Shown here: positions 1 to 47,984 of the stretch, in pieces | Numbering within the stretch: position 1 is the stretch's first letter | Layout of the letters: every line of letters starts with the position of its first letter | From: Gammaproteobacteria bacterium | GTDB lineage: Bacteria; Pseudomonadota; Gammaproteobacteria; Steroidobacterales; GCA-2729495 | Assembly: GCA_019454675.1 (NCBI GenBank) | Contig: JACFNV010000003.1 | Location: 15,231 to 63,214, forward strand | DNA length: 47,984 bases | Reading direction: 5' to 3' | Position numbers and translations under genes: made by a program | Notes under the pieces: generated by a model | Told to the model about the DNA's origin: nothing | Seen by the model: the letters and a program-made list of their open reading frames with translations, nothing else | Database searches by the model: none

Positions 1-577
1 AGGAATCAAGAAAACGGTTCGCATCCGTCCTCATTCCTAATTCAGCAGCAGCAGCCGAAAACCAGGCTTGGTGATCCAGAGTCGCATCAATTCTGTATTT
101 TCCGCCATTCGGATCAAATCGGTGCCATGCGCCAAGACCGGAATTGAAACGATGGTGACCATAGTATGTTTCTGCAAGCTCGCGAGCCTCCTGAATTCCC
201 AGGATCTCGGCTGCACGCATCAGCGCCTCAATGATCCAGGCACTTCCGATGACCCCGTTGCACCAATCATGGCCATGTTTCTGCCTAAGAACGAAGGCAC
301 CCCTCCGAAAATAGGGACACTCATCCGTTAGCCAGGAATACAACGCAACCGCTATCTCTGCAAAGCCACGAGATGGATCTAGACGATGGCCCACACAGAA
401 TGCCAACAGCCAGTGACAGGTATTCCTTACCGGGGACTCCAAGGCGAAATGAGGCCCGTTATGTCCTGCGGCTGCAAACGCTTTTTTGCCATCAACCCGG
501 ACAAGCTGCTCTCGGCCAAAATCAAGAAACTGCAGATAGTCTCGCGAGACATGCAAGAGAAATTCATTCTGGTCCAC
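1..577 (-). CDS. Partial polysaccharide-locus enzyme, (alpha/alpha)-barrel-like (C-terminus beyond the window)
   Basis: An open minus-strand frame runs without a stop from a GTG at 577 to the left edge, so only the N-terminal 192 residues are present. The GTG overlaps the end of the flippase gene by 14 bases, which suggests translational coupling; no ATG lies nearby upstream in frame, and an in-frame stop sits 12 bases before the GTG. The protein has no signal peptide. It contains helix-rich stretches and a conserved-looking patch HGHDWCNGVIGSAWIIEAL, followed by GAWHRFDPNGGKY and LDHQAWFSAAAAE. Such Trp/His/Asp-rich helical repeats resemble (alpha/alpha)-toroid enzymes (LanC-like, epimerase or unsaturated-glycoside hydrolase folds). 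The exact family was not recognised. Its place beside wzx/wzy suggests a role in sugar-polymer modification or degradation (inference). Confidence 0.7.
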   Translation of the reverse strand, partial: MDQNEFLLHVSRDYLQFLDFGREQLVRVDGKKAFAAAGHNGPHFALESPVRNTCHWLLAFCVGHRLDPSRGFAEIAVALYSWLTDECPYFRRGAFVLRQKHGHDWCNGVIGSAWIIEALMRAAEILGIQEARELAETYYGHHRFNSGLGAWHRFDPNGGKYRIDATLDHQAWFSAAAAELGMRTDANRFLDS

Positions 578-1865
578 GTGCGCTTTCCACTCTTACCAAT
601 CTTGTTCGTGCGGTGACCATCATAATTACCCCAAGATCAATCAGGGCAAACAGCATCCGGATACCAACGAAAATCCATAGCACCACCCTTACTTCTGCCA
701 ACCATCCGGCAACGCTCGTCCACCACAACACGCTCATCATCAGCAACTGACCGAGGTGCCAGCATAATCTGTACCGATTGAGATCCAGGAGAACAGCCGC
801 ATCCTCCACCGTGGCAAGTGCAAAAACAAATATTTCGCCAAACAGCAGAATGAATGCATATTCCCCAGCCAGCCTCCATGTCTCACCGAAAACCACAGTG
901 AAGATCGCTGGAGCTGAAAACGCCATCATCAAATACACGGGTACCGCAAATGCCAAGGCACGCTTCACGATCAGCCAATACAGATTAATTATTTTTGCGC
1001 GCTCTCGTTGCATCACGAACACGCCGGCCTGGTTTCTAAAGGCTGTGCATATCGCCTGCCCAATAACTCCAGATGGCGCGCCCACCACCCGCTCCACGAG
1101 TCCGAAATACCCTGCGGAAACCGGCCCGCCTACCGCCGTCACGATCACTGTTGGCAGCCTCCCATAGGCGGTTTTCACTGCATTGGAAACAGTCAACAGA
1201 AAGCCGACGCCAGCTTCACGCTGAAAAACCTCTTTCAGACTAGACCATCTGAGCCCAACAGGATTGCATAGATGCGTCAATCGCGATGACCATATCCAGA
1301 CAAGAGCCGTGATCAGCAATCCGGATGCCTGGGCCACCAAAAGACCATATTCACGGTATCCACGACCAAAAATAAGCGCAGGAGCGATAGCCACGGTTGC
1401 ATTGGTCACCGACTGCAATATGGCGCCTCTTGCCACCCTGGAAAAATGACCGACTCGCACCAACCATGCCCGCAAGGCCTGCGTCCAGCTAATGCCGGCA
1501 ACAGTCAGAAAAAAGAGCCCCCCCAAGCGGGTTGCCAGCAGTTCCCGTGGAACTGGAACAACGGAAACAGCCGCAAGGATCATGAACACTGCGGCAACCA
1601 GCACCGAAAATACGAAGCTCCATGCAAAAATTATCTGTACTAATTGCCTGGCTAAATCATCCGTTCCCTGCAAAATAACCCGGTGCTCCAGCTGCCATGT
1701 GGCCAGTACGGCAGACATCCAGGCAGCAGCCGAGAACAAGGCGAACACCCCAAACTCTGCTGGTGTATACACACGAAGCAAAAGCGGAAGAACGCCGAGG
1801 GAGATCAGTTGCGCGACGCCAGTCCCCCCGACAATAACAGCTGCCCGCCTGATCAGAATCTTCAT
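564..1865 (-). CDS. Wzx-type oligosaccharide flippase (MOP superfamily)
   Basis: The 433-residue protein is almost entirely hydrophobic, with about 12 predicted membrane helices. It starts MKILIRRAAVIVGGTGVAQL and continues with a LLLRVYTPAEFGVFALFSA segment, typical of the first two helices of Wzx/RfbX and other MOP flippases. Such proteins move undecaprenyl-linked repeat units across the inner membrane. The ATG at 1865 gives the usual family length. The gene is divergent from the Wzy-like polymerase and overlaps the next minus-strand gene at its 3' end. Codon use and base composition are clearly AT-richer than downstream of 4.2 kb, as is common for horizontally exchanged antigen loci. The substrate cannot be told from the sequence. 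Confidence 0.88.
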   Translation of the reverse strand: MKILIRRAAVIVGGTGVAQLISLGVLPLLLRVYTPAEFGVFALFSAAAWMSAVLATWQLEHRVILQGTDDLARQLVQIIFAWSFVFSVLVAAVFMILAAVSVVPVPRELLATRLGGLFFLTVAGISWTQALRAWLVRVGHFSRVARGAILQSVTNATVAIAPALIFGRGYREYGLLVAQASGLLITALVWIWSSRLTHLCNPVGLRWSSLKEVFQREAGVGFLLTVSNAVKTAYGRLPTVIVTAVGGPVSAGYFGLVERVVGAPSGVIGQAICTAFRNQAGVFVMQRERAKIINLYWLIVKRALAFAVPVYLMMAFSAPAIFTVVFGETWRLAGEYAFILLFGEIFVFALATVEDAAVLLDLNRYRLCWHLGQLLMMSVLWWTSVAGWLAEVRVVLWIFVGIRMLFALIDLGVIMMVTARTRLVRVESARGPE

Positions 1866-2017
1866 CGATACGTCCCAGAAGCACCTGACTCTATGCCTTC
1901 CGCTCGCGGCAGATAGCCGGTCCTGATCACTCTACACAACTGGTCTGGCATGAAAAATAACTTGCTGACACCACTGAGGCCGGCCGATATTATTCCTCAA
2001 CAGATCTACAGCTAACG

Positions 2018-3370
2018 GTGACAACACGAGGCTTGATTTTGCTGATTCACCGAGAAGAAGCCACCAAGTACCTGGTCGTCATCGGGTATTACGTGATCCT
2101 CTCTGGCGCCTATGCCTTGAGCGGAACACGGGGACTTTTCAATCTGGGCATGTACGCCTTCGATTTTGATTTCGAACGATGGCTGGTTGCCACCACGCTT
2201 GTTGTCCTAGTTGCATTTGCCCTGCCGTCTAGGGCCAGCCGGGTATCCGATTATTTCTTGTGGATGCACGCAGCTGTTCCGGTTGTTCCAACTCTGGTTT
2301 TTTTCTCTTTTTCGGGAGGGACCCCCGGATTTGCTGCGCTCGTCATGACGGCTTTCATGTTGATCCGGCTGTCTGCCTTGTTCCAGCCAAGCCCATTGAT
2401 TCCAGGAGCCATAGGCACATCACCGGAATGGCCCATGTGGATAGGAATCGGCGCCATGTATTTCTTTATAATCGCCGGCGGCGATTATTCATCAATCGAT
2501 TTTTCGCTTGACAAGATTTACGCCAACAGGGCACAGATCAGCGAATCACAGTCAGGCTACTTCGAATACCTACATACAAATCTCTCCAAAAGCCTGCTTC
2601 CGTTTCTCTTGATCCTCTACTACACGAAGCGTCGCTACTGGCTTTTGGGTGTAACCGTAATTTGCAGCCTGGGGGTGTTTCTGGTATCCCAGCATCGTGC
2701 CGCACTGTTCTTCCCGCTGCTCGCACTCTTGTGCTATCGCTCTACCGGATGGGCCGGTGCTGCGGGAGGCCGCGGCATCATGAACATGTTCTCAGCGGTG
2801 CTAATTGCAGGCATGGTCCTGATATGCATCGATGCCACGGTGCTGCTGGGAGATATCGCAATCCGCAGAACATTCATTGTCCCTGCAGCATTAAATTACG
2901 AATATTTCCGATTCTTTCAGGAACACCCATTTACATTATTTTCGGATTCGACACTGTCCTTTGGCCTTGTCCCCAGGGTATATCCAGATCAGGTGCCGTT
3001 TCTCATCGGTTACGAAATAGGTCTTCCCGGAGCGCATGCGAATGCCAGCTATCTGGGATCCGGCTTTCAGCAAGCCGGTCTGGCAGGTGTCCTGCTGTAT
3101 GTCCTGATTTTATCCATCATGCTGAAGTTCTTGGATGGCATAGGAAAACAAATCGGGAACAACTGTTTCGTTTTCGCAATTTGTGCCCCATCGCTTTTCT
3201 GGCTGATTGATTCATCCGATCTTCCGAGCGTCTTTCTTACCCATGGATTACTCCTTTCCATGGCGATTTTGTGGCTTTGGTCGCCTTACCTGCGACTTCA
3301 TCTGTCACGCCCAGAAAGCACCACCCATAAACCCATCACCAGCCCAAGCACACCGCCAGAAACCGCATAG
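2018..3370 (+). CDS. O-antigen/exopolysaccharide polymerase-like membrane protein (Wzy type)
   Basis: A 450-residue polytopic membrane protein with about 10-12 hydrophobic helices and an ISESQSGYFEYLHTNLSKSLLPFLLILYY-region loop, followed by a late segment FLVSQHRAALFFPLLALLCY. Architecture, length and position between wzx and wzz fit Wzy polymerases, which are too diverse in sequence for a firm family call. The start is GTG at 2018, with no convincing Shine-Dalgarno sequence, so a slightly later start is possible. The last 24 codons lie antisense to the 3' end of the Wzz-like gene. That tail (HLSRPESTTHKPITSPSTPPETA) is hydrophilic and low-complexity, as if the frame had been extended by loss of an earlier stop. 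Polymerisation in the periplasmic face of the inner membrane is inferred. Confidence 0.75.
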   Translation: MTTRGLILLIHREEATKYLVVIGYYVILSGAYALSGTRGLFNLGMYAFDFDFERWLVATTLVVLVAFALPSRASRVSDYFLWMHAAVPVVPTLVFFSFSGGTPGFAALVMTAFMLIRLSALFQPSPLIPGAIGTSPEWPMWIGIGAMYFFIIAGGDYSSIDFSLDKIYANRAQISESQSGYFEYLHTNLSKSLLPFLLILYYTKRRYWLLGVTVICSLGVFLVSQHRAALFFPLLALLCYRSTGWAGAAGGRGIMNMFSAVLIAGMVLICIDATVLLGDIAIRRTFIVPAALNYEYFRFFQEHPFTLFSDSTLSFGLVPRVYPDQVPFLIGYEIGLPGAHANASYLGSGFQQAGLAGVLLYVLILSIMLKFLDGIGKQIGNNCFVFAICAPSLFWLIDSSDLPSVFLTHGLLLSMAILWLWSPYLRLHLSRPESTTHKPITSPSTPPETA

Positions 3371-4143
3371 TAGGCACGCTTTGGTCGTGCAACATCTTTT
3401 ATATCTGGAGGTAATGCGGGGTCGACCACCCGGAAGGCAAACTCCTCCGTTACGGTGGCCAGCATGCGCCGGTTAATCTGGCTCTCCAGCAGCCTGCCAA
3501 GATTTGCCCTGGTTTCAACCTGCAGCGTTTTTGCGATCTCCGCCTCCAGATAGCTGATTGAGGCATCGGCATCCGCGATTGCTCTTCGGCGCATTTCGTC
3601 ATTGAGTCGGGCAACGAGACCATTGGCAAGTATTGCCGCCCGGGTCGGATCAACCCACTCGATAGTCAAATTGATCAGCCCCGTCTTTTTGTCTGGGATG
3701 ATCTTTCTGACCTTCTGATTAAATTTGGCATAGGCCTGTGCCAGAGTAGGCGGTGACCCTGCATCATCCTTCCATCTTGAGTGTTCACTGTCCCACCGCT
3801 TGCTGAACAATTCAGGCAGGAGATTGCTGTCATGTATAAATTTTTCAGAAAAGCTCCGAGACTGCATGACCGCAAGCGCTTCCTCGGTTGCCGGGGCAGC
3901 CCCCCCCCCGGCAAACCCCGCTATCCCGGACAACACTCCCAACGCAGGCATCAACGGGTTGTTAAGGCGTCCCTCGCCGTCGGCGGCAATCAATACAGCC
4001 GTAGCACGATAAACCGATGGTTGCAGCAGTGAGGCGGCATAGAACAGCCCGCCAAACAGCAAAATGGAGCCTGCTATCCAATGCAGTTTCCGTAACAGCT
4101 TCCGCAGTAAATCGTCGATGCTGATGACATCATCATCGGTCAT
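3298..4143 (-). CDS. Wzz-like chain-length determinant protein
   Basis: The 281-residue product from the ATG at 4143 has the Wzz layout: a short cytoplasmic N-terminus (MTDDDVISIDDLLRKLLRKL), a first membrane helix at about residues 21-42, a periplasmic helical domain of about 200 residues, and a C-terminal Pro/Gly helix (PKRAYYAVSGGVLGLVMGL) at about 254-275. A further in-frame TTG at 4170 would add nine residues; the ATG is preferred because MTDD begins the conserved part. There is no kinase domain, so it is the proteobacterial Wzz rather than a Wzc tyrosine kinase. It lies 67 bases downstream of the wza-type gene on the same strand and probably shares its transcript. Expected role: setting polymer length together with Wzy. 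Confidence 0.87.
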   Translation of the reverse strand: MTDDDVISIDDLLRKLLRKLHWIAGSILLFGGLFYAASLLQPSVYRATAVLIAADGEGRLNNPLMPALGVLSGIAGFAGGGAAPATEEALAVMQSRSFSEKFIHDSNLLPELFSKRWDSEHSRWKDDAGSPPTLAQAYAKFNQKVRKIIPDKKTGLINLTIEWVDPTRAAILANGLVARLNDEMRRRAIADADASISYLEAEIAKTLQVETRANLGRLLESQINRRMLATVTEEFAFRVVDPALPPDIKDVARPKRAYYAVSGGVLGLVMGLWVVLSGRDR

Positions 4144-4210
4144 AGGACAGATCCCGGTGCCGCTTCGCAAAACATGCTTTTGTCATGCAATCTGCAAAGC
4201 AGGCAGCTTT

Positions 4211-6919
4211 TCAGAACGAGTTCACCGCCGCCACCGCGACGGCCAGGTTGTAGATGATGCTGGTAACCGAGGTCCACAGCGGCAGCGGTGGCAGGCGCTC
4301 GGCATCCACCGGGACGACGATGGTGTCGCCGGGCTGGATGCTCGTCCTGCCACTCGGCAGCCAGCGGCTGGTGGAGGCTGCCGCCACCTGGCCATTGGCA
4401 CGCACCACGTAGATGCGGCGCTTGTCGGCCTTCTGCGTGAGGCCGCCGCTCAGGTCGATGTAATCATCCCGCGTGAGGCCCGCCTGGTAGAGCTGCGAGG
4501 TGCCGCTCTGCACTTCTCCCATCACGGTAACCTCCTGGATGCGCCGCGGGATGCGCAGCCGGTCGGCATCGCGCAGCACGATGTCGTCGGCCGATCTGGC
4601 GGACTCGCGCAGCAGTGAAGGCAGGTCGATGGCCAGGCGCCCGACGGGTTTCGTGCGGCGCAGTTCGGCCAGCAGCGATTGGCCCGCCGCCAATGAATCG
4701 ACTCCGGCGGCATCCTTGCCGGCCTGTGCAGACTGTACCGCAAGCAGCGCAAGATCGCGCTCCAGCCGCTCGGCCAGCGAAGAGATCTGCTGTGCCTCGC
4801 GCTCCTTGAGCGCCTCGCGCGTGAACACCGCGCCCGCGGGGAAGGCCTGGTCGGTCAAGCCGCCCGCGCGTGCGATGAGCGTGGTCAGGGTCTCCCCGCG
4901 ACGGATGGGGTAGCGGCCGGGGAAGCGCACCTCGCCCTCCAGCGAGACGAACTCCTGATCGTCCCACTGCGGCGTGCGCTTCACGGTAAGAATGTCGAAA
5001 GCCTGCAGCGGCAGGTCCGCCTGCGGATCACCCCTGAGGGCAGCGGCGATGTCGAAACTGACGACGCTGGCCTTGCGCGACTGCCCGCCGACCACCTCGT
5101 AGCGTGCCAGCTCGGCCTCGCCGCCGAAGGCGGCTTCCGAGAGGCTCGCGCCGGCCCGCACCAGGTCGGCCACCGTCATGCCGGGTTCCAGGGGATACTC
5201 GCCCGGCATGCGCACGCTGCCGCCGATGGTGACCATGCCGGCGGGCGCCTCGAGCGTGCTCTGCCGCTGCAGCTCATCGAGCAGCGGGCGCAGCAGCGGC
5301 TCGCGGCTGCCGCCCAGGTCGAAGACGAGGATGCGGTCGCGCGGCGCGAGCAGGAGGTCGTCTTCGCCACCGGGGTTGCGCAGCGCACGGCCGAGGCTCG
5401 CCGAATGTACCTCGATGCGCCGGTCCGGCGCCAGCTCGCGGCGCACCAGCACGTAGTCGGCATCTGCATTGGGCTTGAGGGCCTCGATGCTGCCCAGCAC
5501 CTGCGTCAGGCGCAGCCCCCGGCGGTACTGGTGCGCACCCGGCTGGTGAACGTGCCCCGCCACCAGCACGCTGTCGTTGAGCACATCGCGCACCACCGGG
5601 ATGTGCAGCACATCGCCGTTGCGCAGGCGGGTCGCCCTGCCTTCGGCGCTGCCGAGATCCACGTTGAGGACGATGCGCCCGCGGGCCGGGTCGATGCGCT
5701 CGATGGTGGCGCTGGCGGGCGAGGCGGCCTCCGTCAGGCCACCGCCCAGCTCGACCAGCGCGCCTGCTGTTGCCGCCCCGGCGAACTCGTAGCGTGCCGG
5801 CCGGCGCACCTCGCCGGTGATGCCGGCCGAATCGCCGATCGGCGGCACGAAGACGACATCGCCGGATTGCAGGCGCAGGTCGCCGGACGAATCCCCGCGC
5901 AGCAGCAGGTCGTAGAGATCAAGCGTGCCTGCAGTACGCCCGCCACGCAGCACCCGCACGCGGCGCAGCGAGCCGATGGGCTTGACGCCACCGGCCGCCA
6001 TGAGCGCATTGCTGGCGGTGGAAAGGCCACCCACGGTATAGGCACCGGGCTTCTCGGCATCGCCCGTGATCATCACCTGCAGCGAGCGCAGGCTCCCCAT
6101 GCCGACCGAAACCCTGGTGCCGATCATCTGCTCGGCAACGCTGGTCTCGATGGCCTCCTGCATCTCGGCAAAGCGCATGCCGGCAACCGCCATGGGACCG
6201 ATCTCGGGCAGGCGGATGCGGCCATCGCGGGCGACGGTGAGCGTATACAGGCCCTTGACGTTGCCGAGGAACTGCAGCTCGAGCGCATCGCCGGGGCCAA
6301 TGGTGTAGTCCGGCGGCACCGGCACATCGCTCACCTGCGCGAAGGTGCTGGGTACGTTGCGGAAGATGTCGTAGCCGAAGGGCTTGAGTGCATCGGTGCC
6401 GAGCGGCGTGGGCTTGAGGAGCACGAGCCCGACATCGACCGCCCTGAATGCCGGCTCGTTCTGCAGGCGGGTCGTGGCTTCTTCGGCGTTCAGCCCGGCC
6501 AGCGGAATCGGCTCCGGCAGACCGGGAATGCGGATGCGCCCGTCACGCTCGAGCCGGTAGGGATTGGCGGCCAGTGCGCGCGCCACCAGCTCGTCGGTGC
6601 GTGCGCGCAGCTCCGGGCTGATGGCGGAATTTGCATCCATGCCAGCCGTCGCCAGCGTCAGCAGCACCGTATCGCCCGGTGCCGCCAGGGTGGCGTCGAT
6701 CGGCTCGGCGGCCCTTGGCTGGCTGGCAGCCGGCATCACCAGCGGCTGGTCGGCCTGGCCCTGCTGGCGGTACTGCCCGAGCAACGCACGTTGCTGCTCG
6801 GCCGGCAGCTGGCCGAGCAGTTGCAGTTGCTCTGGAGTGGGTACCTGTGCCGGGGCATGCGATGACAGCAAGAACAACAGCGCGGTAATGACCGCCAGCG
6901 CACCCATTCCCGACTTCAC
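4211..6919 (-). CDS. Long polysaccharide export protein with multiple SLBB domains (Wza type)
   Basis: The 902-residue protein begins with a signal peptide (hydrophobic residues 6-20, likely cleavage near APA at 24), without a clear lipobox Cys. The Poly_export domain starts around residue 204 (DYTIGPGDALELQFLG). Several SLBB repeats follow, each with a G-x-V-x-x-P-G-x-Y-like core: ITGDAEKPGAYTV, ITGEVRRPARYEF, VAGHVHQPGAHQYR, IGGSVRMPGEYPL, LEGEVRFPGRYPI. The C-terminus ends in an amphipathic helix that could cross the outer membrane, as in E. coli Wza. It is more than twice the length of Wza (about 380 residues) and resembles the extended SLBB exporters of exopolysaccharide systems. The start is GTG at 6919, preceded by a GGGGG-rich Shine-Dalgarno. 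Confidence 0.9.
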   Translation of the reverse strand: MKSGMGALAVITALLFLLSSHAPAQVPTPEQLQLLGQLPAEQQRALLGQYRQQGQADQPLVMPAASQPRAAEPIDATLAAPGDTVLLTLATAGMDANSAISPELRARTDELVARALAANPYRLERDGRIRIPGLPEPIPLAGLNAEEATTRLQNEPAFRAVDVGLVLLKPTPLGTDALKPFGYDIFRNVPSTFAQVSDVPVPPDYTIGPGDALELQFLGNVKGLYTLTVARDGRIRLPEIGPMAVAGMRFAEMQEAIETSVAEQMIGTRVSVGMGSLRSLQVMITGDAEKPGAYTVGGLSTASNALMAAGGVKPIGSLRRVRVLRGGRTAGTLDLYDLLLRGDSSGDLRLQSGDVVFVPPIGDSAGITGEVRRPARYEFAGAATAGALVELGGGLTEAASPASATIERIDPARGRIVLNVDLGSAEGRATRLRNGDVLHIPVVRDVLNDSVLVAGHVHQPGAHQYRRGLRLTQVLGSIEALKPNADADYVLVRRELAPDRRIEVHSASLGRALRNPGGEDDLLLAPRDRILVFDLGGSREPLLRPLLDELQRQSTLEAPAGMVTIGGSVRMPGEYPLEPGMTVADLVRAGASLSEAAFGGEAELARYEVVGGQSRKASVVSFDIAAALRGDPQADLPLQAFDILTVKRTPQWDDQEFVSLEGEVRFPGRYPIRRGETLTTLIARAGGLTDQAFPAGAVFTREALKEREAQQISSLAERLERDLALLAVQSAQAGKDAAGVDSLAAGQSLLAELRRTKPVGRLAIDLPSLLRESARSADDIVLRDADRLRIPRRIQEVTVMGEVQSGTSQLYQAGLTRDDYIDLSGGLTQKADKRRIYVVRANGQVAAASTSRWLPSGRTSIQPGDTIVVPVDAERLPPLPLWTSVTSIIYNLAVAVAAVNSF

Positions 6920-7070
6920 GTCGCACCCCCACTGTGATCGCCGGTCGGGATCATGGACCGGTCACGCAACTGCCAAATGCCCCGGCAAAACCCGATGAAG
7001 CCAGCGGACACACCCCGGGCAGGATGGTAAACACTGCATCACCGGGTCGCAATGCAAGCGGCCAGCGACG

Positions 7071-9140
7071 CTACTGCCACTGCGACCAGTCCTGGCGGTT
7101 CTCGGCGACATGGAAGAGCGCAGCCACGACGCGGCGGTCGAACTGGCTGCCGGCACCGCGCATCAGCTCGTCCAGCGCACCCTGCACCGAGAGGCCCTGG
7201 CGCCATGCACGCGGGCTGAGCAGGGCCACGAAGGCATTGGCCACGGCCAGCACCTGGCCGGCCAGCGTGATGCGCGAGGCGGGCAGGCCGTGCGGATAGC
7301 CACGGCCGTCGGGCCGCTCGTGCTTCTGCGCGATGATGTCCACCACCGGGCCATCGAACTGCAGGCCGTGCAGCAGCTCGAGCCCGTAGCCGACGTGCTT
7401 CTGGAGCGTTGCCTGCTCCTCGGCGCTCAACGGCCCGGGCTTGGTCAGCAGATCCACCGGGATCATCACCTTGCCGATGTTGGCAAGGCTCGCCGCGAGC
7501 GTAAGCGTGGCGCGCTCCCGGTCGCTGAAGTCGAGCTCGCGCGCCAGCGCATCGGCCACCTCGGTCATGCGCTGCGCGTGGTGGGCCGAATAGGGATCGT
7601 GGCGGTCGACCACGCCGACGAGGGTCAGCACCAGCCGGCGCAGCATGTCGGTGTTGCGCTGGTTGGCCTGCTGGATGGCGGAGACATCGCTCAGCACCAG
7701 CAGCACCAGGTCGCGCTCCTCGCCGATGCGGTGCACCGGGATGAAGCTGGCGCGGAACATCCTCTCCGTCTCGCCCTCCGCATCCGGCCAGGCCAGCAGC
7801 TGCTGCACGCTGCCGCCCTGGTCGCGCACCTGCGCCAGCCCGGCGTGGATGCCGGGCTGCACCGCCTGGGGCAGCACGCCGCTGACCAGCCCGCCCTGCA
7901 TGGTGCTGATGGTGGTGCCGGCGGCGGCCGCCGCCGCCTGGTTGGTGAACACCACCCGGTTGTCGGCTGCCACCAGGATCACCGGCACGTCGAGGCTGTC
8001 GCTGATGGTGTGCAGCAGCTCGGTCTGCTGCTGGAGATGGTCGGCCTTGCTGCCGAGCTCGGCGGCCAGGTGGCGCGCGCGCACCCCGCTGCCATGGCGC
8101 CAGGCCGCCACTGCCACCGCGGCCACCGACAGCAGCAGCAGCGACAGCGCCATCAGCAGGAAGCGGCGCCGCTCATCGGCAAGGCTCAGCGCCTGGGCCG
8201 CATCGACCTGCTGCACCAGCACCCAGCCCTGCCCGCTGATCGGGCGGCTGACCTGCAGCACCTTCTCGCCGCGGTAGTTGGGCAGCGCGACGAAGCGCCC
8301 GGGCGCGGCAACCGCCGCGACCTCGGCAAGCTCGCCGCGCCCGGCGGGCAGCGCGCGCCGCAACGGCTTCGAGCCATCGTGGGTGGGCGACAGCAGGACC
8401 ACCTCCTCGCCGCGCCTCTCGAGCAGGATGGACTCGCTCTCCTCGGAAAAGTCGGGGCCACGGGCCAGCAGCGGATAGAGGTCGGCGGCAGCCGAGCGGA
8501 TGGCAAGCAGCACGCCCAGCGGGCGCGCGGCATCGCCACCGGCGCCCGAGACGGTGGCGATCGGCAGGGCCTCCACCAGCACCGGTTCGTCGCCGGCCCC
8601 GTTCATCAGCTGCACGATGCGGGCAATCTGCCCGTCAAGCAGCGGGCGCAGCACCTCCGCGTAGGTCGATGTCAGGTCGAAGAGCCCCGGGGTGGCCACC
8701 ACCGGGCGCAGCTGCGCATCCAGTATCGCCAGCCCGGTGCTGCGCGGCTGGGGCAGGTTGGCGGGAATCCGCGCTCCACTGTCCGCCTCGTAGCCCCAGC
8801 GGGCGGCGGCCGCCAGCAGCAGGTTGCGCAGGTAACCCTGCGATTCCGGCTCCGCATCGGTGGCATCCCCCGCCGCCGGCCGATGATTGGCTGCCTGCCA
8901 CAGGTAGAAGCGCAGGGAAGCGTTGGCCGCCAGCTCCTCGAGGTTGCGGTGGTCGGCCGTCAGCAGGCGCGCCACCGCATCCGCCTTGGTGCCCGCCACC
9001 AGGCCGAGGCGGGTCTCCCATTGCAGGAGGTCGCGCTCCTTCTCGGCGCCGATGTAGCCGTTGATGAGCAGCGCCCCGACCACCATCAGCAGCAGCAGCA
9101 GCCCGGCAGCGGCGGCGACCGAGGCGCGCAACCGGTTCAT
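7071..9140 (-). CDS. Membrane sensor with periplasmic domain, PAS and degenerate HD-GYP domain
   Basis: The 689-residue protein has a first membrane helix at about 9-29, a periplasmic domain of about 295 residues, a second helix at about 327-347, a PAS-like domain (about 374-490) and an HD-GYP domain (about 505-689). HD-GYP proteins normally hydrolyse cyclic di-GMP using the His-Asp pair. Here that pair is replaced by Ala553-Asn554 (SLANIGKVMIP), the HHE motif reads KHE (606-608), and the later VAD aspartate is Asn635. The GYP signature itself is kept (RPDGRGYP, 609-616). Loss of several metal ligands argues for a binding or signalling role rather than catalysis (inference). The ATG at 9140 overlaps the stop of the LapG-like protease gene by four bases, so the two are co-translated. 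Confidence 0.88.
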   Translation of the reverse strand: MNRLRASVAAAAGLLLLLMVVGALLINGYIGAEKERDLLQWETRLGLVAGTKADAVARLLTADHRNLEELAANASLRFYLWQAANHRPAAGDATDAEPESQGYLRNLLLAAAARWGYEADSGARIPANLPQPRSTGLAILDAQLRPVVATPGLFDLTSTYAEVLRPLLDGQIARIVQLMNGAGDEPVLVEALPIATVSGAGGDAARPLGVLLAIRSAAADLYPLLARGPDFSEESESILLERRGEEVVLLSPTHDGSKPLRRALPAGRGELAEVAAVAAPGRFVALPNYRGEKVLQVSRPISGQGWVLVQQVDAAQALSLADERRRFLLMALSLLLLSVAAVAVAAWRHGSGVRARHLAAELGSKADHLQQQTELLHTISDSLDVPVILVAADNRVVFTNQAAAAAAGTTISTMQGGLVSGVLPQAVQPGIHAGLAQVRDQGGSVQQLLAWPDAEGETERMFRASFIPVHRIGEERDLVLLVLSDVSAIQQANQRNTDMLRRLVLTLVGVVDRHDPYSAHHAQRMTEVADALARELDFSDRERATLTLAASLANIGKVMIPVDLLTKPGPLSAEEQATLQKHVGYGLELLHGLQFDGPVVDIIAQKHERPDGRGYPHGLPASRITLAGQVLAVANAFVALLSPRAWRQGLSVQGALDELMRGAGSQFDRRVVAALFHVAENRQDWSQWQ

Positions 9141-9823
9141 GATCGCCGTCCGGCGGCGGCCGGCAGATGCATCCACCAGCCATCCGCGTTGATCGAGTAC
9201 ACCGGCGCGTAATGGACCACCTGGCGGTGCGACAGCACCCCGCGCACCTGGTTGTCGAGCACCAGGATCTCCTCGCCCCGGCCTACCGCCAGCACCGCAT
9301 GCGGCACCCGCAGGTTGGTGTCCTGCACGACGACGATGCGCAGCTCGCCTTCCGGGTAGCCCAGCCAGCGCAGCGAGAAATACTTGGTGATGGCGTAGTC
9401 CTCGCAATCCCCGCCATTGCCGAAGAACTCGCGGGGGATGGCCCAGTAGTCCTCGATGCCGTAGTTGTCGATGTCGAGCACGTAGCTCATCTCGTTGGCA
9501 TAGCGGTTGACCTCGCGCAGCTGCTCGGCCGGCGGCCGGCCGCGCAGCCCGCCAAGGAAAGCCAGCCAGCGCTCCATGTGGCAGCGGTTGAGCCGCCGTT
9601 CGCCGCAATCGCCATCGCGCAGGTTGTCGCGCAGCTGGCGCTCGAGCATCTGCAGCCACTGCGGGAACGCGGCGATGTCGTCCTGCGCCGCCTGCTGGTA
9701 GCCGAACAGGTCCGGGGCAAAGGCCGCCGCCGGCGCGCCGGCCATGACAAAGATCATCGCCAAGGCCGCTGCCAGGCCCGGGGCCAGCGACACCCGGGCG
9801 CGAGACCGGAAAAACTGTGACAT
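9137..9823 (-). CDS. Transglutaminase-like periplasmic cysteine protease (LapG/BTLCP family)
   Basis: The 228-residue product starts MSQFFRSRARVSLAPG and has a secretion signal up to about residue 34 (MAGAPAAAFA). The transglutaminase-like core carries the catalytic triad: Cys140 in GNGGDCEDYA, His175 in LRVPHAVLAV and Asp190 in EILVLDN. The acidic pair after the Cys matches the calcium site of LapG. In Pseudomonas, LapG clips a large adhesin off the cell surface and is held inactive by LapD, a cyclic di-GMP receptor. No LapA-like adhesin is in the window. The gene is the first of a two-gene unit with the degenerate HD-GYP sensor, by an ATGA overlap. It is divergent from the Slam-like gene. 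Confidence 0.9.
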   Translation of the reverse strand: MSQFFRSRARVSLAPGLAAALAMIFVMAGAPAAAFAPDLFGYQQAAQDDIAAFPQWLQMLERQLRDNLRDGDCGERRLNRCHMERWLAFLGGLRGRPPAEQLREVNRYANEMSYVLDIDNYGIEDYWAIPREFFGNGGDCEDYAITKYFSLRWLGYPEGELRIVVVQDTNLRVPHAVLAVGRGEEILVLDNQVRGVLSHRQVVHYAPVYSINADGWWMHLPAAAGRRS

Positions 9824-9837
9824 GGTCGATTGAGAAG

Positions 9838-9865
9838 CTGCGGGCGACAATTTAGTATCCCGCAG
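9838..9865. promoter_or_regulatory. Inverted repeat in the divergent protease / Slam-like intergenic region
   Basis: Arms CTGCGGG (9838-9844) and CCCGCAG (9859-9865) flank an AT-rich 14-base centre that contains TTTAGTAT, the only AT-rich stretch in this 66-base divergent promoter region. It could be an operator covering one or both promoters. No regulator is identified. Confidence 0.35.
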
Positions 9866-9889
9866 TCTCCCATAACATAACAACAAATC

Positions 9890-11176
9890 ATGAACACCCC
9901 CCGCCTTGTCATGCACAGGTTCCTTGCCGGCCTGCTGGCGTCCGTGGCCCTGCTCCTGGCGGGCACCGTCCACGCCGCCGATGACATACAGGAACAGTTC
10001 GATGCGGCCATGGCCGCCATCGACAGCGACCACCTGCTCACTGCCCGCCAGACGCTCCAGGACCTGCTGGCCGCCAATCCCAGCCTCAACCGTGCCCGCC
10101 TCGAGCTGGCGCGGGTGCATTACCTCTCGGGCGACTACCCCGGGGCGCGGGCCGAGGCGCAGCGCGTGCTCGACGATCCCACCACGCCGCCGCAGGTGCG
10201 CGCCACCGTGCTGGCCTTCCTCGCCCAGATCGAGGCCGACGGCCAGCGCGCCAGCCAGCGCCACCAATGGCGCCCCTCGATCTACGCGGGCCTGATGTAC
10301 GACTCCAACGTCAACATCGGCCCCAACCGCGATGTCATCGACATCGGCGGCAACCTCTACCAGGTCTCGCGCGACTCGCGCGAGACCAGCGACCTCGCCT
10401 GGGTGGTGAACCCGGCCCTCTCGCACATCTACAACCCCAACCAGCGCTTCCAGTGGGGCGAGCACAGCGGCAACTTCATCTGGCAGACCGACGCCAGCGC
10501 CTACTACCGGGGCTATTTCGACGAAAGCGACTTCCACCTCGGCGTGCTCAGCCTGCGCACCGGGCCGGCCTGGATCGTGCCGCGCCGCTGGCGCGCCAGC
10601 GTGGGACTCCAGGCGGACAAGATCTGGCTGGGCAACGACAGCCTGGCGCTGATCACCTCGATCAACCCGGGCATCACCTGGCAGCTGGGCAACGACTGGG
10701 AAGTGGGCCTCGATGGCATGCTCGGCTACCGCAACTACAACCGCGGCGTCGATGACGGCCGCGATGGCTGGGACCGCAAGCTCAACCTGTCGGCGGCGCG
10801 CTACTTCGACAACCGCCGCTGGGCGCTGCTGGGCGGCATCGGCTACCACGACTTCGACGCCGACGAGGACCGCTTCAGCTACCACGGCCCCGATCTCTAC
10901 CTGGGCGCCATCGCCCAGGCCTGGGAAAACGGCATGGTCTACGCCAGGGTGGGCTACTCGCGATTCGACTTCGACGGGCGCGAGCCGCTGTTCGGCCGCG
11001 GCCGCGACGACGACGAATGGCGCTACACGCTCGGCTTCCAGCACGATATCCAGAGCGGCCCGCTGGCCCGCTGGGCGCTGCAAGGCAGCTGGATGTATAC
11101 CGACAACAGCTCCAACACGCCCATCTACGACTACGACCGCCACGTCGTCAACCTGGGGCTGGCGCGCAGCTTCTAA
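9890..11176 (+). CDS. TPR plus outer-membrane barrel protein (surface lipoprotein assembly modifier / Slam-like)
   Basis: The 428-residue protein has a signal peptide cleaved near HAADD (about residue 30). Tetratricopeptide-like helices follow at about 35-120 (DHLLTARQTLQDLLAANPSL, ARLELARVHYLSGDYPGAR). A C-terminal domain rich in alternating aromatic beta-strands runs from about 125 to the end, finishing with Phe, as outer-membrane barrels do. This TPR-plus-DUF560 layout is that of Slam proteins, which deliver lipoproteins to the cell surface in Neisseria. Many proteobacterial relatives have unknown substrates. A start at the internal Met8 (MHRFLAGLL) would give a more compact signal peptide. 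The two downstream secreted proteins are candidate clients, but neither has a lipobox, so this is speculation. Confidence 0.85.
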   Translation: MNTPRLVMHRFLAGLLASVALLLAGTVHAADDIQEQFDAAMAAIDSDHLLTARQTLQDLLAANPSLNRARLELARVHYLSGDYPGARAEAQRVLDDPTTPPQVRATVLAFLAQIEADGQRASQRHQWRPSIYAGLMYDSNVNIGPNRDVIDIGGNLYQVSRDSRETSDLAWVVNPALSHIYNPNQRFQWGEHSGNFIWQTDASAYYRGYFDESDFHLGVLSLRTGPAWIVPRRWRASVGLQADKIWLGNDSLALITSINPGITWQLGNDWEVGLDGMLGYRNYNRGVDDGRDGWDRKLNLSAARYFDNRRWALLGGIGYHDFDADEDRFSYHGPDLYLGAIAQAWENGMVYARVGYSRFDFDGREPLFGRGRDDDEWRYTLGFQHDIQSGPLARWALQGSWMYTDNSSNTPIYDYDRHVVNLGLARSF

Positions 11177-11336
11177 GCCGGCGCCGGCTCCCCTAAAATA
11201 AGGTGAACTGCTTCACACTCCCGCCGTCCGGGAGATGATCCCGGACGGTTCCTGCGATAAAAATGGGCCAAGGCACCAGCCTGCATCCAACAAGAACGCC
11301 GGACAGGACAACTGCACCGGTCGGAGAAGAACAACA

Positions 11337-12488
11337 ATGAACTTCACCAGACTCACGATCATTTTCCTGCTTGCGGCATGGTCCCTCGGTGCCAGCGCGG
11401 CCGATCTGACGCTGGAGAACCAGGACTGCGCCAGCATCCTCGAGCGCTGGGCGGAGAATCCCGATTCGGTGCCTGCCCGCCTGGTCGATGCCTGCAAGGA
11501 GCAGATGGCGCAGCCCGCGGTGCCCGTCGCCGCCCTCGAGCCGGCACCGAGCATCGCCGACCCCTGCGCCGAGGGCGGTACCGGCAACGTGCTGTGCTGG
11601 GGCCCCTGGGCCGCGCTGGCACCGGCAGCCGCGGCACCGATGGTGGCGCTGGCGCTCCCCCCGCACATCGGCGACTGCGATGTCGGCTCGGGCATCTCCG
11701 ACCGCTGCCGCGTGCAGCTCGAGGAGCTCGACCCCGCGCCCGGGCCGGTCTATCCGCTGGGCCCCTGCGAGCCCGGCATGCCCTGCGGCTTCGCCACCTT
11801 CGTCGATGGCGTGACCAGCACCGGCGATGTCGAGGACACCGAATTCAAGCGCTTCACCCTCGACCCCGATGGCACCCGCTTCGTGGTGGATCCGAACGGC
11901 CCCGACGAGATCAACTCGGTGGCCATGGGCACCAATGTCCAGCCGCGGCCCGATGGCTACGAGAACATGCGTGCCAACGGCATCGATGGCGACGAGCAGT
12001 CGCGGGCCATCGCGCGGATCATCCGCGAGGGCGAAGGCGCCGACATCGAGCTCGCCGCCGACATCTGGGCGCACGGCAACCGCAGCACCGGGGCCGGCAA
12101 CTCCGGCTACTTCGCCTGGGGCGTGGCCACCTCCGCATCGGGGCTGGACCTGCTCAACGGCGAGGGTATCTCGCTGACCTTCACCGGCCCCATGTCGGTG
12201 AACAACGCCACCAACGCCTCGATCACCGTCAACTTCGGCAGCCAGCCGGCCTGGACCGGCAACTGGGAGAACCCCGCCTGGTCCTTTGGCGCCGGCGGCA
12301 GCGTCAATGGCGTCAACCTGCTCTCCGACCCAGCCAGCTTCACCAGCAACGTGCAGGCGGGCAGCGTGGTGCAAGGCGCACTGCTGGGCGAGCCGGGTGG
12401 CAACCAGGGCATTACCCACATCATCGACGTACGGCTCGCAGACGGTGGCCACATCAAGGATGTCGGCCTGCTGCGTGCCCCCAGATAA
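11337..12488 (+). CDS. Secreted protein of unknown function, Cys-rich N-terminal half
   Basis: No family was recognised. The 383-residue product starts at the ATG at 11337, preceded by GGAGAA at good spacing, and has a signal peptide (MNFTRLTIIFLLAAWSLGASA). The mature N-terminal half carries eight cysteines, spread over about residues 30-145, consistent with periplasmic or extracellular disulfides. The C-terminal half has no Cys and is rich in Gly, Asn and Ser with predicted beta-strands (GISLTFTGPMSVNNATNASITVNF region), like a beta-sandwich. The gene lies between the Slam-like gene and the PEP-CTERM gene on the same strand, 16 bases before the latter, so the two are probably co-transcribed. 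A role in the cell envelope or extracellular matrix is inferred from location only. Confidence 0.8.
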   Translation: MNFTRLTIIFLLAAWSLGASAADLTLENQDCASILERWAENPDSVPARLVDACKEQMAQPAVPVAALEPAPSIADPCAEGGTGNVLCWGPWAALAPAAAAPMVALALPPHIGDCDVGSGISDRCRVQLEELDPAPGPVYPLGPCEPGMPCGFATFVDGVTSTGDVEDTEFKRFTLDPDGTRFVVDPNGPDEINSVAMGTNVQPRPDGYENMRANGIDGDEQSRAIARIIREGEGADIELAADIWAHGNRSTGAGNSGYFAWGVATSASGLDLLNGEGISLTFTGPMSVNNATNASITVNFGSQPAWTGNWENPAWSFGAGGSVNGVNLLSDPASFTSNVQAGSVVQGALLGEPGGNQGITHIIDVRLADGGHIKDVGLLRAPR

Positions 12489-12504
12489 TCCCGAGGATCC
12501 AACG

Positions 12505-13110
12505 ATGAACACCCCGATCCGCACTATCCTGTTCGCCGGCCTGGCACTTGCCGGGCTCGGTGCCCAGGCAGCCACGATCTCGCTGCAGCCCTCGCAATCC
12601 ATCGTGGAGGCGGGCACCAGCTTCAGCGTCGAGCTGCTGCTCGATGCCAGCGATGCACCGGGCGCCCATCCCGGCCTCTTCGGCGGCGAGGTGGTCATCG
12701 ACTACGACCCCACGCAGCTGCAGTTCACCGGCTTCACCACCTCGCTGCCGCTGTTCGAGCCCGTCACCACGGGCAGTCTCGATGGCCGCAGCACCGTGAG
12801 CTTCGGCTTCGACCACGCCCCGGATACGGGCGTCATCGGCAGCCTGGGCTTCACGGCCATCGGCCAGGCGGGTGAAGTGGCCAGCATCGGCCTGCGCGAC
12901 GCTGACGACTTCATGGGCACCTTCATCAGCTACATCCCGACCTACCAGGCCTTCTATCCGGAAGCGCTCGGCACCTCGGTGCAGCTGGTCAATGCCGAGG
13001 TCCCGCTGCCCGGCGCGCTGTGGCTGCTGGTGTCGGCACTGGGCCTGGGTGCCGGCAGCCGGCGGCTGATGCTGCGTCGTTCGCTGGCAGCGGTCTCTCC
13101 GCGCGCTTGA
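12505..13110 (+). CDS. PEP-CTERM-type protein with cohesin-like domain
   Basis: The 201-residue protein has a signal peptide (cleavage near AQA, residue 22), then a cohesin-like beta-sandwich. Its hallmarks are LQPSQSIVEAGTSFSVELLL at the start and FGGEVVIDYDPTQLQFTGF in the middle. The C-terminus has the PEP-CTERM layout: VPLPG at 166-170, a hydrophobic helix (ALWLLVSALGLGAG) and an Arg cluster (SRRLMLRR). PEP-CTERM tails are recognised by exosortase and are typical of bacteria with extracellular polysaccharide loci. No exosortase gene is in the window. The tail extends 10-12 residues past the Arg cluster, longer than usual. ATG at 12505 follows a GAGGAT Shine-Dalgarno. The stop overlaps the TTG start of the L,D-transpeptidase. 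Confidence 0.82.
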   Translation: MNTPIRTILFAGLALAGLGAQAATISLQPSQSIVEAGTSFSVELLLDASDAPGAHPGLFGGEVVIDYDPTQLQFTGFTTSLPLFEPVTTGSLDGRSTVSFGFDHAPDTGVIGSLGFTAIGQAGEVASIGLRDADDFMGTFISYIPTYQAFYPEALGTSVQLVNAEVPLPGALWLLVSALGLGAGSRRLMLRRSLAAVSPRA

Positions 13111-14474
13111 CCGACAGGCTCCCACACCGGCTCGCGGCCACGTTGCTCGTGGCCGCGAGCTTCGCCGCCTACGCCCAACCACCCACCGCAGCCGAGGCCT
13201 GGCAGGAGGCCATCGCCACGGCTGCGGCCGATGGCCTCGACCCCGCGCTCTACGCCGATCCCGTGCAGCTTGCCAGGGATCTTGCCGCCGGACATACCGA
13301 CCCCCGCGCGGGCGATCCGGAGTGGCATATCCCCCGGCCCGCCACCTTCGAGGGCAGCATCGACGACACGCTGCCGGAGGCGCTGGCGCCATCGGCCGCC
13401 GATTACCGGCGGCTGCGCGAGGCGATGCGCGCTCACCTCGCCATCCGCGACAGCGGCGGCTGGCCGGTGCTGCCGCCATCTCCCGGACAACTGCACGCCG
13501 GCCAGCGGGACGCGGCGGTGGCCACGCTGCGCGAGCGCCTGCGGCGCAGCGGCGACTTCGACAGCGAGGTGGGCGCCGACCCCTGGTTCTTCGATGCCGC
13601 ACTCGACCGCGCGCTGCGCCATTTCCAGCTGCGCCACGGCCTGCTCGGCAACGGCATCCTCGACGAGCCCACCCGCACCGCCGCCAACATCAGCGTGGAG
13701 GAGCGCATCGGCCAGCTGGCGGTGGCACTCGAGCGCTGGCGCTGGCTGCCGCGGCAGCTGGAGCCGGAACACGCCTGGATCAACATCGTCAGCGGCACGC
13801 TGGAGGTATCCGGGCCGGCGGGCGGGATGCTGGCCATGCGCGTCATCGTCGGCCACCCCGAACGGCCCACCCCGGCCATGCGCGGGGCATTGCGCCAGGT
13901 GACCTTCAACCCCACCTGGTCGGTGCCGCGCACCATCGCCATCGAGGACCTGCTGCCGCGCCAGCAGGAAGAGCCCGGCTTCCTCGCCTCGCGCGGCTTC
14001 CATGTCTTCGATGCCCGCAGCGGCCGCGAGATCGCCCCGGAAGCGGTGCCCTGGGATACGCTCGGCATCAACCGCTTCCCCTACCGGCTGCGCCAGGATG
14101 CGGGTCCCGGCAACAGCCTCGGCCGCATCAAGGTGGCCTGGGACAACCCCTTCGACATCTACCTGCACGACACCCCGTCGAGGGGGTTGTTCGGGCTCAA
14201 CCGGCGCACGCTGAGCGCGGGCTGCATCCGCATGGAGGATGCTCCCGCGCTGGCCACCCTGCTGCTCGAGCGCGATCGCGACTGGGACGCAGCCGCCACC
14301 ACCGCCAATATCGAGGCCGGCAGGACCCGGGTGCTCAACCTCAACCGGCAGCTGCCGCTGTACGTGGTCTACCTGACGGCCTGGGTGGATGCGGACGGTA
14401 CGGTGCAATTCCGCAAGGATGTCTACGGGCGCGATGCCAAGGTGCTGGCAGCGCTGGACGGCGCCCTGCCCTGA
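13107..14474 (+). CDS. L,D-transpeptidase with peptidoglycan-binding domain (YcbB/LdtD-like)
   Basis: Starting from the TTG at 13107, which overlaps the previous stop (TTGA), the product has 455 residues and a clear signal peptide (MTDRLPHRLAATLLVAASFAAYA). A peptidoglycan-binding-like helix bundle spans about 125-205, with ALRHFQLRHGLLGNGILDEPT. The YkuD catalytic domain follows, with His354 in IYLHDTPSRGLF and the nucleophile Cys373 in LSAGCIRMEDA. The family forms 3-3 cross-links or attaches proteins to peptidoglycan in the periplasm. Longer in-frame starts exist inside the PEP-CTERM gene but would bury the signal peptide, so they are rejected. Coupling to a PEP-CTERM gene is uncommon. Confidence 0.88.
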   Translation: MTDRLPHRLAATLLVAASFAAYAQPPTAAEAWQEAIATAAADGLDPALYADPVQLARDLAAGHTDPRAGDPEWHIPRPATFEGSIDDTLPEALAPSAADYRRLREAMRAHLAIRDSGGWPVLPPSPGQLHAGQRDAAVATLRERLRRSGDFDSEVGADPWFFDAALDRALRHFQLRHGLLGNGILDEPTRTAANISVEERIGQLAVALERWRWLPRQLEPEHAWINIVSGTLEVSGPAGGMLAMRVIVGHPERPTPAMRGALRQVTFNPTWSVPRTIAIEDLLPRQQEEPGFLASRGFHVFDARSGREIAPEAVPWDTLGINRFPYRLRQDAGPGNSLGRIKVAWDNPFDIYLHDTPSRGLFGLNRRTLSAGCIRMEDAPALATLLLERDRDWDAAATTANIEAGRTRVLNLNRQLPLYVVYLTAWVDADGTVQFRKDVYGRDAKVLAALDGALP

Positions 14475-14515
14475 GGACACCGCCCCGTCGCAGGGCGGCT
14501 GGCCGGCCGGATCCG

Positions 14516-14593
14516 GTGCCCGGCGCGGCCTGGCTGCTGGGCTCGGCCCTCGGCCTGCTCGGTTTCGTCCGGCGCCGCAGCACCCTCGCCTGA
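14516..14593 (+). pseudogene. Orphan PEP-CTERM sorting-signal remnant
   Basis: Between the L,D-transpeptidase stop and the terminator, one frame reads PVPGAAWLLGSALGLLGF followed by VRRRSTLA and a stop. This is a complete PEP-CTERM signal (Val-Pro motif, hydrophobic helix, Arg cluster), but nothing upstream in this frame is a plausible protein: the frame runs into the antisense-like shadow of the transpeptidase gene. It is most simply the 3' end of a lost PEP-CTERM gene, or a partial copy of the tail at 12999-13110. A GTG at 14516 could in theory start a 25-residue peptide, without a Shine-Dalgarno. Confidence 0.6.
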
Positions 14594-14617
14594 TCCCGGC
14601 CCGCGCAGGGCCCCGGC

Positions 14618-14645
14618 AAAAACCCCGCCTCATGGCGGGGTTTTT
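14618..14645. terminator. Intrinsic terminator, probably bidirectional
   Basis: A perfect 12-base stem (AAAAACCCCGCC / GGCGGGGTTTTT) with loop TCAT ends the plus-strand envelope operon. Because the stem has A-runs on one side and T-runs on the other, it can also stop the minus-strand ABC operon, which ends at 14659. Confidence 0.92.
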
Positions 14646-14658
14646 CTTTGCCGCCGTC

Positions 14659-16434
14659 TCAGGCCGGCGTCGGCGCCTCCTGCAGGCGCGCATCCACCTC
14701 GTCCTGCTGCAGCTCGAAGAGGCGGGCATAGACGCCGCCCTGCCGCAGCAGCTTGTCATGGGTGCCACGCTCGGCGATGCGACCGGCCTCCAGCACCAGG
14801 ATCTCGCTGGCGGTCCTCACCGTGGAAAGGCGGTGGGCGATGGTCAGCACCGTGCGCCCCCTGGCCAGCTCGCCGATCGCCGCATTCACCTCGCGCTCGG
14901 TCTCCACGTCGAGGTTGGAGGTGGCCTCGTCGAGGATGAGGATCGGCGCATCCTTGAGCAGCGCGCGCGCGATCGCAATGCGCTGGCGCTGGCCACCGGA
15001 AACCTTCGAGCCCATCTCCCCCACCGGGGTGTCATAGCCCGCGGGCAGGCCGGCAATCCACTCCGCCAGGTGCGCGCGGCGCGCCGCCTCTTCCACCTCG
15101 GCCTGGCTGGCCCCCGGCCGGCCCATGCGGATGTTGTCGCCGATGGTGGTGTTGAAGATGTAGTTGCGCTGCGAGACCACCGCGATCATGTTGCGCAGGT
15201 CTTCGAGGCGGTACTGGCGCACGTCGACACCGCCGATGGCCACCTCGCCCCGCGAGGGATCCCAGAAGCGCAGCAGCAGGTTGGCGATGGTGCTCTTGCC
15301 CGCACCGCTGGAGCCGACGATGGCCACGTGCTGGCCGGGCTGGATGTCGACGCTGATGCCGTCGAGCACCGGGCGGGCACCCGGCGCGTAGGCAAAGCTG
15401 ATGTCGCGCAGCGAGATGGCGGCCTCGGCACCGCGGGGCGAGGCCGCCACCAGGTCGTCCACCGCCGGCCTCTGGTCCATCATCTCCCACAGCCGCCGTG
15501 CGGAAACGATGGCCACCTTGTAGTCGTTGACCACGTTGTTGAGGCCCGCGGTGGCATAGAAACTGGTGATGGCGATGGCGATGACCACCGGCACGGTGCG
15601 CAGCGGATCGATGATGCCGGCCTGCACCAGCGGCCAGCTGGCCCACACCATGGCCACCGCGGCCGCCACCACGACGAACTCGCTCAACCCGCGCTGGAAG
15701 GCATCGGCGCGGCTGAGCTGGTCCTGGCCGCGCTTGAGGTCCTCGCCGAGCGCCCAGGCCTGCTGGCGGCGCCGCTCGCCGAAGCCGAAGGCCACGGTGT
15801 CGCGGATGCCCTGCAGGCTGTCGGTCAGGAAGGCGTTGACCTGGCCCTGCCTGGCGCGCCACTGCTCGCCGCCCTGTGCGCCCAGGGCCGCGGTGACCAG
15901 CGGCAGCACGAAGATCATGAAGCCGAGGAAGGGGGCCAGCGCCCAGGCGAAGGCGGGGTGCTGGTAGCGGGCCAGGTACCAGAGCACGATCGCGGGCACC
16001 ACCAGCGCACAGATCGCCGGGGCGATGGTGTGCGCATAGAAGGGCTCGACGCGCTCGCAGTCGTTGATGACGCGCGACACCGCATCGCCGGTGCGCAGCT
16101 CGGCGGTGCCCGCCGGCGCCAGCGGCTCCATGCGATCGTAGAACTCGTTGCGCAGCATCGCCAGCAGGCGGAAGGCCACGTAGTGACCGGTGTAGGTTTC
16201 CACGTAACTGAAGAAGCCGAGCACCAGCGCGCAGAGCGCCAGCATCCAGCCGATGTGCCACAGCGTGTCCGCGCCGGGTGCCGCCACGTACAGGGCGACG
16301 CTGCCGGCCGCATAGGCGATCAGCGTGATCCGCATCAGCAGCTTGATGGCGCGCGCCACGGTGGATACCACCATGATGCCGTTCAGCGGCTTCATGAAGC
16401 GGAGCAGGCGGATGACGATCTGCCAGTGGCTCAT
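14659..16434 (-). CDS. ABC exporter half-transporter, second gene (permease plus ATPase)
   Basis: The 591-residue product has an N-terminal six-helix exporter domain (about 15-310) and a C-terminal ATPase. The ATPase shows Walker A GSSGAGKST near residue 372, signature VSGGQRQR, Walker B ILILDEATS and a switch His in IAHRLST. It starts MSHWQIVIRLLRFMKPLNG at 16434, four bases overlapping the stop of the partner gene, so the pair is translated together and probably forms a heterodimer. The layout recalls CydDC-type exporters. Substrate is unknown; the neighbouring MerR regulator suggests an inducible efflux role for a drug, thiol, metal complex or oxidant-related compound (inference). It ends at the shared terminator. 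Confidence 0.88.
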   Translation of the reverse strand: MSHWQIVIRLLRFMKPLNGIMVVSTVARAIKLLMRITLIAYAAGSVALYVAAPGADTLWHIGWMLALCALVLGFFSYVETYTGHYVAFRLLAMLRNEFYDRMEPLAPAGTAELRTGDAVSRVINDCERVEPFYAHTIAPAICALVVPAIVLWYLARYQHPAFAWALAPFLGFMIFVLPLVTAALGAQGGEQWRARQGQVNAFLTDSLQGIRDTVAFGFGERRRQQAWALGEDLKRGQDQLSRADAFQRGLSEFVVVAAAVAMVWASWPLVQAGIIDPLRTVPVVIAIAITSFYATAGLNNVVNDYKVAIVSARRLWEMMDQRPAVDDLVAASPRGAEAAISLRDISFAYAPGARPVLDGISVDIQPGQHVAIVGSSGAGKSTIANLLLRFWDPSRGEVAIGGVDVRQYRLEDLRNMIAVVSQRNYIFNTTIGDNIRMGRPGASQAEVEEAARRAHLAEWIAGLPAGYDTPVGEMGSKVSGGQRQRIAIARALLKDAPILILDEATSNLDVETEREVNAAIGELARGRTVLTIAHRLSTVRTASEILVLEAGRIAERGTHDKLLRQGGVYARLFELQQDEVDARLQEAPTPA

Positions 16435-18209
16435 GGCGTGACTCCTGCGGTTGCCGGCCGGGGACCGGTCCCGGGCCCTCCCTGCTGGTTGCGTCCGGTG
16501 GTCCCCACCATGCGGGCATAGACACCACCTGCCGCAAGCAGCTCTGCATGGCTGCCCGATTCGAGCACCCGCCCCTCGCCCATGACGATGATGCGATCGG
16601 CCTTCTCCACGGTGGACAGGCGATGCGCGATGAGCAGCACCGTCTTGTTCTTTGTGAGCTTGTCGAGCGCCTCGTGGATGACCGTCTCGGTCTCGAGGTC
16701 GATCTGCGAGGTGGGCTCGTCGAGGATGATGATCGGCGCGTCCTTGAGCAGGGCACGGGCAATGGCCAGCCGCTGCACCTGCCCGCCCGAGAGCGACAGC
16801 CCGCGCTCGCCCACCAGGGTGTCGAAGCCCTGCGGCAGCGAGGCGATGTGGTCGTAGATGTTGGCGGCCTTGCAGGCGGCGACGAGATCGGCCTCGCTGG
16901 CCTCGGCACGCGCCACCCGCAGGTTGTCGGCGATGCTGCCGTAGAACAGGTAGGGATCCTGCGGCACCAGCGCCAGGTGGGCACGCACCCAGTCGGCGGG
17001 CACCTGGTCCATGGGCACATCGTCGAGCGCCAGCGTCCCGGAATCGGGGGCCAGGGTGCGCAGCACCAGGTTGGTGACCGTGGTCTTGCCCGAGCCGCTG
17101 TGGCCGACCAGCGCCACCGTCTCGCCGGGACGGATGTCCAGCGTGCAGCCGTTGACCGCCGGCCGGCCGGCATTGGCATAGCTGAACACCACGTCGCGCA
17201 GGCTCAGCGCCGGATTGGCCAGCAGCGGCCGCGAGTCGGCTGCCTCGGGATCCCTGACGCCGGGCTCCTCGGACAGGAAGCCGACGATCTTGCGGGCGAA
17301 CTCGCGACCGATGGCACCGGCGAAGAAGAAGGCGCCGATCAGTGTCAGCGGGGTAGCGAACTCGGCGCTTGCCAGCACCAGCGCCACCACCGCGCCGGGG
17401 CTGAGCGCGCCGGCATCGAGGCGCAGCAGCGAGACGATGGTCAGCACCGCGGTGGTGCCCAGTGCGAAGCCGAAGTCGACGAACAGCAGCATGGACTGGT
17501 TCACCAGCAGCAGCTTCATGGTCTCCTTGCGCTGCTTCTCGTTGGCGGCGTGCATCTGCGCACCGCGCACCTTGCCGAGGTTGAACATCTTCAGCGTCGC
17601 CATGCCCTGGATGGAGTCGAGGAACTGCGCACTCTGCTCGTTGTTGACCTCGGCATAGCGCTCGCTGACGCTGCGGAACTGCTTGGAGATCATGCCGAGG
17701 AACAGCGGCACCAGCGGGATGGAGACGATCAGCGCCAAGCCCACCACCCAGTCCACCCAGCCGATGAAGATGCACAGCAGCACCGGCGTGATGATGCCGA
17801 TCACGAACTGCACGAAATAGATGCCGTAGAAGATCTCGATCCAGTCCATGCCGTCGACGGCGATGTTCACCAGCTCGCCGGTGCGCTTCTTGTCGAGCAC
17901 CGCCGGCCCGAGGCGCAGGGCGTGCTGGTAGATCTTGTCGCGGATGGCGAGCTTGGTGAGCGAGGAGGCCTTGTACTGCGAGCTGCGATAGAGCCAGCCG
18001 AGCAGGAACTTGCCGGCGAGCAGGAAGGCCAGCAGCGGCGCCAGCGCCGGCAGCAGGTTCTCGCCGTGCCGCAGGCCGTCGATCAGCACGCCCAGCTGCC
18101 AATACAGCGCCAGGCTGAAGGCCAGGCCAAGGATGCCCACGCCGATGCCGGCGACGATCCACCGGCTGGTGGATTTGACGATCAGCCGCTTGTCGATGCC
18201 GAGAATCAT
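16431..18209 (-). CDS. ABC exporter half-transporter, first gene (permease plus ATPase)
   Basis: The 592-residue product starts at the ATG at 18209, with an excellent Shine-Dalgarno (GGAGG, six bases upstream); longer in-frame starts would read through the promoter and operator and are rejected. An exporter-type membrane domain (about 10-310) is followed by an ATPase with Walker A GHSGSGKTT (about 367-375), signature LSGGQVQR, Walker B IIILDEPTS and IAHRLST. Both half-transporters keep all ATPase motifs, so both sites look active. The loop sequence TGELVNIAVDGMDWIE resembles CydD-like subunits. The promoter region carries a perfect palindrome shared with the divergent MerR gene. Confidence 0.88.
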   Translation of the reverse strand: MILGIDKRLIVKSTSRWIVAGIGVGILGLAFSLALYWQLGVLIDGLRHGENLLPALAPLLAFLLAGKFLLGWLYRSSQYKASSLTKLAIRDKIYQHALRLGPAVLDKKRTGELVNIAVDGMDWIEIFYGIYFVQFVIGIITPVLLCIFIGWVDWVVGLALIVSIPLVPLFLGMISKQFRSVSERYAEVNNEQSAQFLDSIQGMATLKMFNLGKVRGAQMHAANEKQRKETMKLLLVNQSMLLFVDFGFALGTTAVLTIVSLLRLDAGALSPGAVVALVLASAEFATPLTLIGAFFFAGAIGREFARKIVGFLSEEPGVRDPEAADSRPLLANPALSLRDVVFSYANAGRPAVNGCTLDIRPGETVALVGHSGSGKTTVTNLVLRTLAPDSGTLALDDVPMDQVPADWVRAHLALVPQDPYLFYGSIADNLRVARAEASEADLVAACKAANIYDHIASLPQGFDTLVGERGLSLSGGQVQRLAIARALLKDAPIIILDEPTSQIDLETETVIHEALDKLTKNKTVLLIAHRLSTVEKADRIIVMGEGRVLESGSHAELLAAGGVYARMVGTTGRNQQGGPGTGPRPATAGVTP

Positions 18210-18270
18210 GCAGTACCTCCGTGGGATGCCGGCCGCCTTGCCGGTCAGTGCCCTGCCCCGGTTGGCGCAC

Positions 18271-18302
18271 AGCCTACACCTTGAACTATAGTTCAACGTC
18301 AA
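18271..18302 (-). promoter_or_regulatory. MerR-type promoter/operator of the ABC exporter operon
   Basis: A perfect 16-base palindrome TTGAACTATAGTTCAA occupies 18281-18296 between the divergent ABC and MerR genes. Read on the minus strand, it sits between a -35-like TTGACG (18302-18297) and a -10-like TAGGCT (18276-18271) separated by 20 bases. An over-long 19-20 base spacer holding the operator is the hallmark of promoters that MerR proteins activate by DNA untwisting. Confidence 0.7.
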
Positions 18303-18331
18303 CGGATGGCTGCCGGGGCGGGCAGGACGGC

Positions 18332-19093
18332 ATGAGAGAGAAGGCACTGACCATCGGCGCGCTGGCGCGGCGGCTCAACGTGAGCACCTCGGCGCTGCGC
18401 TTCTACGAGCGCGAGGGGCTGCTGGTACCGGCCCAGCGCTCGGCTTCGGGCTATCGCCTGTACCCGCCCAGCGCCGAGAAGACGCTGCTGTTCATCCGCC
18501 GCGCGCAGCGCCTGGGTTTCGCGCTCAGCGACATCAAGGCGCTGCTGGAAGCCGAAGGCAGGCGCGACGCCGGCAGCGAAGTCATGGACATCGCCGAGCA
18601 GCGCTTCCTCGACATCGAACGGCGGCTGACCGAGATGCTGGTGCTGCGCCACGAGCTGGAGTTCTTCCTCGAGGACCTCACCGAGCGCCTCGGCCGCGTG
18701 GCCGGGGACCAGGCCGGGCGCCTGTACCGCGACCTGCTCGACCGGGCATGCGACCACGACACCCACCACAAGGCCGCCTCCCCGCTCATCCGCCTCATGC
18801 AGCGCCTCGGCTGCGCGCTGGCAGGCGCCGAGCGCGAGGAGGTGTTCGCCACCCTGCGCGGCCGGCACCTGCACATCTGGCGCGACGACGATGGCTACTC
18901 GATCCTCGTCCCCGGCCCGGACCCGAAGATCGAGCGGGCGCTGCGCCAGCTGGCCGCCAGCGAGGCGGACTGCGAGGCGCACGTGGAACCGCACGTCAGC
19001 GAGGCCGAGGAAGGCTATCTGTTCCAGGCACGCGGGGCCAACGCCTTCCTGTTCGCGCAGCTGTTCCTCGCCCTCGAGTCGGCAGAGGCCTGA
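18332..19093 (+). CDS. MerR-family transcriptional regulator, probable activator of the ABC exporter
   Basis: The 253-residue protein starts MREKALTIGALARRLNVSTS at 18332. The N-terminal winged helix-turn-helix (about 6-75) has the family pattern SALRFYEREGLL and SGYRLYPPS, followed by the long dimerisation helix (about 85-120). The C-terminal effector region is about 110 residues, longer than in metal sensors such as ZntR. It contains a Cys/His cluster CDHDTHH (140-146) that could bind a metal or haem. Earlier in-frame starts would place the operator inside the coding region and are rejected. The gene is divergent from the ABC pair across the palindrome, the classic arrangement of a local regulator with its target. 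Confidence 0.88.
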   Translation: MREKALTIGALARRLNVSTSALRFYEREGLLVPAQRSASGYRLYPPSAEKTLLFIRRAQRLGFALSDIKALLEAEGRRDAGSEVMDIAEQRFLDIERRLTEMLVLRHELEFFLEDLTERLGRVAGDQAGRLYRDLLDRACDHDTHHKAASPLIRLMQRLGCALAGAEREEVFATLRGRHLHIWRDDDGYSILVPGPDPKIERALRQLAASEADCEAHVEPHVSEAEEGYLFQARGANAFLFAQLFLALESAEA

Positions 19094-19183
19094 ACCGCGC
19101 AATTGCGCGCCGCGGCGCGGACGGCTAGTCTGCGCGGCAGGTCAGAGCGGCCCGGGGGGGCCGACACCACCCAAGGAGTACCC

Positions 19184-20800
19184 ATGGCCCATGCTCCCGC
19201 GCCTGCCGGCGCACCGCGCGCCACCGGCATCCGCCGCCTGTTCATCCGCAAGACGGTGGAACAGATGCAGGCGGACAACGAGCACAGCGACCTGAAAAAG
19301 ACGCTGAGCGCCACCAATCTCATCCTGCTCGGCATCGGCTGCGTCATCGGTACCGGCATCTTCGTGCTGACCGGCCGCGCAGCGGCCGTCTTCGCCGGGC
19401 CGGGCATCATCATCTCCTTCGCCATCACCGGCACGCTGTGCATCTTCGTCGCGCTGTGCTACGCCGAACTGGCCTCCGTGCTGCCGGTATCGGGTTCCGC
19501 CTACTCCTATTCCTATGCCTCGATGGGGGAGCTGGCCGCCTGGATCATGGGGCTGCTGCTCGTCCTCGAATACGGCCTCGCCTCGGCCACGGTGGCGGTG
19601 GGCTGGTCGGGCTACCTGGTCAGCCTGCTGCAGGACATGGGCCTTCACCTGCCACCCGCACTGACTGCCGCTCCCGGGGTCGAGATCATCCGCGACGGCC
19701 AGGTCATCGGCCACGGGCTCATCAACCTGCCGGCGCTGCTGGCCATCGCCGCGGTCACCATGCTGCTGGTGGTGGGGCTCTCCGAGTCGGTGACGGTCAA
19801 CAACATCATCGTCGCCATCAAGCTGACGGTGGTCATCGCCTTCATCGTCATCGGCTTCTTCTACGTGGACACCCAGCTGCTGACGCCGCTGATCCCCGCG
19901 GAGATCCCGCCGCCGCCACCCGGCACCGAGCGCGGGCTGTGGGCCGACATCTGGCGCGCGCTGGTGGACGTCATGACCGCCAACAACACCTCGCGCTACG
20001 GCATCGGCGGGCTCATCGGCGGCGCTGCCACCATCTTCTTCGCCTACCTCGGCTTCGAGGCCGTCTCCACGGCGGGCACCGAGTCGCGCAACCCCTCGCG
20101 CGACATGCCCATCGGCATCCTCGGCACGCTGATCATCTGCACCGTGCTGTACATGCTCACGGCCGCGGTGCTGGTCGGCATCGTGCCCTACACCGAGCTC
20201 GACGACCCCGCGCCGATCGCCAAGGCGGTCAACCAGATCGGCCTGCCATGGTTTGCCATCCTCGTGAAGATCGGTGCCATCGCCGGCCTGTCCTCGGTGA
20301 TGCTGGTGCTGCTGTATGCGCAGACGCGCATCTTCTACACCATCGCTCGCGACGGCCTGCTGCCCGCGCCGCTCGCGGTGGTCCACCCGAAGTTCCGCAC
20401 GCCGTGGATCAACACCCTGCTGGTGGGCGCGGTGGTGGCCTGCGCGGCGGGCCTGCTGTCGCTCGATGCATTGGCGGACCTGACCAACATCGGCTCGCTG
20501 GCCGCCTTTGCCATCGTCTGCATCACCGTCATCTACCTGCGCGTCACGGCACCCGGCCTGCATCGGCCCTTCCGCGCCCCGCTGTCGCCGCTGGTGCCGC
20601 TGCTCGGCGCGGGCATGTGCCTGTTCCTGCTGATGTCGCTGATGGCCCAGACCACCACCCGCCATTTCTTCGTCGCCTACCTGGTCGGCGGCGTTGCCCT
20701 GTATTTCCTCTACGGCATGCGGCACTCGAAGCTCGGGCGGGGCGAGATCGTGATGGGCGGGGAGCCGCCCCCCGACCTGCCGCAGAAGCTCGGCGACTGA
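19184..20800 (+). CDS. APC-family amino-acid permease
   Basis: The 538-residue protein has a cytoplasmic N-terminus and about 12-14 membrane helices. The first helix carries GCVIGTGIFVLTGRAA, the APC substrate-binding signature, and AYSYSYASMGELAAWIMG and FFAYLGFEAVSTAGTESRNP are further family hallmarks of the cationic amino-acid transporter (YfnA/CAT) branch. It imports amino acids across the inner membrane by proton coupling. The ATG at 19184 follows AAGGAG at good spacing. It stands alone, 90 bases after the MerR gene. The substrate cannot be fixed from the sequence. Confidence 0.92.
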   Translation: MAHAPAPAGAPRATGIRRLFIRKTVEQMQADNEHSDLKKTLSATNLILLGIGCVIGTGIFVLTGRAAAVFAGPGIIISFAITGTLCIFVALCYAELASVLPVSGSAYSYSYASMGELAAWIMGLLLVLEYGLASATVAVGWSGYLVSLLQDMGLHLPPALTAAPGVEIIRDGQVIGHGLINLPALLAIAAVTMLLVVGLSESVTVNNIIVAIKLTVVIAFIVIGFFYVDTQLLTPLIPAEIPPPPPGTERGLWADIWRALVDVMTANNTSRYGIGGLIGGAATIFFAYLGFEAVSTAGTESRNPSRDMPIGILGTLIICTVLYMLTAAVLVGIVPYTELDDPAPIAKAVNQIGLPWFAILVKIGAIAGLSSVMLVLLYAQTRIFYTIARDGLLPAPLAVVHPKFRTPWINTLLVGAVVACAAGLLSLDALADLTNIGSLAAFAIVCITVIYLRVTAPGLHRPFRAPLSPLVPLLGAGMCLFLLMSLMAQTTTRHFFVAYLVGGVALYFLYGMRHSKLGRGEIVMGGEPPPDLPQKLGD

Positions 20801-20837
20801 GCCGGCACGGCTCCCGGGCGCTGCCCATGGCGGCTGC

Positions 20838-20861
20838 GCCCGGCGGTCGCAGCCGCCGGGC
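20838..20861 (+). terminator. GC-rich hairpin after the permease gene
   Basis: A perfect nine-base stem GCCCGGCGG / CCGCCGGGC with loop TCGCAG lies 38 bases after the permease stop. There is no T-run, so it may be a weak or Rho-assisted terminator or only an RNA-protecting hairpin. Confidence 0.4.
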
Positions 20862-20939
20862 CCCGTGGGCAGGCGGCGATTTCCTCCCCGGCACCCGGAC
20901 CATGGCCGGCCTGCGGGCGACCGATCCGGGGCAGGCAAC

Positions 20940-20971
20940 TTGACCCTCAACCTTGGTTGAAGGTTGATCAT
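20940..20971 (+). promoter_or_regulatory. MerR-type (ZntR/CueR-like) promoter of the P1B ATPase gene
   Basis: A -35 TTGACC (20940-20945) and -10-like GATCAT (20966-20971) are separated by 20 bases. The spacer holds the inverted repeat AACCTT / AAGGTT (20949-20965). This is the over-long spacer and dyad of heavy-metal MerR promoters. The dyad differs from the palindrome at 18281, so the regulator is probably a different MerR protein encoded elsewhere. Confidence 0.72.
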
Positions 20972-21013
20972 GGCGCGCAAACGGCCCCTTCGGGTCGCAG
21001 GAGGCGCTTCGCC

Positions 21014-23569
21014 ATGAGCCAGGTCCTCACCGCCGAAAACAATTCCGCCCAGCCACTGCGCGTCAAGATCACCGGCATGGACTGCGGCAGCTGCGCGCTG
21101 ACCATCGAGAACAGCATCCGCCAGCTGCCCGGCGTGAAATCCGTCGCGGTCAGCTTCACGACCGAATCGATGGAGCTCGAGGGCGATGCCACGCTGCAGC
21201 AAGTAGAGCAGCGCCTGCGCGAACTCGGCTACCGGCTGCAGGGTTCCACCCCGGCCGGACAGGCCACGGTCAGCGAGCCGCCACGCGGTGCCAGCGGATT
21301 CCTGCGTTTCCTGTGGGGCCAGGGCCGGCTGCGCCTGGCGCTGTTCATCACCGTGGTGATACTGGCCGGCATTCCGCTGCTGGCCGGACGCCCGCCCATC
21401 CTGTTCGGCATCACGCCGCTGGACTGGCTGTTCGGGCTGGCCGTGCTCATCACCGGCGTGCCCGTCTTCATCAAGGGGCTGCGGGCGCTGTTCTTCGCGC
21501 GGCACATGACCATCGACCTGCTGATGGCGGTCGCCGCGATGGGTGCGCTCGCCATCGGTGAAACCGGCGAGGCCGCCACCGTGATCCTGCTCTTCATCCT
21601 CGGCGAGGCACTGGAGGCCTACAGCGCCGAGCGGGCCCGCGGCTCCCTGCGCAGCCTGATGTCGCTGCAGCCGCAGGAGGCCACCGTCCTGCGCGAGCAT
21701 CGCGGCGCACACGGGCATGAGCACGAGCATGGCCATGACCACGCGCCCGCGGGGCACGATGATCATCATGACCATGACCATGACCATGACCACGACCACG
21801 ACCACGGGCATGCCCATGGGCATGACGGCTGCGGCCATGAAAACCACGATCATGCCGCCCATGACCACGGGCACGACCATGCCGCGCATGACCATGGGGA
21901 ACACGGGCACGCTACGCATGGTCACGATCATGGCCATGATCACGCCGGTTGTACGCATGACGACCACGGTCACGGCCATGCGGAGGCGGAGGCGGAGGCG
22001 GAGGCCGAGGTCCACTATCACCAGCTCGTCATCCCCGTGGACCAGGTCGAGGTCGGCGAGATGGTGCTGGTGCGCCCTGGCCAGCGCATCCCGGTGGACG
22101 GCGTCATCGCCCATGGCAGCTCCTCGATCAACCAGGCTGCGGTCACCGGCGAGAGCGAACCGGTCCTGCGCGGCGAGGGCGACGAGGTCATGGCCGGCAC
22201 GGTCAACGGCGAGGGCGCCCTCGAGATCCGCGTCACGCGGCCGGCGGGGGATGCCACCATCGCGCGCATCGCACGGCTGGTGGAGCAGGCGCAGGAGCTG
22301 CGCAGCCCGGCCGAGCGCTTCATCGACCGCTTTGCCCGCTGGTACACCCCGGCCGTGGTGCTGGCCGCCCTGCTGGTGGTTCTGGTGCCGGTACTGCTCT
22401 TCGGCCAGTCGCTCTTCGACCATGCCGACGGCACCCACGGCTGGCTCTACCGCGGCCTCACGCTGCTGATCATCGCCTGCCCCTGCGCGCTGGTGATCAG
22501 CATCCCGGTGACGGTGGTCAGCGGGCTGACGCGCCTCGCCAACCTGGGCGTGCTGGTCAAGGGTGGTGCACAACTCGACGAGCTGGCCGACATCCGCGCC
22601 ATCGCCTTCGACAAGACCGGCACCCTGACCTACGGCCGGCCCGAGGTCACCATCGTGCGCAGCAGCGACTGCGCACACCCCGAGCCCGTCGCCGAGGACT
22701 GCGCAAGCTGCGAGGACGTGGTGGCGCTGGCGGCCAGCGTCGAGCGCGCATCCGAGCATCCGGTGGCCCACGCCATCATGAGCGCCGCCACCACGCGCCA
22801 GCTGCAGCACCGCTACCAGGCCGCTGGGGTGACCGCGCACGCCGGGCGCGGCATCAGCGGCGAGCTTGGCAACGGCCTGACGATCGCCGTGGGCAGCGAT
22901 GCGCTGTTCGCCGGCAAGGCAGCCATCGATGCCCCGCTCTCGCAGCATGCCGAGGGCGCCCGCAGCAGCGGCCAGACGGTCATGTTCGTCGGCAAGGGCA
23001 ACGAGGTGGTGGGGCTCATCGGCGTGCGCGACGAGATCCGCGAGGCCAGTCGCAGCGCGCTGGCCGAGCTCAAGGCCATCCACCCGCCGGTGGCTGCCGT
23101 CATGCTCACCGGCGACAACCAGCAGGCAGCGGCGCGGGTCGCCACCGAGGTCGGCACCATCGACGAGGTACGTGCCAGCCTGCTGCCCGAGGGCAAGCTG
23201 CGCGCCATCGAGGAGCTGCGCCAGCGCTATGGCCGCGTGGCGATGGTGGGCGATGGCATCAACGACGCCCCGGCGCTGGCGCGCGCCGACATCGGCATCG
23301 CCATGGGCGCCGGCACCGCACAGGCCATGGAAACGGCCGATGTGGTGTTGATGCAGGACGATATCTCCCACGTACCGATGGAGCTGCGCATAGCCCGGCG
23401 CTCGCGCACCCTGGTGAAGCAGAACATCGCGCTCAGCCTGGGCCTCAAGATCGCGGTGCTGGTGCTGGCGGTGCCCGGCATCACCACGCTGTGGATGGCG
23501 GTGGTGGCGGACGTGGGCGCCACCATGCTGGTGACGCTCAACGGCATGCGCGCGCTGCGCGCGCGCTGA
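21014..23569 (+). CDS. Heavy-metal P1B-type ATPase (Zn/Cd/Pb exporter) with a long His-rich insertion
   Basis: The 851-residue protein has an N-terminal metal-binding domain (GMDCGSCALTIENS), then membrane helices, an actuator domain (TGES), the ion-site motif CPCALVIS, the phosphorylation motif DKTGTLT and the hinge GDGINDAP. GMDCxxC and CPC with downstream residues fit the ZntA/CadA branch. Between LQPQEATVLRE and VIPVDQVEVGEMVLV, inside the actuator domain, there is an insertion at about residues 228-336 with about 40 histidines. Such His-rich stretches usually sit at the N-terminus of these pumps. The ATG at 21014 follows AGGAGG; an in-frame TTG at 20957 lies inside the operator and is rejected. 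A MerR-type promoter precedes the gene. It exports divalent metal from the cytoplasm. Confidence 0.93.
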   Translation: MSQVLTAENNSAQPLRVKITGMDCGSCALTIENSIRQLPGVKSVAVSFTTESMELEGDATLQQVEQRLRELGYRLQGSTPAGQATVSEPPRGASGFLRFLWGQGRLRLALFITVVILAGIPLLAGRPPILFGITPLDWLFGLAVLITGVPVFIKGLRALFFARHMTIDLLMAVAAMGALAIGETGEAATVILLFILGEALEAYSAERARGSLRSLMSLQPQEATVLREHRGAHGHEHEHGHDHAPAGHDDHHDHDHDHDHDHDHGHAHGHDGCGHENHDHAAHDHGHDHAAHDHGEHGHATHGHDHGHDHAGCTHDDHGHGHAEAEAEAEAEVHYHQLVIPVDQVEVGEMVLVRPGQRIPVDGVIAHGSSSINQAAVTGESEPVLRGEGDEVMAGTVNGEGALEIRVTRPAGDATIARIARLVEQAQELRSPAERFIDRFARWYTPAVVLAALLVVLVPVLLFGQSLFDHADGTHGWLYRGLTLLIIACPCALVISIPVTVVSGLTRLANLGVLVKGGAQLDELADIRAIAFDKTGTLTYGRPEVTIVRSSDCAHPEPVAEDCASCEDVVALAASVERASEHPVAHAIMSAATTRQLQHRYQAAGVTAHAGRGISGELGNGLTIAVGSDALFAGKAAIDAPLSQHAEGARSSGQTVMFVGKGNEVVGLIGVRDEIREASRSALAELKAIHPPVAAVMLTGDNQQAAARVATEVGTIDEVRASLLPEGKLRAIEELRQRYGRVAMVGDGINDAPALARADIGIAMGAGTAQAMETADVVLMQDDISHVPMELRIARRSRTLVKQNIALSLGLKIAVLVLAVPGITTLWMAVVADVGATMLVTLNGMRALRAR
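21698..22021 (+). repeat. In-frame degenerate repeats encoding the His-rich insertion
   Basis: The DNA is built from tandem CATGAC / CACGAC / CATGGC hexamers (clearest at 21766-21805), followed by four or more GCGGAG hexamers (about 21980-22005) that encode Glu-Ala repeats. The repeats keep frame throughout. Expansion by slippage is a likely origin, and length may vary between strains. Confidence 0.8.
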
Positions 23570-23794
23570 AGGACGCAATGTCTTTCTGGCGGACCCGGGT
23601 CCCTCGCGACCCGGGCCCGCCGGGCGGCAGGCGCAAACCCGCGCATGGCGTCCCGCGGCAAGCAGGCACGGTCCGACCGTGTGCCCCCCAAGCCCGATCC
23701 AGGCTTCCGGCAACCGAAAATGGACGCCGGCCCATCGGCCGCTTGCGCTCCCCCGGGCCGGCCCTAACATGGCGGCCAACTACAGGAGGACGCC

Positions 23795-24400
23795 ATGAAA
23801 CTCTACTGCAGCCCCGGTGCCTGCTCGCTTGCCTCGCATATCGCCCTGCGCGAGGCAGGCCTTGCCTGCGAGATCGTGATGGTGGGCCGCGACAAGAAAA
23901 CTGCGGATGGCCGCGATTACAACGCCATCAACCCCAAGGGCTATGTGCCGGCCCTCGAGCTCGACGATGGCCAGGTGCTCACCGAGGGACCCACCATCCT
24001 GCAATACATCGCCGATCGCAGCCCGGCCTCGGGCCTCGCCCCCGCCGCCGGCAGCCTGCAGCGCTACCGGCTGCAGGAATGGCTGGGCTACATCAACTCG
24101 GAGGTCCACAAGGGCTTCGGGCCATTCTTCAACCCCGCTGCCACGCCCGCCATGAAGGAGGCCGCGATAGCAACCCTGTCCCGGCGGCTGGGCTTCATCG
24201 AGCAGGCGCTGGGGGACCGTCCCTTCCTGCTGGGCGAAGGCTTCTCGGTTGCCGATGCCTATCTTTTCGTCGTCCTCGGCTGGGGCCGGTATGCCAACGT
24301 GGATATCGGCCAGTGGCCACGGCTGAAAGCACTGCATGCGCGTGTCGCGGGGCGTCCGCGGGTGCAGGAGGCGATGAAGGAAGAAGGGTTGCTCAAGTAG
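23795..24400 (+). CDS. Glutathione S-transferase, beta-class-like
   Basis: The 201-residue protein has a thioredoxin-like N-terminal domain beginning MKLYCSPGACSLASHIALRE. Cys10 in SPGACS is the hallmark of bacterial beta-class GSTs, in place of the usual Tyr/Ser. The glutathione-binding motifs NPKGYVPALEL and TEGPTILQYIAD follow, then an all-helical C-terminal domain with SVADAYLFVVLGWG. It conjugates glutathione to electrophiles or reduces mixed disulfides in the cytoplasm. The start at 23795 is preceded by AGGAGG at good spacing. The 225 bases upstream hold no gene; a GGACCCGGGTCC palindrome at about 23593-23604 is the only visible structure. Confidence 0.93.
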   Translation: MKLYCSPGACSLASHIALREAGLACEIVMVGRDKKTADGRDYNAINPKGYVPALELDDGQVLTEGPTILQYIADRSPASGLAPAAGSLQRYRLQEWLGYINSEVHKGFGPFFNPAATPAMKEAAIATLSRRLGFIEQALGDRPFLLGEGFSVADAYLFVVLGWGRYANVDIGQWPRLKALHARVAGRPRVQEAMKEEGLLK

Positions 24401-24455
24401 GCAGCCGGGCACGCGGCACCGTCCCGCGGCGCTCGCAGGCAAACACCACGGCAGC

Positions 24456-25229
24456 TCAGCGGCGCCAGCGCTTCCCGTCATGCCCGGGGCGCTGGCGCCA
24501 GCCATGGTGCGGATGGCGGGCAAGCAGCACCGGATCGCGGAACAGCAGCACCAGCAGGGCACCGGCTGCAAAGCCGCCCACATGCGCCCAGAAGGCGACG
24601 CCACCCCCCGTGCCACCCAGCGCATCCACGCCACCGAGCAACTGGATCAGGAACCAGTAGGCCAGCATCCAGAAGGCGGGCAGGGTGAAGCTCGTCACGT
24701 AGAAGCCCAGCCACAGCAGCATTTCGACGCGCACCCGCGGATACAGCACCACGTAGGCGCCCATCACTCCGCCGATGGCACCCGAGGCGCCGACCATGGG
24801 CACGCCCGATGCCGGGTTGGCGGCGATCTGCAGCCCCGCCGCGGCCGCGCCGCAGAGCAGGTAGAAGGCCGCGAAACGCAGGTGGCCCATGGCGTCTTCC
24901 ACGTTCTTGCCGAAAATCCACAGGAACCACATGTTGCCGATGAGATGCAGCCAGCCACCGTGGAGGAACATGTGGCTGAGCAGCGTGAACCAGTCGGGCC
25001 TGCCGGTCGCGATGCAGAGCGTGGCCGGGCCCAGCCGCACGGCGGCGCCGGCAGGCAGGCTGCCGAGCAGCTCGCCCGGCACCAGGCCCAGCGTGCATAC
25101 CGAGCGCGACAGCGCGGGCTCCGTGCCCAGGCCCTGGACGAGCAGCCAGGCAAGCAGGTTCAGGCCGATGATGAGCAGCACCGCACGGGGCGTGAGGAAA
25201 TGCGGGTTGTCGTCGCGAATGGGTATCAA
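24456..25229 (-). CDS. Rhomboid-family intramembrane serine protease
   Basis: Read from a TTG at 25229, the 257-residue protein begins MIPIRDDNPHFLTPRAV, the near-universal start of this rhomboid subgroup, with GGAGTG upstream as Shine-Dalgarno. The longer frame upstream is antisense to the divergent DsbA-like gene and is rejected. Six membrane helices are predicted. The catalytic dyad is Ser149 in VGASGAIGG and His216 in AFWAHVGGF; the HGGWLHLIGNMWFLWIFG segment is the conserved helix-2 region. It cleaves membrane proteins within or near the bilayer; the substrate is unknown. The His/Arg-rich tail is cytoplasmic. It is convergent with the GST gene. Confidence 0.93.
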   Translation of the reverse strand: MIPIRDDNPHFLTPRAVLLIIGLNLLAWLLVQGLGTEPALSRSVCTLGLVPGELLGSLPAGAAVRLGPATLCIATGRPDWFTLLSHMFLHGGWLHLIGNMWFLWIFGKNVEDAMGHLRFAAFYLLCGAAAAGLQIAANPASGVPMVGASGAIGGVMGAYVVLYPRVRVEMLLWLGFYVTSFTLPAFWMLAYWFLIQLLGGVDALGGTGGGVAFWAHVGGFAAGALLVLLFRDPVLLARHPHHGWRQRPGHDGKRWRR

Positions 25230-25313
25230 GGCGGCACTCCGGGCGGATGGCGCAGCATAACGCCACCCCGGGCGGCATCGGTTACCATGGGGCCACAGCC
25301 GCAGGACATCCCG

Positions 25314-25976
25314 ATGAGCCAAGCCATCAGCATCCAGATCGTCTCCGACATCGTCTGCCCGTGGTGCTACATCGGCAAGCGTCGCCTGGAGAAGGCCCTC
25401 GCCCAGCGCCCGGGGCTGGCAACCGAAATCAGCTGGTTCCCCTACCAGCTCAGCCCCGACATGCCGCGCGAGGGCAAGGACCGCGTCGAGCACCATGCCA
25501 GCATCTTCGGTGCCGAAAGGGCCGGGCAGATACGCGAGAAGATGCACGAGCTGGGCATCGCCGAGGGCATCCCCTTCGATACGCCACCGGGCGCCCGCTC
25601 CCCCAACACGCTCTCGGCCCACGTGCTCATGTACTGGGCCTCGCGCTCCGCCGGCATCGACCAGAACCTGCTTGCCGAAAAGCTCTTCCACGCCCACCAC
25701 GTGCGCGGCGAGGACGTGGGTTCGCCCATCGTGCTGGTGGGTATCGCCAGCGAGGTGGGCATGAATGCCGCCGAGGTGCTGGCGGCGCTGCGTGATGGCA
25801 CCGACGAGGACACCGTCCGCGACCTCATCGAGCAGGCACGGCAGGCGGGCGTCAGCGGCGTGCCGCTGTTCATCTTCGACGGTCGCCATGCGCTCTCCGG
25901 CGCGCAGCCACCCGAGACCATCCTCGAGGTGCTCGACCAGCTGGCCAGCGAGCGCGGGGCTCGGGCGTCGGCATGA
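25314..25976 (+). CDS. DsbA-family oxidoreductase, FrnE-like
   Basis: The 220-residue protein lacks a signal peptide, so it acts in the cytoplasm. It has a thioredoxin fold with the CPWC redox motif (residues 15-18, SDIVCPWCYIGKRRLEKAL) and an inserted helical domain. The cis-proline loop is GVSGVPLFIFDGRHALSGAQ. These are hallmarks of the FrnE/2-hydroxychromene isomerase-like DsbA branch, linked to oxidative-stress tolerance in some bacteria. The stop overlaps the start of msrB by four bases (ATGA), so disulfide and methionine-oxide repair are co-expressed. Confidence 0.92.
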   Translation: MSQAISIQIVSDIVCPWCYIGKRRLEKALAQRPGLATEISWFPYQLSPDMPREGKDRVEHHASIFGAERAGQIREKMHELGIAEGIPFDTPPGARSPNTLSAHVLMYWASRSAGIDQNLLAEKLFHAHHVRGEDVGSPIVLVGIASEVGMNAAEVLAALRDGTDEDTVRDLIEQARQAGVSGVPLFIFDGRHALSGAQPPETILEVLDQLASERGARASA

Positions 25977-26404
25977 GCGGGCCGGCACAGCCACTGCAGA
26001 AACCTGCCGACGAATGGCGGCGGATACTTGGTTCCGCACGCTACGCAATACTCTTCGGCGAGGGCACCGAGCCACCCTGGAGCAGCCCGCTGAATGCGCT
26101 GAAGGAGCCCGGCACCTTCGTCTGCGCGGGCTGCCACGCACCGCTGTTCGATGCGGCAGCCAAGTTCGACAGCGGCACCGGCTGGCCCAGCTTCTTCAGG
26201 CCCATCGATGCGCAGAGCCTTGCCACCAGGGCGGACCTCAAGCTGGGCATGCGGCGCACCGAACACCACTGCGCGCGCTGCGGCGGCCACCAGGGCCATG
26301 TCTTCGAGGACGGGCCGCCACCCACCGGCCTGCGCTACTGCAACAATGGCGGCGCGCTGCTGTTCATTCCCGAGGGGCAGGCCCTGCCGCCGCTGCGAGG
26401 CTGA
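25973..26404 (+). CDS. msrB: Peptide-methionine (R)-S-oxide reductase
   Basis: The 143-residue product reduces the R-epimer of methionine sulfoxide in proteins. The catalytic Cys123 lies in LRYCNNGGALLF, a slight variant of the usual RYCxNSxxL. Two Cys pairs that bind structural zinc are present (CAGC at 51-54, CARC at 100-103). FDSGTGWPSFF and GGHQGHVFEDGP are further family hallmarks. It has no signal peptide. It is translationally coupled to the FrnE-like gene. Confidence 0.94.
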   Translation: MSGPAQPLQKPADEWRRILGSARYAILFGEGTEPPWSSPLNALKEPGTFVCAGCHAPLFDAAAKFDSGTGWPSFFRPIDAQSLATRADLKLGMRRTEHHCARCGGHQGHVFEDGPPPTGLRYCNNGGALLFIPEGQALPPLRG

Positions 26405-26490
26405 GCCCCGGACGCACGCTTGTGACGAGGGCGCCTCGCGCGGCCGCCGATCCCGTGGCAAGCTGAATGCCCCGTTGATCACTGCGGAAC

Positions 26491-27516
26491 ATGCCCATGC
26501 CTGCCGATTCGAAGTCGCCTTCCCTCGTCCGTGACCTGGTCACCCTGCAGGGACAGATCCTCGCGCAGCAGGCGCGCCACCCCGAGGCCACCGGCACGCT
26601 GTCCTGGCTGCTCTCGGCGCTGTCCATCTCGGCCAAGATCATCGCCTCTCATGTGCGCCGGGCGCGGCTGGAGGACGTGCTCGGCGCGGTGGGCAGCAGC
26701 AACGTGCAGGGCGAGCAGCAGCAGAAACTCGATGTCATCGCCAACGAGGTGCTGCTGCGCACGCTGGGCCGGCGCGAGGGCGTGGCCATCATCGCCTCGG
26801 AGGAAAACGAAGAGCCGATGATCCTGCGCACCGAGAAGGACGGCAAGGCGCGCTACTGCGTGCTCTTCGACCCGCTCGACGGCTCGTCCAACCTCGATGT
26901 CTGCGGTGCCGTCGGCACCATCTTCAGCATCCTGCGCTACGACCGCCGCGCCGCGCATGCGGAGGATTCGCTGCTGCAGCCGGGCAGCAGCCAGGTGGCG
27001 GCCGGCTACATCCTCTATGGTCCCTCCACCGTGTTCACCTTCACCATCGGCAACGGGGTTGACATGTTCGTGCTCGACCCCGCGATCGGCGCCTTCGTGC
27101 ACGTCGAGCGGGAGCTGCGCATTCCTGCCTCCGGCAAGAGCTATTCGGTCAACGAGGGCAACCGCCTGGGCTTTCCGGCGGGTTACCAGGCCTACCTCGA
27201 TTTTGCGCAGAACAATGGCTACTCGAGCCGCTATGCCGGCGCGATGGTGGCCGACGTCCACCGCACGCTGCTCAAGGGTGGCGTCTTCCTCTATCCGCCC
27301 ACCACCAAGGCACCTGCGGGCAAGCTGCGGCTGATGTACGAGGCCAACCCCATGGCCATGCTGGTCGAGCAGGCGGGCGGCAAGGCGCTGGCCGGGCCGG
27401 GGCAGCGTATCCTCGATGAGCGGCCCACCAACATCCACCAGCGCACCCCGGTCATCATCGGCAGCCCCGACGAGGTGGACCTGGTCATCCAGCACCTCCA
27501 GGCAAGCGGCGCCTGA
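26491..27516 (+). CDS. fbp: Fructose-1,6-bisphosphatase, class I
   Basis: The 341-residue protein carries the metal and phosphate site DPLDGSSNLDV, the metal-binding EENEEPM (IASEENEE) and the sugar-phosphate motif LMYEANPMAMLVEQAGG. It hydrolyses fructose 1,6-bisphosphate to fructose 6-phosphate in gluconeogenesis and sugar-nucleotide supply. Length and motifs match the class I family closely. Starts at 26491 or two codons later (MPMPADS) are equivalent. The gene stands alone between msrB and a MerR-like regulator. Confidence 0.96.
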   Translation: MPMPADSKSPSLVRDLVTLQGQILAQQARHPEATGTLSWLLSALSISAKIIASHVRRARLEDVLGAVGSSNVQGEQQQKLDVIANEVLLRTLGRREGVAIIASEENEEPMILRTEKDGKARYCVLFDPLDGSSNLDVCGAVGTIFSILRYDRRAAHAEDSLLQPGSSQVAAGYILYGPSTVFTFTIGNGVDMFVLDPAIGAFVHVERELRIPASGKSYSVNEGNRLGFPAGYQAYLDFAQNNGYSSRYAGAMVADVHRTLLKGGVFLYPPTTKAPAGKLRLMYEANPMAMLVEQAGGKALAGPGQRILDERPTNIHQRTPVIIGSPDEVDLVIQHLQASGA

Positions 27517-27632
27517 GCCTCCCGGCCGGCGCCTGCCCCGGTCCGGGCGGAAAGGCCCACCTGCCGTCCCTGCGCCACCGTCCATGGCCTCCCGGCATGG
27601 GCGGATACCGGCATTTCAATACGCACTGATTA

Positions 27633-27670
27633 GTCATGTATTGACATGACAAGATAATTTTGCCCAGAAT
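27633..27670 (+). promoter_or_regulatory. Promoter with overlapping inverted repeat before the MerR-like gene
   Basis: Arms GTCATGT (27633-27639) and ACATGAC (27644-27650) form a perfect dyad that overlaps a consensus -35 TTGACA (27641-27646). A -10-like CAGAAT (27665-27670) is 18 bases downstream; GATAAT at 27653-27658 is an alternative. The dyad is placed to block RNA polymerase, which suggests autoregulation. Confidence 0.6.
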
Positions 27671-27676
27671 CTCAAC

Positions 27677-28486
27677 ATGTTGGCGATGCGCAGTTATTCC
27701 ATCACCGAGTTGCAACAACTCTCGGGCTTCGACCGGCGGACCATCGTCTATTACCTGCAGCAGGGGCTGATCCCCCGCGCCGGCAGGCGCGGGCCCAACA
27801 CCCGCTATCCGCAGGACGCCCTGCTGCGCCTGCGCTTCATCCGTGGCGTGAAAACCCTGCAGGACCAGGGCCGCTGCGGCACCGTCACCCTGCGCGAGAT
27901 CGGCGGCCTGCTCGACAGGCTGGCAAGCCCCGAGCTGGCCCGGCTGGTCGAGCACGGCATGCCACCGGAGGAGGTGGATGCCCTGCTCAGGCAGGCCACG
28001 CCGGCCGACGCGGCCATGCCACCGACGACAGGACCCGCGCCAGCCAGTACCCCGCCTGCCGAACCCGCCACACCCCCGGCGCCGGCAGCATCAGCCCAGG
28101 GCCTGCTCGGCCCCAGCGGGCCGCGGCGCAGCTACGGCCTGGCGGATGCCGGCATCCGCCAGCGCCCCACCCCGCCTCCGGCACCCCAGCCTGCCCTCCA
28201 CCCTCCTCCGGATGCGGCCACTCCCGCCGTGGCGGCACAGGCGGCGGATCCGGCCACCACGCCATCGGCAGCGGGGGCAGCCGGCGATCTCGGCCAGCTG
28301 CTCCGCGAGCTGGAGCTGCGCCCGGCCATGGCCGGGCGACGGCTGTCACCGGGCGCCAGCGAGCAGTGGACCGAGATCCCGATCACCAGCCGCATCTATC
28401 TCTCGGTGCGCGGCCTCGCACAGGATGATGCGCCGCTCGCCGATGCCGCCGCGCGCGAGCTGAAGCGGATATTGCGGGCGCGCTGA
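27677..28486 (+). CDS. MerR-like DNA-binding protein with Pro/Ala-rich linker
   Basis: The 269-residue product has an N-terminal MerR-type helix-turn-helix (SYSITELQQLSGFDRRTIVYYLQQGLI, about residues 5-32) and the wing GPNTRYPQDALLRLRFI. It then has a low-complexity Pro/Ala linker of about 100 residues (about 110-215) and a short C-terminal domain (about 215-269) with SEQWTEIPITSRIYLSVR. It lacks the usual metal- or drug-sensing coiled-coil ending. The function of the C-terminal domain was not recognised; it may bind a partner protein. A start three codons later (MRSYS) is possible. An inverted repeat overlaps its promoter. Confidence 0.82.
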   Translation: MLAMRSYSITELQQLSGFDRRTIVYYLQQGLIPRAGRRGPNTRYPQDALLRLRFIRGVKTLQDQGRCGTVTLREIGGLLDRLASPELARLVEHGMPPEEVDALLRQATPADAAMPPTTGPAPASTPPAEPATPPAPAASAQGLLGPSGPRRSYGLADAGIRQRPTPPPAPQPALHPPPDAATPAVAAQAADPATTPSAAGAAGDLGQLLRELELRPAMAGRRLSPGASEQWTEIPITSRIYLSVRGLAQDDAPLADAAARELKRILRAR

Positions 28487-28501
28487 GAACCCCGCGCGCA
28501 C

Positions 28502-29530
28502 TCAGCGCAGCCGCGGCATCACCTGCCCTGCGAACAGCCGCAGCTGTTCCACCATGGCCGCCTGCCTGGCGCCATGCGGGGCGGCCACCGGCGAGCCGCC
28601 CAGCAGGTAGACGTGGTCGAGCCCCCGCTCGAGCAGTGCGCCGAGACGGGCCTCGCAGCGGGCCGGCGGCCCGCAGATGGCGAACCAGTCGACGAAGTCA
28701 TCGTCCACGCGCGCGAGGTGGGTACCATCCTCCTGCGCGTGGCGCGCCATGTCGTAGCCCGCCTGCATCGCCTGCGCCAGCGGCTGCAGCCGCGCCGGCA
28801 GGTGTTCCAGCGGTGCATGCCGCATGCCTGCAAAGTGCGCCACCATCCCCGCCGCCATCCGCGCCAGCCCGATGGCCCGCTGCTCGTCTTCGTCGCAGAC
28901 CAGGTTGATGAAGGCGCCGACGCGGATCGCTGCCCGGGAGCGCCCCGTCTCGGCAAGCCTCGCCTCGAGCGTGGCGAGCGCCCAGTCGATGCGCTCGGGC
29001 GCGCTGCCCACGGCAAAGCTGATGCGGTCGGCGACGTCCGCCGCCATGCGGATGGCTGCGGGCCCGGTACAGGCCACGTCCAGCGGCACGGCGGGCAGCC
29101 CGATGCCATCCAGCCAGCGCAGCCGCGAGGGCGTGCCGTTGCGCACCACCACGGCCCCCGAGAGATAGCCGCGCAGCTGCTCGACGCAGGCACGCAGCTC
29201 CGCGGTGGTGGCGCTGCGCCCGCCGATGTGCGCCAGCGAGGAATCGCCGCGCCCGATGCCGCAGATGGCACGGCCGGATGACTCCAGCTGCAGCGTGGCC
29301 ACCGCACTGGCGGTGACGGCGACGTCACGGGTGCGCGGATTGGTGACCCCGGTGCCCAGCCGCAGCCGCGTGGTGCGCGCGGCCGCGAGGCCCAGCTGGC
29401 CGTAGGGATCCGGCGCCAGGCACTGCGTATCGGGGCAGAGCAGGACATCGAAGCCCATGGCCTCGATCGCTGCTGCAAGCGGCGCCGTATGGCCGGGCGA
29501 AGGCTCCATGACCACGCCGAACTCGGCCAC
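28502..29530 (-). CDS. LLM-class flavin/F420-dependent oxidoreductase
   Basis: The 342-residue product is a bacterial-luciferase-like TIM barrel. The GTG at 29530 gives VAEFGVVMEPSPGHTA, matching the usual family start; the 102 upstream in-frame residues overlap a small secreted-protein gene and are rejected. Motifs include LGTGVTNPRTRDVAVTAS and ICGIGRGDSSLAHIG, with a C-terminal FAICGPPARCEARL segment. The family oxidises or reduces varied substrates with FMN or F420. The cofactor and substrate cannot be told from the sequence. It is convergent with the MerR-like gene and lies 80 bases after the small periplasmic-protein gene on the same strand. Confidence 0.88.
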   Translation of the reverse strand: MAEFGVVMEPSPGHTAPLAAAIEAMGFDVLLCPDTQCLAPDPYGQLGLAAARTTRLRLGTGVTNPRTRDVAVTASAVATLQLESSGRAICGIGRGDSSLAHIGGRSATTAELRACVEQLRGYLSGAVVVRNGTPSRLRWLDGIGLPAVPLDVACTGPAAIRMAADVADRISFAVGSAPERIDWALATLEARLAETGRSRAAIRVGAFINLVCDEDEQRAIGLARMAAGMVAHFAGMRHAPLEHLPARLQPLAQAMQAGYDMARHAQEDGTHLARVDDDFVDWFAICGPPARCEARLGALLERGLDHVYLLGGSPVAAPHGARQAAMVEQLRLFAGQVMPRLR

Positions 29531-29610
29531 CGCTCGCCTGCCGCCCTGGCTATCGTGCCGCGGGATGCGCAACGCGCCGCACGGAAGCGGCGCGACGCCG
29601 CCCGCCGGGC

Positions 29611-29856
29611 TTATTCGGCGTTGCCACGCGCCTTGGGACGCAGGTTGCGGTATCCCGGCCGCAACACCGAGAGCTGCCCGGCATCGAGCCTGGAGTCGGC
29701 CAGCGGCACCCGCTCGCCGCCGCCCACGCGCGCCTGGCGCACGGCCTGCTTGCCATCCCTGGCAGGTGCGGCGGCATCCGCCGCCAGCGCGCTGCCCGTC
29801 GCCAGCGCCAGCGCTGCTGCGCAGGCCACCAGCCATCGCTTAGCCATCATCGGCAT
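29611..29856 (-). CDS. Small secreted protein of unknown function
   Basis: An 81-residue frame has a clear signal peptide (KRWLVACAAALALATGSALAA). The mature part is about 55 residues, basic and Cys-free (QARVGGGERVPLADSRLDAG, then LRPGYRNLRPKARGNAE). Three ATGs (29856, 29850, 29847) are possible starts. No family was recognised. Confidence 0.65.
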   Translation of the reverse strand: MPMMAKRWLVACAAALALATGSALAADAAAPARDGKQAVRQARVGGGERVPLADSRLDAGQLSVLRPGYRNLRPKARGNAE

Positions 29857-29905
29857 TCACCATGGATGCAAAACCTGCTGCCGATGCTAGCAAACCGGCG
29901 GCATC

Positions 29906-30805
29906 TCAGGGCAGTGGCCGGTCCTCGATGAGCTCGATCCACTCGCCGGCAGGCCCGATGCCCGCCGCCACGCGCCGGCCATCATAGGGATAGTCCCAGA
30001 CGCGCTGCGGCCGATGGCGCCACGCCACCTGGGCCGCATCCAGGCTGTCGGCGGTGAAACTCACCATGGCCAGGCCGCCGGGCAGTGCGCCGGCCGCACG
30101 CGGGCGTTGCACCGCGCCTTCGGGGTAGCCGTCGAGTTCCAGCGCGAAGGGTCCGGGCAGGGTCGCCAGGCTGAGCGGGAAGCGGGTATCCAGGCCGAGG
30201 CCATGGGCGCGTGCCAACCCGGTGATACGCCAGTGCATCGTCTCGCCGACGGACAGACCAAGGGCGTCGCGGTAGAAGTCGCGCAGGGCCTCGATGCGGG
30301 CACCACCCACGACGACGATGAACGGCCGGTCGACCGGGCTCTGCGCCACGCCCAGCTCATAGCCGCCGCCCGGGCTGAGCCGGGTGAGGTACAGCAGCTC
30401 CTTGCCCGGACCCACCACCTGCATGGCGCGGGGCGCGCCCTCTCCGGTACCGAGGTCGGCAGGCGGGCCGATGACCCTGAAACCCGCCTCCGGCAGGCTC
30501 TGCTCCAGCGCATCGGGATCCATCGCCAGCAGTTCCAGCGCGTTCCAGCCGTGGGTCATGTAGGGCTCGGGCACCTCGGTGCCTGCCGGTGCCTCGATGA
30601 GCCGCACCAGCGTGCCGGCCCCGCTTGCCGGGCGCATCAGCACATAGGGCTGGCCCGCCATCGCCGGTGCATCCCAGGCACGTGCCAGTTCCGCCGATAC
30701 TTCGGCGTGCACCGCGGCGCGGTAATCAAGCCCCTGCTGCCAGGCCGGTTCCACGCCGGCAAGGCTGTTGACCACGAGGGTCACGATCGCGATGGTCTTC
30801 AGCAT
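29906..30805 (-). CDS. VOC-superfamily (glyoxalase/dioxygenase-like) protein, exported or membrane-anchored
   Basis: The 299-residue product starts at 30805 after a strong GGAGGAG. The first 20 residues (MLKTIAIVTLVVNSLAGVEP) form a signal or anchor segment, unusual for VOC proteins. Two beta-alpha-beta-beta-beta modules follow. The second has DRPFIVVVGGARIEALRDFYRDALGLSVGE and GLAMVSFTADSLD, typical VOC signatures. Function within the superfamily (isomerase, dioxygenase, binding protein) is not determined. It is divergent from the TonB-dependent receptor, so a shared small-molecule substrate is possible but unproven. Confidence 0.82.
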   Translation of the reverse strand: MLKTIAIVTLVVNSLAGVEPAWQQGLDYRAAVHAEVSAELARAWDAPAMAGQPYVLMRPASGAGTLVRLIEAPAGTEVPEPYMTHGWNALELLAMDPDALEQSLPEAGFRVIGPPADLGTGEGAPRAMQVVGPGKELLYLTRLSPGGGYELGVAQSPVDRPFIVVVGGARIEALRDFYRDALGLSVGETMHWRITGLARAHGLGLDTRFPLSLATLPGPFALELDGYPEGAVQRPRAAGALPGGLAMVSFTADSLDAAQVAWRHRPQRVWDYPYDGRRVAAGIGPAGEWIELIEDRPLP

Positions 30806-30864
30806 GGCGCTCCTCCGGACTGCGGCCGACGACCGGCATACTCTGGCGTCAAAAAGCCTGTTTG

Positions 30865-30872
30865 TGTATACA
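30865..30872. promoter_or_regulatory. GntR-like palindrome in the VOC / TonB-receptor divergent region
   Basis: TGTATACA, embedded in TTTGTGTATACATGAAAA, is a perfect palindrome in the only AT-rich stretch of the 164-base divergent intergenic region. GTATAC cores are typical of GntR/FCD operators. No GntR gene is adjacent. Confidence 0.4.
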
Positions 30873-30969
30873 TGAAAAGGACAGCGCGCATCTGCCACGG
30901 GGAAGCCGGCTCCCGACCAGGGGCGACCGTTGCTTCCGCATTTTCGTTTGGCCCGCCGAGGAATTCGCC

Positions 30970-33237
<2,268 letters not shown>

Positions 33238-33247
33238 TGGCTTGAGG

Positions 33248-33281
33248 CCCGGAGCGTCCGGCACCCGCCGGGCGCTCCGGG
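33248..33281. terminator. Strong hairpin between convergent genes
   Basis: CCCGGAGCG / CGCTCCGGG arms enclose a second inner stem (TCCGGC / GCCGGG). It lies between the convergent TonB-receptor and rlmJ genes. There is no T-run, so termination is likely but not proven. Confidence 0.5.
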
Positions 33282-33297
33282 ACGACGGCTTCCCGCC

Positions 33298-34137
33298 CTA
33301 TTCGGGCACCAGCCAGCCGGCGTGTGCCGCGCCCCGTCCCGCCACCGCCAGCGTGCGCCACAGCCAGGGCGCCAGCACCTCGAGCTCGGCATCCAGCCCG
33401 TAGGGCAGGTTGACCACCAGCATGCCCGAGCCGCGCATGCCGGCGAAGCCCCTGCCCTCGACCTCCACCGCCAGCTGGTAGATGCGCCGGATGCCCAGCG
33501 CCGCAACGCGTGCGGGCAGGCGCTCGCCGGGCTGGTCGCGCAGCAGCGGATACCAGAGCAGGTACACCCCCGTCGGCCAGCGGCGATGACAGCTGGCCAG
33601 CAGGTCGACGACCCGCGCATAGTCATCCTTCAGCTCGTAGGAAGGATCGACCAGCACCACCCCGCGGCGCTCGGGCGGGGGCAGCAGCGCCGGCAGGCCC
33701 TCGAAGCAATCGCGCGCATGCACGTGGACCTGCGGATCGTGGCCATGCCGGCGGCGCAGAACCTCGAGTGCGCGCGGGTGCAGATCCATCAGCACCAGCT
33801 GGTCCGCGGGGCGCAGCAGCGAGCGCGCCAGCCAGGGCGAGCCGGGGTAGCGGCGCAGGGCAGCGCCGCCATTGCAGGCGCGCACCGCCTCGAGATAGGC
33901 CATGAGCGCCGGCGGTGGCGCGGGGGCCGCCAACAGCCTGCCGATGCCGCCCTCGTGCTCGACATGGCGGCGGGCCTCGCGGCTGCCGAGGTCGTAGAGC
34001 CCGGAGCCCGCATGGGCATCGAAGACCCGCAGCGGCCTGTCCTTCTGCAGCAGGGCGGACAGCACGCGCACGAAGACCGCGTGCTTGAGGACGTCGGCAT
34101 GGTTGCCGGCGTGGTATTCGTGCTGGTAGCTGAGCAT
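33298..34137 (-). CDS. rlmJ: 23S rRNA (adenine2030-N6)-methyltransferase
   Basis: The 279-residue protein begins MLSYQHEYHAGNHADVLKH, the signature start of RlmJ (YhiR). The SAM-binding motif FDAHAGSGLYDL and catalytic motif VLVDPSYELKDDY (DPxY/F type, N6-adenine) are intact. It methylates A2030 of 23S rRNA; the gene also affects use of DNA as a nutrient in E. coli. The longer upstream frame is rejected because this start matches the family exactly. It is divergent from a LysR regulator. Confidence 0.95.
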   Translation of the reverse strand: MLSYQHEYHAGNHADVLKHAVFVRVLSALLQKDRPLRVFDAHAGSGLYDLGSREARRHVEHEGGIGRLLAAPAPPPALMAYLEAVRACNGGAALRRYPGSPWLARSLLRPADQLVLMDLHPRALEVLRRRHGHDPQVHVHARDCFEGLPALLPPPERRGVVLVDPSYELKDDYARVVDLLASCHRRWPTGVYLLWYPLLRDQPGERLPARVAALGIRRIYQLAVEVEGRGFAGMRGSGMLVVNLPYGLDAELEVLAPWLWRTLAVAGRGAAHAGWLVPE

Positions 34138-34235
34138 GGCGCTGCGCAGGTTAGCAGCATTCATGCGCCCGATGAGCCGCATCGGCAATGCCGCTAGACT
34201 GGCGCCTGGCATGCGGGCCAGCCGGCGGATCGATC

Positions 34236-35201
34236 ATGGAACTCAAGCAACTGGAGCGTTTTCTCGCCGTCCTCGAGCACGGCAGCCTGGCCGCGGCCGC
34301 CAAGCACCTGGGCCTCACCCAGCAGGCGCTGAGCGCCAGCCTCGCCAATCTCGAGACCGACCTCGGCGCGCGGCTGTTCGACCGCAGCCCCGGCGGCGTG
34401 ACCCGCCCCACGCTGTTCGGCAAGGCGCTGGTCCCGCACGCACGGGCCCAGCTGGCAGGCGCCGTCCGCGCCCGGGAAGAGCTGCGCTGCCTGGCGGCCG
34501 GGCGCTCGGGCACGGTCACCGTCGGCATCGGCGAGTCCTTCCCGGGGGAGATCATCAGCCGCGCGGTGGCCAGGCTGCATGTCGAGCTGCCCGATGTGCG
34601 CATCAACCTGGTGGAAGGCTATTCCGAGCAGCTGTGCCAGCGGCTCTACGACGGCGAGTTCGACTTCATCGCCGCCGGGGTCAGCACCTACGGGCTCGAT
34701 CCTGACTTCACCCGCGAGCCGATCTATGCCGCCGACGACATCATCGTCGCACGCGCCGGCCACCCGCTGGCGGGCCGCAGCCGCCTGCAGCTGGCCGAGC
34801 TGGAGGGCTACCCCTGGCTGGTGCCCTATTCACGCGCCTCGGACCTGGAGGCCATCACCGCCTGTTTCGTGGCCGGGAACCTCAGGCCACCCCGCCAGGT
34901 GGTGGGCAGCGATGCGCGGCACATCGGCCTGCGCCTGCTGGCCGCCAGCGACATGCTGCTGATGGTCAGCCCGGTGCTGATCGCACGCGACCTCGCCGGC
35001 AGCCATCCGCAGCTGGTGCGCCTCGACATCGACAGGCCGACCGTACGGCGCAATGCCAGCCTTATCTACCCCCGCAGCCGCCCCGTTGGCGCCGCGGCGA
35101 TCCGCCTGCTCGACCTGGTGCGCCGGCTGGCCACCAGCGATCCCGCGCTGCCGCCTGGCCAGCGCCTGCAGGGCGCGAAACCGCCGGCAATTCAGGGATA
35201 A
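34236..35201 (+). CDS. LysR-family transcriptional regulator
   Basis: The 321-residue product starts MELKQLERFLAVLEHGSLAAAAKHLGLTQQALS, a canonical LysR winged helix-turn-helix (residues 1-60). The periplasmic-binding-protein-like effector domain starts near residue 90 (GTVTVGIGESFPGEII). Such regulators usually control a divergent gene; here that is rlmJ, a poor candidate target, so a remote target is possible. The effector is unknown. Confidence 0.93.
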   Translation: MELKQLERFLAVLEHGSLAAAAKHLGLTQQALSASLANLETDLGARLFDRSPGGVTRPTLFGKALVPHARAQLAGAVRAREELRCLAAGRSGTVTVGIGESFPGEIISRAVARLHVELPDVRINLVEGYSEQLCQRLYDGEFDFIAAGVSTYGLDPDFTREPIYAADDIIVARAGHPLAGRSRLQLAELEGYPWLVPYSRASDLEAITACFVAGNLRPPRQVVGSDARHIGLRLLAASDMLLMVSPVLIARDLAGSHPQLVRLDIDRPTVRRNASLIYPRSRPVGAAAIRLLDLVRRLATSDPALPPGQRLQGAKPPAIQG

Positions 35202-35241
35202 TGGGCGCCCGTTGTCACCGGCCGAATGATCGAAGACCGCC

Positions 35242-35964
35242 ATGGGACGCATTTTCGAAGTACGCAAGCACACCATGTTCGCGCGCTGGGACCGCATGGC
35301 CAAGCAGTTCACGCGCATCAACAAGGACATCACCATCGCGGTGAGGGCGGGCGGCGCCGACCCGGCCAACAACCCGGCGCTGCGCCGGGTGCTGCAGAAC
35401 GCACGCTCCATCAACATGCCCAAGGACAAGGTCGAGGCGGCCATCAAGCGCGCCTCGGGCAAGGATGTCGCCAACTACGAGGTGGTGCTGTACGAGGGCT
35501 ACGGCCCGCACGGGGTGGCCATCCTGGTGGAAACCGCCACCGACAACCCGACCCGCACCGTCGGCAACGTGCGCAACATCTTCAACCGCAACGGCGGCAA
35601 CCTCGGCACCACCGGCAGCGTCGGCTTCATGTTCCGCCACATGGGGGTGTTCCGCCTCGACCCCGCGGGCATCGACCAGGACGAGCTCGAGCTCTACCTC
35701 ATCGACCACGGCCTCGAGGAGATGGGCGAGGGCAGCGACGAGAAGGGCGAGCCGCAGCTGGTCATCCGCTGCCTGTTCGCGGAATTCGGCCACCTGCAGA
35801 AGGCGCTCGAGGACCGTGGCATCACGCCGCTGTCCGCCGAGCAGGAATATGTCTGCACCACCGCCACCGAGCTGCCCGAGGCGCAGGCCCAGGAGGTGCT
35901 CGAGCTCATCGACAAGCTCGAGCAGGACGAGGACGTGCAGAAGATCTACCACACGCTGGCCTGA
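35242..35964 (+). CDS. yebC: YebC/PmpR-family protein
   Basis: The 240-residue protein carries the family core [21 protein letters not shown] and the [23 protein letters not shown] region, with the final acidic domain. Family members act as transcription regulators or, as shown for several, help ribosomes through polyproline stalls. The N-terminus [22 protein letters not shown] differs from the MAGHSKW start of the classical gammaproteobacterial YebC and resembles the divergent subtype common in Bacteroidota. It lies 40 bases after the LysR gene. Confidence 0.92.
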
Positions 35965-36109
35965 AAGCCCCGTCGCACCGCCTGGCGGGCGGGCGAAGGG
36001 GGGCATCGCCCGGTGTCCGCAAAGCGGCACGGGGCGCATCGGCGCTGGCCTCGCGGCCCCGTGCGGGTCAATAATTGCGACCTTCGTTTTCCCCGGTGGA
36101 GCATCGACC

Positions 36110-37228
36110 ATGTACATCAATTTCTGGTATCCCATTGCACGCAGCAGCGATGTGACGGCGGAGAAGCCGCTCAAGGTCACGCTGCTCACGCTGCCCTTCG
36201 TCGCTTATCGCGACGCAGCAGGCAAGGCGCACGTGCTGGCGGATACCTGCGTCCACCGCGGCGGCTCGCTGTCCGGCGGTCGCATCAAGGACGATTGCGT
36301 GGTCTGCCCCTACCATGGCTGGGAATTCGCCGGCGACGGCAAGTGCGCCCACATCCCCTCGCTGGGCAAGGATGGCAAGCCGCCCGCACGGGCCAAGGTG
36401 GACAGCTACCCAGTGCAGGAGAAATACGGCATCGTCTTTGCCTTCCTCGGCGACCTGCCCGAGGCGGAGCGCCCGCCGATCCACGAGATCGAGGAATACG
36501 GCAAGGCGCCCTGGAAGGCGCAGCTTTACGTCATCGACCTCAAGGCCTACTACGAGCGCTCCATGGAAAACGGCCTCGATCCCATCCACAACGAGTTCGT
36601 GCACCCGCTGCAGGGCGCGCCGCTGCTCTCGCCCGCGCGCCAGCGCCAGCTGCTGCCGGTGGAGGACATCCCCTGGGGCAGCAAGTTCTACATCTCCTTC
36701 GACGACAAGCTCATCCGCGACACCAACCTGTCGAGCGATACCTCGGGCGATCGCGTGGGCGCCGCCGGCTCCTGGCACCAGGGCCCCAACCAGCTGGTCA
36801 CCTGGATCGACATCACCGCCAGCAGTTCCTTCCACCAGTACCTCTTCGAGGCACCGGTGGACGAGAACAACACGCGGCTGTTCTTCCTCAACATGCGCAA
36901 CTGGCTGACCGAGGACAAGCACGACGCACGCATCGAGGACGTGACCCTGCGGGTGGTCAACGAGGACATCACGATCCTCGAGACCCTCAACCCCGTGCGC
37001 ACGCCGGAGACCAACACCAAGGAAATCCTGCTGCCCAGCGATCACGCCGTGGTGCGTTACCGCGAGTGGCTGAAGAAGTGGGATGCGCTGGGCTGGCGCA
37101 TCGACGTCAAGGCACTGAAGGCCAGGCAGGGCGATGCCGCCCTGACCATTCCCTGCCCGGGGCGCCGCGAGTCGGGCAACTGGGTGCTGGACGCCGTGCC
37201 GCTGCTGCCGGGCAACCCCGCCAGCTGA
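36110..37228 (+). CDS. Rieske non-haem iron oxygenase, alpha subunit
   Basis: The 372-residue protein has an N-terminal Rieske [2Fe-2S] domain with Cys47-x-His49 (CVHRGG) and Cys66-x2-His69 (CPYHGW). The catalytic domain has the mononuclear-iron ligands Asp157, His160 and His165 (GLDPIHNEFVHP). It is the size and layout of aromatic-ring or steroid/terpenoid-side-chain hydroxylases that use a separate reductase. No reductase, ferredoxin or beta subunit is nearby, so electrons must come from proteins encoded elsewhere. The ATG at 36110 follows GGTGGAG. The substrate is unknown. Confidence 0.92.
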   Translation: MYINFWYPIARSSDVTAEKPLKVTLLTLPFVAYRDAAGKAHVLADTCVHRGGSLSGGRIKDDCVVCPYHGWEFAGDGKCAHIPSLGKDGKPPARAKVDSYPVQEKYGIVFAFLGDLPEAERPPIHEIEEYGKAPWKAQLYVIDLKAYYERSMENGLDPIHNEFVHPLQGAPLLSPARQRQLLPVEDIPWGSKFYISFDDKLIRDTNLSSDTSGDRVGAAGSWHQGPNQLVTWIDITASSSFHQYLFEAPVDENNTRLFFLNMRNWLTEDKHDARIEDVTLRVVNEDITILETLNPVRTPETNTKEILLPSDHAVVRYREWLKKWDALGWRIDVKALKARQGDAALTIPCPGRRESGNWVLDAVPLLPGNPAS

Positions 37229-37245
37229 GGGCCCGGCAGCCGGGC

Positions 37246-37968
37246 TCAGAACTGCGAGGCAAAGAACCGGGCGGTACGATCATTGGCAAGGCTGATCTGC
37301 CGCTCGGTGCTCGTGGTGGCCGGGTTGTCGAAGAACTGGTGCGAATACAGCGCAAAGCCCTGGTGGTTGCCGCCGGGCAGGGTGATGTAGCGCACCGATG
37401 ACGGCAGCCTGGCCTGCACGCCGGCAAGGCGCTCGTCGGTCAGCAGGCCATCGCGGTCGCCGCGGATGAAGATCATCGGCAGCTCGAGACTGCTGTAGTC
37501 CACCGGCATCTCGCAGGCCCACAGCGCCACCGCCTTGACCGCCGGCGCATGGCGCGTGATCAGCTCCAGCCCCGAGAAGCCGCCCATGGAATGGCCGATG
37601 ATGAACCAGTCGTCCATGCCCAGCTCCGCCATGCGTGCCGCGGCCGGCTCCACCGCGTTGATGGGCAGGCGCAGGGCGCCGCGGGGCACCAGCACGGTAT
37701 AGCCGATGTCGGCAAAGAAAGCCGCCGTCTTCGCATAGGCCAGCGGCTGGACGAGGGCGCCGGGCATGACCAGCAGGCCATGCCCGTTGGGGCGGGCGGG
37801 ACTGAACAGCAGCGTGCCATCCGCTTCCGTGGTGGCGGCATAGCTGGTTCCCTCGAGGTACTGGCCGGCCTCGGGCAAGGCCTGGCCCTCGACCTGGTAC
37901 ACCACCGCCACCACGCCCGCAACGGCGAGCAGCAGCACGAGGAGGCCTATCGCGATCTTTTTCAGCAC
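37246..37968 (-). CDS. Membrane-anchored alpha/beta hydrolase
   Basis: The 240-residue product starts at a GTG at 37968 (GGGAGA upstream) and has an N-terminal anchor or uncleaved signal (KKIAIGLLVLLLAVAGVVAVV). The catalytic triad is visible: Ser127 in IIGHSMGGFSG, Asp171 or Asp173 in IRGDRDGLL and His202 in GGNHQGF. It resembles periplasmic-facing esterase/dienelactone-hydrolase-like enzymes. The substrate is unknown. It is convergent with the Rieske gene with only 17 bases between stops. Confidence 0.88.
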   Translation of the reverse strand: MLKKIAIGLLVLLLAVAGVVAVVYQVEGQALPEAGQYLEGTSYAATTEADGTLLFSPARPNGHGLLVMPGALVQPLAYAKTAAFFADIGYTVLVPRGALRLPINAVEPAAARMAELGMDDWFIIGHSMGGFSGLELITRHAPAVKAVALWACEMPVDYSSLELPMIFIRGDRDGLLTDERLAGVQARLPSSVRYITLPGGNHQGFALYSHQFFDNPATTSTERQISLANDRTARFFASQF

Positions 37969-38039
37969 CTGGCTTCTCCCTGGATCCGCGAGCGCATTAT
38001 CGCATCGGCTGCAGCGGCCCGGTGGTGCCGGGAAGGGGC

Positions 38040-38175
38040 GCCGCGGGAACCGGCAGGCCCGGAGCGGGCTTTGAGGGCGAGCGACGCAGGGACAGCGAAA
38101 GCGAGCCCGATTGCAGCGGAGCCGGCCATGGATGGCCGGCGCAGCGCCAGCGAAGGGCCTGCCGGTTCCCGCGGC
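38040..38175. repeat. Intergenic element with 21-base perfect inverted repeats
   Basis: Arms at 38040-38060 (beginning GCCGCGGGAACCGG) and 38155-38175 are exact reverse complements, 94 bases apart. The interior has its own hairpin GCCGGCCATGGATGGCCGGC (38121-38140). With the terminator at 38219-38250 it fills the 333-base gap 37969-38301, where no protein gene is supported; long minus-strand frames through it look like non-coding GC-rich shadows. It resembles repetitive extragenic elements or a small non-autonomous mobile element. No target-site duplication was recognised. Confidence 0.75.
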
Positions 38176-38218
38176 ATTCCCTCGGCAGATCGCCAGCCAT
38201 CGGCCGCCAGCAGCGGGC

Positions 38219-38250
38219 AAAAAAAGAAGGGCCGCATTGCTGCGGCCCTT
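38219..38250 (-). terminator. Intrinsic terminator of the 26-codon gene
   Basis: A perfect ten-base stem (AAGGGCCGCA / TGCGGCCCTT, loop of four) is followed on the minus strand by seven T. It lies 52 bases after the stop of the small peptide gene and has no other gene to serve. Confidence 0.93.
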
Positions 38251-38301
38251 CCGTGAGATCGGGTGTCCCCAATCCCTGGATCGGTATCGCGATCCGCGTG
38301 C

Positions 38302-38382
38302 TCAGGCTGCCACCGAAGGCTGCTCCGCTGCCAGGCCAAGACACGAGGGCTGGAAGGACACCGTCGACATCTCACTAGACAT
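38302..38382 (-). CDS. Candidate 26-residue peptide gene with a full-length Shine-Dalgarno match
   Basis: The frame begins MSSEMSTVSFQP, contains one Cys (SCLGLAA, Cys14) and ends EQPSVAA. It starts with ATG at 38382, directly preceded by AAGGAGGTGATCC (38384-38396), which pairs with the whole 3' end of 16S rRNA. A promoter-like pair lies upstream and a strong terminator downstream, so the unit is complete in about 200 bases. The peptide matches no family I recognise. It could be a ribosomally made precursor peptide, a leader peptide or a small protein; being upstream-neighboured by a methyltransferase, an ATP-grasp ligase and a metallopeptidase on the same strand makes the first worth testing. 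Coding is supported by signals, not homology. Confidence 0.6.
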   Translation of the reverse strand: MSSEMSTVSFQPSCLGLAAEQPSVAA

Positions 38383-38417
38383 TGGATCACCTCCTTCAAT
38401 CTGTTGGACCGGGGCCG

Positions 38418-38447
38418 AGTATCGGCTTCCCTTGGCGCCGATTGCAA
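38418..38447 (-). promoter_or_regulatory. Promoter-like sequence for the 26-codon gene
   Basis: On the minus strand, -35 TTGCAA (38447-38442) and -10 GATACT (38423-38418) are 18 bases apart, each with four of six consensus bases. Transcription would start about 25-30 bases before the Shine-Dalgarno. Confidence 0.5.
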
Positions 38448-38479
38448 GCCACCGCCATCACACTCCGCGCCCCACCCGC

Positions 38480-39457
38480 TCAGCGATGGCGCTGCCTCTT
38501 GCAGAAGCGCACCTCGCACTGCCCGCAGAGCGGCGCACCGGGGAGACAGACCGCGGCGAGCTCCGGGCTGGCGAAGGCGGTCAGCAGCTGCAGTACCTCC
38601 TGCGGTGCGATGCCCGCCTGCAGCGCCCAGCGTTCGAGCACGCCGGCGGCTGCCGCGGGTTCCGGCAGCACGTGGCTGATGCCGAGTCGCCCGGGCCCCA
38701 GCAACCGTGCAAGATGCGCGGGTGCCAGCGCCGGCCTGCCGCTCGCGCCAGCCGCGAGCCAGGCCTGCGTGTCGAAGCCACGCCGGTGCAGGGTGGCCCG
38801 CAGCTGCTCGAGCATCTCCCGCGGCTGTTGCCAGGCCCGGTTGCGACGGAACCAGTAGCAGGCCTGGGTCATGCCGCCACCCACCATGTCCGGCAGGTCC
38901 TCGAACTCCTCGCAGGCAAACCAGTGCTCCTCGAGCTCGGGCGCGAAGAAGGCCTTGATGGTGGCGCGATCCCTGCGGGTGGGACCCATGCGGCCATCGG
39001 CCTGGCCGGCGAACAGCGGATGCCAATGCACGAGGATGAAATCGCCCTCCGCGGCCAGTGCCTGCAGTACGCGCTCGCGATAGGCGGCGTGCAGGGCAGC
39101 ATCCATGTTGTGCAGCAGCCCGTGATCCAGCACCAGGTCATAAGTGGCCGGGGGCTGCCACTCGGTGATGTCCGCCTCGACCAGCTGCAGCTCGAGGCCG
39201 CGTTCGGCAGCGCGCTGGCGGGTGTATTCGAGCGCCCTCGGCATGAAATCGAGCGCGGTGACCTCCCAGCCCATCTCCGCGAGGAACACCGAATCCGTGC
39301 CGCTGCCGCAACCGAGATCCAGCGCACGCCCCGGCTCCCGTCCCCGGCAGAGCTCGGCAAGAAACAGCGTCGGCTCCTCGTGGGCCCAGGGCAGGTCCTG
39401 CCAGCTCTTGGCCCAGTCATAGGTGGTCGAAAAACCCTGCTTGTCGCTGGTCGCCAT
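38480..39457 (-). CDS. SAM-dependent methyltransferase with C-terminal four-cysteine (endonuclease-III-like) tail
   Basis: The 325-residue product starts at the ATG at 39457 after AGGAGG. A class I methyltransferase domain occupies about 1-200: motif I ALDLGCGSGTDSVFLAEMG (about 45-63), the acidic end of strand 2 (VTALDF) and motif IV YDLVLDHGLLHNM. The C-terminal 110 residues are not part of the standard fold and end with four cysteines spaced C-x6-C-x2-C-x4-C (304, 311, 314, 319; CLPGAPLCGQCEVRFC). This nearly equals the [4Fe-4S] loop of endonuclease III (C-x6-C-x2-C-x5-C). An iron-sulfur or zinc site is inferred. It lies 58 bases downstream of the ATP-grasp gene, probably in one operon. 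Confidence 0.85.
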   Translation of the reverse strand: MATSDKQGFSTTYDWAKSWQDLPWAHEEPTLFLAELCRGREPGRALDLGCGSGTDSVFLAEMGWEVTALDFMPRALEYTRQRAAERGLELQLVEADITEWQPPATYDLVLDHGLLHNMDAALHAAYRERVLQALAAEGDFILVHWHPLFAGQADGRMGPTRRDRATIKAFFAPELEEHWFACEEFEDLPDMVGGGMTQACYWFRRNRAWQQPREMLEQLRATLHRRGFDTQAWLAAGASGRPALAPAHLARLLGPGRLGISHVLPEPAAAAGVLERWALQAGIAPQEVLQLLTAFASPELAAVCLPGAPLCGQCEVRFCKRQRHR

Positions 39458-39515
39458 GCCCGCCTCCTGCCTTGGATCCGGATTGCCCATCCGCGGCGCC
39501 GGCCCGTACCGGCCC

Positions 39516-40550
39516 TCAGCCGTCGTTGGTGCGCCACTCCACGCGGTAATTGAGCCCGAGGCGGATGATGCGGTGCAAGAGCCGACGGTAATCAACGCCT
39601 TCGCTGTGGGCCGACTCGGCGAAGTCCTCGCCCCAGGCCAGGTTGGGATTGCAGTTGGCCTCCAGCACGTAGACGCTGCCATCCGCACGCATGCGGAAGT
39701 CCATGCGCGCATAGCCGGTCATGTGCAGCGCGCGGTAGATGCGCTTGGTGAGGCGCCCGAGCCGGTCATGGTCGGCGGGCGCGAGGCCCTCGGCACGCCC
39801 GGTGCGGATGCCGTGCTTCTTCTGGTAATCGAAATCCCACTTCACCTTGCGGGTGGCGATCCCCGCCATCACCTGCGGCAGGGTGCCGAAGTCCATTTCC
39901 CAGACCGGGAAGGTGCTCAGGCGCTCGTTCCCGCACACCCCGACGTAGAACTCGCGTCCCTCGATGTACTCCTCGACCAGCGCATCGGTACGGGTACTCT
40001 CGTGGATGAACTCGATGCGCTCGCGGAGCTGGGCATGGTCCTCGACGATCGAGGCCTGCGAGATGCCGAGCGAGGCATCCTCGATCGCCGACTTCACGAA
40101 CAGCGGGAACTTGAGCTTGCGCGGCAGCCGGTAGGCGCGCCCCATGCGGAAGGTGCTGAACTGCGGAGTCGGGATGCGGTGCCAGGCGAGGATCTGCTTG
40201 GACAGCACCTTGTCGCGCGAGAGCATCATGCCGCGCGGGTTGCAGCCGGTGTAGGGCTGGCGCATCAGCTCCAGGTAGGCAACGATGTGCTGGTCATAGG
40301 TGATGATGCCCTGGAATTCCTGCAGCAGGTTGAAGGCAATGTCCGGCTGCCAGCTGCGGATGGCATGGCGCAGGTCGGCAAGGTTGTCGTAGAGCCCCAG
40401 CACCTGTACCTCGTGCCCCGCGTTGCCGAGCTCGGTGAGCACGTCGTACTCGGTCTTCCACTCGTTGATCTGCTGGTCGGTATAGCCCTCGAGGCTGTCG
40501 GGAGGCACCAGGCTCTCGTGGGTCAGCAGCAGGATCTTCAGCTTTCTCAC
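39516..40550 (-). CDS. ATP-grasp ligase, D-Ala-D-Ala-ligase-like
   Basis: The 344-residue protein has an N-terminal Rossmann-like preATP-grasp domain (KLKILLLTHESLVPPDS; QPDIAFNLLQEFQG), a substrate signature YTGCNPRGMMLSRDKVLSK, and an ATP-grasp domain with KFPLFVKSAIEDASLGI and the Mg-binding EANCNPNLAW (about 297-306). It forms a carboxylate-amine (or thiol) bond using ATP. It differs from the housekeeping Ddl in motifs around the substrate site, so its substrates are open: peptide, amino acid or small molecule. The start is GTG at 40550, overlapping the metallopeptidase stop (GTGA). Confidence 0.87.
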   Translation of the reverse strand: MRKLKILLLTHESLVPPDSLEGYTDQQINEWKTEYDVLTELGNAGHEVQVLGLYDNLADLRHAIRSWQPDIAFNLLQEFQGIITYDQHIVAYLELMRQPYTGCNPRGMMLSRDKVLSKQILAWHRIPTPQFSTFRMGRAYRLPRKLKFPLFVKSAIEDASLGISQASIVEDHAQLRERIEFIHESTRTDALVEEYIEGREFYVGVCGNERLSTFPVWEMDFGTLPQVMAGIATRKVKWDFDYQKKHGIRTGRAEGLAPADHDRLGRLTKRIYRALHMTGYARMDFRMRADGSVYVLEANCNPNLAWGEDFAESAHSEGVDYRRLLHRIIRLGLNYRVEWRTNDG

Positions 40551-41677
40551 AGGGCGTACCGCTCGCGGCCACGCCGCACGAAATCGAACAGGATGCGCTC
40601 GAGCAGCACGAAGAGGTCGCGCTGGGTGATGCGGCGCGAGCCCGCCACCACCAGCTCGAGTTCCTCCGAGCGGCGCAGCATCATCTGCACCACGTGGTCC
40701 ACCAGGTAGGGGTGCAGCTTCGAGCGGCGCACCAGCAGGCGCTGCAGCTGGGGCTGCACCTGCCTGATGAAGCCCGCTGCCGACGGTTGCCCGGGGTTCT
40801 CGCAGCGCAGGCCGAAGACCTCGAACAGCCGGTCGTCGTAGCGGGCGGCATCCGTGCGATCGCTGCCTGCGAGCTTGGCATGGTAGTGCTCGCGCAGCGT
40901 GCGCCGGTCACTGCCGAGCGCCTCCACCACCCGCCGCGAGCGCACCGGCGGTGGTTGCGCGCGGATCTCCGCCATCAGTTCATTGACATAATGCAACTTG
41001 CGCAGTGCCGGCCAGCCTTCGTAGTCGCGCCGCCAGCTCGAGCGCCGCGGCAGCCACACCGCGAAGGTCTCGGCGAAATCCTCGGTCGGATGGCTCTGGG
41101 CATACCAGTAGCCGAGGTGCATCACGTAGTGGCGGCTGGTGATGCGCGGCGTGTAGGTCTGCGGGTAGGGGCGCGAGGCCGGCCCGAAGCTGTCCCGCCA
41201 GCGCTTGCGCCGCCGCAGGCGGTAGGCATTGTCGAGCGCATGCCCGGTCTCGTGGCGCAGGATGCGCGCCAGCCAGCGGGCGTTGCCACCCTCGACCTCG
41301 TGCATCATCCGCCGCTCGAGGCGGGCAAGGCGCGGGTGTCCGAGATAGAAGGGAATGGCGATGCCGGGCACCCCGTCCGGGCAGAACCACTCCTCGGCAA
41401 ACCAGAAGTGGGGACGGAACACGAAGCCGCGATACGCCAGCTCGCGATCAAGGCGGGCCAGTGCCGGAGCCACCGGGCTGGTTTCCAGCGCCAGCCCCAG
41501 GTCGGAGAAACGCAGGTCCAGCAGCTCCTCGTCGCCCAGCGGCACCCACCACAGCGGAGGTCGCCTGCGCGAGGCCGCAGGCCGCGCCACGCCGCCAGAC
41601 TGGCGTCTCGGGGGCTGCCGGGGGGAGCCGGAAGTGCCCACGCCCACCCTGGCACCTCGTCTGCTGCTCGCGCTCAT
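40547..41677 (-). CDS. Zincin-like metallopeptidase (putative zinc-binding peptidase)
   Basis: The 376-residue protein from the ATG at 41677 (GAGG upstream) has a basic, disordered N-terminus (about 1-40) and no signal peptide. A metalloprotease core shows His142-Glu-Thr-Gly-His146 (LRHETGHALDNAY), with a downstream HPTEDFAETFAVWL segment that can supply the third zinc ligand (Glu199, Glu203 or His196). The C-terminal 130 residues are helical and Arg-rich. A GTG at 41803 would add 42 residues that run into the divergent promoter region and is less likely. It is coupled to the ATP-grasp gene by a GTGA overlap. The pairing suggests one synthesises and one cleaves an amide bond of a related substrate (inference). 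Confidence 0.82.
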   Translation of the reverse strand: MSASSRRGARVGVGTSGSPRQPPRRQSGGVARPAASRRRPPLWWVPLGDEELLDLRFSDLGLALETSPVAPALARLDRELAYRGFVFRPHFWFAEEWFCPDGVPGIAIPFYLGHPRLARLERRMMHEVEGGNARWLARILRHETGHALDNAYRLRRRKRWRDSFGPASRPYPQTYTPRITSRHYVMHLGYWYAQSHPTEDFAETFAVWLPRRSSWRRDYEGWPALRKLHYVNELMAEIRAQPPPVRSRRVVEALGSDRRTLREHYHAKLAGSDRTDAARYDDRLFEVFGLRCENPGQPSAAGFIRQVQPQLQRLLVRRSKLHPYLVDHVVQMMLRRSEELELVVAGSRRITQRDLFVLLERILFDFVRRGRERYAL

Positions 41678-42040
41678 GGATGCCTCATGCCCTCCTGCCG
41701 CGAGTCTAGCAGTGCCTCTGGCTGCGGGCCTTGCGGAGACCGATGCGGGACGGGGCGCCGCCCACAGGTCAGCAAAGACGGGGGCTTTGTTGCTAAAATG
41801 CACCGCATCCAGCGAGTCAATAAACGTTCCAGCACGGATCTGTCAGAAATACAGAATGTTGCTTATTCACAACGATATTTATCAACCATCGGGAAAACAA
41901 GTTTTTTCGTTGTTGCTTTTGAAAAAATCATGTATAGTGAAACCACTGTCCAAGGCGATCAGAGGTATCAGAACCTCTGTAACTACCCCGCCTGACGACC
42001 CGGACAGCATTGTAGTTTTTTGCATACAAGGAGTATTGCA
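41678..42040 (+). promoter_or_regulatory. AT-rich promoter and leader of the outer-membrane protein gene
   Basis: No gene is supported in this 363-base divergent region. The right two-thirds (about 41795-42035) is strikingly AT-rich: 41881-41940 has 19 G/C of 60. A promoter TTGTTG (41910-41915), 17-base spacer, TATAGT (41933-41938) is present. The transcript leader of roughly 95 bases carries a stem-loop CAGAGGT / ACCTCTG (41960-41979) and the AAGGAG Shine-Dalgarno just before 42041. Confidence 0.6.
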
Positions 42041-42652
42041 ATGAAGTACCTGAGCACCGCCGTGTGTGCAGCCGCCATCCTGGCCGCTGGCCCGGCCCTC
42101 GCTGCCGACAATCCGGCTTGGACCTACGGTCAGGCCCAGTACACCTCCTTCACTTCGGGCGATGACAATGCCGACCAGTGGGGCATCGACCTCAGCATGG
42201 GCATTGCCGACCTCTACCATGTCCAGGTGAGCTATTTCGACGGCGACAACGGCACCGACTGGGATGACGACGGCACCGACAACTACGATGGCTGGCGCCT
42301 CATCGCCGGCGTGCATCCGGCCATCAGCGATCGCACCGATGCCGTCTTCAACCTGCGCTATACCAGCGTCGACACCGACCACACGAACAGGGACTCGTCG
42401 GCTTGGGGTCTCGGGGCTGGCCTGCGCCACATGCTGACCGACAACTTCGAGCTCGCCGGCATGATCAACTGGGATCGCGGTGACGTCGATCATGACAGCG
42501 ATAGCGACTTCACCACCACCTCCTGGGAAGTGGGTGGCCGCTACCTGTTCAATAATGCCGTCTCGGCAGGCCTCACCTACAACGACGGTTCGGGCTGGGG
42601 CGCAAGCTCGCTCAAGCTGGACGTCCGCTACCAGTTTGCTGACTTCTTCTGA
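42041..42652 (+). CDS. Small outer-membrane beta-barrel protein
   Basis: The 203-residue protein has a signal peptide (KYLSTAVCAAAILAAGPALA) and alternating amphipathic strands with many Asp, Asn and Tyr residues (WGIDLSMGIADLYHVQVSYF; DNFELAGMINWD). It ends YQFADFF, the aromatic C-terminus recognised by the BAM complex. About eight strands would fit. Acidic loops (GDNGTDWDDDGTDNYDG) could bind calcium. It has a strong promoter, Shine-Dalgarno and terminator, so it is probably an abundant, monocistronic protein. Similar small barrels are of unknown function. Confidence 0.88.
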   Translation: MKYLSTAVCAAAILAAGPALAADNPAWTYGQAQYTSFTSGDDNADQWGIDLSMGIADLYHVQVSYFDGDNGTDWDDDGTDNYDGWRLIAGVHPAISDRTDAVFNLRYTSVDTDHTNRDSSAWGLGAGLRHMLTDNFELAGMINWDRGDVDHDSDSDFTTTSWEVGGRYLFNNAVSAGLTYNDGSGWGASSLKLDVRYQFADFF

Positions 42653-42696
42653 GGATCAGCTGCAGGCCATCCCCGGGGGTGGCTGAGAGAGATGCA

Positions 42697-42726
42697 GACG
42701 CCGGCCGCAAGGCCGGCGTCTTTTTT
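42697..42726 (+). terminator. Intrinsic terminator of the outer-membrane protein gene
   Basis: A perfect ten-base stem GACGCCGGCC / GGCCGGCGTC with a GCAA tetraloop is followed by six T. Confidence 0.96.
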
Positions 42727-42842
42727 GTGGTTCCGGCATCGGCATCCGGCCCACCTGTCGACAACGGGATTTTGTCCCTTCACAGCCCTGCGGGCTGCGG
42801 TAAAGTGGTGGCGTGACCCAAGAGCGTGCCCGCCAGGGATCC

Positions 42843-43448
42843 ATGAGCCGCTTCAAGATCGCCAAAAGACTCGATGCCATCGATGCCCGCATCAATGCGC
42901 TGGTGGCAGAGCGGCGTACCCTCGAGCAACGCCTGCTGGATGGCGCACCCAGCGACCGGGATTCCCGGCGCGAGCGCTACTTTGCCGTCGCAGATGCCGA
43001 GGGACGGCGACGACTGATCGGCCTCGAGCGCGAGCTGCACGAGAAGCGGCGCGAGCAGGCCGGCGTCACCTTCAGCTACTGGAGCACCGTCAGCGCCGAG
43101 ACCCGCCACAAGCTCGACGACCTGCGGGAGACCTCGCTGCACTCGGCCTGGCAGCGCGGCATCTGGTACGACATCCTCACCATCCTGTGGATCCTGGTCG
43201 GCGGCGGCTACTGGATCTTCGGCTGGATGGGAGCGCTGGGGGGCGCGCTGTTCACCGCCGCCTGGATGCCCGTCCTCAGGCGGGGCCGCGAGCGCACCCG
43301 CCTCAGCGCCATCAGGAACGGGGAAGACATCCTGCACTCGGCCGAAAACGAGCTGCGGCTCGCCGAGCGCGGCGTGGAAAGCTGCGCGGGAGACCCCCTG
43401 TTCTCCGCCACCGAAGCGGCCAGCGGCGTCCCCGACGCCAGCGCCTGA
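42843..43448 (+). CDS. Coiled-coil membrane protein of unknown function
   Basis: No family was recognised. The 201-residue product from the ATG at 42843 (MSRFKIAKRLDAIDARINAL) has a charged helical region of about 95 residues likely to form a coiled coil. Two hydrophobic helices follow at about 107-145 (WYDILTILWILVGGGYWIFGWMGALGGALF), then a charged tail with Cys near residue 180. A GTG at 42813 would add ten residues. It stands alone after a terminator. Confidence 0.75.
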   Translation: MSRFKIAKRLDAIDARINALVAERRTLEQRLLDGAPSDRDSRRERYFAVADAEGRRRLIGLERELHEKRREQAGVTFSYWSTVSAETRHKLDDLRETSLHSAWQRGIWYDILTILWILVGGGYWIFGWMGALGGALFTAAWMPVLRRGRERTRLSAIRNGEDILHSAENELRLAERGVESCAGDPLFSATEAASGVPDASA

Positions 43449-43510
43449 CACCCGGCGGCACACGCCGCCCCTCGCGCTCAGGTGCGAACGCGACCGGCTC
43501 CTGCCCCCGG

Positions 43511-43541
43511 AAAAACTCGACCCGGCGCATGGCCGGGTCGA
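43511..43541 (-). terminator. Intrinsic terminator of the minus-strand membrane-protein gene
   Basis: A perfect ten-base stem TCGACCCGGC / GCCGGGTCGA with loop of five is followed on the minus strand by GTTTTT. It lies 37 bases after the stop at 43578. Confidence 0.9.
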
Positions 43542-43577
43542 TGATGGGGCGCCGGTCTGCAGGCAGCCCGAAATGGC

Positions 43578-44483
43578 TCAGGTGGCCTTCGGGGCAGCGC
43601 CACCTTCCGACTGGCGCGCAATGCGCCGTGCCGGGCTGATGATGGCCAGCGCGACCATGATCACCAGCGCACCGATGGCGAGGCCGATCTGCAGCGCGTA
43701 CTTGCCGGGCTGCACCCAGATCTCGTCGATCTTGCCCCACTTCTCGAGGATCTCCACCACGTTGTAGGCAATGATCGCGGTGGGGATCGCATAGCGCATG
43801 GCGGGCGCCACGCGCTGGTACCACCACAGCCGCTGGCCGAGGTACACCGCCCAGATGGCGAACAGGCCGCAGGCAATGAAGGTTGCCGGGTGGTCGGTGC
43901 CGAAAAAGGCCGGGTTATAGAGGATCAGCAGCACGATGTAGCAGAACCAGGTGACGTAGACCGTCTCCATGGCCACCAGCAGCGAGATGTTGCGGTCGGC
44001 CACCGCGGTACGCTCGCCCGGCGGCGTCATGTGCAGGTTGCGATGGATCCACATGAACATGTTGCAGCGGGTGTCGCGTCGCGAGAAGAAGTAAAGCAGC
44101 GAGGCGAACAGCACGCCTACCGAGGACAGCATCACCCGGTATTCGGGCAATGTTTCCTTGGCGCCCCAGACGATCGGCTCGACCTCCAGGTCCTGTGCGA
44201 CATAGACGAAGCTGAACTCGATCCACGCCAGCCAGATCAGGCTGCCACCGGCAAAGCCGAGCAGCGTTGCCCCCAGCTCTGGCCGCTTGCCACCGATCCA
44301 CACCATCACCGAGCCGATGAGGCCGATGAAGAACGACGCCATGAAGACATGCTCCTTGAACCAGGAGTGCTCCATCATGTACATCACGTAATGGCCGATA
44401 CCCTGCCAGCCGAAGACGACCAGCAAGGCGATGATGGCCGGGATCGGCGCCTGATAATATTTCTGGATTGTCTGCGTAGCCAT
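43578..44483 (-). CDS. Polytopic membrane protein of unknown function
   Basis: The 301-residue product begins MATQTIQKYYQAPIPAIIAL (Shine-Dalgarno GGGGGT) and has about eight to nine membrane helices, with loops carrying conserved-looking His, Trp and Tyr residues (FGWQGIGHYVMYMMEHSWF; FMWIHRNLHMTPPGER). The many aromatic and His residues near membrane borders would suit a redox or haem-related role, but no motif settles this. No family was recognised. It follows the MFS pump gene after 176 bases, in which nothing else is visible, and has its own terminator. Confidence 0.8.
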   Translation of the reverse strand: MATQTIQKYYQAPIPAIIALLVVFGWQGIGHYVMYMMEHSWFKEHVFMASFFIGLIGSVMVWIGGKRPELGATLLGFAGGSLIWLAWIEFSFVYVAQDLEVEPIVWGAKETLPEYRVMLSSVGVLFASLLYFFSRRDTRCNMFMWIHRNLHMTPPGERTAVADRNISLLVAMETVYVTWFCYIVLLILYNPAFFGTDHPATFIACGLFAIWAVYLGQRLWWYQRVAPAMRYAIPTAIIAYNVVEILEKWGKIDEIWVQPGKYALQIGLAIGALVIMVALAIISPARRIARQSEGGAAPKAT

Positions 44484-44659
44484 GCGTCTGACCCCCCGTC
44501 AGGAAAGCATTGGAATCTGCCTAGAATAGGCTGCAAGAGGCCATAACGGAAGAGGCTTGGCACATGGCGTTGCGGCAGGCTTGCCGCGCCGCTGCCGGCA
44601 CGGCGAGCAGGATCCCGCACGCCGGGCCACGCCAGCAGCTCATGGACCGCTGCCCGTGC

Positions 44660-45952
44660 TCAGCCACCCACCCCGGCAACGGCAGGACGCCGGCGGCCCT
44701 CCGCCTCCACCGCCGGCAGGAAGCCCGCCAGCAGCCCGATGACCGGCAGCCAGGCGCACAGGTGGTAGACGAAGCCGATGCTGGTGGCATCCGCCAGCTC
44801 GCCAAGCACCGCGGCACCGATGCCGCCGAGGCCGAAGGCAAGCCCGAAGAACAGCCCCGAGACCGTGCCCACCTTCGCGGGCATGAGCTCCTGCGCATAG
44901 ACCACGATGGCCGGGAAGGCCGAGGCGAGGATGAAGCCGATCGGCACGCTCAGCAGCGCGGTCCAGGACAGGCTGGCGTAGGGCAGCGCAAGGGTGAAGG
45001 GCAGCACGCCGACGATCGACAGCCAGATGACCTTCTTGCGCCCGATCTTGTCGCCGATCCAGCCACCGGCGATGGTGCCGGCCGCAGCGGCGGCGAGGAA
45101 CACGAACAGATAGAGCTGCGAGGCCTGCACCGACACCCCGAACTCGCTGATCAGGTAGAAGGTGTAGTAGCTGGTCATGCTCGCCATGTAGAAGAACTTG
45201 GAGAAGATCAGCGCGATCAGCACCGCGATGGCCAGGACTACCTGGCGGTGCGGCACGCCGGGCTGCCCGGCCCTGCGCGCGGCCCCCGCCCGCATGCGGG
45301 CCAGCCCCTGCCACTTGTACCAGTGCCCGACCTTGATCAGCAGGAAGATGCCGAGCAGTGCCGCCGCGGAAAACCAGGCGACGCTCGCCTGCCCGTAGCC
45401 GATCACCACGAAAGCGGCCAGCAGCGGGCCGATGGCGGAGCCCGCATTGCCACCGACCTGGAACAGCGACTGCGCCAGGCCGTGGCGATGCCCCGCCGCC
45501 ATGCGCGCCACCCGCGATGACTCGGGGTGGAACACCGAGGAACCGACGCCGACCAGGGCAGCAGCCACCAGCAGCATGGTGAAGTCATGCGCATAGGCCA
45601 GCAGCAACAGGCCGCACAGCGTGCTGCCCATGCCCATGGCCAGCGAGTAGGGCCTGGGATGGCGGTCGATGTACAGGCCCACCAGCGGCTGCAGCATCGA
45701 GGCCGTCACCTGCGAAGTGAAGGTGAACAGGCCGATCTGGCGGAAGCTCAGCCCGTAGTTTTCCTTGAGGACGGGATAGATGGCGGGCAACAGCGACTGC
45801 ATCATGTCGTTGAGCAGGTGGCAGACGCTGATGGCGGCCAGGATGCCGAAAGCCGTACCCTCGGCGCTGGGCTGGCCGGGGCGGATGGGGGTGGTGTTCA
45901 CGCGGGGATATGGGGTGGTGGGATCGGCGTACAGCCTAGCAAAGCGCAACAT
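44660..45952 (-). CDS. MFS transporter, fosmidomycin-resistance (Fsr) type
   Basis: The product of about 430 residues has 12 membrane helices. The start of the core, FGILAAISVCHLLNDMMQSLLPAIYPVLKENYGLSF, corresponds to helix 1 of Fsr, and VGSSVFHPESSRVARMAAG is another strong family match. It is a proton-driven exporter or a related uptake protein; the natural substrate is unknown. Start is uncertain: ATG at 45952 lacks a good Shine-Dalgarno, and GTG at 45901 is an alternative. Confidence 0.9.
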   Translation of the reverse strand: MLRFARLYADPTTPYPRVNTTPIRPGQPSAEGTAFGILAAISVCHLLNDMMQSLLPAIYPVLKENYGLSFRQIGLFTFTSQVTASMLQPLVGLYIDRHPRPYSLAMGMGSTLCGLLLLAYAHDFTMLLVAAALVGVGSSVFHPESSRVARMAAGHRHGLAQSLFQVGGNAGSAIGPLLAAFVVIGYGQASVAWFSAAALLGIFLLIKVGHWYKWQGLARMRAGAARRAGQPGVPHRQVVLAIAVLIALIFSKFFYMASMTSYYTFYLISEFGVSVQASQLYLFVFLAAAAAGTIAGGWIGDKIGRKKVIWLSIVGVLPFTLALPYASLSWTALLSVPIGFILASAFPAIVVYAQELMPAKVGTVSGLFFGLAFGLGGIGAAVLGELADATSIGFVYHLCAWLPVIGLLAGFLPAVEAEGRRRPAVAGVGG

Positions 45953-46071
45953 CGCACGCCACGATGGGCGCCCGGCAGTCGCCAAGTGCCACCCCAGGCG
46001 GTATCTTTGAAGACCATTTTGGTCCATGCGCTGCAGCAGGCGATCGCCGGCGGGCAGTGCGGCACGCACAC

Positions 46072-46659
46072 ATGAACGACACCCGGATGAACACCCGCTA
46101 TCCCCCACTCATCATCGGCGCGCACTGGCTGACGCTGCTGCTTCTGGCCGGCGTCTATGCGCTGATCGAGCTGCGCACCTTCTTCCCCAAGGACAGCGAT
46201 CCACGCGAGCTGATGAAGGCCTGGCACTTCATGCTCGGGCTCACGGTGCTGCTGGTCACGCTGGCGCGGCTGGGCGTGCGCCATCGCACCCGCCTGGCGG
46301 GCATCGAGCCACCCCCGCCCGCCTGGCAGCAATCGCTGGCCACCCTCGGCCACATCGTGCTGTACATCTTCCTGGTGGGGATGCCGCTGCTGGGCTGGGT
46401 CACGCTGAGCCTCAAGGGCAAGCCGATCCCCTTCTTCGGCCTCGAGCTGCCGGCGCTCGCCGCCGCGGACAAGCCGCTCGGCAAGGAGTTCGAGTCCATC
46501 CACGAGCTCATCGGCAACATCGGCTACTACCTCATCGGCCTGCATGCGCTGGCCGCGCTGTACCACCACCATTTCCTGCACGACAACAGCCTGCTGCGCA
46601 TGTTGCCGGCAAAGCGCGCCGCATGGCTCGCCGCACGATCCGCAAGACGCAGCAGCTGA
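46072..46659 (+). CDS. Cytochrome b561-type membrane protein
   Basis: The 195-residue, four-helix protein has the haem-ligand histidines expected of bacterial cytochrome b561: His18 (GAHWLTLLLL), His52 (KAWHFMLGL), His94 (TLGHIVLYIF) and His144/His158 (ESIHELIG; IGLHALAALYHHH). It passes electrons between quinol and periplasmic partners. A start five codons later (MNTRYPP) is also possible. The cytochrome c' gene follows 19 bases downstream, making it the likely electron partner. Confidence 0.92.
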   Translation: MNDTRMNTRYPPLIIGAHWLTLLLLAGVYALIELRTFFPKDSDPRELMKAWHFMLGLTVLLVTLARLGVRHRTRLAGIEPPPPAWQQSLATLGHIVLYIFLVGMPLLGWVTLSLKGKPIPFFGLELPALAAADKPLGKEFESIHELIGNIGYYLIGLHALAALYHHHFLHDNSLLRMLPAKRAAWLAARSARRSS

Positions 46660-46678
46660 AGAACCGGAAGGAACCATC

Positions 46679-47131
46679 GTGAACCACATCAAACGCAGGC
46701 TGTTTGCCGCCACCGCCCTGCTCGCCGCGCTGGCCGGCGCCCCCGCCCTGCATGCCCACCTGCCGCCGGGCACACCCGGCATGGCCCTGCGGGGCGTCAT
46801 GCAGAAGCTCGGCGCGGACATGCAGGCCGTCACCGGCGCCATCAGCATCGAGGACTGGGCCACGGTGGCGCAGCTCGCACCCGGCATCGCCAAGCATGCC
46901 GAGCCGCCAGCCGAGGAAAAGGCGCTGATCATCGGCTGGCTCGGCGCGGAGGCGGGCAAGTTCCGCGGCTTCGACCACCAGGCCCACGAGGCGGCAAGCG
47001 CCATGGGCGAGGCGGCCTCGCGCGGCGATGGCACGGCGGTCATCGCCGCCTTCGCCAGGGTGCAGGAGAGCTGCCTCGGCTGCCACCAGGCCTACCGCAA
47101 GCCCTTCATCGAGCACTTCTACGGACACTGA
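46679..47131 (+). CDS. Cytochrome c' (class II c-type cytochrome)
   Basis: The 150-residue product starts at a GTG at 46679 (GGAAGGA upstream) and has a signal peptide (RRLFAATALLAALAGAPALHA). The single haem site is near the C-terminus, Cys132-x2-Cys135-His136 (SCLGCHQAYRKPF), the position that defines class II. The mature protein is a four-helix bundle. Such proteins bind nitric oxide or carry electrons in the periplasm. Confidence 0.92.
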   Translation: MNHIKRRLFAATALLAALAGAPALHAHLPPGTPGMALRGVMQKLGADMQAVTGAISIEDWATVAQLAPGIAKHAEPPAEEKALIIGWLGAEAGKFRGFDHQAHEAASAMGEAASRGDGTAVIAAFARVQESCLGCHQAYRKPFIEHFYGH

Positions 47132-47156
47132 GCCAGGACAGGCCGGTACGCCGCGG

Positions 47157-47819
47157 GTGCGCTGCGTGCTGGCGGGAGCGGCAAGGCCGCTCGGCCACAC
47201 CACCAGCGGCATCGCCAAGCAGCCCGTCACCGGCCCCTGCCACGTCGGGCCGCTGGGCCTGGCCGGTGACGAGCAGGCTGATCTCAAGGCGCACGGCGGC
47301 GAGTACAAGGCCGTGCACTGTTATGCCTGGTCGCATTACGCCTACTGGCGCAGCGTGCTGCCCGACCAGCCGCTGTGGCATGCGCCGGGCGCCTTCGGCG
47401 AGAACCTCAGCCTCGACGGCATCGACGAGCACGGCGTGTGCATCGGCGACCGCTGGCGCATCGGCAGCGCGCTGTTCAGCGTCAGCCAGGGGCGACAGCC
47501 CTGCTACAAGCTGAAGCTGCGCTTCGGTATCGCCGACATGCCGCGGCGCGTGCAGGACACGCTGCGCGCCGGCTGGTACCTGCGCGTGCTCGAGCCGGGC
47601 CTGGTGCAGGCCGGCGACAGCTGCCGGCTCATCGAGCGCCCGCATCCCGATTACAGCGTGGCCCGCCTGCTGGCGCTGATCCGCGACCGCGAGACCGGCG
47701 CGGCGGCACTCGAACCCGTGCTCGAGCTGCCCCTGCCCCCGAGCTGGCGGCGGCTGTTCGAGGGCCGCCTGCGCAGCGCGCAGGTGGAAGACTGGCAGCC
47801 ACGGCTCGAGGGCCGCTGA
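47157..47819 (+). CDS. MOSC-domain protein, YiiM-like
   Basis: The product of about 220 residues carries the MOSC pattern GLAGDEQADLKAHGGEYKAV, followed by GAFGENLSLDGIDE and the Cys motif GRQPCYKLKLRF, whose Cys is the expected cofactor-contacting residue. YiiM-type proteins reduce N-hydroxylated compounds with a molybdenum cofactor and an accessory redox chain. A GTG at 47157 is the best start; no ATG lies close by. The C-terminal SWRRLFEGRLRSAQVEDWQPRL also matches YiiM. Confidence 0.88.
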   Translation: MRCVLAGAARPLGHTTSGIAKQPVTGPCHVGPLGLAGDEQADLKAHGGEYKAVHCYAWSHYAYWRSVLPDQPLWHAPGAFGENLSLDGIDEHGVCIGDRWRIGSALFSVSQGRQPCYKLKLRFGIADMPRRVQDTLRAGWYLRVLEPGLVQAGDSCRLIERPHPDYSVARLLALIRDRETGAAALEPVLELPLPPSWRRLFEGRLRSAQVEDWQPRLEGR

Positions 47820-47828
47820 AGGCGGGCT

Positions 47829-47984
47829 TCAGGCCGGGTCGGCGCCCGGCCGGCGCGTGAACCACACCAGCGCGGTCATCAACAGCACGATCCAGCCCGA
47901 GAGCCAGAACAGCTCGTTGGCCGCCAGCTGGTAGGCCTGGCGCACCAGCTCGCGACTCATCATGCCGGCCACCTGCTCGGCGCT
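47829..47984 (-). CDS. C-terminal end of a DHA2-type MFS efflux pump (partial)
   Basis: The last 51 residues of a minus-strand protein reach the right edge in frame. RELVRQAYQLAANELFWLSG and WIVLLMTALVWFTRRP match the final loop and 14th helix of EmrB/DHA2 drug exporters. The rest lies beyond the window. Confidence 0.75.
   Translation of the reverse strand, partial: SAEQVAGMMSRELVRQAYQLAANELFWLSGWIVLLMTALVWFTRRPGADPA

Follow-up and report, generated by a model that had tools for sequence, protein, structure and literature searches.

A DvhD-type receptor and LapG-like protease beside a type 11 secretion barrel: a predicted LapG substrate in Gammaproteobacteria

In the LapD-LapG-LapA system of Pseudomonas fluorescens, the receptor LapD is a GGDEF-EAL protein with a LapD/MoxY periplasmic domain, and LapA is exported by type 1 secretion (T1SS). 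The LapG-CdrA pair of Pseudomonas aeruginosa (accessible text of PMC4694147) extends this protease to a cargo outside T1SS, since the secretion of CdrA is of type Vb (accessible text of PMC13090378). Closer to the locus considered here is DvhD-DvhG of Desulfovibrio vulgaris. According to the accessible part of its description (PMC13090378, Font et al. 2026), DvhD is a dCache-PAS-HD-GYP receptor in which the HD motif has become SQ; it binds c-di-GMP without hydrolysing it, and its proposed role is to hold back DvhG, a LapG-type protease that controls T1SS adhesins. The same source gives the LapG consensus as [T/A/P]AAG. This arrangement was in print in 2024 (Karbelkar 2024 PNAS, as referred to in the accessible text of PMC13090378) and again in 2026 (PMC13090378). 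A further system of relevance is type 11 secretion (T11SS, Slam) with its TbpB, fHbp and haemophilin cargo. To our knowledge, most T11SS cargo and any regulation of this route are unknown.

The window, by which we mean the whole stretch of 47,984 nucleotides that was analysed, belongs to a 2.38 Mb assembly of 191 contigs that contains one LapG. The gene of this protease (9137..9823, minus strand, 228 aa) overlaps with its stop the start of the receptor gene by 4 bases (ATGA). The protein is assigned to Peptidase_C93 by a PF06035 match above cut-off (E 5.4e-18), by the catalytic residues C140, H175 and D190, and by the calcium-site residues D139 and E141, all of which are invariant in 52/52 LapGs; its score of 95.8 bits falls below the curated cut-off of 320 for the LapG equivalog NF045674. 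A signal peptide was recognised by eye.

The receptor (7071..9140, minus strand, ATG at 9140, 689 aa) consists of a transmembrane helix, a dCache domain, a second transmembrane helix, a PAS domain and a degenerate HD-GYP domain. The hydrophobic stretches cover about residues 3-33 and 325-349 and enclose the periplasmic dCache domain (8181..9044, minus strand, residues about 33-320). The PAS domain (7680..8000, minus strand, residues 381-487) is recognised by PF08448 (E 3.9e-7), and the HD-GYP domain (7128..7613, minus strand, residues 510-671) by PF13487 (HD_5, E 1.3e-35). Its GYP is intact (residues 614-616), and the metal site is not: the HD motif reads AN (A553-N554; 7479..7484, minus strand), the HH motif KH (K606-H607; 7320..7325, minus strand), and the third metal Asp is Asn (N635; 7236..7238, minus strand), as it is in DvhD (N641). 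Our alignment of receptors holds 53 rows, one of them a fragment without the metal-site region, and so 52 rows were scored there. The Asp of the HD motif is gone in all 52 (Asn in 51, Ser in 1), and the third metal Asp is Asn in 52/52. Most of the other HD-GYPs encoded in these genomes retain HH and, with it, HD or LD, as judged by a motif pattern that found no match in some of them. Because metal ligands are missing in 52/52 aligned receptors, we reject a phosphodiesterase activity for this protein.

The original prediction for this DNA had described a LapG-like protease coupled to an HD-GYP receptor with a periplasmic domain, two membrane helices, the catalytic HD changed to AN and GYP retained. 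This description stands in every one of these points, and its incompleteness lies elsewhere: the PAS domain and the changes of HH to KH and of the third Asp to Asn were overlooked, as were, at the level of the locus, the adjoining Slam barrel and its motif-bearing cargo, to which we return below.

The same prediction saw in the receptor an independent solution that takes the place of LapD. Indeed, the window receptor has neither the LapD/MoxY periplasmic domain nor GGDEF-EAL, and there is good support from homology for a non-catalytic HD-GYP as an inside-out receptor; such a receptor is not new, given the published DvhD/DvhG, and the claim of independence has to be given up. The closest solved structures by sequence are the DvhD fragments 9rc0 (E 7e-41) and 9rbz. 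The structure of the receptor was predicted (mean pLDDT 84) and compared with solved structures: it matches 9rc0, the DvhD PAS/HD-GYP part, with Z 24.1 (289 aligned, 3.7 A, residues 366-689 covered), 9rbz, the c-di-GMP-bound DvhD HD-GYP, with Z 23.4, and 9rc2, the DvhD periplasmic domain, with Z 19.7 (245 aligned, 3.8 A). For the periplasmic region a composite chemoreceptor model scores 20.0 and a second such model 18.4, and other dCache domains 17.8 or less. In a tree of 71 HD-GYP domains, 52 LapG-linked ones and DvhD, itself a long branch, share one branch with support 100/98, apart from the 18 others. Since DvhD groups with the LapG-linked clade, the receptor is not an independent invention. 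It shares with DvhD the dCache-PAS-dead HD-GYP plan, the place beside a LapG-type protease and the Asn at the third metal position, while the HD motif differs (AN here, SQ in DvhD). Receptor and protease thus very probably represent the known DvhD type in a lineage context that is new, although the class-level figure of PMC13090378 may cover Gammaproteobacteria.

How widespread is the pair? Among 60 genomes (its own and relatives), 26 match the receptor at E 1e-30, two of the 26 being other HD-GYPs in other families; the receptor is found in 10/10 genomes of the genus and 24/37 of the family, the own genome included. Within the class, 15/369 genomes match at E 1e-60, with LapG adjacent in all, and within the phylum 20/398 match at E 1e-50, many of them across the HD-GYP part only. 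The survey of co-occurrence that the original prediction had called for is therefore positive, with the pair recurring across Pseudomonadota. Nine loci of the phylum search (L135-L143) were fetched, and LapG adjoins the receptor in eight; in the ninth, L137 (G695:C69), the contig is short and carries no LapG, and a TAG breaks the receptor frame, which possibly reflects decay or an assembly error. In L135-L143 receptor and LapG are mostly divergent in orientation, and neither Slam nor motif is present. Two loci of one genus (L050 and L051, in G033 and G017) have lost the PAS domain and keep dCache, dead HD-GYP and the adjacent LapG. A single-protein query matched none of the genome contigs; an alignment query then gave 28 loci. 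Among the named records with relatives are MAGs labelled as uncultured Gammaproteobacteria, Chromatiales or Nevskiales, and no relative was found on viral contigs. Over all 53 loci examined, LapG adjoins the receptor in 52. Given this and the loss of the HD Asp in 52/52 receptors, the pairing is not a matter of chance.

The neighbourhood is where the window departs from D. vulgaris. DvhDG adjoins T1SS genes and a giant adhesin; no such genes lie beside the window pair, which adjoins an outer-membrane barrel, a cargo of TbpB fold and exopolysaccharide genes. The barrel gene (SlipAM, T11SS/Slam-like, 9890..11176, plus strand) diverges from the pair and is recognised by PF04575 (E 7.5e-8, 32.7 bits against a cut-off of 22); its N-terminus has TPR matches that lie under their own cut-offs. 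It is followed by the predicted T11SS cargo and LapG substrate (11337..12488, plus strand, 383 aa), by a small exported protein (12505..13110, plus strand) whose VPLPxxxWLL C-terminus looks PEP-CTERM-like by eye and whose N-terminal part we take to resemble cohesin, and by an L,D-transpeptidase (YkuD, 13020..14474, plus strand, PF03734 E 3.8e-15). This layout, the receptor-LapG pair facing a divergent SlipAM, an orphan secreted protein, the small VPLP-tailed protein and the L,D-transpeptidase, is conserved in the family. Pfam and NCBIfam name no sorting family for the VPLP protein. Two exosortase matches occur elsewhere in the genome of the window, and at L078 and L109 the motif protein is likewise followed downstream by proteins with a VPLP/VPVP tail. 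On the other side of the pair (564-6919) are the exopolysaccharide genes, namely a flippase, a possible polymerase, Wzz and a 902-aa SLBB export protein; this block is also present in the close relatives L031 and L032 and missing from the other mapped family members. In the distant loci L075, L088-L091 and L109 a recurring neighbour of the cargo gene is presumably a 2-isopropylmalate synthase gene.

Of the 53 loci, which lie on different contigs (L035 and L036 are nearly identical at the locus), SlipAM is present in 37, and a motif-bearing orphan accompanies it in 34 of these 37. The three SlipAM loci without a motif protein (L061, L070 and L116) have 555, 2042 and 1454 bases left to the contig end, which truncates them. 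Conversely, L088 has a motif protein without SlipAM. Slam and motif are both missing at L111, L114, L115 and the 9 phylum-search loci, so that in these places receptor and LapG must act on something else.

The orphan protein itself belongs to no family named by Pfam or NCBIfam. It has a signal peptide, a helical hairpin with a Cys pair, a disordered linker and a TbpB-like C-terminal barrel; lipidation, judged by eye, is absent, and in this, as in its WGxW..PAA motif, it differs from known T11SS cargo. The model (mean pLDDT 75.5) shows two short helices, a disordered part at 38-115 and the barrel at 127-358. The best structural match of the barrel is the TbpB C-lobe (Z 13.9, 190 aligned, 3.6 A), and all 50 listed matches are folds that we take, partly from general knowledge, to be of Slam-cargo type (TbpB, fHbp, NHBA, LbpB, haemophilin). 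The disordered linker keeps the whole-chain TM-scores from Foldseek low, and the fold assignment is based on the comparison by Z score. The linkage of the two genes suggests that the partner SlipAM barrel would export this protein. At L112, L113, L078, L109 and L192 the motif proteins are very short, with a signal peptide, WGxW..PAAG and a proline-rich tail and without a barrel.

The disordered part contains a single strongly conserved island, at window residues 81-100 (WGPW and PAA), in which the mean share of the commonest residue is 0.78-0.83, compared with 0.38-0.66 in the neighbouring blocks. In 15 diverse sequences the W, G, W, P, A and A columns are invariant. The window copy reads WGPW-AALA-PAAAAP (11598..11639, plus strand), with the di-alanine kept and the Gly absent, and we propose it as a LapG site. 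The strict form [T/A/P]AAG occurs at 21/34 motif loci, 11/24 inside the family and 10/10 Slam loci outside it, and two family members read PAGG and PLAG, without the di-alanine. A scan of 4682 ORFs met the motif pattern 7 further times, once in the true motif protein of L088; two matches near SlipAM (L048 and L090, beside the true motif protein) look like chance. A motif profile of 32 positions, run on 339 class genomes, matched 10 at E<1e-7, all 10 receptor-positive, the next match being at 1e-3. This test is partly circular, because 8 of the 10 strong matches had built the profile. The two outside the training set (G157 and G307) both read WGPW..PAAG, and one of them lies beside a Slam fragment.

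What may this arrangement do? In our opinion the best reading, and one that we consider fairly probable, is that LapG cuts a T11SS surface protein under the control of c-di-GMP, by the same regulatory logic as is known for LapD, LapG and LapA. At high c-di-GMP the dead HD-GYP pocket would be occupied, and the change would be relayed via PAS and the membrane helices to the dCache domain, which would then restrain LapG. Meanwhile the Slam/T11SS barrel would export the cargo with its TbpB-like C-terminal barrel, and the N-terminal linker would stay in the periplasm. When c-di-GMP falls, the freed LapG would cut at the di-alanine of WGxW...PAA(G) and detach the surface barrel from the N-terminal piece, so that the surface protein may be released or remodelled, possibly with consequences for adhesion.

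The first step of this chain has a competitor, in which the HD-GYP is a structural relay only, and LapG is controlled independently of c-di-GMP by a dCache domain that responds to a ligand in the periplasm. Domains of the dCache type usually bind ligands, and several nucleotide contacts of DvhD are altered: in the window receptor K582 is Gln, R569 is Asp, K520 is His and E668 differs, and these four are not kept across the aligned receptors either. Against this reading, other contacts are retained despite the lost catalysis (in 53 rows, L577 in 52 with one gap, R650 in 51, P567 in 50 and Y621 in 43), and DvhD, which is built alike, does bind c-di-GMP (accessible text of PMC13090378). Going by these residues, the window receptor would probably bind it too, and we hold a pure relay to be very improbable; 9 GGDEF proteins are encoded in the same genome. 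Somewhat less improbable, and still quite unlikely, is that WGxW..PAA serves for docking, with LapG, the receptor or the Slam TPR domain as the partner, and not as a cleavage site, the cargo regulating the protease or being only sorted by it. It is true that WGxW is as invariant as PAA and yet lies outside the published LapG consensus (accessible text of PMC13090378), and that the Gly after the di-alanine is often absent in the family. However, outside the family all Slam loci carry the exact PAAG, and the motif sits in a linker predicted to be disordered (pLDDT <50), as a protease site would be.

A more serious objection, although we regard it as unlikely, is that the pair is a plain DvhD/DvhG whose target is a large adhesin of the ordinary kind with its gene at another place in the genome, and that the Slam cargo is a mere neighbour. 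DvhG acts on T1SS adhesins in D. vulgaris (accessible text of PMC13090378), some related loci lack a Slam gene as described, and L114 has a gene that by eye looks TolC-like and a fragment that looks like an adhesin. Weak sub-threshold matches of the LapA retention module also occur in three family genomes (G016, G025 and G032). Against this, the module is above cut-off in 0 of 23 family genomes, two of them single-contig, which leads us to reject a canonical LapA target in the family, and several families share both the neighbourhood and the WGxW..PAA motif. The same 23 genomes have one LapG each and no LapD_MoxY_N (PF16448), so that the DvhD-type system is the only one found there. Among 34 receptor-bearing genomes, LapD_MoxY_N is present in 3 (G294, G302 and G402) and LapA retention above cut-off in 2 (G302 and G402). 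In the latter two (C19 and C54) the contig with LapD also encodes a second LapG; a genome can thus hold the canonical and the DvhD-type system side by side. G294 has the LapD N-domain and one LapG only.

Gated cleavage of a T11SS cargo remains our preferred reading, and its novelty looks to lie in the output, that is the T11SS barrel and motif-bearing cargo, the pairing of receptor and protease being already known from sulfate reducers. The resemblance to LapG-CdrA, as far as the accessible texts describe it, is in the use of a cargo outside T1SS; the secretion route is another and the cargo unrelated. Among the papers listed in searches of the open literature on LapG, and on c-di-GMP, with T11SS (Slam, DUF560), none joins LapG with T11SS, and a term search of two T11SS surveys gave no LapG, HD-GYP or transglutaminase. 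Both T11SS and c-di-GMP figure in a review of secretion systems (PMC10778856). A T11SS cargo as a LapG target is a prediction, new as far as searched and with good support from gene linkage, from the fold and from the motif, and we lean towards it.

This analysis shows that the DvhD-type receptor of sulfate reducers occurs, with one origin, in a broad range of Pseudomonadota, and it names a short motif as a candidate LapG site, suited to a peptide cleavage assay. By a narrow balance we also favour the more general statement that a DvhD-type receptor and LapG control the surface retention of Slam cargo via a WGxW..PAA(G) site in several families of Gammaproteobacteria, which would be a third LapG output beside T1SS (LapA) and type Vb (CdrA). 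If this is true, type 11 secretion would be under the control of c-di-GMP via a periplasmic protease.

Follow-up and report, generated by a model that had tools for sequence, protein, structure and literature searches.

A conserved RNA gene distantly related to Caulobacter CC2171, with a predicted fold that hides its own ribosome-binding site

The closest described relative of the gene reported here appears to be CC2171 of Caulobacter, which Rfam lists as an sRNA gene (RF01867); one survey has reported it in Mesorhizobium (PMC5596092), and in Rfam 15 one covarying pair was added to it (PMC11701678). No functional study of CC2171 was found in our literature searches, whose sources did not include the original Caulobacter report, nor did we find for it any description of a Shine-Dalgarno (SD), start codon and ORF feature or of gammaproteobacterial relatives. 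The dual-function sRNAs SgrS/SgrT, Spot 42/SpfP and rnTrpL/peTrpL resemble the present unit in being small RNAs with a short frame, which is translated in those systems, and the unit differs from them in that its peptide is without detectable selection. In the fold-back-inhibited small mRNAs of hok-type toxins, the 5′ start region forms a duplex with the 3′ end once the RNA is complete. The likeness to these is one of mechanism only, the peptide of our unit being neither conserved nor hydrophobic; a type I toxin mRNA was rejected on the grounds that the peptide is not hydrophobic by sequence and that a consensus scan found no antisense promoter at the unit.

The unit occupies positions 38219–38447 on the minus strand of the window, by which we mean the whole 47,984-nucleotide stretch of DNA that was analysed. 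The original prediction described a promoter-like pair, a ribosome site, 26 codons and a terminator ending in seven Ts, all of which are found in place on that strand. The −35-like hexamer TTGCAA (38442–38447) and the −10 hexamer GATACT (38418–38423) are separated by 18 nt; the pair does not pass a strict promoter scan, and a TTG…ATACT element is conserved upstream in relatives, in the form of a TTG-containing hexamer and an ATACT. The extended SD sequence AAGGAGGTGATCC (38384–38396) is indeed the complement of the whole 16S rRNA 3′ end, with a computed energy of −23.7 kcal/mol for the 13-base duplex; there is a single exact copy of this 13-mer in the window and one in the 2.38-Mb genome, a draft from which the 16S 3′ end is apparently missing. 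The 26-codon ORF (38302–38382, including the stop TGA) starts with ATG at 38382 and encodes MSSEMSTVSFQPSCLGLAAEQPSVAA, which has one cysteine as had been noted. The intrinsic terminator (38219–38252) consists of a hairpin of 12 pairs, eight of them GC (38252–38225), and a tract of seven Ts (38225–38219).

At the curated Rfam cut-offs there is no match in the window. In a permissive scan RF01867 matches the unit at 42.3 bits (E=8.4e-8), below its gathering score of 75 bits, and the alignment is full length (model positions 1–159 of 159), including the 5′ segment and the terminator. The model can also be aligned over its full length to units of the Bradyrhizobium, Sphingomonad, Rhodobacter and Rhizobium types (type names that we assigned from neighbours and sequence), all of them below the cut-off; among eight relatives tested the gathering score is reached by L163 and L171 only, both alphaproteobacterial, and among 14 named control genomes Caulobacter vibrioides alone passes it. 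The window unit and CC2171 share a 5′ part, CAACA..AAGGAGGUGAUCCA(A/G)UGUCU, a similar length, an intergenic position with a terminator of their own, and a start-region helix that closes beside that terminator. This helix, which joins the region near the start codon to the segment preceding the terminator, is present in the window unit by prediction and covariation, whereas its sequence is entirely different (GUGAGAU/AUCUCAC in the window, CAUUGUC/GACAAUG in CC2171). As judged from these alignments, the unit is a distant relative of CC2171 and, by Rfam's own rule, not a member, so that it was not entirely without precedent; that the gene specifies a conserved, structured RNA akin to CC2171 we regard as very likely. 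A second family, BjrC68 (RF02353), matches the terminator end of the unit and was set aside as a relative: since only the 3′ region is matched, and since the Bradyrhizobium-type member of the window's family is an RNA different from BjrC68 and is matched by RF01867 instead, the match probably reflects terminator similarity.

By DNA similarity the 229-base unit was found in all nine same-genus genomes and in 33 of the 99 genomes searched, the window's own included, which is far beyond chance. Outside the genus these relatives cover much of the family and extend into several further families of the order, and the layout of the window unit is common to nearly all of them. When a single genome of each species was scanned with a pattern, there were matches in at least 120 stretches, from Gammaproteobacteria (Woeseiaceae and others) and Alphaproteobacteria, with Hyphomonas, Hyphomicrobium, Rhizobium, Agrobacterium, Pelagibacterium and others among the alphaproteobacterial matches listed. 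The shorter pattern AAGGAGGTGATCN{1,4}TGTC occurs in 75 of 398 Pseudomonadota genomes, against one for the reversed control, a minority of the matches being ordinary genes with long ORFs. Pattern-found units share the SD and TGTC by construction; among the units of the window's family found by DNA similarity, the SD variants TAGGAGG and AAGGGGG occur. The gammaproteobacterial distribution looks patchy, since a search of a broad sample of the window's class with RF01867 under strict filters matched four genomes only. Sequence comparison thus places the unit in a wide alpha- and gammaproteobacterial family of small-RNA genes, of which Caulobacter CC2171 (RF01867) is the only described part. Searches for phage and plasmid relatives found no such copy of the unit, and there is therefore no sign of a mobile element; some viral contigs match the 5′ pattern, and these matches, being without the conserved 3′ part, look like chance and were discarded.

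The pairing of the RNA was examined in two alignments, A1 (20 sequences of the window's family, found by DNA similarity) and A2 (23 Woeseiaceae-like units). Segment b (GTGAGAT, codons 3–5; 38369–38375) is the partner of b′ (ATCTCAC; 38253–38259), which abuts the terminator, and segment c (GGTGTC, codons 7–9; 38357–38362) that of c′ (GACACC; 38262–38267). Over the whole structure both sides have changed at six pairs in A1 and six in A2, the clades being grouped by sequence type and neighbours rather than by a tree and the counts of changed pairs not being counts of independent compensatory events. Cells with changes on both sides number 16 in A1 and 19 in A2, compared with 5.7 and 6.4 in shuffles, and in neither alignment is the covariation score of the whole structure, taken over all helices, reached by any of 500 shuffles or any slid register; these shuffle controls ignore the relatedness of the sequences. 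Helix c:c′ alone has changes on both sides at 4/6 pairs (A1) and 5/6 pairs (A2); the pairing registers of segments b and c were picked visually in these sequences themselves, ahead of the count. The b:b′ pairing of the units themselves has an energy of −10.4 kcal/mol, as against −8.8 (standard deviation 0.25) when partners are exchanged, with 0/2000 permutations as strong, and across clades the two segments have been replaced together (GTGAGAT/ATCTCAC, GTGGGAT/ATTCCAC, CATTGTC/GACAATG and CATGGTTCAGC/GCTGACCATG); in the Bradyrhizobium type the units' own b:b′ is not clearly better than the swapped one. The minimum-energy fold of the window RNA (z-score −3.9) contains b:b′ beside the terminator, and sequestration of the start region is predicted from it. 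A further pairing, of segment a (CCAAC; 38403–38407) with its candidate partner a′ (ATTGG; 38269–38273), would if formed be a pseudoknot and is weakly suggested by A1, in which 78 % of cells are paired and one pair has a change on both sides. The Bradyrhizobium-type units (L192–L200) have only a 14-codon frame (VSxTKRCHLAGIAR) and differ from other clades in that a long stretch around GGCATCGGGGCGCTCTCAGCCCTGGACCAGCGAGC, ahead of the terminator, is highly conserved.

Within the ORF there is also an anti-SD-like motif, GGAGCAGCCTTC (38315–38326), made up of codons for EQPS; its position relative to the SD is kept while its frame varies, and 90–93 % of A1 cells are paired with the SD. The motif GGAGCARCC is found in 78 units, 63–71 bases downstream of the first base of the SD, where AGGU..UCC is its possible partner. 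Depending on the clade the SD complement falls in the ORF or just after it: some of the Woeseiaceae-like units have one beyond the stop (CCTCCTTT), and in the Rhodobacter types, too, it lies at another place (CACCTCC). Averaged across the units, the internal complement exceeds shuffled sequence by only some 1 standard deviation, and the window's own family shows little covariation for the SD pairing, the majority of its changes being one-sided or G–U. The pattern is clearest in the Rhizobium types: of the units with the SD AAGGAAGGTG, 11/12 have CTTCCT beyond the stop, compared with 2/251 of the others, and the duplex with the unit's own SD is stronger than a swapped one in 11/12. The Rhizobium-type relatives L280–L292 have lost the exact 16S match, with AAGGAAGGTGATCC in place of AAGGAGGTGATCC, and their internal complement has changed to match, so that the intramolecular lock has been kept without a perfect match to the 16S rRNA. 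Sequestration of the SD thus appears to be selected, the best evidence being the covariation of SD and complement in the Rhizobium types, with which the window's family is consistent.

The first letter of the start codon, which was left free in the search, is A in 227 and G in 36 of the 263 retained units (those set aside being long-ORF hits and one TTG hit from a Gemmatimonadales record without the other features). A length of exactly 26 codons is seen in 15 of the 20 units of the window's family, in 23/23 of A2 (followed by TGA in 14, TAA in six and TAG in three) and in 95 of the 263, lengths being clade-specific (14, 18 and 21–26 codons). Indels in the ORF are absent from A2 and three bases long in A1, and outside the ORF they are frequent. 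As in small-protein families, then, start, frame and stop are kept, length and stop within clades only. Ribosome entry probably matters, because the start codon is always ATG or GTG and the position of the stop is kept in the closest clades, and loading of ribosomes on the unit is suggested by the preservation of its SD, start, frame and stop.

The constancy of ORF length might be a sign that the peptide is important after all, and the kept start, frame and stop would fit a small mRNA that functions through its 26-residue peptide, with translation no more than tuned by the RNA fold as in the fold-back-inhibited small mRNAs. A Sinorhizobium candidate might be cited for this: according to the paper describing it (PMC10117765), S. 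meliloti SEP1 is a peptide of 23 aa and pI 4.18, conserved in Rhizobiaceae and seen by Western blot, with the highest translation efficiency among 54 unannotated sORFs. The Rhizobium-type units likewise encode short, often acidic peptides (23–24 aa, several of pI 4.1–4.8), and a very high translation efficiency is as expected from a long SD; SEP1 may thus be an ortholog of the Rhizobium-type peptide, to which we liken it by length, pI and conservation, not by sequence. Should it start with MSNE or MSSE downstream of AAAGGAAGGUGAUCC, translation of a family member would already have been shown. Against the peptide as product, no purifying selection on amino acids was detected in five clades (pN/pS 0.74–1.05, codons 6 to end), no value being significantly below those of column-shuffled alignments; the lowest, that of the Woeseiaceae (0.74 against 0.90 in shuffles, 28/200 shuffles as low), is a weak and non-significant coding-like trend. 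Peptide sequence and length vary between clades, and the single internal conserved motif, GGAGCARCC, occurs in all three frames (EQP in 66 units, the second frame in eight and the third in four). The idea of the peptide as the conserved product is not supported by these comparisons. Frameshifts or stops in orthologues with the RNA structure kept, named at the outset as the outcome that would speak against the gene as proposed, are found in part: the frame of GGAGCARCC shifts at a nearly constant distance from the SD and compensatory changes keep the pairing, while the start and frame are kept, and the stop in the nearest clades. We consider it unlikely, though deserving of serious weight, that the peptide is the functional product. 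The freedom of its sequence suggests that the act of translation, not what is translated, is important, and by these comparisons it is RNA folding and the ribosome landing site, rather than the peptide sequence, that evolution appears to have preserved.

The reading that we prefer, with a probability of roughly 0.55, is that of a small RNA with a gene of its own that sequesters itself, its fold and the ribosome being rivals for the start site it carries. Comparison shows that the coding sequence directly behind the start codon pairs with the segment next to the terminator and that the SD can pair with its internal complement; these pairings together would lock the start site. During transcription the nascent RNA would expose the SD and start codon first, and the 3′ end would then close the lock; the long duplex between the SD and 16S rRNA may allow the 30S subunit to compete with it, especially at this stage. 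The RNA would accordingly have two alternating states, one bound by the ribosome and translated, the other closed; the short peptide would be mainly a by-product, and the regulatory output would come from the RNA, probably in trans. Of the components of this model, the helices b:b′ and c:c′ and the co-varying SD lock of the Rhizobium types are those that the comparative data establish, as far as sequences can; competition with the ribosome is tentative, and we would put it at somewhat short of even odds. A bolder version, which we think unlikely, makes the RNA a ribosome-gated riboregulator, in which the pool of free 30S subunits would be read through the full-length SD:16S duplex against a double lock, occupancy switching the RNA between its states and the peptide being irrelevant. 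If true, such ribosome-gated reading would constitute a widespread class of riboregulator that senses translation capacity directly.

A small RNA acting in trans might instead use a CU-rich anti-SD segment to mask the ribosome sites of its targets, its own SD serving as an intramolecular lock. Complementarity to SD sequences is seen in such segments as ACCUUCCUU of Rhizobium, CCCACCUCCU of the Rhodobacter type and CCCUCCUUUU of Woeseiaceae, and a free-standing gene with a U-tailed terminator is what such an RNA would have, but in the window's family the segment is GGAGCAGCCUUC, inside the ORF, and the preserved start codon would be left unexplained; we judge this quite improbable.

The genomic context bears on whether the unit acts in cis. 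In the window it lies between genes for a methyltransferase and an alpha/beta hydrolase, the latter about 250 nt downstream on the same strand, and a similar arrangement in a few same-genus genomes might suggest a leader or attenuator of the hydrolase gene. However, a complete terminator follows the unit, neighbouring genes are common within clades only, with genes and orientations varying between genera and clades so that no downstream gene is conserved, and the alphaproteobacterial units have neighbours unrelated to those of the window, which together make a cis-acting leader highly improbable. The conservation of the unit amid clade-specific neighbours shows instead that it is an independent gene, real and self-contained, as originally proposed. 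That it is a chance open frame and strong ribosome site in an intergenic spacer, for which nothing more than the shortness of the ORF can be cited, is refuted by conservation in relatives, with covariation also against it, and can be given almost no credence.

In the Hyphomonadaceae and several Rhodobacterales the RNA gene adjoins an ArfB-like gene (RF-1 domain, PF00472; loci L037, L044, L144, L204, L205, L207 and L209 and other Hyphomonadaceae loci), and in some Rhodobacterales it lies between this gene and a Vut_1 (YhhQ-like) transporter gene. A link to ribosome rescue, which these neighbours suggested, was rejected, there being no such neighbour outside the Hyphomonadaceae and some Rhodobacterales. 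In the window a large imperfect inverted repeat (38040–38175; 30-nt arms, 87 % complementary and 76 nt apart, with a second hairpin nested at 38116–38145) sits between the terminator of the unit and the alpha/beta-hydrolase gene. It may be a dispersed hairpin repeat, since a partial copy, 85 % identical, is present elsewhere in the genome (G000:C85:11586-11699).

The relationships described here join scattered and mostly unnoticed RNAs, Caulobacter-, Rhizobium-, Mesorhizobium-, Rhodobacter-, Sphingomonad- and Bradyrhizobium-like together with some from the Gammaproteobacteria, into a single family. Its members have a common architecture, in which the 16S tail is complemented almost perfectly, the start codon is kept and the fold is predicted to hide both features. 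They carry a warning that a peptide need not be conserved even where a strong ribosome site precedes a short ORF of constant length. An RNA of this kind lends itself to the study of competition between ribosome binding and RNA folding, and with members in genetically tractable genera such as Caulobacter, Agrobacterium and Rhizobium the function of the family is directly testable.
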